A stretch of 64,000 nt of DNA from Hondaea fermentalgiana (lineage: Eukaryota > Sar > Bigyra > Thraustochytrida > Thraustochytriidae). Where the stretch lies: positions 320,277-384,276 of the forward strand of contig NPFB01000001.1 of the NCBI GenBank assembly GCA_014084085.1. Reading direction: 5' to 3'. The stretch's first letter is position 1; each line of letters begins with the position of its first letter. The translations under genes and the position numbers were made by a program. Below, piece after piece: positions 1-64,000 of the stretch. Under the pieces are notes generated by a model. That model was not told where the DNA came from and did not search any database. It saw only the letters and a program-made list of their open reading frames with translations.

Positions 1-170
1 GTGGCTCGGGTTTCGGCAGGGCCAAGAAGACGATTTGGAGGACTGCACATCACGGTGACAAAAAGTAAACATGAGCTTGATAAGAGAGAAATGAAAAAAT
101 ATAAAGGACAGGGTCATGAGGGCAGTCAGGGTTCAGAGTTTCGTAGCCATGTTTTTCGATTTTTGGTTCG

Positions 171-2127
171 CTAGCGATTCGCACGTGGCATTGCTGCGCG
201 GGACTCGCCGAGAATACTGTTTTCTCGCTCGACAACTTCCCCCAGCGAGGGCATGGCCATGAGGTTTGGGTACAGGTGACTGACATTTTGGAAACATGTA
301 TGCACAGTGTCACCGACGATCTTGTACTTGGAGCGAGCAATCATGGGTTTGCCTTTATAGGTATTCCCAAAGGATTGCCAGACGAGCTCACCACGCTCCA
401 TCAGCATGGGGATAACGTGGACAACGACCATCCAAAACTGTAGTGGGTGCAAAAACTTTAGCGTTGGACTCCCTTCCACGGCACCCTCAAGAATTGTTCG
501 TGCAGTGTGGTCAGAGGATATGTACATGAAGGTATTGAGGCAGAAAATATTTCTGCCGACCGGGTGCGACGGAACGAGGTCAGCGTCTGGAAGGAGGAAA
601 GAGCGTGCAAAGCGCGGGTCTCTCAGATTGACAGGAAGTCGCGTGATTCTGTTGTCAAAAATGCCGTCAGTCTGTGTTGTTTTCGCGATGCTCATGAGAG
701 AAAGGAAATGGTGCGGGCGAAAGTACTTTGTCATGACGCGAAGGCCTGCAGCGCGTAATGTCAAAGGGATGTGGTCGAGGCGCAAGATATCTGGGACGCG
801 TTCGATGGAGGGAATGGCTTCGTCCTGAATGGACTCGTCGAACTCGCAGAGAGGGATGCCCATCGTCTCACACGCTATGACGACGAGGTTTGGATTTTGC
901 GACCATTCGGTTCTGTTTGCAGGCACGGCGTTTGGGTTGAACCGCATGCTGGTGTTTGCGCCAGCCTCGCTGCAGCTCGTTCCGTCTTCGCCACTGCTCA
1001 CGCTGCCCGCAAAGGGGCTCGGGGCAGCAGCACTTCGTGCTCCGGACTGAGCTCGTTTCCGCTTCGAGTCTCTGGGGTCGGCGATCTCCGCATCCGCGAT
1101 CGAATATTCAGCCTTGAGCGGAGATGGCGAGGTGGTGTGAGACAGTGGTGTTGTTGCCGTCTCGTTGAGGTTATAGCCAGAAAGTATGGGCGGAGGCGGA
1201 CGCGGGCGCGGGATGGGCGGGGGCGCGACGCCACCAGGTGCATGATAAGCATGAGGAAATTGAGGGTGTGAAGGATGAGGAGGATGTTGTTGATGAAGAG
1301 CAGGAGGAGGGGCAGCGCGAGGGGCATTCGGTCGACTATGCGGACCGTTGCCGTCGGAAGTACCCGCGGCGTGGTTTTGCTGCCGAGGGCGCGCAGCGCT
1401 GGTGTTGCGACGGGACTTGCGCATGTTTTCCGGAAGTCGAAGGTTTTCGTGGTAGCCCTGGCCTCGGAAACCGTGCTGGCCAATGTTTATCGGGTCCCCC
1501 TTGGCCGTGGTTCGATCTGCAAAACAGGGCCATACATTTTGTCTGCGCAGCTCGATCAGGACGGCGGCCTCGACCTCGCGAAGAAAAGGTTTTCGCCCGT
1601 CGGTGCCAGTACAGTGTGCTGTGATTGTTTTCCGAAAGGCCTCCTCGGGGCGTTTGAGCTGACCTTGGCGCGTTTCAAGCCACTTGGTAAAGCACGGTTT
1701 GGTGAGGATTCCACTTGCGTTGACGTAGACTTCGCCGGTGTGACGATTGCAATAAAAAGCGCAGAATTCCATGAAGACGTCGAGCGAGCTGTTTTCGCCG
1801 CTCGGGCGATAGGGGCTTGGCGCGCGTTCCCAGAGAGGGCTATGCCAAGGGTTGTGGTTGTGCGGAATTTCGCCAGGTCTGCCTGCGTAAGCGTTCGCCG
1901 AGCCGTGTGCGATCATGGGCTGCGCGAAGCCGCCGCGGTAGGGAGGGTTTGGGGGCACGGATGTCAGCGGTGCGTGCAGCATGCTCGGCATACCCATGGT
2001 GCCTGCGAGGGAGTCTGCGTCGACGGAGGTGTCCCATGGGAACTCGAAGTTTTCGGCGACTTCGTTTCTGTCGCCGGGATGTTGCGCATACGATTCTGGC
2101 GGGCTCTTTTCGCTCTGGGCGTTGTTG

Positions 2128-2165
<38 letters not shown>

Positions 2166-2588
2166 CATTGGGTTTGCAAAACGGAGATTCTGCTGACGGA
2201 AGACGGGCTCCTCCTGCCGAAGTAAGATGGGCGAGGCTGGCGGGTGTCGCGGCGACGGTGGCAAATACTGCTGGTGCTGGTGCGGGTGCTGCTGTTGCAT
2301 CGTCGCTGGTCTTGGCGCCGACAGAGGCGGCGGTGGCGGCGGCGGCTGCAGCGGTGGTGGCGGCAGCGTCGACGCCGTTTGTGGAAACTGCGACGTCACG
2401 GCGCTCCTCTGTCGGCCGCCGCCATCGTCGCGCGTGGCGCTCTCTTCCCGCGCGCTTCCTCCTCCCGCTGCTGCTGCCGCTGCGGCGCCTCTTCCTCCGG
2501 GCGCCCTGCCTTCCAGGGCCCGCTGCTGCGCCTGCGCCTCCTCTCTCTCGCCTGCGTACGGCCCCTGCTTGCCCCGCGCCCACGCCAT
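171..2588 (-). CDS. Low-complexity protein with two conserved-looking unknown domains
   Basis: I do not recognise this protein. The frame stays open upstream to 3287, but that extension is only translated simple repeats. I place the start at the Met at 2588, giving about 805 residues; Met97 of that protein is another possible start. Residues 1-260 are disordered: poly-Ala, poly-Pro, a His/Gln-rich stretch, then a Ser9-Asn5 run encoded by a CAG/GTT-type microsatellite. Residues about 266-395 form a compact, charged, Cys-containing segment (CAFYCNRHTGEVYVNASG). After a second Pro/His-rich linker, residues about 565-805 form another folded-looking segment with hydrophobic stretches but no obvious membrane span. 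No catalytic motif is visible. The two dense segments separated by disordered linkers would suit a regulatory or nucleic-acid-associated protein, but that is only inference. Confidence 0.7.
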
Positions 2589-3218
2589 CCGCGCGGCCGC
2601 GAGCCCTCTTTGTTGCTTTGTTTGTTTGTTTCTTTGTTTCTTTCCTTCCTTCTTCTCCTCGAGTTCGTCTTCGCCTGCTCCTTGTGGTTGTTGTTGTTGT
2701 TGTTGTTGTGGTTGTTCCTGCTCTTCTTCTTCTTCTTCTTCTTCTTCTTCTTCTTCTACTTCGCGCTGCCCTTCCACCCTCCTCCTCTGCCTGCCTGCCA
2801 GCCTTCCTCCGTACGGCCTGCCGAGCAGGCGCTCCCGCTCCCGCTCCCGCTCCTGCGCCTTACCCCCGCCCTCCTCGTCCTCCTCCCCGCCGCTCTCGCG
2901 CAAAAGGGTTCCTCTCCACGGTTCCTCTATGAAAAGCAGACCGGAGCAGAGCAGAGCGGAGACGAGACGAGACGAGACGAGGCAGCGAACTCGGCTCGGG
3001 CACGCGCGCGGGCACTGGCCGCGAGGCCGCTGCCTCTCCGCGCCCGAGCCGCCCCGCCCCGCCTCGCCCCGCCTCGCCCCGCCTGGCCTGGCCTCGCCTG
3101 GCCGGGCCTGGTTGATGCGAGCGATGTCGAGCCGCAGGAGGAGCAGCGGCGGCAGCAGCAGCACGAGGGCGCCTGGCGCTCGCAGACAGACGCTCGCTCG
3201 CTCGCTCGAGCGACCGCC

Positions 3219-3249
<31 letters not shown>

Positions 3250-4654
3250 GCAGGGATGCACGCTGCGCCGGGATCGGATGTACGCACGAAGGCAGGCGCG
3301 GGTCCCCGTCGCAGTGGCCTGGGGAGCTGAGCTAAGCTCTGGATAGGGTCTTGGGAACGCGCCCAGGCAGCGGCGAGGCTCCGCTGCCGCTGCCTGCGAA
3401 CCTGCCGTGACTTGGCTTGGCGTCCCTTGCCCTGCGTCGCCTTGCGTCGCCTTGCGTTGCCTTGCGTCGCGTGCGTGCAGCTATGTGCCTGCCTGCCTGC
3501 CTGCGCGCGCGCGCCGGCTGCGCGGTCAGACCTCGATCAAAGGCGGCGAGCCGCTGGCAGGCATGCGTGCGCCCTGCTGATTGATGGTGCTGGTTGCTGC
3601 TTTTCCTCGCGAGCGGGGCCTTGCGCGACGCCGAGCCTTGTGCGTTTGCTCGATGCTTTGTACAAGCGAGCCTGCGCGAGTCCCAAGCTTGCTTTGCTTT
3701 GCTCTTGCCCTTGCTCTTGCCCTTGCTCTTGCTCTTGCCCTTGCTTTGCTTGCCTCGCCTTTCCACGAAGCAAACGCGTGCCGTCTGCGGTACCCGGTCG
3801 TGTGGTCGATCCCGTAGACTCCCTCCGCTTCTTCTGGCCAGCCAGATCCAACTCCGGCTCCCGCTCGCGAGCTATACCTCGCGAGCTGCGCAGGTCCTTC
3901 CTCGCGTGGAGCTCCTCTTGGCGCCCGACTTTCTGCTCGCTCGATCTCGTTCTGGCTGCCTGCAGCCGCTGCTGCTGCCCTGCTCTCTCGAGGCTTCGTC
4001 TCGCGCGGCTTCGTCTCCTCCGCTCTTCGTGCGGGACTCGCCTCGATCAGCCCCTGCCAAAACCTCGCCCGCCCCGGAAGCGGAGATCGACCGCTCGCTC
4101 GCTCGCTCGCCTTGCACGACAGACACGCGCGAGCACGCACGCAAGCACGCACAAGCGCACAAGCGCACAAGCGCACGCACAAGCGCCTGCAGCTCCACGC
4201 TCCAGGCCGCTGCTCCCTGGCCTCGCGCTCGCCGCCACGCGTCGTCCCACGCGCCTCCGGGGACCGCCCTTCTCACAGCTCGGCACAGCTCCGCTCAGCA
4301 CAGCACCGCAAAGCAGCAGAGCCAGCAGACCAGAGCAGAGCAGAGCAGAGCAGAGCAGAGCAGCCTCTGGCGCGTTGTCGGTCTGCTCGCCTCGCCTCGC
4401 CTCGCCTCGTTTCTTCTTGCCGCAGCTGTCCATGCCTCGGCCGTTCGTGCCTTGCTTGGCGTCTCTTGGCCTGCTTGGCTTCTCTCGCCTCGCCTCGGCC
4501 CGCCTTGCTTGCTTGCTTGCTTGCTTGCTTTCCTCGCCTCGCCGTCGTCAACGCGGCGCGCCCGCCCTGCGTTGCGTAGAGGCGGAGGTAGATACAGAGA
4601 CTGAGCGCGTCAATGGACCCAACCAACGGCGCTGCGGTTCGTACCGCCGCCGCC
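2589..4654. other. Gene-free simple-sequence region
   Basis: No credible gene. The long open frames here are translated microsatellites: (CTT)n around 2729-2757, (GAGAC)n near 2956-2982, GCTC and GCGT tetranucleotides near 3191-3249, CTTGC/TTGCC runs at 3430-3470 and 3690-3760, GCTCGCTC at 4091-4110, and (AGAGC)n at 4331-4363. It is the 5' flank of the upstream gene on the minus strand and runs into the scaffold gap. Confidence 0.7.
3191..3249. repeat. GCTC then GCGT tetranucleotide tracts
   Basis: A (CGCT)n tract at 3191-3208 is followed by a (GCGT)n tract at 3220-3249. Tracts of the same type recur near start codons elsewhere in the window (14754, 17755, 23055, 53648). Confidence 0.85.
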
Positions 4655-4754
4655 NNNNNNNNNNNNNNNNNNNNNNNNNNNNNNNNNNNNNNNNNNNNNN
4701 NNNNNNNNNNNNNNNNNNNNNNNNNNNNNNNNNNNNNNNNNNNNNNNNNNNNNN
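4655..4754. other. Assembly gap (100 N)
   Basis: Exactly 100 N, flanked on the left by a GCCGCCGCC run and on the right by GC-rich CGGCGGC sequence. This is a conventional scaffold-gap placeholder, so the true distance is unknown. Confidence 0.98.
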
Positions 4755-5114
4755 TGGCTCCCGCGGCGGCGGCTCTCGCGGCCGCGGGCTGGCCGGCTGG
4801 CGTCGCAGCGTTCGTTCTCCTGAACAAGAAGAAAGGGCCGACGCACGTGCACACGCAAACGGCGACGCTCTTTAGGCCTCGGCTGCGTGGATTCCACCGC
4901 CCAGCCCTGTCGCCACCCGGCCGAGGAGTGGAACGAACGTCCATGACCAGCCGGTCGTCGCCGGCCTCCCAGAGCAGGCAGGCCAGCCTCGCTCGCCTGG
5001 ACGCCGCCGACGACGACGAAGGAGGAGGAGAAGAAGAAGAAGAAGTCATGGCGAAGAAGAGGCCCAGCTGCAAGGCAAGTTGGTACCACGCATGCAGAGC
5101 GCCCGTAATTAAAG

Positions 5115-8100
5115 TCAGCTCTGGCCGCTGGCGACGTGGTGACGACGCTCGCGGTCCGCGCGCGGAAGAAGGTGGTCAACGCGCTGGGCTTTGGCAGCAG
5201 GACCAGTAGGACCGACGGCCACAGCGACGCCTTCCAGGCCCGGCGCGGAAGGAGGAGCGCCGTGCGAACGCGGTACAGAGCGGGCTCGGGTGATCCGGCG
5301 GATGTCCGCAGAGGATAGAGGCTGGTTGTGCAGATCCAGACCGGTGGCCACCCAGTGCCGAAGCAGGTCGCGCATGCTCCACACGGCGCCCTTGCCGTCG
5401 ACGCGGACCGGGTCCGCGATGTTGGTGTTGCCACAAAGATCCGCCCACGAGGCGCGGAAGCGGCGCGAATTGCGCGGGAGGTTCTCCCAGCGCAGGCGGA
5501 GCGAGGTTTCCAGCCGGCGCTGCCGCTGCCACTCGGGCCAGGCGCGCAGCCACGACTCGAACGCCTTGGTGCCGTCCACGACCTTGAGCGCCTCCTCGCG
5601 CGCAGCCGCAAGCTCGGCCGCGCTCACCCTCGCGTGCGACGAGTAGAGCATGTCGCAACTCGACACGGGCAGCTCCAGAACGTCTTTGAGAGCCGTCTCG
5701 AACCGCAGATACACACACGTCTCGTCGGCAGCCTTGAAGCTGGCCACCTTGCGAGCGCAGTGTTCGTGCACAACCTCGAGCCGCATGGTGCCGCGCCCCA
5801 CGCGTCGCAGGGCCGCGCGGTCGCCACGCGCGCGCGCGATCGCCGCAATCAGGTTTATCTGGTTCAACGCCCACACGGGCTTGTCCCCGCACGCGTCGAC
5901 AGCGTCGCCCATGCGCTCCAGCACCTCCTCGCGCGCGTACTCGTCGTTCGCGACAATATCGAAGGCCTCCACCACGCGCTGCGCGAGCGCAGGTTGCAAG
6001 TGCTCCGACTTGAACTCCTTCGAGGCCCGAAGCTTGGACAGAAACGCCAGCACGCCGCGCTCGTGCGCGGCGGCCACGCACCCTTCCACATCAGGGGCTT
6101 CGCCCCCCGCCAAATGAGCCCAATATCGAAGTGCCTTGGGTAAGGAGGCAAAGTGATCCTCCTCGTTCTCCTCCCCGAACCTCGCCATGTCTTGCGGAAG
6201 CCCCCGCTCCCGACGCCGCTCCCTTCGCAATCGAAACCTATTCAAGGCAACGGCTGGCGTGCCCAGCGACATCGCCGACGCCCCCCGAGGCCTTGGCGTC
6301 ACATCGGAACTGGCCTCGACCTGGTGCCGGAGCGCGTCTTTTCGTCTCGCCGCGCGCGCGTACTTGGAATCAGCCAGCTCTGCCACGACAGCCTCGCTGA
6401 CGTCTGCCTCGCCGTGAACAATCGCGCCCTCTTGTCCGCTGTACATACTTGATGCCGTGTGAAAGCGTAAATACCGCACCTTGTCGGCCTCGAGCCTGTC
6501 AAGCACATCCAGCGGGATGCCCGAGCCAGCAAGGAAAACGTCGTGCTTGTCACCTCGCTTCGGTGCGCCCCACGTAAAAATGCATGGTGGCAGCGACGTG
6601 AGGCCTGTGCAACCTTCGAGCACGAGACTGCCACCTACTTGAAGCTGCGGTGGCAGCGCGCGCAGCGAGATGCACCCACGCAGATTGAGCGACCCTCCAA
6701 CGCGGACCCCGCCCAAATCTGTGAGCAACGCGCAGTTGGCAAGATTCAGCATGCCGCCCACACGCACGTTGCGTCCAAGCGAGCGAAGTTTAGGACTCCT
6801 TGCCAAAACCAGCATGCCAGGGACGTCGAGGTCCACGTTCAAAGACTCGAGTTCGCCCGAGTCCGACGCAAAAATGCTATCGCGTGCCTTGAGCCCTTTG
6901 GGAAACTTGCGCATCACATTGTGAGTGATCCACACGTCCCCCTGGACCTCGAGCTCGTCAGGGAGGTGGAAGAGTCCTTCGTCCTCATGCACAAAGAGGT
7001 CACCCCGCACAGACCAGCCCGTGGGTAATTCCAATCGAGGGCAATTCCACAAATAAACACGTTGGCGGACGCGCTTACGCAAATCGTCGGGAATTCGACG
7101 CAGACGTGTGCATCCTGCAATGTCAAGATTTCCATTCACATTGAGATTCGACGGCAGCTCTTCTAATTGTGTACAGTTTCGCAGGCGCAAGGTTCCCGTG
7201 CTCAGCGTCTTTGGCAATTTGCGCAGCTCCGTGCAGCCACTGAGATTACATTCACCGTTGACTGTGAGTTGCGTTTTGGGGAGCCGCGCAAGAGCTGCAC
7301 ATCCGCTGGCGTCAAGTTGCCCGACGGTTCGTAACGTACGTGGCAACGCTTCGAGACAGGGATCGCAGGCTACATTGAGCATTTCCTCCACGACCTCGAG
7401 ATTTGGCGGCAGACTCTCGAGTTGTGGCATTTGTGCTGCGAACAGACTGCCTTTAATGTGTGAGATATCCAAAGGAATGGATTTGATCCCGGTGCACCGA
7501 CTGATACCCAGGCCATTAACGACGGGCAAGTTCGCAGGCACCTTTTGCAGGGCCGTACAACCTTGCACCTCGATGTATGAACCCACCTCGAGCGCGGATC
7601 CAAGCTTGCGCAGCTGCTTGCAGTTTCGCGCACTCAGCGAGCGCCCTATATACAGACCACTTCCGATCTCCTCCAAGTGCTCGCACCTGTCGCAATCCAA
7701 GTCGCCAAGAATCTTTACTTTGTGATGTCCCTTGCCATTCAATCTCTTCACAGGACTTCCTGTCAGGACGAGGTCCCCACGGATAACGACCCCACTGAGG
7801 GCGCGCGATATGCGCAAGTGTTGGCACCGGGAAAGCCAAAGATGTCCATCGACTTCGAGGCGCTGCGGAATCTCGCAGATGCCACTCTCCACGAGTGCCA
7901 GGCTGCCTCGAAAATGCGAATCGCTAGGAAGTCGTTTGAGATTTCGCATCCCGCTCGCGTTGAGGTTTCCTCGAAAGACGCCAAAGTCAGGCAAGCTACG
8001 CAGCTCGGAAAGGTCGCTAAGGTCCAGTACAGGCGTCCGGGAACAGTCTCGCAGCAATGTCGCAAGATCCTCATCGGAGATCGCGTCGCCCGGAATTCGT

Positions 8101-8444
8101 GCATTGACGCGCTCAAGGGCTTCGACCGTGAACGAGCGCAAGGCGTCGATATCGGCATAACCAGCCTGCGCAAGAGCATCGACGAAATGACGCACCCTCT
8201 CCACCACGCGCGGTAGAGACGTCCCGTGTAGACGCTGCAGGAGCGTCCACCTGACCTTGGCCTGGTCGCGGCGCGCTCTCGCGGCCTTGTCGCTCACACG
8301 ATCTGCAAAGAACTCGAAGACGCGGAAACTTGCTTCTTCACGCTGCTGCACTTCCGCCGCGCCGACGCCCGCCTCCTCGACCCACGCCTCGCACAGCTGC
8401 AAGACACGGCTGCGTTCGTCGCGCAGGGACGTCTTGGTGGGCAT
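5115..8444 (-). CDS. LRR-NEL protein: IpaH/SspH-type E3 ubiquitin ligase, eukaryotic copy
   Basis: Single-exon protein of 1109 residues. Residues 1-135 are mostly helical. Residues about 137-620 are leucine-rich repeats of the bacterial LPX kind, repeating roughly every 20-22 residues (pattern L..LP..L.V.G.L.L..C). The block closes with a capping segment (VFLAGSGIPLDVLDRLE) like that ending IpaH/SspH LRR blocks. After a basic linker, residues about 768-985 match the NEL (novel E3 ligase) fold from memory of the family: a W-containing first helix, FLSKL, the catalytic motif Cys852-Gly-Asp854 (Cys codon 5889-5891) followed by WALNQ, the MRLEVVHEHCARKV helix, VYLRFE, and DMLYSS..VSAAEL. The catalytic Cys and the nearby Asp are both present, so ligase activity is plausible. 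NEL enzymes transfer ubiquitin through a Cys thioester, and their LRR blocks usually hold substrate or inhibit the domain. Residues 1004-1050 may add a U-box-like module. The NEL family is known mainly from Gram-negative bacterial effectors, so transfer into this genome is likely. GC content resembles the neighbours, arguing against recent contamination. Confidence 0.85.
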   Translation of the reverse strand: MPTKTSLRDERSRVLQLCEAWVEEAGVGAAEVQQREEASFRVFEFFADRVSDKAARARRDQAKVRWTLLQRLHGTSLPRVVERVRHFVDALAQAGYADIDALRSFTVEALERVNARIPGDAISDEDLATLLRDCSRTPVLDLSDLSELRSLPDFGVFRGNLNASGMRNLKRLPSDSHFRGSLALVESGICEIPQRLEVDGHLWLSRCQHLRISRALSGVVIRGDLVLTGSPVKRLNGKGHHKVKILGDLDCDRCEHLEEIGSGLYIGRSLSARNCKQLRKLGSALEVGSYIEVQGCTALQKVPANLPVVNGLGISRCTGIKSIPLDISHIKGSLFAAQMPQLESLPPNLEVVEEMLNVACDPCLEALPRTLRTVGQLDASGCAALARLPKTQLTVNGECNLSGCTELRKLPKTLSTGTLRLRNCTQLEELPSNLNVNGNLDIAGCTRLRRIPDDLRKRVRQRVYLWNCPRLELPTGWSVRGDLFVHEDEGLFHLPDELEVQGDVWITHNVMRKFPKGLKARDSIFASDSGELESLNVDLDVPGMLVLARSPKLRSLGRNVRVGGMLNLANCALLTDLGGVRVGGSLNLRGCISLRALPPQLQVGGSLVLEGCTGLTSLPPCIFTWGAPKRGDKHDVFLAGSGIPLDVLDRLEADKVRYLRFHTASSMYSGQEGAIVHGEADVSEAVVAELADSKYARAARRKDALRHQVEASSDVTPRPRGASAMSLGTPAVALNRFRLRRERRRERGLPQDMARFGEENEEDHFASLPKALRYWAHLAGGEAPDVEGCVAAAHERGVLAFLSKLRASKEFKSEHLQPALAQRVVEAFDIVANDEYAREEVLERMGDAVDACGDKPVWALNQINLIAAIARARGDRAALRRVGRGTMRLEVVHEHCARKVASFKAADETCVYLRFETALKDVLELPVSSCDMLYSSHARVSAAELAAAREEALKVVDGTKAFESWLRAWPEWQRQRRLETSLRLRWENLPRNSRRFRASWADLCGNTNIADPVRVDGKGAVWSMRDLLRHWVATGLDLHNQPLSSADIRRITRARSVPRSHGAPPSAPGLEGVAVAVGPTGPAAKAQRVDHLLPRADRERRHHVASGQS

Positions 8445-9131
8445 GACGCCCTTGCAACCCTAGATGCAACCTGCTCGTGCTCGTGCTTTGTGCTTGTGCA
8501 CGCGCTCGCCCGTTTCACTCGGCCACGCACGAGCGCACGTGCGCCGCGCAGACGGGGCCCTGCCGAGGCTAGGCCTTGCGGCCGCGGCGACGCGTGCGCC
8601 GCGGGTTGGGTCTGCAGTGGAGGACGTGCGGTTATTGTGTAGTCGGCAGGCGTCGGAGATGAGCGTCCCGAAGCCAAGCACTTGCCTTGCACACACCAGG
8701 ACACACTCGCACGCAAGATCATTCACTGTCAATCATCGTCTGCACACACCCGCATCTTGAGGAATCAAAGTTGCGAGCCTTGACGAGAGGGGTCACCGGT
8801 GGCGGAATGTGGTGTCGCTTGCTTTGGCGGAGAAAAGCTAAAACGGTGACGTAGTGCGCATTACGTCTGTGCTGCTGGCGAGACGCGGTCGGCGAAGAAG
8901 AAGGTAAGTACTGAAGTATGTGGGTAGTAGCACTTCCAAGTGGAGAGAGATAGCCTTGGCCGAGATTAATCACCTCGACGTCGAGCCGCAACGTCGACAA
9001 CTATTAAAGATAGTGTATGCATGGGATGCATGGTAAAAAGGGCGTACAGAGTGCAAGAGACTGAGATTGACAAGACAGCAAAAGTTTTGTGTTGGTTCTA
9101 GGGTTTGTTCACAAAAAAGGAAAAAGTAAAG
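8445..9131. other. Intergenic region, no gene seen
   Basis: This 690-bp stretch separates the 5' end of the NEL-LRR gene from the 3' end of the DUF707 gene, both on the minus strand. The part next to the NEL start is GC-rich with CTCGTGCT-type repeats; the rest is more AT-rich. Only short unrelated open frames are present. The NEL gene promoter and the downstream gene's terminator must lie here, but I see no specific element. Confidence 0.6.
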
Positions 9132-10397
9132 TTAGAGCAGCGGTGCTGCATTGCGTTGCAATGTTTTCATCTTTTCTTCGTAGGCCGCGACGACTTCGTC
9201 AACCTGCAAGATGTCGACGTCAAAGCCGAGGTCTCGTTTGTTAAAGGGTTGGCAGCCAAACATGCGCAGCGTCATGTCGAACTCCTTGTAAGGACTGATT
9301 TTAAAAGTTTCGTAGATGCCTCCCTTGCGCATAGTGTTCTGACTACCCACGTGGCGCGCCGGTGTTGCATCGATCGCGGCCATGGGTGGCCAGCGGAGTA
9401 GATGCACCCAGAGCCAGTCGAGGCCCCAACCAACATTGGTGTGTTTACTCATGATGGTGGGCAGAATGTAAGCAAATGCATCGACGCGGAGAAAGGGCGC
9501 CATGATCTCGACAAAGTTTACATAATGAAGCGCCTTGCCAGGTTTGGCGCGCAAGTGCGCATAGTGAATGTTCTCTGGATGCAGTGCGGGCTGACCGAGG
9601 CGAATGTCGTGCGCGGCTGCAATCCGAAACATGCGCACAACGCTCTCTGAAGACATTCTCACGTCGTCATCTGGCATCCAAATGTACTCGTACTGAGACC
9701 AGTCAATTGACGGCAAAAACTTCCGGTAGACTTGCCACTTGATGCCGGTCGATTGTAAAAAGTACGTTGCAGACTCTTTGTAGCGAGCTGCGATGGCCTT
9801 GTCGGAGCCAAAGTAAATTACAGCGAGGTCGACACCGTCGGCCTGGGCCCATGGGTCTTCGGGCACCGCGTGCGAGGAATTATCGCCTGCTGCAATGATA
9901 ATTAGGTAGCGACCGTGAACCGCGGCGAGTTCCTGCTGCGTCCACCACGTAGGCGGGTCGCTAGCGTCAAAGGGCGCAGGTGGAATGGTCCCCTCATCGA
10001 CCCAGAGAGGGTTCCAATTGTAAATGACGTCCCGAGGCTCGCACCATTCTTCGCGTTGGTTTGTTTTCCACTTGACGCCATGCGATCGCGTGGGTCGATG
10101 TGTCGTGGAAATGTATTGCAAAGCAAGAGATGGGGTAACATCGGCGTCGCGGTAGAGCGGACGCACATCTTGATCGTGTAGCATGGCGAGTGCTCTTTGC
10201 GCAGAGATTTCCGAACGCGGAATGGTTGTCCAGAACCTGTATTCAATCAACAGCAGGTATATGCACAGGACCATTATGGACAAAACAAAGGTTGACCTGA
10301 GTTTGCCGGCTAGCACGAGGCGTTTTCGCATGGCCTTGGTCTTGGGGCTGCGCGAGAGCGGCAGCATACTGCCATTCCTCCGCATGCTGACAAGCAA
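9132..10397 (-). CDS. DUF707 family, type II membrane glycosyltransferase-like protein
   Basis: A 421-residue protein with a basic N-terminus, one membrane span at about residues 36-55 (LSIMVLCIYLLLIEYRFW) and a large C-terminal domain, the layout of a Golgi type II enzyme. The domain has a beta strand (YLIIIAAGD), an acidic metal-binding-type motif in YIWMPDDDVRM, and a late GWGLDWLWVHLL...AAIDATPARHVG block. Together these are characteristic of the DUF707 family, which is thought to be glycosyltransferase-like but is poorly characterised. Substrate is unknown. Met5, Met11 and Met22 are alternative starts just upstream of the span; I keep the first. With ALG9 and the UDP-galactopyranose mutase it is one of three glycan genes in the window, but they are far apart and not co-regulated in any visible way. 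Confidence 0.75.
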   Translation of the reverse strand: MLVSMRRNGSMLPLSRSPKTKAMRKRLVLAGKLRSTFVLSIMVLCIYLLLIEYRFWTTIPRSEISAQRALAMLHDQDVRPLYRDADVTPSLALQYISTTHRPTRSHGVKWKTNQREEWCEPRDVIYNWNPLWVDEGTIPPAPFDASDPPTWWTQQELAAVHGRYLIIIAAGDNSSHAVPEDPWAQADGVDLAVIYFGSDKAIAARYKESATYFLQSTGIKWQVYRKFLPSIDWSQYEYIWMPDDDVRMSSESVVRMFRIAAAHDIRLGQPALHPENIHYAHLRAKPGKALHYVNFVEIMAPFLRVDAFAYILPTIMSKHTNVGWGLDWLWVHLLRWPPMAAIDATPARHVGSQNTMRKGGIYETFKISPYKEFDMTLRMFGCQPFNKRDLGFDVDILQVDEVVAAYEEKMKTLQRNAAPLL

Positions 10398-11100
10398 GCA
10401 ACTCTATCTCAAGGCAAGCACGGGCGGCCGGCCGGCCGGCCGAGCGAGCTGGCGAGCGAGCGCTGTTCGTGCGCGGACGTTCGTGCTCGCCCGAGCGCTC
10501 TCTCTTGTCGCCAGCTCCGATCTCGTACGCCGACGCTGTCTCTGGGTCGGCGGCGTTCACCGGACGCCGGAGAGAGAACCACGGCGAAAGAGAAAGAGGG
10601 TCTCGGCGCGCTCGCCACAGGACCCCGAGTCTCGCTGCTCGCCGCGCGCGCGAGGCGAGCTGGCTTGGTCTCCGACGTGCAGGAGACCAAACACGAGTTT
10701 GTCTCCTCTCCTATACACACGCAGCCGCGTGGTTCTCGATGTTGACATTGAAGTTTACGTTTTCTTTTCGCGCCGAGCTTGGTCGATCAATCAATGAATC
10801 AATCGATCCAGCGATTGATCAATCGATCGATTCAGCCAGCAGGCCTTCAATCGCTCTTATAAAAATTGGAAAAGAAACGCTGGCTACGCCAAAAAGGCTC
10901 GTCCGACGGCTCGTCTGATGTCTCCAGCTGGCAGCGACTGGCAGAGTGTTTTTTTCTTCTTCGAGCCTCTTCAAGCTCATACCGCGTCTTCAAGACAAGC
11001 CAAATAGGATCGATTGAACCTGGGGTCAACCAAATCCCAGACGCACGACAAGATCTCGTGCGCAAGCTCCAAAGGAGAGAAGACTCGCGAGGAAACGGAG
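10398..11100. promoter_or_regulatory. Divergent intergenic region with GATCAATC repeats
   Basis: Shared 5' flank of the DUF707 gene (-) and the CoA-transferase gene (+). The left half is GC-rich with GGCCGGCC and GAGCGAGC runs. Positions 10783-10843 hold a cluster of GATCAATC/GATTGATC direct and inverted copies. No gene is visible. A role as a bidirectional promoter follows from position only. Confidence 0.45.
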
Positions 11101-12435
11101 ATGGCGACGGCAACGGCGACGCGCAGACTCTTGGGAGGCCTTGTGGTCGTGTCGCTCGAGCAAGCGGTGGCGGCGCCGTTCTGCACGAGCAAGCTGGCGG
11201 ACCAGGGCGCGAGGGTCATCAAGGTCGAACGAAGGCCCGCGGGAGACTTTGCGCGGCAGTACGACCGTAACGCGTCGGGGGCGAGCAGCTACTTTGCGTG
11301 GCTGAACCGTGGCAAGGAGTCCTTCACGGCGGATATCAAAGCCGACGGCGACCGCGAAGCGCTGCAAAAGCTCATCACCAACAAGGCCGACGTCTTTGTG
11401 CAAAACTTGGCGCCCGGCGCTGCAGAGCGCGCAGGTTTTGGCAGCGAGTACCTGCGCGAACTCAACCCTCGGCTCATTACACTCGATATTTCCGGATACG
11501 GCGACGAGGGTCCGCGCAGCTCCTACAAGGCGTATGATCTTCTTGTCGCCGCCGAGGCTGGTCTCTGCGATGGTACGTGAAAAAAGAAAGTTTAGGACGG
11601 AGGCTGCGGCGACCGACGGACTGAAGCGATAACGAAGAGGGGAAGAGGAAAGGGGAAAGAGATGTCCAAAAGGTGGTGGGAGATGGACACTCGAGTTTGC
11701 AATGCAAAAGTACTGACGGTTCACATTGCGATTGGGAATTTTTCTTTTCGGAACACAGTGACGGGTTCGCCCGAGGAACCCGGGCGCGTGGGGGTTAGTA
11801 TTTGCGATATTACGACGGGGATGAACGGTTACGCAGCTATTCTTCAGGGCCTGTACGAGCGGGAACGCACGGGCAAAGGATCGGGCTACAAAGTTTCAAT
11901 GTTCGACACCATGGCAGAGATCATGAATGTCCCCTTTATTCAAACAAAGTACAGTGACAATGTGGTGAAACGCGTGGGCCTCAAGCATCCCAGCATTGCA
12001 CCTTATGGCGCGTTCACGGCGATGGACGAGCGCAAGATCCTCATTTCAATTCAGAACGAGCGCGAATGGGTTAACCTGTGCGCCAAGGTGCTCGGTGACG
12101 CTGCGTTGGCGACGGACTCGAGGTTTTCGACGGCAACGGACCGTGTGGTCAACCGGCCAGCGCTCGACGCCATCGTACAGGAAGCCTTTGGCAAACAAAA
12201 GGCTGACGACCTGACTGCGCTTTTGCTCTCGGCGGGCATTGCGTTTGGGGAACTCAATTCTGTCAAGGGTCTTGTAGAGCATCCGCAGTTGCGGACAGTC
12301 GAGTACAAGACAGAGCAGGGGAAAAGCATTGAGGTTCCGGCCCCGGCAGTGCAGCCGTCGCCACCATCGCTTCGCGATGTTCCTCGGCTTGGTGAGCATG
12401 ATGAGATCATTCGCGAGGAGATTAGCCAATTGTAG
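11101..12435 (+). CDS. CaiB/BaiF family (class III) CoA-transferase, two exons
   Basis: Exon 1 is 11101-11572 and exon 2 is 11759-12435. The 186-bp intron begins GTACGTGA and ends ACACAG. Splicing joins ..GLCD to VTGSPEEPGRVGVSI.. in phase 1 and gives 382 residues, a normal family length. Family hallmarks are the N-terminal LADQGARVIKVE strand, the DISGYGDEGP segment, and AYDLLVAAEAGL, whose Asp146 matches the catalytic aspartate that forms the acyl anhydride. The T-G-S-P-E-E-P-G..VG..I.DI motif follows directly across the splice junction, confirming it. These enzymes move CoA between carboxylic acids; the family also includes alpha-methylacyl-CoA racemase. The substrates cannot be read from sequence. 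No clear organelle-targeting peptide is visible from this start, though an in-frame Met at 11014 would add 29 residues. Confidence 0.9.
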
Positions 12436-12516
12436 AAGTTCGTTTGCATGACTCATTCGCGACTGCAGATGAGAGTAGGGGATAAACAAGAAAATAAGAA
12501 GAGAGCTCCTGGATGT

Positions 12517-13320
12517 TCACTCGTTGTCTCGGTCTGCCTTCACTTTTGCGCGAAAAGCGTCTTGGGCCTCGCGCCATGCCTTTGCGAATGCCTGTCCGCC
12601 GCCGCTGCCCGTGCTTTGCGCGATTTCGTTGAGGTCGACATCCTTCTCGTCGCCGCCCTCAAAGGCGCGAGACCACCAGATGGTCCGCAAAAGATTGGAC
12701 CCCGTAAACTTTGTCAGACTGATGCTCACGCATCGTGCGAATTCATCGTTTTCCGGACGCATTGACGGCGGGAGGTCTTGAAGCTCCCAGTCCATGTCGA
12801 GGTCTTGGTCCTCGTTCTTTTTGCTGCTAGCGAGAGGCGCGGGTTGACGCGGGGCAGCGCCCCAGACATCACCTGCGAGCTTGCGACAGCAGAGACTTTT
12901 GCTGCAATAGCGAACACGTAGCTCGCCGTTCGGCGAGAGCGAGACGGCAACGTCTTTGGCGCGCGCCCCGGCGGGCAGAAAGAGGTGAATATGAACGTGG
13001 CGCTCGTCCTGGGCCCAGGCAAAGGTGACTTCGCGAGCGCCGTTCTTCGTAAGAGCTTGCGTTGCTCGCGTCGTTGAAGCAGCAGCACGGCTAGGCGCAG
13101 CTTGGTTGGCAGCCGTGGTTTGGTTGGAGGTGGTGGCGCCATGGATGCTCAGAACGGGTTCGTGGCCTGCGTTTTCAATGGTGACTGACGACGGGCCTTG
13201 AAGCCTTGTGACGCGCGGGGCGGCGCCATTTGCGGGATACGATGATGCGTTGCCGCCGCCGCCGTCGTCGCTGTCATCGCTGTCGAGCTCGAGCTTGTCC
13301 CACTTTGAGTAGTCAACCAT
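12517..13320 (-). CDS. CS-domain (p23/NudC-like) protein
   Basis: The frame opens at 13461, but I choose the Met at 13320, giving 267 residues starting MVDYSKWDKLELDSDDSDD, a start typical of Hsp90 co-chaperone-type proteins. After a low-complexity Ala/Thr linker comes a CS domain: REVTFAWAQDERHVHIHLFLP (strands 1-2), AKDVAVSLSPNGELRVRY, then, after an inserted loop, MDWELQD, CVSISLTKF, and the closing WWSRAF..GDEKDVDLNEI. The last element resembles the WW and acidic-Asp ending of NudC and p23 family members. The C-terminal helix is charged. The likely role is a cytosolic chaperone partner. The stop lies only 81 bp from the CoA-transferase stop, so the genes are tail-to-tail. Confidence 0.8.
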   Translation of the reverse strand: MVDYSKWDKLELDSDDSDDGGGGNASSYPANGAAPRVTRLQGPSSVTIENAGHEPVLSIHGATTSNQTTAANQAAPSRAAASTTRATQALTKNGAREVTFAWAQDERHVHIHLFLPAGARAKDVAVSLSPNGELRVRYCSKSLCCRKLAGDVWGAAPRQPAPLASSKKNEDQDLDMDWELQDLPPSMRPENDEFARCVSISLTKFTGSNLLRTIWWSRAFEGGDEKDVDLNEIAQSTGSGGGQAFAKAWREAQDAFRAKVKADRDNE

Positions 13321-13983
13321 TTTCTCTTTTGGCTTCGTCCCTATTCTGCTTGCTGCTGCTGCCGCCTTTATCAGCTGTGTTTGAGGTGCAAGAAGGCGAG
13401 CACGGTATAGTTGGACATCTCCGGCAACGCGCGCCAGAGAACACAAATGTTGAGCGATCATGGTCGCAGAGCTTGTGAAAGACTGGCAAGCACGGAAGAG
13501 GGTGAGTCATAGCCTTACATTTTTAGAAAGCTCAAATTGAAGAAAGGGACGCTTTCCAAAACCAGGGTGATCCACCCAAAGCTGTTGCTCACTACGTGTA
13601 TTTGTTTTTATTGTGTTATCCGTAGTGCATCGTACAATACGGGAGGAATAGATAAGAGGGTTGCGAGGCTTGTTGTCAGCGTTGAGAACAAAAACCTGCA
13701 ATAGAGACGAACAAACTTTAAGAAGAAGGCCGGATGGGATAGGTGGTGTGTATGTGTGAGATATTGAAACAGAGTCTTTTCTATCAGTGTGTCGCGGTTT
13801 TGTGTTTGGCTGGGTTGGTTGGTTGATTGGTTGGTGGAATGGATGAATGTATGTGTACATACTAGATGGACCACGTCTTGTAGATATCAGCTGGTAGACA
13901 GGCAGACAGACAGGCTTCGACGGGCCCAACGACCAACTCACCCAACTAGCAATTCACCTGTCTTTCGATCCGTCGGCTTTGCA
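13321..13983. other. Intergenic region, no gene seen
   Basis: About 660 bp between two minus-strand genes. It has GTTGGTTGGTTGATTGGTTGG-like repeats around 13811-13835 and a few short open frames with no family resemblance. It contains the 5' flank of the CS-domain gene and the 3' flank of the next gene. Confidence 0.55.
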
Positions 13984-14730
13984 TTAGACACTGCCAAGGA
14001 TGCTGTTATCGGCAATAACGTGCTCCTCAGCGCCTGCGACGGGAATGTTGAGCTTGCGGCAAGCCTCGAGGAAGGCGTTCGTGTCGCGAAGCACGAATCG
14101 GGTGTGCGAATCGCAGAGGCTGCTGCAGCTCCAGCCCTTTTGCCGGAGCTCGACGCAATAGAGGGCCGCATCGCCGCCTTCGACATCGGACGCCATGGAA
14201 AAGTTGCCAATGAAAAAGGACTGCAGTTTGCTGAGACGCATGATCCGCACCGTGGTTGTCTCCGACCGAAAGTTGCTGACGTGAAAGATGGAGAGGACAC
14301 CGCCCATTCGGATGCGCAGAGACGGCTGCTCCGCAGAGGTGAGGTCGAGCTCGAGATCTGGCGGGAATTTGATGACCAGAATACCCATGAGGCAGTCGAA
14401 GGCAAAGATGAAGGCGCACAGGAGCGGCAGGGACGAGAAGACGCGTCGCATCATGGTGGTTCCGTCCTCTGGCCGAAGAGCGCCCGTGGCGACAAAGATG
14501 ACATCCTCGAGAAAGACGAGGACAAGGCCGACGATGACGCCGACAATGCTCGAGACCAGGAGACCAGCCACTGTCTGCCGCAAGTTGCCCAGCAAGAAGG
14601 GGAACTTGGTCACGCCGGCATTGTTCACTCTGGGCTCCTCCGCCGCCGCGCAGGCGCTGCCGGCCGCAGCAGCACCCGTTGTTTCGAGCAGGCCTTTCCT
14701 CGCCTCCTCGTCCGCTCTACCAAGATCCAT
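13984..14730 (-). CDS. Small two-TM protein, possible bacterial-PH-like cytosolic domain
   Basis: I start at the Met at 14730 (MDLGRADEEARKGLLE..), giving 248 residues; the further upstream open frame to 15060 is repeat-derived. Hydrophobic segments lie at about 52-75 (TVAGLLVSSIVGVIVGLVLVF) and 100-121. The remaining 125 residues alternate short beta strands and end with a helix of the form RDTNAFLEACRKLNIP. A final helix after strands, ending in a hydrophobic-Pro motif, recalls bacterial-PH-type domains that follow paired membrane spans. This is structural inference and I recognise no orthologue. A (GCGT)n tract begins 24 bp upstream of the start codon. Confidence 0.7.
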   Translation of the reverse strand: MDLGRADEEARKGLLETTGAAAAGSACAAAEEPRVNNAGVTKFPFLLGNLRQTVAGLLVSSIVGVIVGLVLVFLEDVIFVATGALRPEDGTTMMRRVFSSLPLLCAFIFAFDCLMGILVIKFPPDLELDLTSAEQPSLRIRMGGVLSIFHVSNFRSETTTVRIMRLSKLQSFFIGNFSMASDVEGGDAALYCVELRQKGWSCSSLCDSHTRFVLRDTNAFLEACRKLNIPVAGAEEHVIADNSILGSV

Positions 14731-14752
14731 CGTCCCTTTCTCCTTTGCGAGC

Positions 14753-14753
<1 letters not shown>

Positions 14754-14782
<29 letters not shown>
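14754..14782. repeat. (GCGT)n tract immediately 5' of a start codon
   Basis: About seven copies of the tetranucleotide, ending 24 bp upstream of the Met at 14730 on the minus strand. It probably lies in the 5' UTR or core promoter. Confidence 0.85.
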
Positions 14783-14783
<1 letters not shown>

Positions 14784-15768
14784 AACGGCCGACCGATCGA
14801 GCGACGCGAGGCACGAGTTGCAGACTGTCCCGGGTGCACGGGAGGGGAGTCCTGCCTGCCTTGTGCACGAGGTTGCGAGTTTGACGTTGCTCGCGCTCCG
14901 AGTCCTGAGCGGCCGTTCTTTCCTTTTTCTTTTCTTTTTCTTTCTTTCTTTCATTGCCTCCTTCTGTGTTTGTGCATAAGTAGACGCGGTATGGTTGGCA
15001 GCAGTTGGGCTTCTCCAGGCAGCGGAAGCAAACGCACCCCTGAGTTGGAAGCGGAGGCAAGCTGGAGCTGCGGTCAGCCAGCTAGCTGCAGCTGCAGCAT
15101 CGTCCACTTTCGCCACTCGCAGCAGCTCAGTCGCGCAACGTCCCCGTTCTTCTTGAAGTTCCCGCGCCGGGCTGCCTCCCTCTTTCGGGGCCTTGACTGT
15201 GAATGGACAGAGAGGAAAGAAAAGAAAGAAGAAATCAAGAAATGAAGAAAGGGGGAAAGAGGGAATCGCGGTGCCCCCCGCCCCCCCCCGGTTCGCGCAA
15301 GTCACGGGCCCGCCCGAAGGTATCTGCGGGGAGAGTGGAGGGAATGGTGTGGGTTCGCAAGCCTAGCCGCGGCATAGTCGGTCCTACGCCGCGTCGTGCT
15401 CTGTGGGAGAGGTTTGATTTGGGTCAAACTTTGGAGGAGCTCCGCACCGCTGCCGCCGCCGCCATCTGGCTGATCTGCGCCATTCATATCCCTGTCGCCG
15501 GTCTGCTCCGCAGGCTGCGCTGGCCCAGCCGCCGTGTCTGCCTGCCGGCGGCGTGACGGCGAGTTCTTTCGCGAGGCGCAGGCGGCCTGCAGTGGTGAGC
15601 GAAGATATCGACTAGACGGACTCACAAATAAATAGACGCACAGACACGGAGACAAATGCGAGGCGCTGGTAGTTAAGGTCGTGGGACAGGTAGTTAGCCC
15701 CGCGCCGAGTCAACTTGCGCTTACTGTTAGTCCAAGGCGAGTTGCAGCCCGAACATCGCTAGAAAAGC

Positions 15769-15811
15769 ACAGCAAAGCAAAGCAAAGCGAAGCAAAGCAA
15801 AGCAAAGCAAG
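15769..15811. repeat. (GCAAA)n microsatellite
   Basis: About eight pentanucleotide units with one GCGAA variant. Confidence 0.9.
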
Positions 15812-16323
15812 ACTTGGCGCAGCGCAGGCAGCGAGGGACTCAGAGGCAGCGAGGGACCCAATCCAGTCCGGGCGATGGATCGATCGATCGACCCACTGCG
15901 ACCGGCAGTTGGCTTAAAATGATCCATCGACCGCTCCAATCACGCGGCCGCCGTTCGCGTCCCGCGGGCGGGTCAACTTTATGGCTTCAGACACTGCTGG
16001 CTAGTGGTTTCTGCGCTGCCTTGTAGTACGGCAGGCGTTGCGTGTGTAGGACGAAGGGCGAGGAGGGGGAGTGTGGGCAAAGGGGGAGGCAGAAAGAAAG
16101 TCGGCGTGCGCGAGCTGAAAGCGGCGGGGCAAGGGAGAAAGCAGCGACAGGCAACGAACGGAGGAGGGCCCTGGGATAGATTGCATCGCAGCGCGCTGCA
16201 TCGCATTGCATTGCATTGCATCGCGTGGGGCGAAAGAGAGCGAGGAGGCAGCTTGGTGGCTGAGCTAGCCTTGGACCGTCGCACCTTGGTTGATGTCAAG
16301 GTGGATGGATGGACGGGGTGGTG

Positions 16324-16358
16324 CGGATGGATGGATGGATGGATGGATGGATGGATGG
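16324..16358. repeat. (GGAT)n microsatellite
   Basis: About eight consecutive GGAT units, preceded by a shorter imperfect run at 16301-16313. Confidence 0.9.
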
Positions 16359-16762
16359 CCGCGGAGCGTGGATGTGAACTTGTGGTTGTGTAGAGTATGA
16401 TGCTGCTGCGGCCGCCTGGTCAGCGGCACTGGCGGGCTGACTCGCTGCCGACACGAACGCAGCGGCGGCGCTGAGTGGGGCGGCGCGAGAAGAAGAGCCA
16501 GGTTAGGTTGAACGCAGGCGCCGGGTCGCGGCGAGTCGGAGCGGATCGACTTCGAGTCGGGCCGGGCCGGCCACATGGCCGCGCGCCTGCATTGCAGCAG
16601 CAGCAGCAGTGGCAGCTGGATGGGATGTGAGACTCACCGTCATGCGGGCTGGAAGCGCGCGACCAAAAAGATCGAGTCGGCCGCGAGGCGCGAGCACGAG
16701 TTCCCCTCGCTCCTCGGGCGACGCGTTCGCGGCGGTGGCGGGAGCGGTCGCGACAACGGTCT

Positions 16763-16848
16763 CGGGCACGGGCACGGGCACGGGCACGGGCACTTGCATG
16801 CGATGCGATGAGATGCGATGCGATGCGATGCGATGCGATGCGATGCGA
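16763..16848. repeat. (GGGCAC)n followed by (GCGAT)n
   Basis: Five hexanucleotide units at 16763-16792 are followed at once by about ten pentanucleotide units at 16797-16848, a compound satellite. Confidence 0.9.
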
Positions 16849-17754
16849 GCCCGGCCGGCTCGCCGGTCGCTGTCGCGTGCCAAAGTAGCGGCGCGGGTTT
16901 AGCGTAGGCGCGGCCTAGAGAGGCATACGTCGTCGGTCCGGTCCAGCACGGCCGCGCATATTCGGAGGAGAAAGAAAGAAAGATAGAACCAAGCGCGCGA
17001 AGCCCAAGGACAGCGAGGCCCAGCTCCTCCCTGCTCCACTCGCGCGCGCTCTCGCACCGGCCTGACCGGCAGCGCCAGAGCAGGCGAGGATCGCGCCGCG
17101 ATGGCGGCGAGGCTCGGGGCGCGCGGCCGCGTGCAGCCTGCAGCCTGCTCGCAGATGCAGAGCAGTGCAGGAGAAGGTCTTTCGTCACTTCCTTCCTTTC
17201 TTTTTCCATTATTTTTTTCTTCTTCTCCGCCTCGCGGTCTTGTATGTGGATGTCATATATGAAGGTTAGTCGCGGTACGGAACAAGACCCAGTGGCAACA
17301 CCTGGGAAACAAATAAAGCAAGGTTTATTACGGGCCATGGCGCCATCGGCCATAACTTGTACAGGGCAAGTGGCGGCGCGGGGCTGCGCGAAAGGACTTG
17401 GGGAGGAGAGGAGAGGCAGCCAGGAGCGCTTCTGGTTCTCTACGCGGCCGTCACCAAGACGCGGAGAATACAAAAGCTGCTGCTGCAGCGGAGCGAGGCT
17501 CTCCTACGCTTCGTCGCGGACCCAGCAAGGCTCCCCTTGGAACCCGCATCGAGGCCCGAACCCGTACCTGACCATGGTGTGACTACTGCGCACTAGACAT
17601 GAAACTGTACGGCGTGACAAAATGTTCCGCAACCCAAAATAGCAGGCGAAAAAAAAAAAGAAAAAAAAAGAAAAAAAGGCCCGGGCGATGGTAAGTCAAC
17701 GGCCACCTTGCTTGCTTGTTCGTGTCAATCGTGAAGGCAGAGCCCAGTTCTGCC

Positions 17755-17800
17755 TGCCTGCGTGCGTGCCTGCGTGCTTGCGTGCGTGCCCGTCGTGCCG
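17755..17800. repeat. Imperfect (GCGT/GCCT)n tract 5' of BBS7
   Basis: An imperfect tetranucleotide run ending about 55 bp upstream of the BBS7 start codon, similar to tracts at 14754 and 23055. Confidence 0.8.
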
Positions 17801-17854
17801 TGCCTGCGTGCTCTGTCTGCGCACGCGCCGCGCGCGAAACTAGTCGAGCGCACC

Positions 17855-20287
17855 ATGGAGCTCAGTAGGAGCGACCTCGCCACCGTGGGACCCGTCTCGG
17901 GCGTGGACACGCTCAAAGTCCTGCCGTTCGGGAGCAAAAGCCGGAGGCAAAAGGTCGTCGTCGGCGACAACGCGGGCTTCGTGACCTGCCTGCAGTCCAA
18001 ACGCGGAGAAACAACGGCCGTCTACAAAACGAGAGTGGCAGACGGCGGGAATGCCATCGCGGCACTCGCGCTCGCTCCCAAAGGCGACACCGTCTTCGCC
18101 GCCGAAGGTCGAAACGTCCATGGGCTAAACCGCAAGGGCAAGGTCGCCCAAAGGTTCGAGACCAAACTCTCTGAGGCAATGCAGTGCCTCGTCGCCGGCG
18201 ATGATGACACCTTTTGGGCCAGCGGCGACCACACCTATACCGCCTTTCAGCGCGAACGCGAGCTCGACTACATGAGCTTTGGAGATGCCGTCACGAGCCT
18301 CGCCGTCGCTGCACCCAACAACAACGGCGAACATACTGCTCTTGTCGGCGGACAAGGCCACCAGATTCGAGCCGTCCGTCGCGGCAACATCGGCGCCACG
18401 CTCGCCACGACAGGGGCGCCCACTAGTCTCGAAGAATTGCACGCTCGCGATGGATCCGACAACCTCTTTGTTTACGGCACCTCCACCGGAAGTCTCGGCC
18501 TCTTGCAGGCCGACAACAAGGCTCAAAATCCCGAACTCCGACGTATTTGGGAATCCCAAGGCGACGGCGGCATCAACTGCATTGCCACCCACGACCTCAG
18601 CAAGGACGATGTGCCCGACATCATCGTTGGCCGCGATGACGGCCGCCTTCAGGTCTATAGGCTCCAAGAGGAAGGCAGCGGCTTGATGTCTTCCAACAGC
18701 GAGTCCAAGCACGCCCGCAGCGCGCCCGGTCTTGCTTCGCTGCAATTTGAGCGCTTCGTCGACGAAAGCGTCCGCTCTGTGCAAGCCGGTGTCGTCAGCA
18801 CGCCGGGCTTTGATGAGGTTGTTCTCTGCACATACTCGGGTAACATCATTAGCTTCAGCTCCGAGGCCCTCGACGCCGCCGAAGTTGGCGACAAGCAAGG
18901 AAGGACAAAGGCTGACATTGATGTTGAAGGTAGAACTGCGCAGCTCCGTAGCGACCTCAAGGCAGTTCAAAAGCAAATTGACGCCACGCGCGCCAAGTTG
19001 CTCAAGGTCAGCGGGAAGAATGACCTGCGCACCGAGCAGCGAGGCGGCATCAACTTTGAGCAGCTCCAGGTGAGCCAGCGCTTCGACTTGCTGCCCCGCA
19101 AAGGGTATCACGTTCTTGCTCTGCAAATGGCCGTGCCCATGTCGCTCGTCGTCTTGCACTCGGACCTTCCCATTCGTCTCCTCGACGCCGAGGAAGCTAC
19201 CGCCAGCGATGCTGGACGCGGCGCGCAGAGCATGGTCATTACGAAAACAGAGTCTGCCCAAGGCCTGCACGCCGTATTTCGCCCTCAGGAACCTTGCAAG
19301 CGTGTTGAAATTCGCATCGGGACCCTCGAGGGTCAGCATGGCCAACTCCGGGTCACCGTTGTTGCAGCCACCTCCCCGCCTCTAGGGCGCCAGCTCACAG
19401 TCGACGTCAAACCTCTCTCTCTGCATCAACGCTGCGATGTCATCGCAAATGTGGACCGCGTGCCTCTCAGCAACGTTAGCTTCTCGGGGTCTTTTTCCTT
19501 GCATCAAGCACACGACTGGATCCAATCTTGTCTACCGGATGTACCCGCCACCGTACCAAGCCTGAGTGAGACGTCAGACGCCGCGACCATGTCGTCGAGC
19601 CGTTCGGACAGTAATTGCAGCAACAGCAGCCAAAACAACAACAACAACAACAACAACAGCGAGGAGAAGGAGTCGAGCCCAGATGGAGGTAGCGCGTCCG
19701 ACCGCGGCATGCCTCAAGACGAGCCTCCCACTGCATCTCTGTACTATCGTAGCACACTCGTGGACAGCGTGCTCATCGTACGATACCGTAGTGGCCTCGT
19801 GAAAATCGAGTCCGACTCTGTGTCTGCAATCGCAATTGCGCGAGAAGTCATCACCGCAGAGGCCAACCGACGCAAAGCCAACGTCGCCATGCGCTTCAAT
19901 ATTAGACCAGACACGGTTCCATATTTTTTGCAACATCGACTCGACGCCAAGCTCGTCCAATTCTCTGCTCTCGCCAGCCGCGACCTTCTTGTTGATGCGC
20001 TGCGCGAAATTTGCAGCGATGCTGACGGGTCCGCAAATGGCGCTTTTCTGGCCCCCGAGCATCGAAGTCTCTTGGCCGCGCCCGGCGCTTCGGACGCTGC
20101 GCAACTCACACAAGCCAAGCTCACGCTTCAAGCGCTGCATGGCGTGGTCTCAGACCTGTATGTAGACGTGCAAAAGTTTGCCGGTCGCGATGTGCGCAGC
20201 CCGCACGTGCATGCCGCCTTGTCGCGTATCCTCGAGAATTATTCGCTCCAGGACCTCCGCGATTTTTTTGCTGGAGGCGCTGCGTAG
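17855..20287 (+). CDS. BBS7: Bardet-Biedl syndrome 7 protein homolog (BBSome subunit)
   Basis: Single-exon protein of 810 residues. I start at the Met at 17855 (MELSRSDLATVG), because upstream codons are (GCGT)-type repeat. The order follows animal BBS7. An N-terminal beta-propeller begins RQKVVVGDNAGFVTCLQSKRGE and includes LFVYGTSTGSLGLLQ, DIIVGRDDGRLQVY and DEVVLCTYSGNIISF. A short coiled coil follows (residues about 365-390), then a gamma-adaptin-ear-like beta domain with PLSLHQRCD and SGSFSLHQAHDWIQSCLPDVP, then the C-terminal helical platform domain. An Asn/Ser run interrupts the C-terminal half at about residue 590. The BBSome carries membrane cargo in and out of cilia, so the organism very probably makes flagellated cells. 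The only oddity is the Asn/Ser insertion. Confidence 0.95.
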   Translation: MELSRSDLATVGPVSGVDTLKVLPFGSKSRRQKVVVGDNAGFVTCLQSKRGETTAVYKTRVADGGNAIAALALAPKGDTVFAAEGRNVHGLNRKGKVAQRFETKLSEAMQCLVAGDDDTFWASGDHTYTAFQRERELDYMSFGDAVTSLAVAAPNNNGEHTALVGGQGHQIRAVRRGNIGATLATTGAPTSLEELHARDGSDNLFVYGTSTGSLGLLQADNKAQNPELRRIWESQGDGGINCIATHDLSKDDVPDIIVGRDDGRLQVYRLQEEGSGLMSSNSESKHARSAPGLASLQFERFVDESVRSVQAGVVSTPGFDEVVLCTYSGNIISFSSEALDAAEVGDKQGRTKADIDVEGRTAQLRSDLKAVQKQIDATRAKLLKVSGKNDLRTEQRGGINFEQLQVSQRFDLLPRKGYHVLALQMAVPMSLVVLHSDLPIRLLDAEEATASDAGRGAQSMVITKTESAQGLHAVFRPQEPCKRVEIRIGTLEGQHGQLRVTVVAATSPPLGRQLTVDVKPLSLHQRCDVIANVDRVPLSNVSFSGSFSLHQAHDWIQSCLPDVPATVPSLSETSDAATMSSSRSDSNCSNSSQNNNNNNNNSEEKESSPDGGSASDRGMPQDEPPTASLYYRSTLVDSVLIVRYRSGLVKIESDSVSAIAIAREVITAEANRRKANVAMRFNIRPDTVPYFLQHRLDAKLVQFSALASRDLLVDALREICSDADGSANGAFLAPEHRSLLAAPGASDAAQLTQAKLTLQALHGVVSDLYVDVQKFAGRDVRSPHVHAALSRILENYSLQDLRDFFAGGAA

Positions 20288-20798
20288 TTGCTATTGGTTC
20301 CATTACACGCAAGAACGCAAACGAAGAAGAAGAAGAGTAGTGTATTCTAGATGTGCGTAAGAAAAATAATCGTCGTAACCAACCACCAACGAAGTGAAGG
20401 TTTTATTGTCCAGTTGTGAACACAAGAGATATGCTTTGACTCACTCGCTCAAGGTCATTGCAAGCAGCGACAGCCAATGTATGGCAAGAACATCGTTCGA
20501 AGCGTAAGAATGACTTGAAAAGCAAGAACAAGGATGAGCTTTTATTTTTTTGGTCTTGCGTTTTTGTTTTCTCTGGGTTTCGTTCTCTCTGCAGCGACCC
20601 GTCGCAACTACTATTGATGTTGTCGGGTCCTATACTAAATTCATCTCGCCTCGATCGTGCTTGTGATGAGACCTGTTTTGCGTTTGCGGTCTGGACTGCT
20701 GGTCTTTTACCAAATAAAGCCAACGACAGACACGTCTGCCATTCCCCGAATGAGTTGCGAGTCTTGGCCATTTCGACTCACTTCGGGGCGTCTACGCA
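20288..20798. other. Convergent 3' intergenic region, no gene seen
   Basis: Lies between the stop codons of BBS7 (+) and RPB4 (-). It is AT-richer than the coding DNA, as expected for 3' flanks. Only short frames are present. Confidence 0.6.
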
Positions 20799-21242
20799 TT
20801 AGGAGGCAAAAGTACGCCCTGCAGAGCGACTGATCTTTTCCAGTACATCGTTCACTTCTTCTTCCGTGAGCTTGCTCTGCAAACTTGGCACAAGCGAACA
20901 CGCCTCGTCATATTCTTCAGGCTTGAGGTTGATGAGCGAAATCACCTCGAAGTGGTGGAGCTTGATCGTCTGTGGGTTACCATTTTCGTCTGTCCTCTCC
21001 CACGTTTTGTTTCGCAACTCGTTTTCGAGTTCATCCACAACGCCCTTGTTGGCAATGGGGTCCTTGATCTGGCTGAAGCGGTTCACGTACGCGAGCGTCT
21101 GCTCAAATACCTCGGGTACGGCTTTGTCTTCCTTTTCAAAGTTTGCCTTGGCCTCTTGCAGCACAATGGCGACAAAGGCGTTCGACATGCACTCCTCCTC
21201 CTGGAACTCCTCGCCCAGTCGCACCTCGGAAGCGTCCTCCAT
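20799..21242 (-). CDS. RPB4: RNA polymerase II subunit RPB4
   Basis: A 147-residue protein, the usual length for RPB4. It begins MEDASEVRLGEEFQEEECMSNAFVAIVL, the N-terminal strand and helix that contact RPB7. It continues with EVFEQTLAYVNRFSQIKD and the HRDC-like core LHHFEVISLINLKPEEYDEACSLVPSLQSKLTEEEVNDVLEKI. The last block is the family signature. RPB4 forms the detachable stalk of polymerase II with RPB7 and acts in initiation and mRNA fate. The gene appears intronless and intact. Confidence 0.93.
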   Translation of the reverse strand: MEDASEVRLGEEFQEEECMSNAFVAIVLQEAKANFEKEDKAVPEVFEQTLAYVNRFSQIKDPIANKGVVDELENELRNKTWERTDENGNPQTIKLHHFEVISLINLKPEEYDEACSLVPSLQSKLTEEEVNDVLEKISRSAGRTFAS

Positions 21243-22127
21243 GGTGGCCTCCCGCGCGTGGATAGTTGAGCTTGCCTTTTTTGCTTTTTTGCCACCGCCA
21301 AATCAGCGCCGCGCGAAGCAGGCGCGCGCTGGCGTGAAGAGTAGTGCGCGCTGAGGATATGCGCTGTCACAGGCACTGCCTAGGTTCGCCCCCGCCGCGA
21401 CAGTCCGCGTCAGGCGCCTCCAGACACGTACAAGCCGCAATTCGTTGGCACTCTACGACTACCCGTGGCCGCGCGAGGTCCCTCACTCTTTGTATTAGGG
21501 TACCGAAAATCGGAACATTGACCACGGTCCCATCGGAAGTCGATCGATCTGGCGGCGGCAAGGATATTTTGTCTTGACGTTTCGTACGTCGCTGTTGCAA
21601 ACAATATCTTGCTTCAAAGACAAAAAGACGCTCTTACTCTTTATGTTGAGGCTTTGACACCAGAATATTTATCGAATCACGAGAGCAAGTCATCGTACTT
21701 CGTGCTTCCCAAAAATTAGATCGGAAAGCATCGCCACGTTGCCTTTCAGAACAATTCAGCCACGAACAGCAGTACAGCGACTTGCTTAGACAGCACAGCA
21801 TATTGAAGGAGAAAACGTCTTCTTTCGAAAGAGAAAGACAATTTGGAAAGATCGCTTTTGTGTGACGTTACGCGAAGATCCTTTCACGGGTGGATGACCA
21901 AAGAAATAATATTGATGACGCGAGAGAGCACTGCTCCTTTCATCTTTTTTAGCTTTTTAGGTAAAGAGAGAAAAAGAAGAGAGGGGGATGGGTTACGGTC
22001 GATAAGTTGATGGGATAAATCTATTTGCGATGCACGCACGATGGCAGGGAAACAAGATCCGAGCAGTGCCAGAGGGCATAAGAAAAGGTGGTGGATGCAG
22101 GGATGGAAGACGCTCAGGGACTAGAAT
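21243..22127. other. Intergenic region, no gene seen
   Basis: About 885 bp between RPB4 (start side) and GcvH (stop side), both on the minus strand. The first 350 bp are GC-rich and probably hold the RPB4 promoter. The rest is AT-rich with no coding signal. Confidence 0.6.
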
Positions 22128-22996
22128 TTACTCGTCAGTGAACTTCTTGTAGGCCTCCTCGTCGAGGAGGCTGTCGAGCTCCGAGGAATCAGACATATCC
22201 ATCTTGATAAACCAAGCGTCGGTCATGGCGTCCGTGTTCACGAGCTCAGGCTTGTCGCTGAGGAGCTCGTTAACCTCGAGCACCTTGCCGGAGACGGGGG
22301 CGTACACGTCCGAAGCGGCCTTGACGGACTCGACAGAGCCAAAGGAGTCACCCTTGTCAAAGGTGTCGCCGACCTGTGCACGCACGAGACATCAACGACG
22401 CACATAGATTGGGGGTTGAAATGGGCAGTATTGAAGATTCATCCACGAATCAAGCCGCCATAGTTTATTTGCACAGGTACGTCAGTCAAGTCAGTCAGTC
22501 AATCAATTTCCTCCTGCAAACACGCTCTCCCGCAGGTTCGCTGCGAGCTTTCCCATTTTCAACGCTCTTCCTCCTCAGAGCTCGCTTTCTTGTGACATCG
22601 TTTTCAGAAAGCGCTTCGCTCTCGGAGCTCTGGGACATTGTCCTCAAGGAGCTAGCCTCTTCGTTCAACAAAGCTCTGTGTCACATTTCACGAAGAAATT
22701 GAGAAATTGAGACAATGAAGGCGCCGACGTCACGTCCGTTCATGGCGCTCAGGTTCGTCGAGGTCAACTTCACGTACCGAGGGAAGGTCGACGTAGACGA
22801 CGTCGCCGAGCTGAGTCTGAGCAAAGTCTGAGATGCCGATGACGGCCTGGCCGTCCTCCACGCGCACGTACTCGTGCGACTCCAAGTACTTGTACGTGGA
22901 CATGGCGCGCGGGGCGGCGGCGAGCGAGCGCGAGGCGGGGCCGCGCATCGCGAAGGGCCGCGCGACGCGGGCGCTCTGGCGGGCGAGCTGCATCAT
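22128..22996 (-). CDS. gcvH: Glycine cleavage system H protein, mitochondrial, two exons
   Basis: Exon 1 is 22778-22996 and exon 2 is 22128-22373. The 404-bp intron starts GTACGTGA and ends GCACAG, phase 0, joining ..VVYVDLPS to [22 protein letters not shown]... The product has 154 residues. The first 30 or so ([26 protein letters not shown]) form an Arg/Ala-rich mitochondrial presequence. Lys91 in [10 protein letters not shown] is the lipoylation site. The swinging lipoyl arm of H protein shuttles the aminomethyl group among the P, T and L proteins of mitochondrial glycine cleavage. The start region is preceded by a long (GCGT)n tract at 23055-23100. Met2 is an equally possible start. Confidence 0.95.
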
Positions 22997-23054
22997 CGTG
23001 AAGAGAGAAGGACGAGGGGGAGGTGAAGCGGCGGCGGCTGCTCGGGACGGCGCG

Positions 23055-23060
23055 CGTACG

Positions 23061-23099
<39 letters not shown>

Positions 23100-23100
23100 T
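23055..23100. repeat. (GCGT)n tract upstream of GcvH
   Basis: About eleven near-perfect tetranucleotide units about 60 bp upstream of the GcvH start codon. Confidence 0.9.
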
Positions 23101-23262
23101 TGCGTGGGCGGCGGCTGGCAGCGAAGGTTTTCGAGATTGTCTTTCTTTGCTTCGTCCCCTTTCAGAGGTTCGCGCGCAGCCACAAGTGAGTCTCTGGCCA
23201 TTCCCCACTTGCGAGGACGCCCCTGCAAGTGGAACATATCTTCCCGCACAGCTTTTCTTTCG

Positions 23263-23469
23263 ATGGCCGCGGCAGCGGGTTTCCCCGATTTCCCCGGCCA
23301 CCCAGGATTCGCCGACAGCCTTCCCGGCGCTTCTTTGGCGCACGACAAGCTTGATCAGGACGGCGACGAGGCCGCCATGACGATTGACTTTACGATGACC
23401 TTGGCCGTGCGTGCGCCAGGTGGAGTTTTACGAATATCGTTCTGCGCCAAGCAGGCTCGGCATGAATGA
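23263..23469 (+). CDS. Possible small ORF or first exon, divergent from GcvH
   Basis: A 68-codon frame starting MAAAAGFPDFPGHPGFADS. Unlike neighbouring frames, its first 45 residues look protein-like rather than repeat-derived (Gly/Pro/Phe-rich, then LDQDGDEAAMTIDFTM). No family is recognised and no second exon is evident before the opposite-strand gene at 23711. It may be chance. Confidence 0.2.
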   Translation: MAAAAGFPDFPGHPGFADSLPGASLAHDKLDQDGDEAAMTIDFTMTLAVRAPGGVLRISFCAKQARHE

Positions 23470-23710
23470 TGATCAAGTCTGAGTTACGGAGTTGGAGATC
23501 AAGGCGAAGGAGAGGAACGGGACAGTGAATCGTGAACAAAGTGGTGGTAGGAAGTAGGCCCAAGTAACAAAGACGCCTTGGAACAGAGTTGTGCTTCACA
23601 CCCACCGTTCATGGCGGCACGCGCAAGAAGAAAGGTTTCATAAGATATAAGAGATGGAGAGAGGTCGCAGATTGATCATCACCGGAACTGGCAAAGGCGC
23701 CCAAATATCG

Positions 23711-25415
23711 TCATGTTGGAGGCGAAGCAGAAGGCGAGGGCGGCGCGGGCGGCAGCGAAGCTTTGGCGAGGTCAAATATCGACGTTTCTGCAGAGGCATT
23801 GTCTAAGTGGGTGAGCTCGGCAAAGCTGCGCTGCAACTGCTCGAGACGAAGACAGTGCTCGCTTAAGAGGTGAATCTGGGCATTGTCGCCTGCAGTGCGA
23901 GCTGCGAGCATCACAGCACGCCCCGCCTCGACGGCGCGTTGGAGAGAGCGCCTGAAATCCGTCTGACTGCGTCTCGTTTCTGCGCGACGCAACATGGCTC
24001 GCCGCGTGGCGGCCAAGGTCCCGGGACCCGAAAGGGCCTGCAACGAGACAGCGTGAGCACGTATCTGGGACGCCAAGGTCTGCAGCTGCGACTTGTCAAG
24101 ACTGCCAATGATCCACTTTGTTTCGCTCGCAGGTACTTCGAGTGTAAGCTCGTGCTCGAGGTTCCGGCCATTGCGCGTTTCGACCTCGTGCGCTTCCACA
24201 ACCACTTGCGCAAGATCCTCCAAAAGGGCGCAATGTACAAGGGAATGCTCAAGGTCACTCTCGTACGCGAGAAGTAGGTGACCCGTACAAACGAGCCAGA
24301 CGGGTGTCACGCCGGGAGAAGAAATCGTCGAGGAGGGCGACGATGACGACGAAGAAGATGGTGTCGCAGCCGAAGTTGCCCCGCGTCGAGCGGCGGCATG
24401 TGGCGTCGAGTGTTGGCGTGGAGAGTCAATACCTTCACTCGCGTCGATACGCGAGGATCGACCTGCGAGCACGACGCTGCCGAGGGGGATCACCGCAAGC
24501 TCGCACCATGCGCGAAAGGATGCTTGTGTCTGCAAATCGAGTGGATTCAAGGCCGGAGAGCTTCGGTCCCCAGAAGCCCCACCGCGCGCGTTGCGTTTGG
24601 CGAGCGCGCTTTCCAGCTTGGCATTTTTTACAGCGAGGCGCTCGTACTCGGAAAGCACGCAGTCCATTTGATCCTCAAAAAAACTGTGCTCGTCGTAGCG
24701 AAGCACTTGCAGCTCTTGCAAGGCGGCAGAAAGCTGCTCTGCATTCAGCGTATCGTGATCAACGCCCGAGGCGAAGGAGGCAGAAGATAACGAAGAGAGC
24801 TTGGGAACAGGCGGCAGTGGGAGGTCGCCGCCCGCGTCGGGCCCAGAACTCGCGAAGGAAGGAGGAATCGCAACGAAGGAGCGATCAAGCACAGATCCCG
24901 TCATGAACGAGCGCGGGGACAAGCTGGTATTATCCGTTCGCCCCGAGGTGATGCTGTTGTGCGAGAGCGAGAGTTCGCGCGCCTTTTTGCGTTCTTTTTT
25001 AAGTTTTCGCTTGCGTTCCTTCTTTTCCTTCTTTTCGCGCTTGCGTTCTTTCCGTATCCTTGCTTGCTCGGCTTCGGCGGCTGCGTCTTGCCCCGTTTCG
25101 TCTTGGCTCTGTGTTTCCGGCATTGCTGCACTTGGCGAGAGGTCTGCAGGGGTGTGATTTTCTGGGTCGCTTGCGGTGCGTGACCGATGAATGGGGCCGC
25201 GGGCATGTCCCGAGGCCGCAGAGCGTAGACCCGACGCACCCGACGGACCCGACGGATGCGGCGGTGGCAGCGGCAACGACGATGTCGAGACGTCTCTTGC
25301 AATACCTCGTTCACGGTTCTGGCCCACGAAATGTTGTCGTTGCCTCGTTTGAGAGGCGGGTTGCTGCGCCCGCTCTCCCTTGGCGCTGGATGTGCCATTT
25401 TTGACGTTTCTGCTA

Positions 25416-25459
<44 letters not shown>

Positions 25460-25861
25460 CGTGCCTGTTTTGGCGTTGTCAAGTGATCCTGGCACAGGCA
25501 GCTCAAGCTCGACAAGGGAGGGGAATTTTCTATGCGCAGCATTGGAGGGCGAGGGTGTGCTTGTCGCGTTTGAGGACTTCATGCGAGGTTCTGCGTCGTC
25601 TGCGCTGCCGTCGCTGCTACTTCCGACGCTGCTCGTACTGAGGCCGCGCGCGAGCGTGCTCGCGTTAGTATTCAAGTTCGCGCCGAGCCTGGCGCCGGTG
25701 TCGCTGCCATTCCTTGTTTGGTCTACTGCCGCCGTCTGCGCTGCATATGCTGGGGAAGCTTGGTGTTCGGGTACGGGCTGAGACGAGGGCGGAGGCGTTG
25801 CCGACTCGCGCGCGCGCTCCATCCCGGCGCCGCCGCCGGGCGGTGGGTTCTTTCTCAGCAC
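23711..25861 (-). CDS. Ser/Lys-rich protein with coiled coil and possible PH-like C-terminal domain
   Basis: A 716-residue protein I cannot assign. Residues 1-260 are disordered and Ser-rich, with a 14-Ser run at about 134-148 encoded by a (GCT)n microsatellite. Residues about 265-295 are an intensely basic Lys/Arg/Glu segment (REKKEKKERKRKLKKERKK). Residues 370-422 are predicted coiled coil (ELQVLRYDEHSFFEDQMDCVLSEYERLAVKNAKLESALAKR). From about 440 to 610, alternating strands and a final helix (FRAWCELAVIPLGSVVLAG.., VWLVCTGHLLLAYE.., ETKWIIGS....QLQTLASQIRAH), interrupted by a Ser-rich insertion, resemble a PH-type lipid-binding fold. The last 100 residues are helical. The PH reading is inference. 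A scaffold or membrane-peripheral role is plausible. Confidence 0.7.
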
Positions 25862-26100
25862 TGCGCTCTACGCTCTCCCGTTTTGCTCTTTATTGGGCCC
25901 TCGAGCGAGCGTTCTCGCGTCGGTCGCGGGCGGCAGCAGCAGCACCATTCTACATCCAATTCGTACTCTGCTGGCCGCTGAAACGACCAAAACGCCGTGC
26001 CAGGGCCGCAGAGAATCTAAAGATTGCGAACTTGCTTGGGAGCCAAGCGCCCCGGACGTGTAATCGCCGTATTTCTCAAAGTTTCCTCAAGACCGCTGAA

Positions 26101-26198
26101 GCTCGCTTGCTTGTTTGCTTGTTTGCTTGTTTGCTTGTTTGCTTGTTTGCTTGTTTGCTTGCTTGTTTGCTTGTTTGCTTGCTTGTTTGCTTGCTTGT

Positions 26199-26231
<33 letters not shown>
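26101..26231. repeat. Compound CTTG/TTTG octanucleotide tract
   Basis: About 130 bp alternating GCTT and GTTT units, ending in seven pure GCTT units. It is the longest simple repeat in the window. Confidence 0.9.
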
Positions 26232-27012
26232 CTGCACCTCGAGATCCGTTCCTCCGATCGTCGGCAGTTGTAGCTCACAGCTCTGCAAGATCACTCGTCT
26301 CTTCGTGTCTTCACACGCCCGCGAGATCAGCCCGCCACTGCCACTGCCACTCCCAGCTCGGCGACAATATAACCCCCTCCCTCCCTGTGAGACCAGCCCA
26401 AGTGTTCCTTGCCAGCTCCAGCGACCAAGCCGCTGCCAGGCGCAGCGCGTGTCTCCGCTTCCGCTCCACGCGGCTTCTGTGCTGCTCCCGGCAGCAGTGC
26501 AGAGCAGCTGCAGCTGCTCTGCTCCTGCTCGTCCTGCTCGCTCCGGTCGTTCGCCTTCCGGGCCGGCCCCTGTCAGCGGCACGGAGCGTGGCGGCTGGCT
26601 TCTCCTCGTCCCAGCTCCGCTCCCGTCACTTTTTCCGGGACCATCGCAGCACGGCCGCCACGCGCTTCGACGGCCGGCCGCTGCCGGCCGACCTGGATCT
26701 ATCTTTCTTGCGCTCCGCGAGACGAGACGAGACGAGCGCTTGCGAGCGTCTGCGCAGGCCGGCGGCCTCGATCGAGAGAGACCCTCGCCGCCGTCGGCGC
26801 GTGCGCTTGTGTCATGATTGATACCTTGGCTCCGTCGCAGAACGAGGTCTGCGCTCGCTCGATCCTCCTAGAAGGCTAGGTCAAGATCGCGCCGCCGCTC
26901 TCTCTCTCAAGGCGAGAGAAGTACGTACGCTGACGATCGACAAACTCGACGGTCTGCTGCTGCTCTCCCCGCCTGCAGCAGGCTCGCTCGCTGCGTGCGG
27001 AGCCGAGGCTCG

Positions 27013-27066
27013 CACGCAGCGCATCGCAACGCAACGCATCGCAACGCAACGCAACGCAGCGCAGCG
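27013..27066. repeat. (GCAAC/GCATC)n pentanucleotide tract
   Basis: Ten or so CGCAAC/CGCATC pentamer units, the same kind of pentamer as the (GCGAT)n run at 16797. Confidence 0.85.
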
Positions 27067-27846
27067 CTGCAGCTGCTCCGTCTGTCGCGGTCGGCAGGGC
27101 GAGAGCGCCTCGCGCGTCCTGATCGATCTGGGCTGGCCTGCGCGCCTCTTCCTTCGTCCCTTCCTTGGACCGAGCGTGGCCCGCGCGCGTCGGTTTGGAG
27201 GATCGCAACTGCGCCACCCTACGGATCCTCGCGTTCCGTGCCGTTCTCCCACGCTTGCGATGCAGGCTGCAGCCGCAGACGCTCCCGCAGTCCGCCGCGC
27301 CACCCTACTCCCGCGCCCGCTGTGGGGCGCCACCCTACGCGCCAGGCGCCCCACCCTCGCTCCCACTCCTCGCCCGCGTCTCGCGCTGCAGCTCGCTCGC
27401 TCGTTCGCTCGCCCGCCCGCTCGCCGGCTGGCTGGCTGCCGCCGTCCCCCGGACCTCCGCGCGGCCCTCGCTCCCGTCCTCGCCCGCCCGCCCCTCCGTC
27501 CCCGCGCGCGCCGTCACGCGGACGCGGGCCGCGCGATCGAGCCGCTTCCTGCGGACCGTTTGTTCGAGCTAGCTGGCAGCGTGTTCGCCTGTTCCCGCCG
27601 ATGCCCTTCTTTCTCCTCCTCCCTGCTTCTCCTCCCGAGCCCAATCCGGGCGCGGGAATCGGAACGCGGCGGCCTCGCGGGAGGAGGAGGCGCAGCGGCG
27701 GCGCGGCAAACCCGCAACGCGACGCGCTCCGGCGGCGGCAGCAAGGACTGCGCGAGCATGCGCACGGGCCGCCGGCAGGGACCGCGAGCGAGCACGGAGA
27801 CAGCGGGAGCGAGGCGCGCGCGACAGCGGCGGCCAGCAGAGCCAGG

Positions 27847-29217
27847 ATGCCCGCGGGCAGGAGCAACAGCGGCGCGAGCGGCGCGCCGGCGAACGTGGTG
27901 CTGCGGCCGGAGGACCTCGTGTTTGGGTCGGAGGTAGGGACCATGTCGTGGTCGTGGAACCCGCAGGCGCGCTTGCAGTCGAGCAACATGCTGGCGAGCG
28001 GCGAGCAGAACGGAGGCGAGGAAAACGCCGCCGCGGCGGATACCGGCGCGGTGGACCCCGCGCTCGAGGTGCACTTTTACGAGCGCGCGGACGAGGGCCA
28101 GAGGCGCAAGCGCAACATGTTCACGCTCTGTTTCGCGCCCGAGGGTCAGCTCGTGGCGCAGCTCGTCGTCTTCGTCGCCGCCATCGTCTCGACGGCGACC
28201 GTGCTGAGCATCTTTGGGACCGGCGGCGTCGCCAGCCTCGTGCTCTGCATCGTCATGGTCTTTGCCATGTCGCTCGACCTCCTGCGCTCCCTCACGCTGG
28301 TCGCCGTGCGCCGCCTCGCGTACGCGCCCTCGGAATGCCTGCTCAGTGCCATTCTCGTTAACAGCTACCTGTCCGGATGCATTGGCGCGAGCTGTGTCTT
28401 GGCCTTCGTTCTGGCCGCCGTGAGTCACGCGCCGCTCCAAGTCACCCTCCTCTTCCTTGTAGAGTGTCTCGTCTTTCTCCTCTGCTTTGGGTGGTATTAC
28501 GCGGTCGTTTCCATCCTGCAGCCTCTCAGCGCTGGGCTCTTTTTCCCCATTTGGCTCGTCCTCGTGCCTCTCAAGTACATTCTCAATTTTCGTACAGAGA
28601 GACCGGAACCCGAGCCCACCGTCATTGTCACGCAGGCGGACGTCGACGAGTCGATGCCCTCCTCTGAGTTTGACAGTGCTGCGCCCGCGTCCGAGTGTGC
28701 TATCTGTATCGTCGACTTTGAGGTCGGTGACCCCGTGCGCACATTGCCATGCAAGCATACCTTTCACCGGGAGTGCATCGACCCCTGGTTTCTCTCCAAC
28801 CACACCACCTGCCCCTCATGCCGCGCGCCTTTTCGGGATGAGGCCGAGGCACAGGACGAAAAGCCCGTTGCCGTGGACACTGACACTGACACGGACGCCG
28901 AGAGTGATGGTCTTCGAAGACACGAAAGCGAAGAATCGGGCAGCGAGGATTCGGGCAGCGAGCAAGAAGGCACCACCGATGAAAACGAGGACATCGAGGC
29001 CCAGACAACTCGCCCCGCATCTTCCGGGGATGCTGACGAGGTCGTCGTCGTCGTGCGTGCCGATGACGCCGCCGCTGATTCCGCCGTCGCTGCTGATTCC
29101 GCCATCGCTGCTGATTCCGCCGTCACTGCTGATTCCGCCATCGCCGCTGACTCCACCGCCACCGCTTCCGCGACCACAGAAGTTGCATCCTCGTCTCCTG
29201 CGCAAGCTTCGTCTTGA
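27847..29217 (+). CDS. Multi-pass membrane RING-H2 E3 ubiquitin ligase
   Basis: A 456-residue protein from the Met at 27847; an in-frame Met at 27601 would add a proline/arginine-rich leader, so the start is uncertain. Four to five membrane spans lie between residues 103 and 245 (for example LVVFVAAIVSTATVLSIF and VASLVLCIVMVFAMSLDLL). A RING-H2 finger follows at 284-325 with all eight ligands: C284, C287, C302, H304, H307, C310, C322 and C325 (CAIC, CKHTFHREC, CPSC). The conserved Trp314 of the E2-binding surface is present (IDPWF). The tail is acidic and Ser-rich and ends in about five copies of a six-residue A-D-S-A-x-A repeat. This architecture marks membrane quality-control or trafficking ligases. 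The substrate is unknown. Confidence 0.88.
   Translation: MPAGRSNSGASGAPANVVLRPEDLVFGSEVGTMSWSWNPQARLQSSNMLASGEQNGGEENAAAADTGAVDPALEVHFYERADEGQRRKRNMFTLCFAPEGQLVAQLVVFVAAIVSTATVLSIFGTGGVASLVLCIVMVFAMSLDLLRSLTLVAVRRLAYAPSECLLSAILVNSYLSGCIGASCVLAFVLAAVSHAPLQVTLLFLVECLVFLLCFGWYYAVVSILQPLSAGLFFPIWLVLVPLKYILNFRTERPEPEPTVIVTQADVDESMPSSEFDSAAPASECAICIVDFEVGDPVRTLPCKHTFHRECIDPWFLSNHTTCPSCRAPFRDEAEAQDEKPVAVDTDTDTDAESDGLRRHESEESGSEDSGSEQEGTTDENEDIEAQTTRPASSGDADEVVVVVRADDAAADSAVAADSAIAADSAVTADSAIAADSTATASATTEVASSSPAQASS
29071..29158 (+). repeat. 18-bp coding tandem repeat in RING protein tail
   Basis: About five copies of an 18-bp unit (core GCTGATTCCGCC) encoding ADSAxA. It is in frame, so copy-number changes would preserve the reading frame. 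Confidence 0.85.
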
Positions 29218-30060
29218 GACAGATGAAGGAAAAGGGCATGCATACATCCAGCATTCGCGCTGCCGCTCGAATGCGTCGCATTTCTTTCGTTCTTCGTCTT
29301 GAATTTTTTACACCCGTTACATTTTATCGTGACCTATTCTCCCCATCCGCAATATCTCACAAGCTACATCAACTAGCAAGGTGGATGGAAGAAAGGTTAT
29401 TTATTAGCACGCCGTTCTGAAGATTCCTGACATTCTCGGAACAGCGCAATCGACTGACGAGAGGCAGTCTTGTCTTTATATTGTCTCCTCTCGACAAAGG
29501 CGCAGCCGAAATCCGCACGGGTGCGCCTATTCCCTGTATTCGAAACTATTCATCCTCCCGTGCTTCGACCAAACTTCTTTTTTCGATTGGAAGAAGCAGG
29601 CCTACGGGGTATGTCTTATTCTCTCCCTTCGAGTAAAAATGTAGAAAGTTATCAGTAGTAAAAGTAGTCTTTACCCTTTTTTCTTCCAACTGGTTTTTTC
29701 CGATGTCGAGCCGTCAAGGCTGGCTTCAAAAGCTACGTAAAGCAAGGGAGATGGAATCGGTGTCAAACGCTTTTCAAGTGCATTTCTTGAGCACGCATCT
29801 TTCGTCTTGAAGGGAAGGGGAAATAAATTGACGCCACGAACTCGTCGAAATTGCGTTTCTTTACGTTATTTCCGGTCGCAGACAAGTGTGAATGAATTCA
29901 ATCACCGTGTGTCGCCGATTTTATTGCGGGAGTAAATCAAATCTTGGCTATGAACTTGCTCGTTACAACAAAGTGTCAATGCTTTGCTCTCGATCTCATG
30001 CTTGCACCGCGCCGCATCGCACCGCACCACACCGCACTGCTCTTCTGTAAAAGCGCCGCC
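29218..30060. other. Convergent 3' intergenic region, no gene seen
   Basis: About 840 AT-richer bases between the RING gene stop and the UDP-galactopyranose mutase stop. No coding signal and no RNA fold that I can recognise. Confidence 0.6.
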
Positions 30061-32562
30061 TCACACAAAGCTGAAAAACAGGCAGTACCAGTACGAGCGC
30101 ATAATCTGCGCGGAAAGTCCAGTAGGACGTTCGCGGAGACTCGGGATAAAGTGATCGTAGATTTTCGTACGATGCACCGTCAACATGCGACGGAGAATGG
30201 CGTCTGTCGCCGTAAAGGCAGACGTTGGCATGCGGGGACAGCGCTCGGGAGCACCCGTTTCCCCAAACAACATGCGCATCACCTTGCTTGACTCTGCGGC
30301 CTGGCCATGGATGCTCTGCGGAGCAAAATTAAGCCCGGAGCTGCCAAGAGGAAGAACGTGCAGAAGTCCCGCGCGCGAACTCTGTGCGTCAATCTTGGAA
30401 AACTCATCCGAGACAACCCACGAGCTATCGCCCGAGGGACGCGGCACAGCGCGGATATTTTGCGAAAAAACACGAGGCTGCGAGGCGCGCGAGCGCTGCT
30501 TTTGAAAGAGATGCTTGGCCTGCAGGTCAAGCGCCGATGACAGCGAAGGGATCATTTCCGACGCCACGAGCGCATCGAGAAAGACGTTGACGTCGCCAAA
30601 GGCAAAACTATGCGCCGAGAGATGCTCCAGCCAAACGAGCTCAATACTCGCAGTCTGCGCAATATTGCGCACAATAATGCCCTTACCCAGCCGGGTGTCG
30701 TGACCACAGCCAGCCTTGGAAAGAGCGCTGCGAAGCGTGGCGAGCAAGCTGTTGTCCAAGTTCCGGTCCATGTTGTAGAAAAAGAGCGTGTTGCGCACGC
30801 GCGATGCGCCTCCAGCATGCTTCCACGTCGGACTCGCGCACAGATCCCCAATCCAGGAAAAGTCGCTCATACCCTTGCGAAGGGCCACGACGTAGTGAAC
30901 GTCCATGTCGTCCTCACTGGGAATCTTGGCCTCGGCCAGCGCAGCGTCCAGACGCGAGCGCCCTTCCAGCTTGACGTAAAGGTCGAGGGCGTTCTGGATA
31001 GCATCATCCATGTTAAAGTACTTGTAGTTTGCGAGACGACCCACAAAGTGCACATTGTTGACCTCTTCCTCGTCCTTGGCGAGCTCGCGGTACTTTTCAA
31101 AGTGCTGCTGGTTCTCCTCGGTGGGAAAAGGATAGTATGGCTCCGCGCCATCCTTGATGTCGGTCGAGTACTCTCGGATAAGCACAGACTGCGCCGAATC
31201 TTGGTGATACATGTGCTTGTACTCGGCTGTGCGCGTGTGATTGCCGTCGCGAAATTGCGGGAAATTGACCACAAAGGCAGGTTGGTGGACACTCGGCTCG
31301 GGCACGACAACAGTCTCAAATTTGATGGAACGGTACTGGAGCGGCTTGAGATTGACGCCGCGGTTTCGGAAGAACTGGTCAATCTGGCCCGTGAAAAAAG
31401 TCTTTTCGAACTTGAGCTTTGCGAATTGCTCATGCTTGAGCATCGCAAAGTAGTCCGTCGACGTAAACACGCGAATATTCGGATGGTCGAGTGCCTCCTC
31501 GAACCACCGCGTGTACCCATCAGCAGGCAGAGCCTGGTGCTTGTCGTTGGGAAAGTAGCGGTCGTCCCAGTCTTGACGCACGGGGATGCGCGAGAGCACA
31601 ACAGGGCCCAGATCCTCGGGATACACGTTCCACTGCTTCTTGGTGTATTCCTTGAAGAGCTTGTTGTACAAGCGCTCGCCGACGCGGCCCATGCCAACCT
31701 CGCGCGAGTTCTTGGCCGTTGCAACGTCAACCTCGCCCACGGGACTGTTGCGCCTCTCGCGAGAGAGCCAATCGGCCATGGCGCTCACCGAGTCCACATT
31801 CTCACCCAAAATCGCATTCACCGTGTCAATGTTGACAGGAATCGGCACAAGTTTGCCGTCGACACGACCCACCACACGATGCTCGTACGGTGTCCACTCG
31901 GAGAACCGATGCACATACTTCCAGACGTCCTCTTTACCCGTGTGGAAAAGATGGGCGCCGTACAGGTTGACGAGAATGCCAGTGCGCTGCTCGTGAAAAT
32001 CGTAGCAGTTGCCGCCAATGTGCGGGCGACGCTCAATAATGAGCACCTTTTTCCCGTGCTTACGGGCGTACAAGTCGGCAAGGACGGTGCCCGAGAGACC
32101 GGCACCAACAATGAGAATGTCATAGCCCTGCATTTCCTGCATGGTCAAGACATCGGGAAACTGTTCGGCAGCGAGTTCAATCACTGTCGACGCCTTTGTT
32201 TGCGTGCGCGGCGTGTACGCAACGGGAGTTTCCTCTGCTTCAACTCCAGAAAAAGAGTTCGCCGCGGCCGAGACCGAGGACTGAAATCTACGTGAAAGTG
32301 ATCCGGGGTTCTTGCCGGTCAGCTCGCATGGCATACTGCTCAAGGTGAGGCCTCGAAGGTGCCAGGTAAGGACGACGGACCCGAGCAAGAGCGCGAGCAC
32401 CTTCCACGGTCCGAATTTCCACGAGCGAAATCCTGTCGAGGTTTGCGACGACGAAATGTGCAAGCGTGCTGGCGTTGGGTGCATTCTGCTCGAGGGCGAG
32501 CGACGCGTCGGCAGGTTTCCGCCATGACCGGAGTCGCTTCGCGCGCGGCGTTCAATCCCCAT
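30061..32562 (-). CDS. Membrane-anchored UDP-galactopyranose mutase with extra C-terminal domain
   Basis: Single-exon protein of 833 residues. Residues 54-72 form a membrane span behind an Arg-rich N-terminus, predicting a type II anchor with the bulk in the lumen. Residues about 147-545 are UDP-galactopyranose mutase (UGM), the flavoenzyme converting UDP-galactopyranose to UDP-galactofuranose. Visible motifs are the FAD Rossmann loop GAGLSG (153-158), IERRPHIGGNCYD, NLYGAHLFHT, the RIPVRQDWDDRYFPND..PADGYT substrate region with conserved Arg residues, and the LQYRSIKFET strand. Residues about 552-700 form a second domain (MDVHYVVALRKGMSDFSWIGDL.., VRNIAQTASIELVWLEHLSA..DVNVFLDA) that resembles DUF3431, a family near glycosyltransferases. 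Known UGMs are about 370-500 residues, lack this extension and are usually soluble. The product supplies galactofuranose for surface glycans, absent in animals. Confidence 0.9.
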   Translation of the reverse strand: MGIERRARSDSGHGGNLPTRRSPSSRMHPTPARLHISSSQTSTGFRSWKFGPWKVLALLLGSVVLTWHLRGLTLSSMPCELTGKNPGSLSRRFQSSVSAAANSFSGVEAEETPVAYTPRTQTKASTVIELAAEQFPDVLTMQEMQGYDILIVGAGLSGTVLADLYARKHGKKVLIIERRPHIGGNCYDFHEQRTGILVNLYGAHLFHTGKEDVWKYVHRFSEWTPYEHRVVGRVDGKLVPIPVNIDTVNAILGENVDSVSAMADWLSRERRNSPVGEVDVATAKNSREVGMGRVGERLYNKLFKEYTKKQWNVYPEDLGPVVLSRIPVRQDWDDRYFPNDKHQALPADGYTRWFEEALDHPNIRVFTSTDYFAMLKHEQFAKLKFEKTFFTGQIDQFFRNRGVNLKPLQYRSIKFETVVVPEPSVHQPAFVVNFPQFRDGNHTRTAEYKHMYHQDSAQSVLIREYSTDIKDGAEPYYPFPTEENQQHFEKYRELAKDEEEVNNVHFVGRLANYKYFNMDDAIQNALDLYVKLEGRSRLDAALAEAKIPSEDDMDVHYVVALRKGMSDFSWIGDLCASPTWKHAGGASRVRNTLFFYNMDRNLDNSLLATLRSALSKAGCGHDTRLGKGIIVRNIAQTASIELVWLEHLSAHSFAFGDVNVFLDALVASEMIPSLSSALDLQAKHLFQKQRSRASQPRVFSQNIRAVPRPSGDSSWVVSDEFSKIDAQSSRAGLLHVLPLGSSGLNFAPQSIHGQAAESSKVMRMLFGETGAPERCPRMPTSAFTATDAILRRMLTVHRTKIYDHFIPSLRERPTGLSAQIMRSYWYCLFFSFV

Positions 32563-33015
32563 CCTCTTGATCTGATCGGCTGGCGCTTCGGGCGGGGCCG
32601 ACTCCAGCCAGCAAGCTCTGCGAGAGCGAAGAAGAGCGCTTCCGCGTCTGCGTGCGCTGGTGCCAGCCTGGGTGTGTTCACCTCGAGCTGGCCCTGCAGG
32701 CCGGTGATGAACGAGGTGCGGAGCTCGCGGACACGCGCACGCTCACTCGACAAGAATGCGTATCTCACGCTCGGGCCCTGCGCTTCGAGGCGCGCAGCTG
32801 TACCCGCGGCGGCCTGCCTCGCTCCAGCTGGCTGTTCCCGCCTTCGCGCGCTGCGCGAGGCCGAGCAACGGTGTTTGCTTGCTGGGCTTGCACTTGTCCT
32901 GCCTAGTAGGCCTACATGAAGAAAAGCAGCCAAAAAAAAATAAAAAAAAATAAAGCACGCCTAGGCTAGGAAGAAGCAGGCCAAAGGGGAAAAAAAGAAA
33001 GAAAAAAAAAAGGAA
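32563..33015. other. UDP-galactopyranose mutase 5' flank
   Basis: GC-rich DNA upstream of the UDP-galactopyranose mutase gene, ending in A-rich runs at 32930-32955 and 32990-33011. The latter read as T-runs on the minus strand and lie just past the tRNA 3' end. Confidence 0.5.
32999..33011 (-). terminator. RNA polymerase III T-run after tRNA-Phe
   Basis: On the minus strand a long T-rich run begins four bases past the tRNA discriminator base. It is the standard polymerase III stop. Confidence 0.8.
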
Positions 33016-33039
33016 TGCGGTTTCCGCGGATCGAACGCA

Positions 33040-33072
<33 letters not shown>

Positions 33073-33088
33073 CCTGAGCTAAAACCGC
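33016..33088 (-). tRNA. tRNA-Phe (GAA)
   Basis: A 73-nt cloverleaf on the minus strand. The acceptor stem GCGGTTT/AAACCGC is a perfect seven-pair helix with discriminator A and no encoded CCA. The D arm reads GCTC-AGGTGGGA-GAGC. The anticodon arm is TCAGA-CTGAAGA-TCTGA with anticodon GAA at 33053-33055, and the T arm is CTGCG-TTCGATC-CGCGG with one G-U pair. A-box and B-box promoter sequences are intact, and there is no intron. It lies between the UDP-galactopyranose mutase gene and the Cys/His-repeat gene. Confidence 0.97.
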
Positions 33089-33566
33089 CCTTGCGCAACT
33101 TGCGCTGCTGGATGGTAACCGACCGCCTGCGGCTGGTTTTCTCGCTGGCAACCACGATGCGGGAGCTCCAGCAGAGATTTGGCTTCCATGGGTGATCGAT
33201 CGATGCGCGGCTTGGGCCGTAGGCGTGACCATGAGAGGGACAGCGTGCAAGGGATGACTCCGACGTGCGGACTGTCTCCTGCTGCGGGCAGGCTCTGATT
33301 TGCGAGGTCGGAGATGCTGTGCCATCCATAGTTTCCTTTCTTTTCTATTTTTTTTTACGAAGCGTTTTTTTTATATTAGGTTCGAGAGGTTTGGGCGAGC
33401 TCGGAGGAGCAGATGACGCGAGGCCAAAGCAAGAACTTCTTCTGCAAGGCCTGCGCGGTGCACGGGGAGCGCCCGGGCGCGGTGCCCGGGTCCCGAAGTC
33501 CTTGACGCGTCTCGGGCGACCGTCAGTCGCAGTGACGAGTGGATCCGCGGGTGCCGGGGACGGGTC

Positions 33567-35246
33567 ATGGCCACCAGCAGCAAGAACGGTGGTCCTCGCC
33601 GCACTCGCGAGACCACTGGCGGTGGTCCTGGTCCCTCCGAGGCACTTGCGCTGGCGCAGAAGACGCACAAGAAGGCTCGAGGTGAGAGAGGGACGAGCGG
33701 ACAAGATGGTGTCTCCGAGGGACGCAGGCCAGCTCGTAGCGGCAAGTCTCGCCACCGGCCTAAAGCGAAGAAGACTGTCGAAAAAGAAGAAGAAGAAGAA
33801 CGAGCAGAAAAGGGCTTGGAGCGAGGAGTCAAACTCGCCGTGAATGAAAACGCCGTAGCGGCAGAACATCTTTCTCAAGAAGACCACATCGGAGAAATGG
33901 CACGCAAGAGTAAGAAAGGCAAGAAACGGCGAAAGCTTCGTTTGAGCACAAGCCATGAGTTGGACGCAACGTCAACCCCATCAACATTAAAACGAAAGCG
34001 CCCGAACGAAGTCGCGATCGACGAGACTTCCGAGACCGAGCAGATCAAAAAGGATCGATCCGACGAGGACGAGGACTCCTTGGAAGCGCAATATACTCGC
34101 TGGCTAGCCGCAGTCCCTTACCTAGAAGATCGAACTTCAGCGCCCTTGGAGTCCCCTCTGGGCAGCAAGGATTCCTCTCGGCAGCTTTGCGGCGTGCCGA
34201 AATGCAATGGGACGGCTCGATTCAATGGTCTCTGCCGAACACATGGAGGCCGCGAGCCGTGCAGCGTCCCTGGCTGCGAGCGGTCTGCCAAGGCCTATGG
34301 AAAATGTAAACAGCACAAGTTCAGGTGGTGTGCGGTCAAAAAATGCGAAAACGGTGCCGAGGAGAATGGCGTGTGCAAGGAACATCAAGGCATCGAGGTG
34401 ACTAGAAGCATGATCGTCCTCGCCAATTTTCCAGGTCGAAGGTACGCCGACGTTCAGGTTGCCGAATTGCAGAAAAGGCAAAAAGTTATGGACACACGTA
34501 CTTACCGTCTGTGGCACGTAAAAACATGCTGTGTTCACAAATGTAAACGGCCAACTCGACCGGGGTTTTCGAAGTGTCAACGGCATCTTTTTCTCTTCAA
34601 ATGTACCTTTGACACCTGTATGAAGACTGGACTCTATCGAAAGCTGTATTGCGCTGACCACGAGCATATAAGGTTTAGGCCGCCCAAAAGCATCGACAAG
34701 CCCTCTCGAGATTACCTCGCTTCTATCGGGAAGAAGATTGAGAAATTTGATGCAGACCTCGCCGCCGCGGATCGACCTTGCGCTTTTCCGCGCTGTACGG
34801 CATATGCGCGTTCAGGATTCAGCAAGTGTCGGGAACACCTCGTTCTATTCACGTGCCTTGCGCCTTCCTGTCCAAGGCTCGGAGTGCATGCAGGAGAGTA
34901 CTGCATACAACATTTGGACAATAGCGGGAGCCTTAACGCTGACGAGCGACCTCAGTGCTCGACGGACGGATGCACGAATCCTGTCCGTCGAGCGCGTGCA
35001 AAGTATTGTGTAGTTCACAGAACAGCTTGTGTTGTCACCGATTGTGAAATGCCTGCAAAATTCAACGGGTTATGCAGTACGCACGGGGTCGAGTGCATCG
35101 AAGCGACTTGCCAGAAAAGAGCTGTCATTGAAGGGCGGTGTAGCGTTTGTCACTCCGTCAAGGTGTTTATGGACGCAGAAAGCAGGACCGGCACCTATCA
35201 CGAGAATATGCGGAAAATCGCTCCCTCATTCCTGTACCGCTTATAA
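33567..35246 (+). CDS. Protein with ten Cys/His zinc-knuckle-like repeats
   Basis: A 559-residue protein. Residues 1-200 are basic and disordered, with poly-Glu and poly-Lys patches and possible nuclear-localisation sequences. From about residue 207 onward there are ten repeats of the pattern C-x4-C-x7-10-C-x2-H, for example CGVPKCNGTARFNGLCRTH, CSVPGCERSAKAYGKCKQH, CAFPRCTAYARSGFSKCREH and CSTDGCTNPVRRARAKYCVVH. The last repeat ends C-x2-C-H. A 70-residue helical spacer splits repeats three and four, and another follows repeat five. These resemble the short Cys/His repeats found in many copies in oomycete and other stramenopile proteins and in plant WRKY19-like proteins. Zinc binding is likely. 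Nucleic-acid or protein binding is inference. Confidence 0.8.
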   Translation: MATSSKNGGPRRTRETTGGGPGPSEALALAQKTHKKARGERGTSGQDGVSEGRRPARSGKSRHRPKAKKTVEKEEEEERAEKGLERGVKLAVNENAVAAEHLSQEDHIGEMARKSKKGKKRRKLRLSTSHELDATSTPSTLKRKRPNEVAIDETSETEQIKKDRSDEDEDSLEAQYTRWLAAVPYLEDRTSAPLESPLGSKDSSRQLCGVPKCNGTARFNGLCRTHGGREPCSVPGCERSAKAYGKCKQHKFRWCAVKKCENGAEENGVCKEHQGIEVTRSMIVLANFPGRRYADVQVAELQKRQKVMDTRTYRLWHVKTCCVHKCKRPTRPGFSKCQRHLFLFKCTFDTCMKTGLYRKLYCADHEHIRFRPPKSIDKPSRDYLASIGKKIEKFDADLAAADRPCAFPRCTAYARSGFSKCREHLVLFTCLAPSCPRLGVHAGEYCIQHLDNSGSLNADERPQCSTDGCTNPVRRARAKYCVVHRTACVVTDCEMPAKFNGLCSTHGVECIEATCQKRAVIEGRCSVCHSVKVFMDAESRTGTYHENMRKIAPSFLYRL

Positions 35247-35735
35247 CGGCACATTTCCCTTGAGGCCTAGTCCGTATCCCTTTGGTGAACCTTCGGCATT
35301 CATGTGCGTGATTCACTTGTCAAAGTGATTGTGCTGCAATGACCATTCTTCAGGTGTGCAACATCGAGGCCTTGCCCAGCTGGTCATGACGCTGAAATCG
35401 AGCTGCACATCTGAACGATGTTTTTCTAAAAGCTGAACACTAGTTGCGCATCTGAAAAGCTTGACCAGCAGCTGGCTGCACATCTGAACGATGATCAAGA
35501 TGCGAATGATCTTTCGCGCGATGTCATTTCTCAATCAGAGAATAGCAAAGAAAAATTGCCTTCGGTTGCGCTCCACGTATATCCGAATGATCGCAAGTTA
35601 GTGGTAATCAAAACATCAACAATTTTTTCTATGAGTTAGATATAGTAATCATGCAGAGCAAGAGCAAAAGCGAGAGCAAAAGCAAGAACGATTCTCTGAA
35701 TCATAAGTAGAGATGTCCGTTCAAGTCATCTTCAC
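35247..35735. other. Convergent 3' region with short direct repeats
   Basis: Between the stop of the Cys/His-repeat gene and the stop of the gelsolin gene. It holds two copies of a 19-bp sequence (GCTGCACATCTGAACGATG) at 35402-35420 and 35475-35493, with a decayed copy near 35444. An AGAGCAAAAGC run lies at 35656-35690. No gene is seen. Confidence 0.6.
35402..35493. repeat. 19-bp direct repeat, 73-bp period
   Basis: Exact copies at 35402-35420 and 35475-35493, plus a partial copy around 35444-35454. Function unknown. Confidence 0.8.
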
Positions 35736-37010
35736 TTAAGAGAAAAACGAGAGAAAGAGCAGGTTGGTACGAGCTTGATCTTCCTTGAGAGCAGTGATGG
35801 GCATGCCCTTTTCGAGTTCGTGCTCCCGAATGTACTGATCTGCGATAGGAAAACACTTTGACCTTTCCGCCTGACTCGCGCCATTGCCGACCCACAGCCA
35901 TACGCCAAGATCGCAGTGAACGAGAAAGGCATCGTTCGAGTCAAGAATGCTGTAGCGAATGCTGCTGCCCTCTGCCATTTTGGTGAACTGCACGCCCTTG
36001 CCGGCGGCATCCGAGATACGGTACACCTTGATGCTCTTGCGCCCAAAGTAGCGCGATCCAGGGCCGCCCTTGTCTTCGGTGGCGAGACCCTTGGGAATGA
36101 AGGGCTGATCCGCAGGGAGGACATTGGAGATCGAGCCGCGGAGAATTTTCCAAAATTCCTCGTCTACCTCGGCCTTGCGGGACCGTCCATTGCGCGAGTT
36201 TACAATGTTGCACTGGAGCATGCCGGATTTGACTTTTTCGAAAGGGCTCGCCGTCTCGCCGACCCAGCGGTACACCTTGACACCTGAATCGAGAACAAAG
36301 GCATCGCCGTGGTTCATCTTGCTGGCGAGGCATTGGATCTGAACGGCGCGCGTCGTGCGTTGCGAAGACCGTACCATGAAGAGGCGCGGCTCGTACGCTT
36401 GAGGTTCGACGCGGCGGAAACCGCTCTCGTTGCCCCCGGAAATATATTTGATCTCCTTGAACAGACTCTGGAACAACTTGCTCTCGTGGTTCTGGGTTTC
36501 GCGGTGCTGAATGGGCGCATCGTCGAGGAGGTCATCGATTTCGACCGTTTTCTTGGCTGCGACGCCTTGCTCGTCGATGCTCGAGGACTCACCGATCCAA
36601 AAGAAGAGGTCGAAGGCCAGCTTGTTGAGGACCTTCTTCGTCTGAGGGTCTTTTGGGCGGTACGTGTTGAGCACAATGTACGAGTCGCCAGAGTAAAAGT
36701 TGCCAAACTCTTCGGTGGGGACGCGTTTGACGCCAAAGTCCGGGGCTCCTCGGGCTGTGCGCTTGTTCTCGACGCGCCACACCTCGAGGCCTACCTTCCT
36801 GCCTGCCTTGGCGATTTCTTTGTCGGTTGCGGCCGCCGACTTGGCGAGGCTGCGGTTCTCCTTGCTTCCGATGCCGGCGATGTTCGAGTCCTCCAGCTTG
36901 GCCTGCTTGGCCTCCACGAGCTTGCGCCGCCACGAGAAGCGCGGCTTATCGCGCGAGTTCACGGGCATGCCGCTGCGCACCGAGGTGTTCCCGTTCGTGA
37001 GCCAGCTCAT
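35736..37010 (-). CDS. Three-repeat gelsolin family actin-severing protein (severin/fragmin-like)
   Basis: A 424-residue protein. A basic N-terminal extension of about 70 residues precedes three gelsolin repeats: G1 at about 72-192 (LEVWRVENK.., SGDSYIVLNTY, AFDLFFWIGESSSIDEQGVAA), G2 at about 205-295 (PRLFMVRSSQRTTRAVQI, GDAFVLDSGVKVYRWVGETASPFEK) and G3 at about 324-412 (IKVYRISDAAG, DAFLVHCDLGVWLWVGNGASQAERSK, PITALKED). The three-repeat layout is that of severin, fragmin and CapG, which cap and sever actin filaments in response to calcium. The last residues after KEDQAR look unlike the family end and could be read-through into an unspliced terminal intron. The stated stop is therefore provisional. 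Confidence 0.9.
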   Translation of the reverse strand: MSWLTNGNTSVRSGMPVNSRDKPRFSWRRKLVEAKQAKLEDSNIAGIGSKENRSLAKSAAATDKEIAKAGRKVGLEVWRVENKRTARGAPDFGVKRVPTEEFGNFYSGDSYIVLNTYRPKDPQTKKVLNKLAFDLFFWIGESSSIDEQGVAAKKTVEIDDLLDDAPIQHRETQNHESKLFQSLFKEIKYISGGNESGFRRVEPQAYEPRLFMVRSSQRTTRAVQIQCLASKMNHGDAFVLDSGVKVYRWVGETASPFEKVKSGMLQCNIVNSRNGRSRKAEVDEEFWKILRGSISNVLPADQPFIPKGLATEDKGGPGSRYFGRKSIKVYRISDAAGKGVQFTKMAEGSSIRYSILDSNDAFLVHCDLGVWLWVGNGASQAERSKCFPIADQYIREHELEKGMPITALKEDQARTNLLFLSFFS

Positions 37011-38565
37011 CGTGCCGCGGGCCGCTCCTCCTCGCGTCGATCACGCGTCTGCTGCAAGCAAGCAAACCTTGCGCTCGCTGCACGTCTGCGCTGCTACGCC
37101 CGATTCTGCTCTGCTCTCCAGCTGCTGTCTGCTGCTGCCACTTTTTGCCGCTGCGGCGCGCGTGCCGAGCAGCACCTGCACGTGCTGCACGCGACGATCT
37201 GTGCTTCTGCACTGCTCTCTGCAGCTGATGACGAGGCGCGCGCACGTGCCGCGCCGGCCTCGACCGCGGCGGCCGCCGCTGCGACGACGCGGAGCGCGAG
37301 GGCGGGAGCGAGGGCTCGGGCTCGAGCGGGCGGGCGGGCGGAGGGGGCTTGCTTGCTCACGAGCCAGCGCGTTGCAGATCTGGCGGGCGGACGCGAATCT
37401 GCAATGCCTCGCGCAGAGGCGGGCAATGGCCCTGCCAGTTGCTTGCAATCGAGGCAAACAAGCGGGGCTCCTTGGTTGCCACCGATTTTCCTTCCTTCCC
37501 ATCCTTGCTTCCTGCCCACCTTCCTTCCTGGCCCACCTTCCTCCCTTCGCGCGGCCGATCCCGAGCAATCATGACCGTGCGCGCCTCGCGAGCAGCCTTG
37601 GGCCAAGAGCACCGCCAGCAGCAGCTTGCTTGCACATCGGAGCAGCACCACGAGCAGCTCGAGCAGCAGCGCCCGCGATGTTGCTTGCTTGCTTGCCTTG
37701 CACCTGGAGGGCGATCGGGAGAGCGAGCGAATGATCGACGCGCGCCACGCACACCGCGGGAAGAGGGCGGAGCGAGCGAGGGGCACTGCAGCGACACAAA
37801 GAAACAGAACTTACTGTTAGGACGGACGAACTTGCAGGGGAGGCTCGCTCGCTCGCTCGCTCGCTCGTCCCGTCTCGGCTCGGCTCGGCTCGGCTCGAGA
37901 GACTGGGCGGGAGAAGCGCTTTCCACTCTCGCCGCGCGTCGCATCGCGTGTGCAGGGTATACGGTCGCTGCCTGCCTTGCCTTGCCTCGCCTTGCCTTGC
38001 CTTGCCTTGCCTCGCCTTGCCTTGCCTTGCGTCTTGGCGCGTGGCGCGGAACGAGGAGGAGGGGGTGTGTAATCTTAACGTCGTGATGGTGGTGGATGGC
38101 GATGGCGCGCCCGTGATGAGGGAGGGCCCGCGCGTGCACGGTAGGGCTCGCCGTCCGGCTCTTCTTCGGGGGGGGTTACTTTCTGGCAGCAGCTAGCAGC
38201 CAGCAGGCGATTCTTTGCCGTGGTGCCGGCCGCGCATGGTGTGCTTGTGGTGTGGAGAATGGCTGTCGGGAGGGCTGGTCGAGCGAGCCTCAGCCTCCAC
38301 TGCCCATGGCTGGCTGGCTGGCTGGCTGGCTGGCTGCTGATGCGCTGGCTGGTGACCAACCGTGGTGAGCAACACGAGCACGAACCGACCCCCCTTTCCC
38401 ATCCTACCCAGAAGACTGGGAGAAAGAAAGAGACACAAAAGACGAGAATCATCAACATGGAACAAGAAGAAGCTAGCTAGCCTGTGTATAGTATAATAAT
38501 AGTCATCACCATGCGGAAACGGCGGTATAGGTCGGCTTAGCAGGGCAGCGAGCAGCTGCAGCTGG
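37011..38565. other. Repeat-rich intergenic region
   Basis: No gene seen. It holds GGGCGGGC runs near 37330, (GCTC)n at 37843-37868, GGCTC runs at 37880-37900, a (CCTTG/CCTCG)n pentanucleotide tract at 37971-38030 and (TGGC)n at 38310-38336. It separates the gelsolin 5' end from the WD40 3' end. Confidence 0.6.
37971..38030. repeat. (CCTTG/CCTCG)n pentanucleotide tract
   Basis: About eleven pentamer units. A (GCTC)n tract lies about 100 bp away at 37843-37868. Confidence 0.9.
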
Positions 38566-40440
38566 TCATGACTCCTCGCCCAAAGACCAGATGCGCGCCG
38601 AGGCAGAGTTGGCCCCCAACGAAGCAATCTGGTCGTCCTCCGGCCCTACGGAAATGCTCTGAATGACAGAGTCCTGCGCGCCGTTGATGACCTCCGCGAG
38701 ACGCGGCACCTTGCCGTCCTCGCGAAGTTGGAAATAATGCAGATTTCCTTCCCGAGCCGTGATCACCATCTGCCGACGGTCCGCGAGCGCGATCGCGGAA
38801 AATGGCTGCGCCGCGGGATTCATATTGTCGTACGAGTCAAGACGCGCAAGGCGGCCATCACGGACCTTGAGGACCTTCCACGATGCGCCCTGGAGGATCG
38901 CCAACTTTGCAGATCGCTGTGCAAAACTCACGTCGCTGACACCTTCGCTATCTTCCTCGGGGACTTTGGCTTCGTCAATGCGATGCACCGTCCACATCTT
39001 GCGCACGCGGCCGACATGCGCAAAGCGCACCATGAAAAAAAGGGCGCTGCTTGCAATGTCCTCTGAAGCGTCCTCGCGACCGACCACGGCCAGCAACTTG
39101 CCCGTCGACGAGAAACGCACCTTTTCGACCAGGGCAAAGCGACCTTCAAGCTCAAACTTGTGCAGCAATTTGGGCTTCGACGTCCCGAAACTCCAAAACT
39201 TGAGCGCAGTGTCACCTTCCGAGGCCGCACTCGCAATGTAGTGCGTGTCTGTCCCGGGCACCGTGGACATGTACAAGTGCCGAATGGGTCCCACGTGATC
39301 GCTGGCAAACGAAGCCTCAAGCGTCGGTTTGGTGGAAAACCGACGATACACGTGATACACTAAAATCTGTCCCAGAACACCCGTGCCCACCACGAGAAAG
39401 AAGCTGTCCTTGGAAAAGGCCAGCGCGCCGACCCAGTCATCCACGGGGAGACGGATCACATGTGAACGTGCCAGAGCCTCGTCTTCAACCAGGGTCGCCC
39501 GAAGACTCAGCCGGATCTCGCTCTCATGCTCGCCGCCAGCCGTGGCGACGTATTGTCCGCTCGGTGAGAACGCCACCGCTGTGGTCAGGTCTTCGTGCGC
39601 CTTCATAGTCGTCACTAGGCACGGATGATGCTGGATCGCCCCTTCGGCAAATCGCTCGCCAACTTGAGGAACAAAGTGCCGAGACTCGTCTCGAGCAAGA
39701 TCCTCCTCGCGCGACGAAAAGCTTCTCTGAAGCGATCTCTGCCGCGGCATCCGCCTAGCGCGAAGATTGAGTGCGCCGTCAGCTGCCATGGCACCGGTTG
39801 CGGCCACGGGGGCCAGCAGAAGCGCCCCAGCCCCACGCAGCGCGCCCGAGACGCCATGCACAAATGCCATCTCATCACGGGCTCCATTTTGCTCTCTGCT
39901 GGCACCACGACGGGCCCCAAAGGCGGTTCGAAATCGCGCACTGAAGTCTTCGATGAGCTGCTTGGCATTGGGGGCCTCACGGCCTGACTGTGAGTCCACA
40001 GAGTTACCGTCCGAATCCGAATCCGAATCCGAATCTGAATCTGTGGCCGAGTTTGACTTTGTTTCCCTTTCTCTTGCAAAGCCAAATCTGTCCACCTCTG
40101 CTCCCTCTTCTGCTTGTCTTGCGTTTCGGCGTCGCAAACGACTCATCTCCGGCACGTCTTCGTCTCCAAAAATTTCTGTGCGGACAACACTGTCGCGTTT
40201 CGAGGAATCTCGCTTCGACGAAGTGCGTCTCGCAAAGTTCCTTTGCTGCGATCTTGGCAGACGTCGTTGGTGGTGTCGCCTTTGCTCGCGCGTCCTGTTG
40301 GCCCACTTGCGCCTTCCCGTGCGCCCGGACGTCTCGTCGCTGCCCAGGAGCGAGGGCTCAAAGACGCTCAGTACGCCGTACAGAAACGACCCAACCACAA
40401 TCAGCACAGTGACCGTCACCAGCAGCACGGGGACGATCAT
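38566..40440 (-). CDS. N-terminally membrane-anchored WD40 protein (TBL2-like layout)
   Basis: A 624-residue protein. Residues 2-26 (IVPVLLVTVTVLIVVGSFLYGVLSV) form a single signal-anchor span at the extreme N-terminus. A long basic and Ser/Asp-rich linker follows, including a (DS)n run near residue 137. From about 270 to 620 there are six to seven WD40-type blades, for example AHEDLTTAVAFSPSGQYVATAGG.., VGALAFSKDSFFLVVG.., GDTALKFWSFG.., and the final ..DDQIASLGANSASARIWSLG. One anchor followed by a propeller is the layout of transducin-beta-like protein 2 at the ER, but blade sequences are too degenerate to claim orthology. The proposed site is the ER membrane with the propeller in the cytosol. 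Confidence 0.75.
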   Translation of the reverse strand: MIVPVLLVTVTVLIVVGSFLYGVLSVFEPSLLGSDETSGRTGRRKWANRTREQRRHHQRRLPRSQQRNFARRTSSKRDSSKRDSVVRTEIFGDEDVPEMSRLRRRNARQAEEGAEVDRFGFARERETKSNSATDSDSDSDSDSDGNSVDSQSGREAPNAKQLIEDFSARFRTAFGARRGASREQNGARDEMAFVHGVSGALRGAGALLLAPVAATGAMAADGALNLRARRMPRQRSLQRSFSSREEDLARDESRHFVPQVGERFAEGAIQHHPCLVTTMKAHEDLTTAVAFSPSGQYVATAGGEHESEIRLSLRATLVEDEALARSHVIRLPVDDWVGALAFSKDSFFLVVGTGVLGQILVYHVYRRFSTKPTLEASFASDHVGPIRHLYMSTVPGTDTHYIASAASEGDTALKFWSFGTSKPKLLHKFELEGRFALVEKVRFSSTGKLLAVVGREDASEDIASSALFFMVRFAHVGRVRKMWTVHRIDEAKVPEEDSEGVSDVSFAQRSAKLAILQGASWKVLKVRDGRLARLDSYDNMNPAAQPFSAIALADRRQMVITAREGNLHYFQLREDGKVPRLAEVINGAQDSVIQSISVGPEDDQIASLGANSASARIWSLGEES

Positions 40441-41809
40441 CTTCTTCGTCTACACACGCCCGCTTCGTCGTCGCGAGTTCGCTGCCTTGCCAAGCCCAGG
40501 AGGGCCGAGCTGACCCGCTGCAGCTGCGTGCGCTCGTGGACGGACGCTTTGCTTTTGCTTTTTGCTGTTGCTGCACGTGCCCGTGCACGTGCTGCTTGCT
40601 TGCTCCTCGCTGCACTCGAATTCGAGCCGCCGTCGATACAGTACGCGCGCGCGCGCACGAGTCGCGGCCCAAGCGCCGCGACCGGAGATAGAGAAGGCCT
40701 CGCGCAGGCAGGCAGGCAGCTCGCCTCGTCCCTCGTCTCCCGTCTCCCGCCTCGCCGACTAGGTCTGCAGCGGCGCCTGGCGTGATGCTGCGCCGAGGAG
40801 GTATGTATGGATGGTATGGTAGAGCGCACGCGACCCTTGCAAGATGTGGCCTACGAGCGAGCGAGTGAGGGAGAAAGTGGGTGTGCACCGACGGTGCGGA
40901 CGGCAACAGCCTGCTTCCGCGCGTGGCAAGTGATCTGTCAGGAACGTGACTGGCGCGAGGTCTGTCTGTTTGTTTGTATGTCTGTTTGTCTGTCGGTCCG
41001 GCTGGCTGGCTGGCTGCTCGTCCAAAGTTGGCATTTGGCCAAGATTTGGCTGCTCATAATCGATCATCAAAGATGAGATGCGGTCTCAGCGAGGTGAAAG
41101 AGCATGAGACATTCGGAGGCCGTACATTACGACGATGGCCTTGGCAATGCGACATTACACGAAAACAATGCCGGTTTTGCGATGTTGTCTAGTGCCTCTC
41201 AAAAGAAAGTGGCGCAGTTTGCGCGACGTAAATGATCGTAGTTTTGCATTCGTATTCGTAAAGGTCTAACGTTCTCGTTGTTTGCAAAACGCACCGCCGA
41301 TCGAAATCGGGCCAACTTCACTTGTTTCAATTTCAAGTTCTCATGGTAGGCCTATTCATTCCCGGCGAGATTATAAATAACCCTCAATCCATCAGGAGCC
41401 AAGAAAGACTGTGAAGGTGCCTTTCAATCGGATCATGAAGAATAACATCGTCGAGCCTGGCACCTCATCTGGAACAGAAACACAGACTCTTGGATGTATC
41501 TGTCAAATTTCTAATCCTCTGCCGATTGACGTCGTGCAAATCGCTTCGTCACTCGTAGAAAAGGGTCACTATGCCATAGGATTTTTTGGGGGCAGGAATG
41601 GTCTCTCTCTCGCACGACGATAGAGTGAAGTGCCAAAAGCAAAAGCAGGCCAAAGCTAGAGGGCCTGCCTGTCGGCGGCGCGTTGGCAGGCTGCGCGGCC
41701 TACAGCGAGCGCAGTCGTTCCCTCGTCCGGTCTCCGCGCGTGGAGACAGACGCGCGGACTCGTTCGCCTTGACTTCGAACGAGAAAAGGAAAGAAGAGAG
41801 ATCGCCGGC
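40441..41809. promoter_or_regulatory. Divergent intergenic region between WD40 and K+ channel genes
   Basis: No gene seen. The WD40 side is GC-rich. From about 41040 to 41600 the DNA is AT-richer. TGTCTGTTTG-type repeats lie at 40965-40990 and (TGGC)n at 41000-41013. Two promoters facing away from each other are expected. Confidence 0.5.
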
Positions 41810-44800
41810 ATGAGGCGGAGCAGAACAGCGTCGCAGAGGCTGGAGGGAACGAGCGGCCTCGCCCACGACGAAGGCGGCGACCGACTCGTCTCTGACGATG
41901 CGTCAAACCTCATTCTCGGAGACGCCATCTCGGATCCTGGCGTCAACCCCGCGAGCAAACGCAGCAGCAGCAATAATAGCGGCCAAGGCAGCAGCGCCGC
42001 GCTCACCATTGGCGATGATGACGATGATGACATGGTGTCACCCTTGGGCTCTCGCATTCAACACCGAACGAGCAGCCGCGAACAAGAATTCGATGTCCGA
42101 AAACTCGATTCAGGCGTCTCCACCTCACTCTATGGCCGAAGACGAACAACGAGAAAGGCGCCCTTTCAGAATCGGAATCGGTGCAGATGTAGTTTCTCGT
42201 CGTGGCGATCTGACGTTGTCCGTCTGTATCGCCGACTGCGCACGAAGATTCTCTTTGAAGTCCAGCGGCTTGGTCGACCAGGCCTCTTTTTCATTTTCCT
42301 GCTCCCTTGTTTCGTTGACACTGTCTGGGTCTTTCTCTATTTTGCAGAGCGCCAGCACGACGTGCAACGCGACAATGGTCCATGCAACAACCCGGCGAAT
42401 CTGCCCTCGCCGTACATGGAAACACCTCGCACAATTGAGCTCTTGATTCCCCAATGCATCTTTTCCATTCTGACGCTCTTCATCTGGCTTCCCTTCCGCA
42501 TATTCTACGCTGGCTCATACAAGTTTCGTCACATTCTGTACATGACCATCGTGGCGGATCTCGTTACGGCCTTACCTTTTTTTGTAGCCATGTGTGTACC
42601 TGGCGCTCGCGCCATCTACGTGCCTGGGTTTTTACGTATTTGGATGCTACGCTTTGAGCTTGGCTTTATTTACAACCAAACGTCTCTCAAGGGCGAGTCC
42701 GTGCTCTTTATCACCTCGGGCATTGCAATCTGCGTCACGATGGTTGCTTGTTTCGAGTGGACACAAAACAACTTTCCCGTGAGGGAGGCCGTCTTTGCCC
42801 AGAGTGATGGCGACGGCGAGTATCCTTGCACCAGCTTTGCTGTGTCGATTTACTTCATTATCGTCACGCTTTCGACTGTCGGCTTCGGCGACGTCAGTAC
42901 GTTTCCTCCTTTTCTGCGCAATTCAGTCTTGACGAGTTTCAAAGCAAAAAACTAACAACGCTTCACGAACACAAACCTATTGCTCTTTGGGGGGGGGGGG
43001 GGATGAACAGCACCCTCAAATCAGTATTCGCGAGCCGTCGCAGCCATTTCGATCGCGGTCTTCATTGTCCTCCTTCCCTATTCGGTGGGTCGCATTCGCG
43101 AGCTTCTGCGCAAGTCTCGCGATCGCAAACACCTACGTTATGTAGCGAGGACGCACAATGCGCATGTTGTGGTGCACGGCCACCTCGACGATGCGCTCCT
43201 CGGCCATGTGTTGTACTACTTTAACCCCGTGCGTCGTGCTCGTCGCGTCGTGCGCGGCCAGGCCATTTTGCACGACGAAGGTGACGAACTACATAGTATG
43301 CTTCTTTCTGAAAAGACTACCGTTCTCGGAGGCGCCAACTATGTTGTTGCCATGAGTGAAAACACAGTTTCAGAGTCCATGCTTGCTCGTGTCTCGCTTG
43401 GATACCAGCGTGCCTACATTTCTCTTTTCGAGGGCTCGCTTCTCGATGCGCGCGATCTCAACCGATGCGAGATCTTGCAGGCTCGAGCCGTCTTTGTGCT
43501 TCCCACCTTGCACGTGTATTCTGACGCCTTTTACCGCAACGCGTATCAGGGTGCGCAGGGTTCGAGTTCCCAGGCCACCGCAATGGGCATGCGACCCATG
43601 CATGGGGCTGACCTGCAACGCAAGGAGAGCATCAGCTCTGAAGATATTGAATCAGCATGCGGAAGCGACTGGCGCACTCGAGAAATTTTCGAAGACATGC
43701 AGCGGGGCATGCACAGGGTCCAGCATGCCTCCTCAGCTCGCAATCGTCTGTATTCACGCGATTACCGCACTCTCCTTCGCGCCTGGTCCACGCACCAGAA
43801 TATTCACACAGACCAGCTTCTGGTCATTGTGCTCTTTCATGAGTTCAACAAACAATTCCTCTTTGATCATGCGACTCACATTGATGGAACGGCACGCCGA
43901 GACCATTCTCCGCTCATGGAGCGCAATCTCATGACCATCTCGCTCGATGCCTTCCAGCAAGAGGTTCTTGCGGCCTCTTGTCTTGTGCCTGGCCTCAGCA
44001 CTGTAATTACAAACTTTTTCGTTGGCGAAGACCGCGGCGTATCAGTCGCCAACGATGGCTCTGATGACAGAAACCGAAACAAACCAGGCCCTGACGTGAG
44101 CTACGATCTCGAGCTCGGGAACCACATCGGCCACGTGCACTCTGAGCACCATGCCGACAGCGACGAGAGTGACGCCGACGACAATAACGACAACACCAAT
44201 GCTGCCGAGGACGGCGACGAGGCCGCGCGCCGAAACGCTCTACAAAAGTCCCACAATGGCTTTCTCTTTCAAAGTCAACGGCATCTCTCTCGAGCGAAAC
44301 TTGGCAGCGCGTCGCGCAGCGCCAAGGCCAAGAAGAAAAATTGTGCCTGCGGCCGCATCGACGCCGCCCCCATCGTGACGCTCCGCAACTACAGCCGAGG
44401 GCTGCAAAACGAGCTCGAGGTGATGGTCATTCAATCAAAGAATCCCTTTGTGGGCTGGTCCCGTCTCGAGCTTGCCATTACGATGCACCGCGACTTCTCT
44501 GTCATTGTCCTGGCCGTGATCCGCGAGGAGGACGCCTACTTTACTAAAGGCGAAGACCGTGAGATTGAATTCTTTCGAAATGCCCATCAGGAAATCACCA
44601 CGGGTGATCACGTCGTCTTTCTTGGTCGCGGCAACAACCTGGATGAGCTCTTCCACACGCGAAAGGAAGACTACGACATTCGCTCGGGAGAAGTCCCGTC
44701 AAGAATCCGGAAACGCCGCGCTTCGCGCCTGCGCACTTCGCTCTTATCCCGCACAATCAGCTCAAACCCTGGCACGACAGCTTCGCCTGCGCTGGTTTCC

Positions 44801-46132
44801 TTTGAAGGCATCAGCAGGGCAGGGGGAACGAATGATGGAAATGGGGACCACAGCCATGCGATGATGCACCATCAGACAAGCTCAAGCGCGGCCGCGGACT
44901 TTTTCGACGAAGAAAACCGCCTCGAGCCGCATCGAGGTCTTCCGGCCGACATTGACGAGGTCTCCGACACGGACGATGCTCCGCGACGCTCGCTGACGAG
45001 CGCCTTTGTCAAATCCTGGAATGAGCTCTCCGAGTCGGAAAATGGACCTGATAGTCGTCATCGCCACGTGATCCTGTGTTGCCCGCCTCAGTCTCCGATT
45101 GAAATGTTTGTGCGCTCGCTGCATTCGCGGCGAGAAACTGATGGCAAGCCCCCTGTATGGATTCTCTGGCTCGTGTCCGCACCGCCGAGCGAAATGATTT
45201 GGGAGCGCATCTGCATGTTGCCCAACTTGGTGTGGATGCTCGGTGAATCTTGTGTGGCCCACGACCTTTTGCGGGCGGGTATTCGCGAGGCCTCGGATAT
45301 TGTCATTTTCTCTGATATTTTCGAGAGCTATATTCCAGACGTCTTTGCATCGAGCAAGGCAGTCGAAGCTGCCGACGTCGACCGTTACATAATTTCCTCG
45401 CACCGTGTGGTGACCAGTCTCATTGATACTTTTCACCTCAAATTTTTGCGTGTGCATACCCACATTAACAGTGCCAATAATGGTCAATACCTACACGAAT
45501 CTTCGTGGCGGCGACTTATTCTGGACCAGGCCTTTGCCGAGACTGTGCGTCCGCAAAAGATGGCTTCGGGAGAGAAAGAGCGTTCCAATTCCATATGGAC
45601 CCGCGTTGCTTCCTCACTCCATCTAACGAGCGAGAACACTACGCAGAAAGATTCTGTCAAGATGCTTAATCAGCTCACATCAAGTGTGTGGCCCATTCTT
45701 CTCAACGAAACTTATGCGGCAGGAGAGAGCTGGAGCGCCTCGAGCATCTTCTTTATCCTCTTTTCATCGTACATGGGTGGTGGCTGTGGGCTTATTTTTT
45801 TGCTTGTGCAAAAGCTCATCAAGCTCGCTGGTAAGCAGGGCGCCGCGCAGGGTGACTACAATGGATTTCGCCTCGTGCAGGTCCCAAAAGCCTTTCACGG
45901 CAGACCTTTTGCCGAACTCTTCGTGGCCACCCTCGAGCGTAATCAAGCACTCTGTCTCGGCCTGTTTCGTGGATATGGTCACGGCATGAACCATCCCAAA
46001 TACGGCAAGCCCACAATTCTTGTCAATCCCATTGACATGACCATTGCCCCTTGCGACTTTGTCTATGTAATTGGCGGCGTAAAGGGTCCTCGCAAGACGC
46101 CAGGTCACATGCAGCACGCCTCGTCCAATTAA
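41810..46132 (+). CDS. Slo-type (BK-like) potassium channel with RCK domains, two exons
   Basis: Exon 1 is 41810-42896 and exon 2 is 43011-46132; the product is 1402 residues. The 114-bp intron starts GTACGT, ends GAACAG and interrupts the pore. Splicing in phase 1 rebuilds STVGFGDVTPSNQYSRAVAAISIAVFIVLLPYSVGRI, an uninterrupted selectivity filter (TVGFGD, residues 356-361) plus S6. Upstream are a disordered N-terminus and about five membrane spans (for example FFIFLLPCFVDTVWVFLYF and LLIPQCIFSILTLFIWLPF). The putative S4 (FLRIWMLRFELGFIY) has few positive residues, so voltage sensing may be weak. The C-terminal two thirds hold a first RCK domain (AHVVVHGHLDDALLGHVLYYFNP), a long acidic/Ser-rich insertion, and a second RCK (RHVILCCPPQSPIEMFVRSL.., SDIVIFSD). 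RCK gating rings respond to Ca2+ or Na+. I see no clear calcium bowl. Confidence 0.9.
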
Positions 46133-46722
46133 AACAGAAATCTTACGTCGTATAAAGATAATCAAGTTGTGCCTTCCTTCCCCCCCCGCCCCCTCCTCCG
46201 CGTGCGCCTTCTTTTCCTACTCCAAAGTCAGTCATCCATTCTCATTTACTCTCATCTCATCCTGGTGACCCACCCTCTGAAAATTAACCTGCGTCGCCGG
46301 CAGCCTAGCCTAGTTTATCGTAGATGCAATGGATCCCGCCTTTGCGTCCTCCTGCTCAGGCCTAGGCCTAGCTATTCCTCTCCTGTGTCATCGCCGTTGT
46401 GATCCTCCTCCTCATCGCCCTCGACGTCGCTCTCGCTGCTATCGTAGAAAACGGTGGATGGAAGGAAGCGCATCGCAGGCGCACACACCTTGCAGCCAAG
46501 GCAGCAAAAATCGTCCCACGGGGTGCTCGGCGCGGCGGTTATGACCTTTCCATGCCCCAGCTCGGCGTGCGCCTTGTCGCGGCGGCGAGGTGACGCCGAG
46601 GCCTGGACGCGCACGAGAGGGCAGCAGCAAACGCGAACCGCAGCCGCGTCGAGGCGCTCCGGAGAGCCTCGCGGCCAGCGCGGCGCGCATCGCGATTCGA
46701 GGCGGCGCCGCAGCGGCAAGCC
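46133..46722. other. Intergenic region, no gene seen
   Basis: About 590 bp between the K+ channel and formin genes, which run in the same direction. A pyrimidine-rich stretch at 46160-46260 is followed by GC-rich DNA leading to the formin start. Only chance frames are present. Confidence 0.6.
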
Positions 46723-49700
46723 ATGGAGGGACTCTTCCTCGACGGGCTCTCGAGCCTCCCGGTGTTCAACCTGCTCTTCGGAGGCGACGCGGACAACCAA
46801 AGCATCGGCGCTGGCAGCGAGGCCGCAGGCAGAGCCCGTGCGACGAGCCAGAAAAAGTCGTCCACGGCCAGAAACCTCGATGTCGTGCGCATGCATCCGC
46901 GCATTCTGGCCGTCGGGAAACCATGGGACAGGCGCACCGAAAAGGAGGCTCATCGCAACAATGCTGCCGAGCTCGGCCGCGCTCTTGAGCGCAAATACGG
47001 ACGTCGTTACCTCATGGTAAACCTCAGTGGCGCGTGTGCAGGCTCCGCGTGTGGCAACGGCACCGGTCTATCTCCAAGCAAAACCGCGGCCTCCCTCAGC
47101 GGCAAGGTGGACTATCACCGACTGCGCTACCAGGTCCTCGAGTGTGATCTCGAGTCAAAACCCTCGTTGGAAACCCTCTTCAGACTCTGCCACGCTGTCA
47201 AGCTTTTCCTGAGCCTTGACTCGCGAAATGTTGTTGCCATTTTTTGTAAAAATGGTGTTCACACGTGTCGCCTATTCTTATCTGCATATTTTGCCTTTAT
47301 TGGCAAGTTCCCCGACACTAACGCGGCCCTCGAAGATTTTTATTACAGACGTGTGCGCGTCAACTACGACGCTCAACATATTCTCATGCATGCACAGCCT
47401 TCCCTGCGCCATTTCTTGCAGCAGTTCCAGTCTACGATACGAAATGACGGTGTGCCACATAGAAAACCACTGGTTGCCTTCATGCTCCTCATCGAGCACC
47501 TACCTCGCATCGCTGACAAAGGCCTCATGAAGACCAACATTTTCAACATCTTTGGTCCATCTGCCGACGAGGTCGATCGCACTGTACAACCCATTGTACG
47601 CATCTACCAGTCTCGAGGCAACCGCAGGCGCGTCTTGGTCTACTCGAGCCTTTCTGACCCTGACTCGTGCGTTCACTGGGATCCAGCCGTGGGCAAGCTT
47701 CGACTAAAATGTAACGTGGAACTTCTCGGAGATGCGGAAATTGACTGCGTTTTCCCGGGAGATACAAACAAGCACCTCTTTCGCTATTTTATGCACACTT
47801 CATTTATGCCAGAAAGTGGCGTCGTGACCGTCACGAGAACAGACATTCAGACTGCCAGCAAGCACGTCTTTCCAGAAAACTTCAAAATGGAGATCATCGT
47901 GCAACATGGTCAGATCCCGGCCAAGGGCACCCATGAGTGTGCCGCTATTGAGGACACCTTCCGATTCTTACGCTCCAAAATTCCTCGTGAAGATGCACTG
48001 ACGATCCTTAGCGACCTTCATTTCATCAATCCAGATCCTCAGCTGTGTCGAGAGCTCACCGCAGCCGGCCACCCGGAGCAGCAAGTTCGTTTCGCTCTGC
48101 AAAGGACCAACAACATACTTCAGGTAGCGCGAGAGCTGTTGAAGCCCAAGAACACTCCCAACAAAGACGACAACACGTCTCCAGCATCACTTCAAAGCCC
48201 AAAGGATGAAACAATGGATCCCGTATCTCCTGTGTCGGACTCTCCGTTTAGTGAGGTCCAAGGTGACTCGGGTAGAACCCCTGACAAGCTCGTAGCGGAC
48301 ACCAGCATTATCATTTCACCACCTCGAACCTCGTCTCTGCCATATATCCGTGACGAAGAAATGACGAGCGAGTTGGAGACAATGCTGGATCGTCTGCAGA
48401 GTCCAGCACTGCATTGCGCGCGAAAAAAGCTCCAGGCCGCAAAAGTGTCCCAATCGATAGAGGCGATACCAACGCAAGCCCCAGGTGTATCGCAAGTAGC
48501 CTGCGATTCCGTAAAGACCTCCAATGCGTCTGAGGTACCATCTGCAAAGCCATTGACTCGTCTCGATGATGAGAAAAGCGGCGACGCAAAGCTGTCAAAA
48601 GTCGCAATGGCCGATTCGGTCAAGAAGGAGGTAGCTGGACGAAGAAGCTCTGGTGCGCCTTGTACTGCACTCGCACAAAAAGAAGAGGATAGAAGCATCG
48701 CTGATCAAGACGACAGCAAAATGGAAGAAACGCTTCTTTGTGACCAGACTGTCTCACGCAGGAAAGAGCTTGAACTGGAAGGTCAGCACACAGGCTTGAA
48801 AAGAGTGGATGCCTCAGATACCAACATCTCGCGCCTTGATAAATTAGAGCAGCCCATTCTTCAGAAGAAGGCTACGTCATCATTACGAACTTCATGCCAG
48901 TCAACAAACGTCGGCCCTCGCCAGGCCCTGCTGAAGATGCTTGAAAAGCGTGGAGTCAATGAACCCAAGGCAGACGAGCAGCTGATGGTAAAGACAAGTC
49001 AGACATGCACATCTGATCCTGATCCTCGTCACGCTTTGATGGCCATGATTCAGAAACGCGCTTCGCCATCGCAAGACGATGTGGTTGCTCCTCAGAAGAA
49101 CACAGCTGGCGATGCATCGCGCACAGAGACAACTGATCCCAATGGCGATCCTCGTCAAGCTCTGATGGCCATGATCCAGAAACGTGCTCCCTCGTGTCGC
49201 GCCGATAGCCCAGGATCCCTGGGAACTGAGACAATTGGACCCCATACGACATCCCAAAACGATGCTTCGCAGCCCTCACAAGGCGAAATGCCCGAGCGTG
49301 CAGGAAATACAACTCGCGCAAAGCCAGATGAAGTGGCCAAATCGAACGTTGATAAGCCAAAAGAAGTGGCTAAATTCAAGCGCATGTTCTCCGTTGGCGT
49401 TCCTGAAGGCGCTGTGCGGGCGAAAATGATGCAAGAGAATGTCGACCCAGCTCTTCTCTTTGGAGTAGATGCTGCAGCGAAATCTCGCGGCCCGCCTCCC
49501 CCAGAATACGCCAAATTTGATAAAATGCTGAAAATGGGGGTTCCCGAAGGTGCAGTTGTAGCAAAGATGCGTCTGGAGAACCTCGACCCGACTTGGATCG
49601 GCATTGGCGTTGAAGCTGGCTCAAGTCAGCAACCGGGACAGCAGTCTGCCACGAAACCACGAGACCATGTGCGTCGGAAAAAGTTTCACTGGGAAGCGAT

Positions 49701-51495
49701 TCCTGAGAGTCGCCTCAAGCAAAACAGCATCTGGACAGTGAGCCGAGGTGTAGCCAAATTTAGACGGGGAGCAGCTCGTGCGCAGGACAAACTCCAGATC
49801 GAAACGAAGGAGGTCAAGGCTCGGACCGAACACGATCAACACAGTGCCATCGCATGCGATCAGCAAAGTCAGCAACAGCAGCAGCGAGGACGGCGCAGCT
49901 CTCTCGGTTCGGTTGCAAGCGATGGAGGCTTACTGTCTCCAACGCATGTGATTGCAGATGAAACGGACCCGGATATGAAGGAACTCGAGCTTCTCTTTAC
50001 GATGCGACCTGCGGCAGCGAACGCCAATTGTACATCCAATACAGCGCAGAAAGCCGGCACTTCGTCGAAGCCTGCAGCAAAGGCCAGGAAAGCTACCCGG
50101 GTTGCACTTCTCGACATGAAACGCAGCCAGAACGTTTCCATCGGGCTCAAGCGTATCAAATTGTCAGGAAAAGACATTTGCACCGCCCTTAACGCCTTTG
50201 ATGATAAGGTCCTGACACACGAGCGCTTGCAAATTCTTCAAAGCGCCCAAATGCTTCCGACGCAGGAGGAGGAAAAGGTTCTTGGTGGCTTTCGAGGAAA
50301 CGTCAGCACTCTCGGCGAAGCAGAGCAGTTTCTAATGGAAATTGTCCTCTCTGTGCAAGAGCCCAAAATTCGACTCGATGCAATGTATTTCCGTGCAGAA
50401 TTCTCGGAGCGGCTGCAGGAGCTCAACGCCAGGGTGGACCTGGTGCGACGAGCGTGCAAAAGTGTACGCGACTCGCAATCCTTGCAAAAGGTGTTCCAGG
50501 TTGTGCTCCTTGTTGGGAACAAGATCAATGCCGAAGGCCCCGCTTCAATTCGGGGATTCACGGTAGCGTCACTGCTCAAACTCTCGCAAACCAAGAGCTT
50601 TAATCGCAAGACGACAATCCTCGACTTTATTGCGCAGTTTGCAATGAAACGCATCCCCGAGGTTCTCGATGTGGACACGGAGCTGAGTGTTTTGAGCGAA
50701 GCAAAACGGCTTCAGTTTGCTATCTTTGACGCAGAGGAATCAGGCTTACACATGGGTTACCAAGCTGTGATGCGTGCCATCAAGGCAGCAGAACGCGAGA
50801 CTAAGGCTGACGTGAGAACCCCCAAGGGAGAAGCTAGTCGAAACGGAGCCAAATTTCAAGTTGATGCTGGAAGCGCCGACCAAGCGTTTGCGAGCTCGGA
50901 TGAAGGCGCTGCCTCACACGGGCTGGAGCGCCTTTGTGCATTTTCCCGAGACGTGCAGGACGCGCTGACCCAACTCGAGGCGTCGCTTGAAGCGATGCGA
51001 GATGAGTACAGCGACCTTTTGGAATTCTTCTGTGAAGAAGCTGACCTGCCGGCGCAAGACTTCTTCGCAACGTTAGATACCTTTCTCAAGAGCTTTGGGA
51101 CTGCCGCACGGAGCTTTCGAGAGACACAAAGACGCAAGGCTGCGCGTGAACGCGCCGAGCGCCAGCGTCTCACACTCAAACGGAGTGAATCTCTCCGTGG
51201 AGGTTGCGGGCGCAAGGGCGACACGCCAGGCTCAAGCTTTGAGACTCCGCGCAAAGCCAAGTCGTTCAAAGATCCTAGGCCTCGTGCGGTGGGCGACTCT
51301 CCCTGCGGCAATGTGCAAGTCAGTGGTCATTCCAGTTCGCTTAGTTTCCGGACCCCGCAGCCCCGCAAACTGATGCAGCAGGAGAACGAAGTGGAAAATT
51401 GCTCAGAGAACGTGTCATCCTCAGCTGGACCAAAACTTCGCTCCAAACCGCTTTCGCAAACGCCTTCGCTGTCAAGGTTCCTTGCGGAAATATGA
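46723..51495 (+). CDS. Formin with degenerate PTEN-like and C2 modules, FH1-less, FH2
   Basis: Single-exon protein of 1590 residues. Residues about 60-240 resemble the PTEN phosphatase domain and 260-400 its C2 domain. The P-loop reads IFCKNGVHTCR: Cys175 is present, but the Arg six residues on is Thr181 and the preceding His is Phe, so phosphatase activity should be lost. The same degeneration is known in plant class II formins, where the module binds phosphoinositides. Residues 430-720 are disordered. Instead of a proline-rich FH1 there are three PRxAL..M..KR motifs (about residues 731, 767, 809), resembling short actin-binding motifs, and two KF.(K/R)M...GVPEGAV..KM..E..D modules (about 883 and 929), like those in WASH-complex subunit CCDC53. 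FH2 spans about 983-1375 (KKFHWEAIPESRL.., FRAEFSERLQELNARVDLVRRA.., VLLVGNKINAEGPASIRGFTVASLLKL). It likely drives actin nucleation at a membrane. Confidence 0.93.
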   Translation: MEGLFLDGLSSLPVFNLLFGGDADNQSIGAGSEAAGRARATSQKKSSTARNLDVVRMHPRILAVGKPWDRRTEKEAHRNNAAELGRALERKYGRRYLMVNLSGACAGSACGNGTGLSPSKTAASLSGKVDYHRLRYQVLECDLESKPSLETLFRLCHAVKLFLSLDSRNVVAIFCKNGVHTCRLFLSAYFAFIGKFPDTNAALEDFYYRRVRVNYDAQHILMHAQPSLRHFLQQFQSTIRNDGVPHRKPLVAFMLLIEHLPRIADKGLMKTNIFNIFGPSADEVDRTVQPIVRIYQSRGNRRRVLVYSSLSDPDSCVHWDPAVGKLRLKCNVELLGDAEIDCVFPGDTNKHLFRYFMHTSFMPESGVVTVTRTDIQTASKHVFPENFKMEIIVQHGQIPAKGTHECAAIEDTFRFLRSKIPREDALTILSDLHFINPDPQLCRELTAAGHPEQQVRFALQRTNNILQVARELLKPKNTPNKDDNTSPASLQSPKDETMDPVSPVSDSPFSEVQGDSGRTPDKLVADTSIIISPPRTSSLPYIRDEEMTSELETMLDRLQSPALHCARKKLQAAKVSQSIEAIPTQAPGVSQVACDSVKTSNASEVPSAKPLTRLDDEKSGDAKLSKVAMADSVKKEVAGRRSSGAPCTALAQKEEDRSIADQDDSKMEETLLCDQTVSRRKELELEGQHTGLKRVDASDTNISRLDKLEQPILQKKATSSLRTSCQSTNVGPRQALLKMLEKRGVNEPKADEQLMVKTSQTCTSDPDPRHALMAMIQKRASPSQDDVVAPQKNTAGDASRTETTDPNGDPRQALMAMIQKRAPSCRADSPGSLGTETIGPHTTSQNDASQPSQGEMPERAGNTTRAKPDEVAKSNVDKPKEVAKFKRMFSVGVPEGAVRAKMMQENVDPALLFGVDAAAKSRGPPPPEYAKFDKMLKMGVPEGAVVAKMRLENLDPTWIGIGVEAGSSQQPGQQSATKPRDHVRRKKFHWEAIPESRLKQNSIWTVSRGVAKFRRGAARAQDKLQIETKEVKARTEHDQHSAIACDQQSQQQQQRGRRSSLGSVASDGGLLSPTHVIADETDPDMKELELLFTMRPAAANANCTSNTAQKAGTSSKPAAKARKATRVALLDMKRSQNVSIGLKRIKLSGKDICTALNAFDDKVLTHERLQILQSAQMLPTQEEEKVLGGFRGNVSTLGEAEQFLMEIVLSVQEPKIRLDAMYFRAEFSERLQELNARVDLVRRACKSVRDSQSLQKVFQVVLLVGNKINAEGPASIRGFTVASLLKLSQTKSFNRKTTILDFIAQFAMKRIPEVLDVDTELSVLSEAKRLQFAIFDAEESGLHMGYQAVMRAIKAAERETKADVRTPKGEASRNGAKFQVDAGSADQAFASSDEGAASHGLERLCAFSRDVQDALTQLEASLEAMRDEYSDLLEFFCEEADLPAQDFFATLDTFLKSFGTAARSFRETQRRKAARERAERQRLTLKRSESLRGGCGRKGDTPGSSFETPRKAKSFKDPRPRAVGDSPCGNVQVSGHSSSLSFRTPQPRKLMQQENEVENCSENVSSSAGPKLRSKPLSQTPSLSRFLAEI

Positions 51496-51594
51496 TAATC
51501 AAAGACATCCTTTCCTTCGCTTTTTGGTTTCTTTTTTACTAACCTGTCACAATGTCAATCAGTCACTCAGTCACTCACTGTCAGAGGAAAAGGA
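51496..51594. other. 99-bp tail-to-tail junction
   Basis: Only 99 bp separate the formin stop from the aminopeptidase P stop on the opposite strand, so their 3' UTRs must overlap or be very short. A CAGTCACTCAGTCACTCACTGTCAG short repeat lies here. Confidence 0.7.
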
Positions 51595-53628
51595 TTATTC
51601 CGCCACGCTCCCGAGAGGAGCTGTGGCGCGCTTGAGCCATTCGTATGTCTCTCTGCTGCCTCGTTCGAGCAGCAGAGGCCCGATCTTGTCCATGCAAGCA
51701 GCATGGTAGTTGTCCACCCAAGCGCGTGCGCCAGGCGAGAGCAGATCCAGATCGATGAGGTTTTGTGCGATTGGTACGAAGGTGATTGTCTCGAAACCGA
51801 GCCACGCGTCGTTTTCCCGTGGGATGCCAACATCGGGTAGCTCAGCAGAAACATCCTTGGCGATGACTACGTTCTCGATACGAATGCCAAAGTCTCCGGA
51901 CAGATAAAAGCCCGGCTCATTGGAAAGAACCATTCCTGCCGCCAGGCTCGTGGGCGATGGACCAGATCCAGCACTGGAGGCCGGCAGGGCGCTGCCAATG
52001 AGTGGTGGGAACTCGTGTACTCCGAGAAAAGCGCCAAGACCATGGCCTGTGCCATGCTTATAATTGAGTCCGTGCTTCCACAATGGCTCTCGGGCGAGAA
52101 TGTCAAGTTTGGCAGGCTCTGTCGCATTTGGAAATTTGGCCTCGGCCAAGCGAATGTGGCCCTCAAGCACAAGTGTATACGCTGTGCGTTGGACCTTGGA
52201 AGGCTGGCCAAAGCAAAACGTGCGCGTCATGTCGGTGGTGCCCATGACATACTGGCCACCGGTGTCACAGAGGTACAACGAGTCCGTGCCGAGCACTTTT
52301 GCGGTTTCCTGCTCGGCGCGATAGTGCACGATGGCGCCATTTGACCCGTACGCGCTAATTGTGTCAAATGAGGGTCCACGATAGTCCTTGTGTGCGCTTC
52401 GAAATTCTTCAAGCTTGTCAGACACGCGGACCTCATCCAAACCTTGCTCTGCGCCGCCTTTAACTGCGCCTTCGAGCCAAGCGAAGAATTCGCAGAGGGC
52501 AATAGCTTCGAGAAAATGTGCCTCTCGCATGCCCTCAAGCTCGGTATCGTTTTTTATTGCTTTAGCGCGTCGCACAGGATTGGCCAAGGGCACAACCCTG
52601 TGTCCAGCTGCAATGCAACAACGCTGAATCGCGAGCGCGCAGCTTTGTGGGTCGAGAAGAATGCGAAATGGACTCTCCTTTGTTTCGATGTCCTCGGCCT
52701 CCCGTTTCGCCCTTTTAGATGCTGGCTCGGCAGCGGTATCAACTCCCGTTTCGCGGCTGAGCTCACCGAGATACGTCTTGAGATCCTCATAGGGGTGGAT
52801 CTTGTCGCAGCCAAGCTCTTGGCTGAGCTGTGACTTGGCACCGTCTGTAAAGGATGACTCGCGCGCAAATAACATGACCTTGTTCTGCGTGACGACCACG
52901 TAGGCAAAGAAGACTGGCGTGCAGTGAATATCAGACCCTCGCAAATTCAGGAGCCACGCAATGTCGTCCAATGTGGTGAAAACAATAGCATGCGCTTTTT
53001 CTTTTTTTAGCGTGCGGCGAACATCGGCAACCTTTTCCGTCGACGATTGGCCTGCAAAGTCCTTTGGATGCACGTCCACCTTGTTGAAGGCGCGCGGAGG
53101 ACGGTCGCTTCCCCACACGTCGTCAATGAGATCAGCAACGACAGGCCGAAGGAGCACGCCCGAAGCATCCTCTGGAATATCGTCAACTGCATCGTCGCGA
53201 TTCGTAATGTCCGCCACACCCGAATCTCCTGCCTTGGGGAAAAGAGCGCGGTCCCATCTGAGCGCAGTTGCAACGGAAATGAGATCCCCGTGAATACCGA
53301 CCTGCGCACCATCGTCGAGCACTTTGCGGAGGTACTCTGGCACGGACGGAGCAGAGATATCGCGCATAAGTTTCCAGCCTGCAGAAGCAGAGAGCTGTTG
53401 CTCGGCTTGCTCGTAGTAGCGTCCATCGGTCCACAAGAGTGCCTCGTTCTTGGTCACGACGGCTGTCCCTGCAGATCCGGTAAATGAAGAAAGGTACGCC
53501 CTCTTTGCATCTACGTCTGCCACGTACTCTGACATGTGTGCGTCCTGCGAAGGCACAACGTAGGCGCTTAACCGCTGCTTCTCCATGAGTTTGCGCAGCG
53601 ACTGGAGCCGCTCCGAAGCAGACTTCAT
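51595..53628 (-). CDS. Xaa-Pro aminopeptidase (aminopeptidase P, peptidase M24B)
   Basis: A 677-residue single-exon protein. It begins with the creatinase-like N-terminal domain (SERLQSLRKLMEKQRLSAYVVPSQDAHMSEYV, DGRYYEQA). A second creatinase-like domain follows, then the pita-bread catalytic domain from about 370. All five metal ligands are visible: D455 and D466 (LCDTGGQYVMGTTDMTRTF), H529 (KHGTGHGLG), E571 (LSNEPGFY) and E585 (IRIENVV). The catalytic histidines HYR and H538 (VHEFPP) are also present. The enzyme removes the N-terminal residue from peptides whose second residue is proline, usually using Mn2+. The lack of a targeting peptide suggests a cytosolic form, like animal XPNPEP1. 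Residues about 297-315 are an extra charged loop. (GCTC)n lies about 20 bp upstream of the start. Confidence 0.95.
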   Translation of the reverse strand: MKSASERLQSLRKLMEKQRLSAYVVPSQDAHMSEYVADVDAKRAYLSSFTGSAGTAVVTKNEALLWTDGRYYEQAEQQLSASAGWKLMRDISAPSVPEYLRKVLDDGAQVGIHGDLISVATALRWDRALFPKAGDSGVADITNRDDAVDDIPEDASGVLLRPVVADLIDDVWGSDRPPRAFNKVDVHPKDFAGQSSTEKVADVRRTLKKEKAHAIVFTTLDDIAWLLNLRGSDIHCTPVFFAYVVVTQNKVMLFARESSFTDGAKSQLSQELGCDKIHPYEDLKTYLGELSRETGVDTAAEPASKRAKREAEDIETKESPFRILLDPQSCALAIQRCCIAAGHRVVPLANPVRRAKAIKNDTELEGMREAHFLEAIALCEFFAWLEGAVKGGAEQGLDEVRVSDKLEEFRSAHKDYRGPSFDTISAYGSNGAIVHYRAEQETAKVLGTDSLYLCDTGGQYVMGTTDMTRTFCFGQPSKVQRTAYTLVLEGHIRLAEAKFPNATEPAKLDILAREPLWKHGLNYKHGTGHGLGAFLGVHEFPPLIGSALPASSAGSGPSPTSLAAGMVLSNEPGFYLSGDFGIRIENVVIAKDVSAELPDVGIPRENDAWLGFETITFVPIAQNLIDLDLLSPGARAWVDNYHAACMDKIGPLLLERGSRETYEWLKRATAPLGSVAE

Positions 53629-53647
53629 CGTCCTTGCTCAATCTTGT

Positions 53648-53672
53648 GGCTCGCTCGCTCGCTCGCTCGCTC
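53648..53672. repeat. (GCTC)n tract 20 bp upstream of aminopeptidase P start
   Basis: About six tetranucleotide units just upstream of the Met at 53628 on the minus strand. It is another case of a start-proximal tetranucleotide tract. Confidence 0.88.
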
Positions 53673-54257
53673 TGCAACAGGACGCGAGAGCCAACAACTT
53701 GGCAGTCGACGCTTCCGTTCCGTCGCGCGTACGCGGCCCGCCGCAGCGAGTACCAGAGAGCCCTTTCCACGCCGCCCGTTGAGGCTTTCGACGAGTAGTA
53801 TCTTTGCTTGGATCGAGTCCGAGTCCGAGTCGCTTGTTTTGGTTTGGTGGTGGTGGTGGCGGCGCTGGTGTGGGAAGGTTGGGGAAAGATCTTGAGCGCA
53901 AGATGGCGCTAGCACTCCGAGTAAAAAGCGGACTCGAAGAGCGAGGGAGGCAAGGCCCGGGCTGCCCTCCGTGTCCACGAGACTGAAGCCTTGAAGCGAA
54001 TAAACTCGAGCTGCATTTCTGATATTGTGGATCGATGGGCTGGCTGGATCAGATTCTCTAATCTCTAACCCCCCTTCCCCACAACAACAACTCTTTTTTG
54101 GGGGGTTTGGAGAGGGAGGGGAGGAAAGATGTTGAAGTTCTGTATGTTACCAAAAGACGTCCTTGATGCATGTCCATCCACCGCGGACGCGCACGTCTTT
54201 TGCTGGAGTTCCCAAAAGCTTTTGAAAGCTGTCAGACTTCTTTCTTACGTTTCGGAA
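53673..54257. other. Intergenic region, no gene seen
   Basis: The 5' flank of aminopeptidase P and the 3' flank of the next minus-strand gene. Includes GAGTCCGAGTCCGAGTC at 53815-53831 and GGTGGTGGTGGTGG at 53846-53860. No coding signal. Confidence 0.55.
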
Positions 54258-56189
54258 TCATAGTATGCTGGAACGCGCTTTATGGTGAGCCGCCGTCCAA
54301 AGAGTATGGATGTCAGCAAGCGAGGCTTCCCGCACTTCGAGACCAGCTTTGAGAAGGACTTTGCTATCGGGGCTACGGATTTTGTTGAAAAGGTTTTTGA
54401 CCATGAAGCTCACGAAGGAGAACAGTCGCATATCAGTGAAGGTCACGCAGCTGGTGGAATCGACCTCGGCCGCATCCTCGTCCAAAACACCAAACATTCG
54501 CCATGAAATCGGCAAGGCCGCAAAGCCAATGGCATAAGCAATGCCAATCGCCTGGGTGCTCTGCAAAGTAGGATGTGCACTATCAAGAAAGACTGCCACA
54601 AGAAGAATTGAAAAGGTCGTACAGGTAATGACGCGGCGGCTTTTTTCCTCTTGTGCCAGAAACATGGCCACAACCCACATTATGAGCCCGAGAAGCAGAA
54701 CAAAGGTCTCGAATTGACGCAGTACGTCAAGCGCTATTTTGCAATTGCAATGTGAAAGAAAAATCGCGATCGGTGGTAACGCGAGCAAGGAGCTCCAAGC
54801 ATACCCCTTTGCAGGGATTTGTCCAAAGTTGATGAGAGTGATCACTCCCGCTGCCACAATCCCTGCCAAAACTTGCGATAATGCAAGCACTGGAGATCTG
54901 AGAATCGCCCATATTCTATGAGCGGTACGTTTACCCAGAACGCGACGAAGAATTGTCTCATCCGAGAGAAGCCGTTGAGGGTACAGTCTTGTTTCTCTTG
55001 CCATGAGAACAAACACCTTTTGTTCCTGCAGCGCAGGCGAAAACTGGCTGATGTTGCTCGCCAGACTTCTTGCTTTGTCGTCAGGCGATGTTGCGTGGCT
55101 TGCGTCAATAATCTTGCTAGGAAGCGTTTCGAAACCTAGCGCAGGATCAATCCAGAAGATGGGTTGAAGTACGTCATTGTCATTGCCAGCGACAGTTTCC
55201 ATCAAGGGAACCTCGCCAAGGCTTGTGCTCAGGCCGCGCAAACCACGTGAAAGATGCGATTTCAGGCTTTCTCGCTCCACTTTGGCCGTACAAAGACGCG
55301 ACTTGAGAATTAGAAGGGAATACGGTCTCTGGTAAAGAGTAGCTGCGCCTCGAAGTCCAAAGGATGTGAGAAAGAAACTCGAGACAAAAAGGGTGGCACT
55401 CGTCGAGACTTTGCATTCGACGCTACCAAATTGAATAACGATAGCGCCCTGGCTATTGGTCAAATGACCCTTGAGGAGCTCTGCGAGTCGAAGTAGCTCA
55501 ATGATTGATACTGCAATGCACAGAAAGAATTTTCGCCGCGAGGGAATGAGTTGCGCGTCGATCACGAGGATGTCTGTTACAACACAAAACATTAGTAATG
55601 GAAGCGCGAATGACGCTTTTGACAGCATCTCCGAATGCAGTAATAGTACAACGACTGACAACATAAAGAGATATATTGCCTCGAAGGAAAAAACAAGTCG
55701 TTTCAAAAGAAATGTGTGAAGCGCACCGCGAGATATTATAAAATACGGAAGGGCGACGAGGACAATCAAATCGTTTTGAGGAATGTGGCCTGTCAGCATT
55801 AGCAGGGCGCCAATTATTGCAAGCACCCACATCGCCAGCAGCACGCGCATTGCTCGTGACGTTCGGGTAAAATTGAAAATCTTGGCTCCAAGTCTGCGTC
55901 CAAAGAAGCGGCTTGCAAGGTTATTTGCTGGGTCGATCGCGATGAAGTCTCGATACTTTGCTTCAAGCATGATGACGCGCATATGTCCAATTTTCTTTGC
56001 ACTGTCCTCGGTTCGCTTGTTGAGGCCAGATAAATCGCTGGTGGAGGACGTGGTGTCAGCAGATGTGTTGCTTGCAGTTTCGGTGAACAACGCCTCGGGC
56101 GCGGCCGCCACGCGTGCGCTCTTGTTTGGGGCGAACATTGTCGTGTTCCCCTCCCCCCTTGGGGATCTGTTTCTCTTTTCCCCCCTCAT
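54258..56189 (-). CDS. Multi-pass membrane protein, unknown family
   Basis: A 643-residue protein I cannot name. Residues 1-110 are polar and Ser/Thr-rich. Spans then start at about 113 (RVLLAMWVLAIIGALLMLTG), with several more to about 290 (for example LIVLVALPYFIISRGAL, AIYLFMLSVVVLLLHSEML and LPLLMFCVVTDILVID). A polar loop of about 130 residues follows, then a second cluster of spans between about 440 and 590, and a soluble C-terminal tail. The two clusters suggest a two-bundle transporter-like or scramblase-like architecture, but no signature motif is visible. It appears intronless. The region before the Met at 56189 holds other minus-strand frames that do not join it. Confidence 0.65.
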   Translation of the reverse strand: MRGEKRNRSPRGEGNTTMFAPNKSARVAAAPEALFTETASNTSADTTSSTSDLSGLNKRTEDSAKKIGHMRVIMLEAKYRDFIAIDPANNLASRFFGRRLGAKIFNFTRTSRAMRVLLAMWVLAIIGALLMLTGHIPQNDLIVLVALPYFIISRGALHTFLLKRLVFSFEAIYLFMLSVVVLLLHSEMLSKASFALPLLMFCVVTDILVIDAQLIPSRRKFFLCIAVSIIELLRLAELLKGHLTNSQGAIVIQFGSVECKVSTSATLFVSSFFLTSFGLRGAATLYQRPYSLLILKSRLCTAKVERESLKSHLSRGLRGLSTSLGEVPLMETVAGNDNDVLQPIFWIDPALGFETLPSKIIDASHATSPDDKARSLASNISQFSPALQEQKVFVLMARETRLYPQRLLSDETILRRVLGKRTAHRIWAILRSPVLALSQVLAGIVAAGVITLINFGQIPAKGYAWSSLLALPPIAIFLSHCNCKIALDVLRQFETFVLLLGLIMWVVAMFLAQEEKSRRVITCTTFSILLVAVFLDSAHPTLQSTQAIGIAYAIGFAALPISWRMFGVLDEDAAEVDSTSCVTFTDMRLFSFVSFMVKNLFNKIRSPDSKVLLKAGLEVREASLADIHTLWTAAHHKARSSIL

Positions 56190-56738
56190 TGCCAGATCTC
56201 GAGCGTCTGTCCGTGAAACGGCTTGTTAGGCAGTGCGGCATGCACCACGAGGATGGATGCAATGCACTGACCATGCTCTTTAACATGGAGGATCATCTTC
56301 CACCACCGGCGCGTCCGGGCCCCTTCTGTTGTAACGCCCCAGCTTTTTTTGCGGTAGGGAACAGATATGGAAGTTGAGAAAGTCCCCGGTGACGAGGCCA
56401 AGGACTTCTTGCTGCCGTCTCGCGAAGGCACCGCCGTCGCCACCACCACCTCGACAATGAGGCTCAACAGACAGTTGAAAGCGGACGTGAGATGTCGCCA
56501 GCGGCCAGGCCATGCACGTCCAGTGGGTCTTTGTTTCCCGTGCGCCGGGGTTGATTCTCACAAATCTCTGCCCGTTTTGTCCCGCCATGCCAGTGATGGC
56601 TGGGTATAGCCGGACCTCTACCCGTTTCGCTTGCGCGAAGGGGCAGCAATCAGCACTTGACGAGACGGAGCGGGATGGGAAGGCCCGGGCCACGACCATA
56701 GTGGCGTTGGCCCACGGGCGGCGCCGCAGATGATGCAC
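56186..56738 (-). pseudogene. Possible decayed gene in two overlapping frames
   Basis: One minus-strand frame spans 56280-56738. It contains the stretches LYPAITGMAGQNGQRFVRIN and THWTCMAWPLATSHVRFQLS. A second frame spans 56186-56467 with RRWWKMILHVKEHGQCIASI. Both read as ordinary protein and switch near 56450, as a one- or two-base shift would cause. No family is recognised. It could also be two overlapping chance frames. Confidence 0.2.
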
Positions 56739-57967
56739 TTTGATGGATATTATCGTTGCACTGGTTGATGAGACCGCGTGTTGTCGAATCGACGGGCGTG
56801 CGTACGCGCACGGGGCCCTTCAACAGCTCGAAGGCAGGTCGCAAAACAAAGACAAAAGGTTCATTATCTTGCCTTCTTGCCCAAAATTGTTAACTTTCAA
56901 CTTGCACGCACGCAAGGTAATATGACGAGGGGATAGATGTATATACGATGGAAGGTTGGTTGGTCAAGAACGCGCAAGAGATGTGACGACTTTCTGGTCC
57001 GAAAGCTTCCACGCCATGATGTAAAAAGCAGCAAAAATAGACTCCATCGTCGCGACGGCTCTGTCTCAAAAGTGTTCACCACGCCATGGAATAAAAGGCA
57101 GAAAAATTAGACTCCTTCGTCACGACGGCTCTGTCTCAAAAGTTTCACCTTGCATGAGCAACAGCGAGAAGGACCATCACGTGGCATGCTTGTTTTAAAA
57201 CGAAGTATAAACCAAAAGATTATACGCTATAAGCAGAGATATGCAGGCTACAGTTAGCAGCGGCAAAGCCGACAGGAAGCAACCTCATTTCGCTTGCTCG
57301 CGCGCTCTTGTCCTGCTTGCTTACGATGCGATCCATCGACCGATGTGCACCAAAGTGACGGCCCCTCCCTTCTTCGTTTTTAGACTGGCCGTAAGTTGGG
57401 AGACCCGGGCCGGCGTGCGTGCGTAAAATCGCCATCGCCCGCCGAGTCTAGTCCCTGTCGGCAAACTCACTGACAGCAGTCTCTCTCGCAGCAAGCTGTG
57501 TCCCCGGCGGCTGCGGCAGGCACTCGCCTTGGTGGACGTGTCGACTGCGACAGCCGTCCCATGGCCTGCCTCCAAGGCTGAGAGCGACACGCGAATCGCT
57601 TGCTCGGGCCCAGCTCTCGAGCCCGTGGTGCGGGGAGGCGTTTATGACGCATACAGCGCCTGGCCACTCCCCCCCTGAAGCCTATCTATACCTACCGACC
57701 TCAAACCAACAATACATACGACAGCGATTATTATACCTACCAAACGACTATCAGCACGCCTCCAGCGCCTGCGGTGCACGCACGCGTGCAAGTGGGGTGC
57801 TATGCAAGTGAACTTTACTAACATCTTATGAGGTGCGGTGTAAAGCACGGCAGGTACGGTGGCATGGTGGCTTGGCGACAAAGTGTCACCACCATCACGC
57901 CAGCTTCCGCCGGCGATGCGGTGCATGGAGCAAGGCAGAGGCGGATGGAAAGCAAACCGCAAACTGG
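56190..57967. other. Intergenic region with frame-broken frames and 70-bp repeat
   Basis: Upstream of two divergent genes. Two overlapping minus-strand frames (56186-56467 and 56280-56738) have protein-like composition but cannot be joined without a frame change, so a decayed gene is possible. A 70-bp tandem duplication lies at 57009-57147. No intact gene is seen. Confidence 0.45.
57009..57147. repeat. 70-bp imperfect tandem duplication
   Basis: Two copies at 57009-57078 and 57079-57147 share CCACGCCATG at the left end and CGACGGCTCTGTCTCAAAAG at the right end. The middle differs by scattered substitutions. It is non-coding as far as can be seen. Confidence 0.85.
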
Positions 57968-59410
57968 ATGACCATGGTGTCGAACGCAAACCGAGGCGTA
58001 GTCGCCCTTGTCGCGAGCTTCGTGCTCCTGCTGGTGTCCGTGCTCGCGTTCGCCGAGGTCTTCTACTCGTATGGAACCGCAGTATGGGCACTGTATGGCT
58101 CGGTGGCGGGGCTCAACGTTGGCTTGGCCTTCCGCCGAGATTTGGCGCCCAACAAGCTGCACGGAGCACTGCTCGGGTTCGCCGGCGTAATGTCTTTTGC
58201 AGGCTTTGTGGCCGCGGCATACTGGGCGTTGTTGCCTGATGTGGAGCAAGGTGCTCCGCTCAAGATTGTCGCCGTCGCTGCCGCCCACGTCCTTTTGGTG
58301 TACTGGACCGCTCTTAAATTCACCGGTGCCGAAAACGCAGAAGACAGGAGCATCGTACCACGTGACGTGGAGACATCCAAATTTGGAGGAGACGAATCGT
58401 CGATCAAGCAAAAGGCAGGTGCTTGCTGCGGATGCTGTGGCATCTTGACACTTGTGATTCTAGTCGCGCTCGCTTCGATCCACACAATTCTGCTTGCCAG
58501 TGAAAAGAAGGGCTTTTACCCCGGGGAGGACACCTTTTATGAGATTCAGGGACATCGAATTTTTGCGCGCTGCGAAGGTCCGGGAATCCCCGGCGAGCCA
58601 TCCATCTTTTTCGGCCATGGCCTTGGCGGTAACTCTCTTGATTTTTCATGGGTCCAGCGCAACCTTTCAGCGGCCGGATACCGCACGTGCTCGTACGATC
58701 GCGCGGGAACGGGCCAAAGCTCTGCGTTTGGTCCTCTTCCTCGCACATCCATTCAAATTGCATCCGAAGAGTATGATCTTCTCACTGAGCTTGGGATCTC
58801 TGACTTTGTCTACGTGGGGCACAGCTTTTTCGGGTTCAACTCGCGCGTCCTTCACCGTGATCTCGTGCGAATGGGCGAGGAAACTCGCATCAAGGGCATT
58901 GTCTACATTGATCAGGTCAATCCAAACGTGACAGAGTGGTGTGATCCGAACAAAGAGTATTCGAGCCCAGCTGTGTACAATTTGGGCCTCATCACTTCGG
59001 AAATGGGGGTCTCACGCATTCTCGAAGGGATTTTTGGGTTCCTCACCTCGTTTGGAGAGCTCGAGTACCTCCCTGAAGATGTTCAAGCCGAGTATGTGGC
59101 CAATCTGCACAAGTCCCACTACTATCGTACGCGAATTGACGAGTTCACGCGGTGGGGCGTAAGCTGTTCGACGGTCGGCAATCTTGAGGGCGAGGAAAAG
59201 AACTTTGACTTTCCGGAACGCATCGTGCTTCCTCAAGAGGGCATTCATGCGGACAACCTCGAGGGCGGCGCCGAGATGGTCGACCTCTCGCCCGATGGGC
59301 AAGTAATTTGGGTCAACGATACCCGTGCGACGCACGTTCGCACGCTCTTTGACCGCGAATTTGCACAGTACACCATCGACGCAATCTACGAGCTTTTGGC
59401 TCTCCTTTAA
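57968..59410 (+). CDS. Multi-TM membrane protein with C-terminal alpha/beta hydrolase domain
   Basis: A 480-residue protein from the Met at 57968 (MTMVSNANRG); upstream in-frame codons look like flank. The N-terminal part has four hydrophobic segments (about 11-33, 37-53, 66-88 and 99-116), then a Cys-rich patch (GACCGCCG) and a further span at 155-176. From about 180 the domain is an alpha/beta hydrolase: oxyanion-type HGLGG (217-221), the GYRTCSYDRAGTGQS segment, nucleophile elbow GHSFFG with Ser286, and a C-terminal His456 in RATHVRT. The elbow is GHSFF rather than the usual GHSxGG. An acidic partner is probably in the SPDG loop. Substrates may be lipids or esters in a membrane; this is inference. 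The stop lies 243 bp from the ALG9 stop. Confidence 0.8.
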   Translation: MTMVSNANRGVVALVASFVLLLVSVLAFAEVFYSYGTAVWALYGSVAGLNVGLAFRRDLAPNKLHGALLGFAGVMSFAGFVAAAYWALLPDVEQGAPLKIVAVAAAHVLLVYWTALKFTGAENAEDRSIVPRDVETSKFGGDESSIKQKAGACCGCCGILTLVILVALASIHTILLASEKKGFYPGEDTFYEIQGHRIFARCEGPGIPGEPSIFFGHGLGGNSLDFSWVQRNLSAAGYRTCSYDRAGTGQSSAFGPLPRTSIQIASEEYDLLTELGISDFVYVGHSFFGFNSRVLHRDLVRMGEETRIKGIVYIDQVNPNVTEWCDPNKEYSSPAVYNLGLITSEMGVSRILEGIFGFLTSFGELEYLPEDVQAEYVANLHKSHYYRTRIDEFTRWGVSCSTVGNLEGEEKNFDFPERIVLPQEGIHADNLEGGAEMVDLSPDGQVIWVNDTRATHVRTLFDREFAQYTIDAIYELLALL

Positions 59411-59653
59411 AAAAACATAATTTTCTTTCAACCCAAAGACAAAGGAGTTGATTTTCTGTTCATAGGCCTACTTTCAATTGCGTTTGGGTGCATCGTCATC
59501 TCTTATTCACTTGCCTCTCCTTTGGTCTTTGTCGACCTCAGCATTTCAACGTTTTGCATCAAGACACGGATCGAGAACCCGACAAGAACACGTGCATGGT
59601 CAGAACAAGTTGGCATTTCAAATCTATCATTCGTTCCACTACGTTTCACAACT
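59411..59653. other. Short convergent 3' region
   Basis: About 240 bp between the hydrolase and ALG9 stop codons. AT-richer than its neighbours, no gene. Confidence 0.6.
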
Positions 59654-61439
59654 TCACTCCTGCTGGCTTGCACGAAGAAGACAGAATTCAGCATATCGAT
59701 TGCGCTTCTCCGAGAAATGAGGCACGTAAAAGGAACGAATGTAAACGGGCGATCGACTCGCGTCCATAAATGGGGCGCAAAACACCTTCTCCCAGCGTTG
59801 CTTGCCGTCGCCGCCTCGGGTCCAGTCTCCAATATCTCCATAATCCTTTCCAACCGCAAGATCTACTGCAAAGTCGCACGTGTCAACAGGCACGTACGCA
59901 GAAGACTCGTCCGCATTTTGGTCATTAAAGTGCGCGTGGACCTCCCGTGTTCCATTCGGCCACGGAGAAAACTCTTGGGGCATGACACCACGAAATTTGT
60001 TACGTGTCCAAGCCACTCTTGCGTTTGCAGGGAGCAGGAAGCTTGACGGATAGCGGTACCATTCCTTGCCAACGCAGACTGTGAGCATGTCATTGGTCGA
60101 AGCTGGCGCGAGCTTTGAGGCCTCGGGGACAGTCTGTAGCGCGCCAAAGACGCGAAGAGGAGCGGAAAAGTTGACATACAAACCGGCACTTCGGCACACG
60201 GACAGGAGACAGCTCAGGAGAACAACGTTGACCCAACCAAGACGAATAATATCGCGAAGCGCCGACACGCTTGAGGGTACTGCCCCCGTAATGAACTCGA
60301 GTACGAGATGCGCCGAAAGCGCCGCGCCCACGCATAGCACCGGGTACACCATAGACAGAAATCGCTCTTCCTTGTGCGGCATGGACGTAAAGAGTGCCAA
60401 CGACGCAAAGGCCGGAGACAGATAGACGAGCACCATGCGGGCCGAGGTCGGGAACGGTTTGGGGATTTTCTGATACGGCCAAAGTGCAAGTACCACAACG
60501 GGTGACGCAAAGGCCAAGAGCGCCACCAAATTCAAATTAAGGATCAGGTTGCGCAAATAAAAGGTCCAGGGCTCTGTTCCATACAAGTCAGCACCTTGGC
60601 CGCCGCCCCCATGGCCCAGTACGTTGTAAAGGATCAGATTGCCAATCGCAAACGTCGGCTTGCCATATAGTGCCGAGTCGACGAGTACGGGAATACCCAC
60701 AAAGAGAGCAAGGGAGGTGATTGCGGTGAACAAGACCGGCATGAAACCTCGCGCATAAAGAGCGTGCAATCCCATGGGGACAAACATGAGCGCCGAAAAG
60801 GGCCAGCAAAGGAGGACCGCTGCCGCGCCGCAAAAGAGGCCCAGGAGGTGGCGCTCCGAGAACCATGCGGCAAAGCCGTAAAGAACCATGAGCATGCACG
60901 CAGAGCTAGGCAGGAGCGCAACGCTTGCGTGAAACATGCCAGCGTTCGTTGCGAGAAACAGAAAAGTGAGCCACGACACCCTTGGCCCAAAGCGGCTACG
61001 GGCCGCATCGCAGAGGAGCGCCTCGCCGACGGCGGAAAGAAGACCAAGACCGGCGCGAATCGTGAAGAACACCAGGGCCTTTTCTGTTTCGCTCCCGGCC
61101 GCATGGCGCAGATACGCGGGCGCGCCGAGTAGGCCATTGACGCCAAGATAGGCGTACGACCGTAGCGCGTATGCTGGACTGTACCTGTTTTTGTTTTGCG
61201 AAGCGAGCGAATCATGTTAGCGTGTGCATTGTCGCAACGACAGAACGCTGGGCATGCAGTGCAAGGTCTCCAACGCCAACTTACTCCCAGGTTTGTAGAC
61301 CGCGGCCGTAGAGGAGATAGTGCAGCGGCTCCCAGTAGTTGAAAGTCTCGTCGCAGTCCATGATCGGGCTCAGTTGTGCGCCAACGTTGCGCACAGCCAC
61401 GAGAATGCTCACGTGCAGGAGGAAGCGTGTCGTTGACAT
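59654..61439 (-). CDS. ALG9: ALG9-type alpha-1,2-mannosyltransferase (GT22), two exons
   Basis: Exon 1 is 61285-61439 and exon 2 is 59654-61184; the product is 561 residues. The 100-bp intron begins GTAAGT and ends AAACAG. The phase-2 join restores the family block MDCDETFNYWEPLHYLLYGRGLQTWEYSPAYALRSYAYLGVNG without a break. I start at the Met at 61439; the open frame upstream begins with a poly-Lys stretch that is translated CTT repeat. Further hallmarks are GMFHASVALLPSS, GWPFS-like CWPFSALMF, DLYGTEPWTFYLRN, PHKEERF and CVGKEWYRYPSSFLLP. ALG9 adds the seventh and ninth mannoses to the dolichol-linked N-glycan precursor on the ER lumenal side, using dolichol-P-mannose. It has many membrane spans. 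Confidence 0.95.
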
Positions 61440-61759
61440 GGTGGCTTCTCCGCGCGCAGCGTAGAATTCACCCCTCCACGGCCGCCTTCGGTCGCGAGGC
61501 CTCTCCTTCTTCTTCTTCTTCTTCTTCTTCAAGTTCTGTTCAATCAATCGGTTATGGAAAAAAAAAATCTTGGTGTGCTTCGGAGGGAATGAGGGGAATG
61601 CGAACGATCTCTCCGAGACCGATCTTGGGCTCCTACGACGTGGCGTTGAAGAAGTAAAAACATTAGAAGCAAGCGAAAGGCTCAGTCAATGGGCAAGTCG
61701 AGGTTATCCATAAATTATGTTCAAGATTAATTTTGGTTTCCGTGGAGTGCGTTCAAATA
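61440..61759. other. ALG9 5' flank
   Basis: Upstream of ALG9. Includes a (TTC)n run at 61506-61531. No gene is seen between here and the repeat block that follows. Confidence 0.55.
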
Positions 61760-62095
61760 TCAGTGAGTGAGAGGACAAAATGCTCTGAATTGTGTGAGGC
61801 GACTCGAAGTGCCCGTCTCTTTGTTCCGTATAACGAACAGTGACTTTTGCTAGCGGCACGGCTGGCGACTCTGGTTAATTCGTTTTGCAAACGTTGGATT
61901 CTGCGAGCCCCTGACGACTCATTATTATTCCGTATTGTATGTACGCAAACGGTAACATTTGCCAGCGCCTGATCGACGCGCCAAACGACTCTCATCATTA
62001 GAAAACCGTAAGATAAACAGTCCATTCTGCCAGCGCCTGACGACTCTCTTTATTCAGTCTGGACTGTGATTTCTGCCAGCGCCTGACGACTCTCT
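61760..62095 (-). repeat. Decayed tandem copies of the neighbouring gene's 3' end
   Basis: On the plus strand the hexamer CGACTC recurs at 61800, 61866, 61915, 61986, 62041 and 62087, spaced 46-71 bp. Each marks one copy of a unit related to the last codons of the gene ending at 62096. The copy nearest the gene is a near-exact 46-bp duplicate: on the minus strand, just past the stop, it re-encodes QALAEITVQTE followed by a second stop codon. A more distant copy still reads QALANVTV. Copies further away are increasingly diverged. This is a small tandem array growing out of, or decaying from, the coding end. Confidence 0.85.
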
Positions 62096-63112
62096 TTATT
62101 CAGTCTGAACGGTGATTTCCGCAAGCGCCTGGCGAATCCTGAGCGCGAGATGATCGGGAAGTTTCCGCAGAACCACTGGAGTAAGCATCGCAGAGACCGT
62201 AAACAGTGAAAGGGAAGTCAGAAAGGCAATTCGCGGCGACGTCATGAACGATAGCCCAGCGCCGAAGATTAGAAAGAGAAATGCAAAGAGCATAATGAAT
62301 ACAATCGCGATCTCGTTGTCCGTGAGTTCCCGCATAAACCGCCTGCGCCGTAAATCAAAGACAGAATCACGATGTCTGCCAATACTTCCACGCGCAAGAC
62401 TGAGCGCACGCGGCAGCGAGAGGCTTTTGCGCGGTTTGGTGGAGGCACGTTTTGATTTGCGCCGAGGCTTTTTGGACAGTTTCTTCGGCTGGCGAAACGC
62501 GCTTTTCTGGGGCATCAAATCCGGTGGGGGGGGCGCGTGCAAAGCGTAGAGACCACGCGAGTCATGCTCGTTGTCCGACTCCTCATCCATGGAGTAACCT
62601 TCCCCTTCTCCTTCTTCGTCTTCTTCCCCATCGGTGTGAGTCTCTTCAAAGAGCTCGAGAGGGTCTTTGTAGGTGCCTTGCTCGGCGAGCATGCGGCGAG
62701 CACGTGCCTTGTAATTTGGGCGAGAGAACAAACTCGCCAGACTGAGACGACTTGATTTGCGGCGCGACTTGAGAACAGAGGCGAGTTCGTCGGGCGTGAG
62801 TTCGTGCTCCCGAAACGCACGTTCCTGTCCATCCCAGAAAAAGTCGTCTTCCGGTGCAGGCTCCCACGTCCCCTTGCGCGACTCCCAGGCTTCGTCCGCT
62901 TCTCTTCTGGGCAGGTTCTTCACGGCGACCAGACTCCGCGACGAGTGGAACCGCACGCGCGGGCCCGCTTCGCTCGTCGCCGACGACACCGACGACCGCT
63001 TCGAGCTCGCCGTCGACCTTCTGCTCGCCGTCGACCTTCTGTTCGCCGCCGACACGCGCCTTCCCGCCGCGCTCGGAGGCGGCTCCGTCGGCGGCGCCGG
63101 GTTGAACGACAT
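62096..63112 (-). CDS. Basic, disordered protein with two C-terminal membrane spans
   Basis: I choose the Met at 63112 (MSFNPAPPTEPPPS), giving 338 residues. It lies six bases from an assembly gap, so an upstream exon or start cannot be excluded; the open frame across the gap is repeat-derived. Residues 1-60 are Ser/Arg-rich with an RRSTAS-type repeat. The middle is charged, with an acidic run at 161-182 and a Lys/Arg/Ser-rich stretch at 203-250. Two membrane spans lie at about 266-288 (AIVFIMLFAFLFLIFGAGLSF) and 295-315. I recognise no family. A short C-terminal hairpin anchor with a long cytosolic basic tail is the visible design. Confidence 0.65.
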   Translation of the reverse strand: MSFNPAPPTEPPPSAAGRRVSAANRRSTASRRSTASSKRSSVSSATSEAGPRVRFHSSRSLVAVKNLPRREADEAWESRKGTWEPAPEDDFFWDGQERAFREHELTPDELASVLKSRRKSSRLSLASLFSRPNYKARARRMLAEQGTYKDPLELFEETHTDGEEDEEGEGEGYSMDEESDNEHDSRGLYALHAPPPPDLMPQKSAFRQPKKLSKKPRRKSKRASTKPRKSLSLPRALSLARGSIGRHRDSVFDLRRRRFMRELTDNEIAIVFIMLFAFLFLIFGAGLSFMTSPRIAFLTSLSLFTVSAMLTPVVLRKLPDHLALRIRQALAEITVQTE

Positions 63113-63118
63113 CCCGCC

Positions 63119-63218
63119 NNNNNNNNNNNNNNNNNNNNNNNNNNNNNNNNNNNNNNNNNNNNNNNNNNNNNNNNNNNNNNNNNNNNNNNNNNNNNNNNNN
63201 NNNNNNNNNNNNNNNNNN
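63119..63218. other. Assembly gap (100 N)
   Basis: Exactly 100 N, flanked on both sides by CCCGCC/CCGCCGC sequence. It lies just upstream of the start codon chosen for the last gene. Confidence 0.98.
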
Positions 63219-64000
63219 CCCGCCGCTGCGCGCTCTGCGCCGCCCGCCCGCGCCCTCGCCCTCCTCCGCCTCCGCCGCCGTCTTGCCGCGCCCTCTGTCC
63301 CGCGCCTCGCGCTCGCCCGCCGGGGCCGCGGCGCGCGCCGTCGCTTTTCCGCTTTGCCTTCCTTTCCCTGCCTCTCCGCCGCTACCTCCCGCCGCTCCTC
63401 GCGAGGCCGCTCCTCGGCGCGTCGCTTTCTTTCTCTCTTTCTCTCTTTCCGCGCTGCGCCGCGACGCGACGCGCTGCAGCGGCGCCGCGAGCCACGGCGT
63501 GCACGACGCGGCGGCCCTCGCTGCCTCGCCTCGCCTCGCCTCGCCCAGCTTTGCGAGACTGCGGCACGTGCAGGCAGCGCGGCGCGTGCAGCGCACACCC
63601 GTTTTCTCGTCTTCTTATTTCTCTCTTTCACCCTTGCAAGGTTTCTTGCACGCGCCGTTGCAAGTAGAATTTACGAGTTAGTGGTATTGGTAATGTGTAC
63701 GAGGGCTTCCTTTGGCGGGCCGAGCAGTGCAGCAGCCAGTTTAGAGGGAGCCTGGCAGCAGGGGCGTGATCTGATCCGAGGGTGGGAGGCGCGAGGCCGA
63801 ACAAGTCCTCGCGGGACGAGGTCTGGCGCTCCGGATGGATGGCCTTGGTCCCGTCCGCTTCGTTTTGTCCTGGGTGATCGATCTGATCAGTCAACGGGGG
63901 TCCCGGTCGTGCAGGCTCGGGCGCTCGTCGTCGTCGCGCGAGAAGGAGGACGTGAACGCGCCTGCGGCGCGCGCCTGGGCGACGGCGATGGAGGCTCGGG
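63219..64000. other. GC-rich window end, no gene seen
   Basis: CCGCC- and CTCGC-rich DNA to about 63560, then a mixed stretch. Open frames are compositional. No family is recognised to the window edge. Confidence 0.55.

Follow-up and report, generated by a model that had tools for sequence, protein, structure and literature searches.

In a 64,000-nucleotide window of the genome of the thraustochytrid Hondaea fermentalgiana (the whole stretch of DNA analysed here), we identified a gene that probably belongs to a set of at least 13 endogenous ubiquitin ligases of NEL type in this organism, in which a U-box-like C-terminus replaces the thumb of the bacterial enzymes and would load the catalytic cysteine, Cys852. 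The gene and its parts lie in the window as follows.

5115..8444, minus strand: whole gene, an open reading frame of 1109 amino acids with an ATG start, composed of leucine-rich repeats (LRR), an NEL catalytic lobe and a U-box-like tail
8025..8444, minus strand: N-terminal region, residues about 1-140, common to the outside relatives P0002 and P0024
6525..8024, minus strand: leucine-rich repeats, residues about 141-640, with 12 LxxLP-type motifs
5499..6107, minus strand: NEL catalytic lobe, residues about 780-982
5883..5891, minus strand: Cys852-Gly-Asp854, the catalytic CxD motif
5247..5453, minus strand: U-box-like domain, residues about 998-1066, where the bacterial enzymes have their two-helix thumb
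5118..5246, minus strand: C-terminal extension, residues 1067-1109, predicted to be disordered (pLDDT mostly <50)

The initial annotation had proposed an NEL domain carrying Cys852-x-Asp854, and both the domain and the position of the motif were confirmed. The Pfam NEL profile (PF14496) matched residues 793-974 with an E-value of 1.1e-24 (87.5 bits; the curated cut-off is 24). When the NEL region was compared as a single sequence with PDB chains, it matched SspH1 (E 8.3e-10) and several IpaH chains (E 5.9e-8 to 3.3e-7). The predicted fold of the lobe also matches NEL, as the model aligns to residues 409-625 of SspH1 and ends there; in SspH1 the catalytic region comprises residues 405-622, and residues 623-697 form the E2~ubiquitin-binding thumb, made of two long antiparallel helices (PMC12506513, excerpt). 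The cysteine of the CxD motif is the nucleophile, and its Asp matters in IpaH3 (PMC11354881, excerpt). Cys76 and Asp78 of our 21-row alignment, which correspond to Cys852 and Asp854, are invariant, and CxD is kept in all 42 distinct eukaryote-type members, a pattern that fits a functional nucleophile. The position of SspH1 His498 differs from SspH1 in being mostly Trp in the eukaryote-type family. This lobe and its counterpart in bacterial LRR-NEL effectors are homologous.

The description of the protein as 'bacterial-effector-type' holds for the catalytic domain with its CxD motif and not for the complete enzyme, because the protein has no thumb and carries a U-box-like tail instead. At the place of the thumb, the model has strands and a short helix. 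The tail modelled alone reached a pLDDT of 83 and a pTM of 0.70; among the 50 structural matches listed for this model, U-box 2 of LubX being one of the matches listed, 16 have titles of U-box proteins, 10 are RING modules and 24 are spliceosome entries, in which we take the relevant chains to be Prp19 or similar. The tail has the conserved pattern G-x-x-(I/M/L)-x-D-P-V ... W-S ... L-L-x-H-W-V-x-T-G-x-D-x-x-N, and conserved Cys/His zinc ligands are absent from the alignment of tails. It is present in 42 of the 42 eukaryote-type members, although degenerate in one of them (L018), which has lost the DPV motif and retained CxD.

By sequence, the Pfam U-box profile (PF04564) matched none of 20 tails, and the domain is therefore named U-box-like and not entered as a PF04564 member. 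Two Prp19 U-boxes ranked first when the tail profile was compared with PDB sequences, at non-significant E-values (0.36 and 0.45). L018 was left out of the alignment behind the 20-tail Pfam, PDB, U-box and thumb comparisons, and was included in the 42-tail set. Compared by hhalign with seven Hondaea U-boxes, the 42 tails scored 27.3 (E 6.6e-5 for one comparison, probability 64%), a value reached by 0 of 300 column permutations (maximum 17.1). The profile-profile score of the 20 tails against the same seven U-boxes was 26.6, reached by 0 of 200 permutations (maximum 19.3). For reference, the highest scores among 88 decoy windows of other domains were 17.7 with the tail and 20.7 with the U-boxes, and windows of the catalytic lobe did not exceed 14.7 with the U-boxes. 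Homology of the tail to the bacterial helical thumb was rejected, as the thumb profile (11 sequences) scored 10.9 against the tail, within the decoy range; it scored 11.4 against the U-boxes. From the models, it looks as if a U-box-like domain replaces the helical thumb that binds E2~ubiquitin in bacteria.

Over eight protein pairs, identity was 57-83% in the tail, 55-80% in the lobe and 29-53% in the recognition region (here the 'LRR' region was defined through its distance to the cysteine rather than through its repeats). A search of the Hondaea genome with the tail of the 1109-residue protein recovered 12 of the 13 NEL loci (E up to 0.04), missing the degenerate L018, and found no other place in that genome at E<0.1 (two further places had E 0.69 and 0.91). 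Conservation like that of the lobe and confinement to NEL loci suggest that the tail acts as part of the catalytic machine. In members that have no extra residue, the position of Leu1003 precedes the Asp of DPV by seven residues, which is the usual U-box spacing. We take this position to be the one where U-boxes carry the Ile that contacts E2; it is hydrophobic (L, F, V or I) in 41 of the 42 members.

We consider it unlikely that the tail is what is left of a U-box and serves only to pack against the lobe or stabilise it, in a protein that would still be a cysteine ligase and whose NEL lobe or other surface would bind E2~ubiquitin. Such a relic would account for the missing of some typical U-box sequence features, with no Pfam match in any of the 20 tails, and for L018, which keeps CxD without DPV; however, it sits poorly with a tail as strongly conserved as the lobe and with the hydrophobic residue kept at the presumed E2-contact position at its usual distance from DPV. 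It is more doubtful still that the protein is a scaffold-type ligase with the U-box as its active part, its NEL lobe surviving as a remnant that regulates the enzyme or binds substrate: U-boxes are generally known to function without a catalytic cysteine, but the Cys and Asp of CxD would then hardly have been kept throughout both the 21-row alignment and the 42 members. Loading of Cys852 by the U-box-like tail is our preferred reading.

The N-terminal region is 34% identical to that of P0002 and 38% to that of P0024, two relatives from outside the Hondaea genome. It is followed by 12 L-x-x-(LIVF)-P motifs spanning residues 148-615 of the 1109-residue protein, in agreement with the extent of about 480 residues first given for LPX repeats; their style proved to be neither specifically IpaH-like nor especially bacterial. 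The best named match of the repeats is XopL (NCBIfam, E 1.3e-11), far under the curated cut-off, and the Pfam LRR_EndoS match is weak and under its cut-off. All NCBIfam matches of the 1109-residue protein (XopL, IpaH, SlrP, SspH2 and XopAE) are far below curated cut-offs. Among PDB sequences, the repeats matched a plant-type NADase and disease-resistance proteins.

The gene had been presented as a single acquired gene; it proved to be one of a family. The Hondaea assembly (36.0 Mb, 238 contigs) contains 13 NEL loci above the Pfam cut-off, on 12 contigs of up to 1.1 Mb, and none of the 13 has an internal stop inside the NEL match. Two deposited Hondaea proteins, P0018 and P0028, are additional to these loci. 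P0028 is a further gene, carrying CxD and the tail, and does not enter the member counts. With P0018 as query, its own NEL gene was not found in the Hondaea assembly, which therefore seems incomplete. Six other deposited Hondaea proteins (P0008, P0011, P0013, P0022, P0026 and P0030) share an identical 80-residue stretch around the cysteine with six genome loci, which places the assembly in this species or very near it, and were left out of the counts as copies of these loci; the fragment P0016 was also left out. Three protein searches gave 11, 5 and 30 matches, the first two scoring just the 7999-8000 candidates that shared most words. The relatives came from metagenomes, Hondaea, one MMETSP transcript (P0033) and GenBank records, and some deposited relatives were already named 'SspH1' or 'NEL domain-containing' by automatic annotation. 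One GenBank relative (P0004) is labelled Durusdinium trenchii; Durusdinium-type records are short contigs with fused gene models (e.g. a PRP6 or COP9 subunit with NEL), which leads us to suspect thraustochytrid DNA in the Durusdinium-type assembly.

The front parts of the family members vary: LRR_EndoS-like or unrecognised repeats, SPRY with other repeats (L015 and L019), and one armadillo-repeat match (L016). An expanded family with recognition parts more diverse than the catalytic ends could be one of secreted protist effectors acting, like their bacterial counterparts, on another cell rather than of housekeeping or immune ligases. We hold this for very improbable, since the N-terminus of the 1109-residue protein is polar and has no hydrophobic segment above threshold (in a hydropathy scan that covered 9 of 15 proteins), and the unusual E2-loading tail suggests use with the E2s of the cell itself.

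The ancestry of the family was addressed with two unrooted trees of the catalytic lobe. In the first, whose bacterial rows were 19 of 80 bacterial loci plus Serratia, a branch with support 100/98 split 23 eukaryote-type from 20 bacterial rows, and the eukaryotic stem measured 1.74 changes per column. The second, made after removal of the two longest bacterial rows (L057 and L058) and addition of 19 eukaryote-type rows, separated 42 eukaryote-type from 18 bacterial rows with support 99/95, for a bootstrap that had not settled and with long branches that meet. As judged from these sequences, the eukaryote-type members form one group. An alignment started from Serratia collected 98 relatives, of which 80 were kept, all distant from the eukaryotic group.

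Searches for a close bacterial donor or a carrier were seeded with short patterns. The eukaryote-only alignment gave 53 stretches in 84,980 species genomes, none of which was confirmed as a bacterial donor, an absence that is not proof. Viral contigs gave eight stretches with the 1109-residue protein as query and 10 with the 21-row alignment, none confirmed as a viral carrier; no carrier was found among phages, where absence is again not proof, and plasmids gave five weak records (best E 0.4). Descent from a bacterial gene by acquisition, as initially annotated, is plausible, but these searches found no close bacterial relative and the unrooted trees do not give the direction of transfer.

The context of the gene was inspected on both sides, and two further features of the window bear on it.

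4655..4754, no strand: run of exactly 100 N, a probable scaffold gap, 360 bases beyond the stop codon
17735..20284, plus strand: BBS7 gene, in the same gapless stretch as the NEL gene, a context that argues for a eukaryotic chromosome

Linkage of the gene to anything below 4655 therefore rests on scaffolding. From 4755 to 63118 there is no N, and this 58-kb stretch holds the gene. Nine long open reading frames were scanned in it, eight of which had Pfam matches; those among the neighbours include BBS7, an Alg9-like mannosyltransferase, a BK-type channel domain and an M24 peptidase. The gene has a GC content of 61.7% and a GC3 of 0.70, and the GC3 of three neighbours is 0.63-0.64. The gapless 58 kb with BBS7 and other eukaryotic genes, and the 13 loci on 12 contigs, bear out the initial proposal of integration rather than contamination. 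Bacterial contamination or a misjoined contig, for which the gap 360 bases from the gene could speak, is scarcely credible in view of the uninterrupted linkage to BBS7, the Alg9-like mannosyltransferase and the BK-type channel, the spread of the loci over contigs of up to 1.1 Mb, the lack of any confirmed bacterial relative of the eukaryote-only alignment in the species genomes searched, the U-box, SPRY and Arm fusions, and the MMETSP transcript of a relative.

Computation thus supplies the NEL homology, the CxD motif, the folds predicted for the lobe and the tail, the joint occurrence of these two parts and the location in a eukaryotic genome. The protein is probably an endogenous ubiquitin ligase, as had been suggested at first. 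We infer E2 binding, thioester formation and substrate choice as follows. The U-box would dock a charged E2 (E2~ubiquitin) of the cell, and ubiquitin would move from the E2 to Cys852 as a thioester. The N-terminal recognition part (LRR here, SPRY and repeats or armadillo repeats in paralogues) would hold the substrate, to which ubiquitin would then be handed from Cys852.

Bacterial LRR-NEL effectors (SspH1, SspH2, SlrP and IpaH, and NopM of rhizobia) are encoded by Gram-negative bacteria and exported by secretion systems, whereas the Hondaea gene lies in a eukaryotic chromosome and belongs to a eukaryotic gene family, on a long branch apart from them; they have a helical E2~ubiquitin-binding thumb where the Hondaea protein has a U-box-like tail. 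The tail appears to resemble U-box ligases (Prp19, UBE4B/Ufd2 and CHIP) in its predicted fold and its lack of conserved zinc ligands, and shares with them the DPV strand with its spacing, but its sequence is below Pfam recognition and it is placed behind a cysteine ligase lobe; no standard U-box ligase is known to have a catalytic cysteine. RBR ligases (Parkin, HHARI) recruit E2~ubiquitin through a RING-type domain and carry the catalytic cysteine in another domain. The likeness to these enzymes is one of working logic alone, as the catalytic domain is unrelated and the order and folds differ, and we claim no homology. Legionella LubX, whose U-box 2 structurally matches the Hondaea tail, is without an NEL lobe, and Xanthomonas XopL, the best match of the Hondaea LRR, has a different ligase domain.

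The open-access papers searched gave no report of a eukaryotic NEL-U-box ligase (subscription journals and preprints lay outside this scope). The excerpts of PMC12221091 (reached by a term search), PMC3482391, PMC11354881 and PMC12770821 contain nothing on such an enzyme, and PMC7029713, in the part available, merely lists PF14496 among search profiles. An NEL-type domain is reported in an algal NLR and tied there to an LRR-class domain (PMC7145615, excerpt), so that something called NEL appears to have been claimed in a eukaryote before. NEL ligases are portrayed as bacterial weapons whose catalytic domain has no counterpart among eukaryotic ligases (PMC12506513 and PMC9320238, excerpts). The NEL lobe and the U-box are each known; their union in a eukaryotic family did not turn up in the open-access papers searched.

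More broadly, the chances seem to us about even that thraustochytrids possess an unreported class of eukaryotic cysteine ligases, in which a U-box passes ubiquitin from an endogenous E2 to the NEL cysteine and fast-diversifying recognition parts have given rise to an expanded receptor-like family, possibly microbe-sensing; the lobe may be shared with bacterial effectors via transfer in either direction, including from eukaryote to bacterium. A eukaryotic family with an NEL lobe would change the view that this domain has no eukaryotic counterpart. It would provide a natural swap of the E2-loading part, testing which part of an NEL enzyme is essential, and would add, beside RBR ligases, a second case of a catalytic cysteine loaded by a RING-type fold. 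The origin of the NEL domains of effectors also becomes a testable question.

Several deposited proteins that carry the NEL lobe (PF14496, the catalytic lobe of the putative cysteine ubiquitin ligase) may come from composite gene models. The Hondaea protein P0018, named 'Nephrocystin-3', combines NEL, TPR and kinase domains; its parts other than NEL match many loci with 44-92% identity, and it is probably a fused gene model spanning a large repeated family. Three other deposited Hondaea NEL proteins (P0008, P0011 and P0022) are annotated under unrelated names, among them tubulin, ryanodine receptor and importin; for at least the one called tubulin, the gene model appears to have been fused with a neighbouring gene.

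Six further NEL proteins (P0004, P0005, P0009, P0023, P0025 and P0038) are encoded on contigs of 5.7-11.3 kb, one of them labelled Durusdinium trenchii, and several are fusions with unrelated genes. It is possible that these Durusdinium-type records reflect thraustochytrid DNA inside the assembly they come from.

The window contains the following other features:

33016-33088, minus strand: tRNA-Phe(GAA), found by ARAGORN and Rfam
30064-32742, minus strand: UDP-galactopyranose mutase (GLF) in a protist chromosome, GLF match E 4.7e-61
4655-4754: run of exactly 100 N
63119-63218: run of exactly 100 N

Both N runs are probably scaffold gaps.

The Pseudomonas loci L058-L106 encode long proteins in which one region is distantly NEL-like. 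Among the loci that were translated, the majority lack a C-x-D-(K/R/M) string, and therefore their active site may differ.

In the Hondaea paralogue L018 (contig C76 of the genome assembly), the catalytic CxD motif is retained, and the C-terminal U-box-like tail is degenerate and devoid of its DPV motif; this paralogue is a natural test case for the role of the tail.
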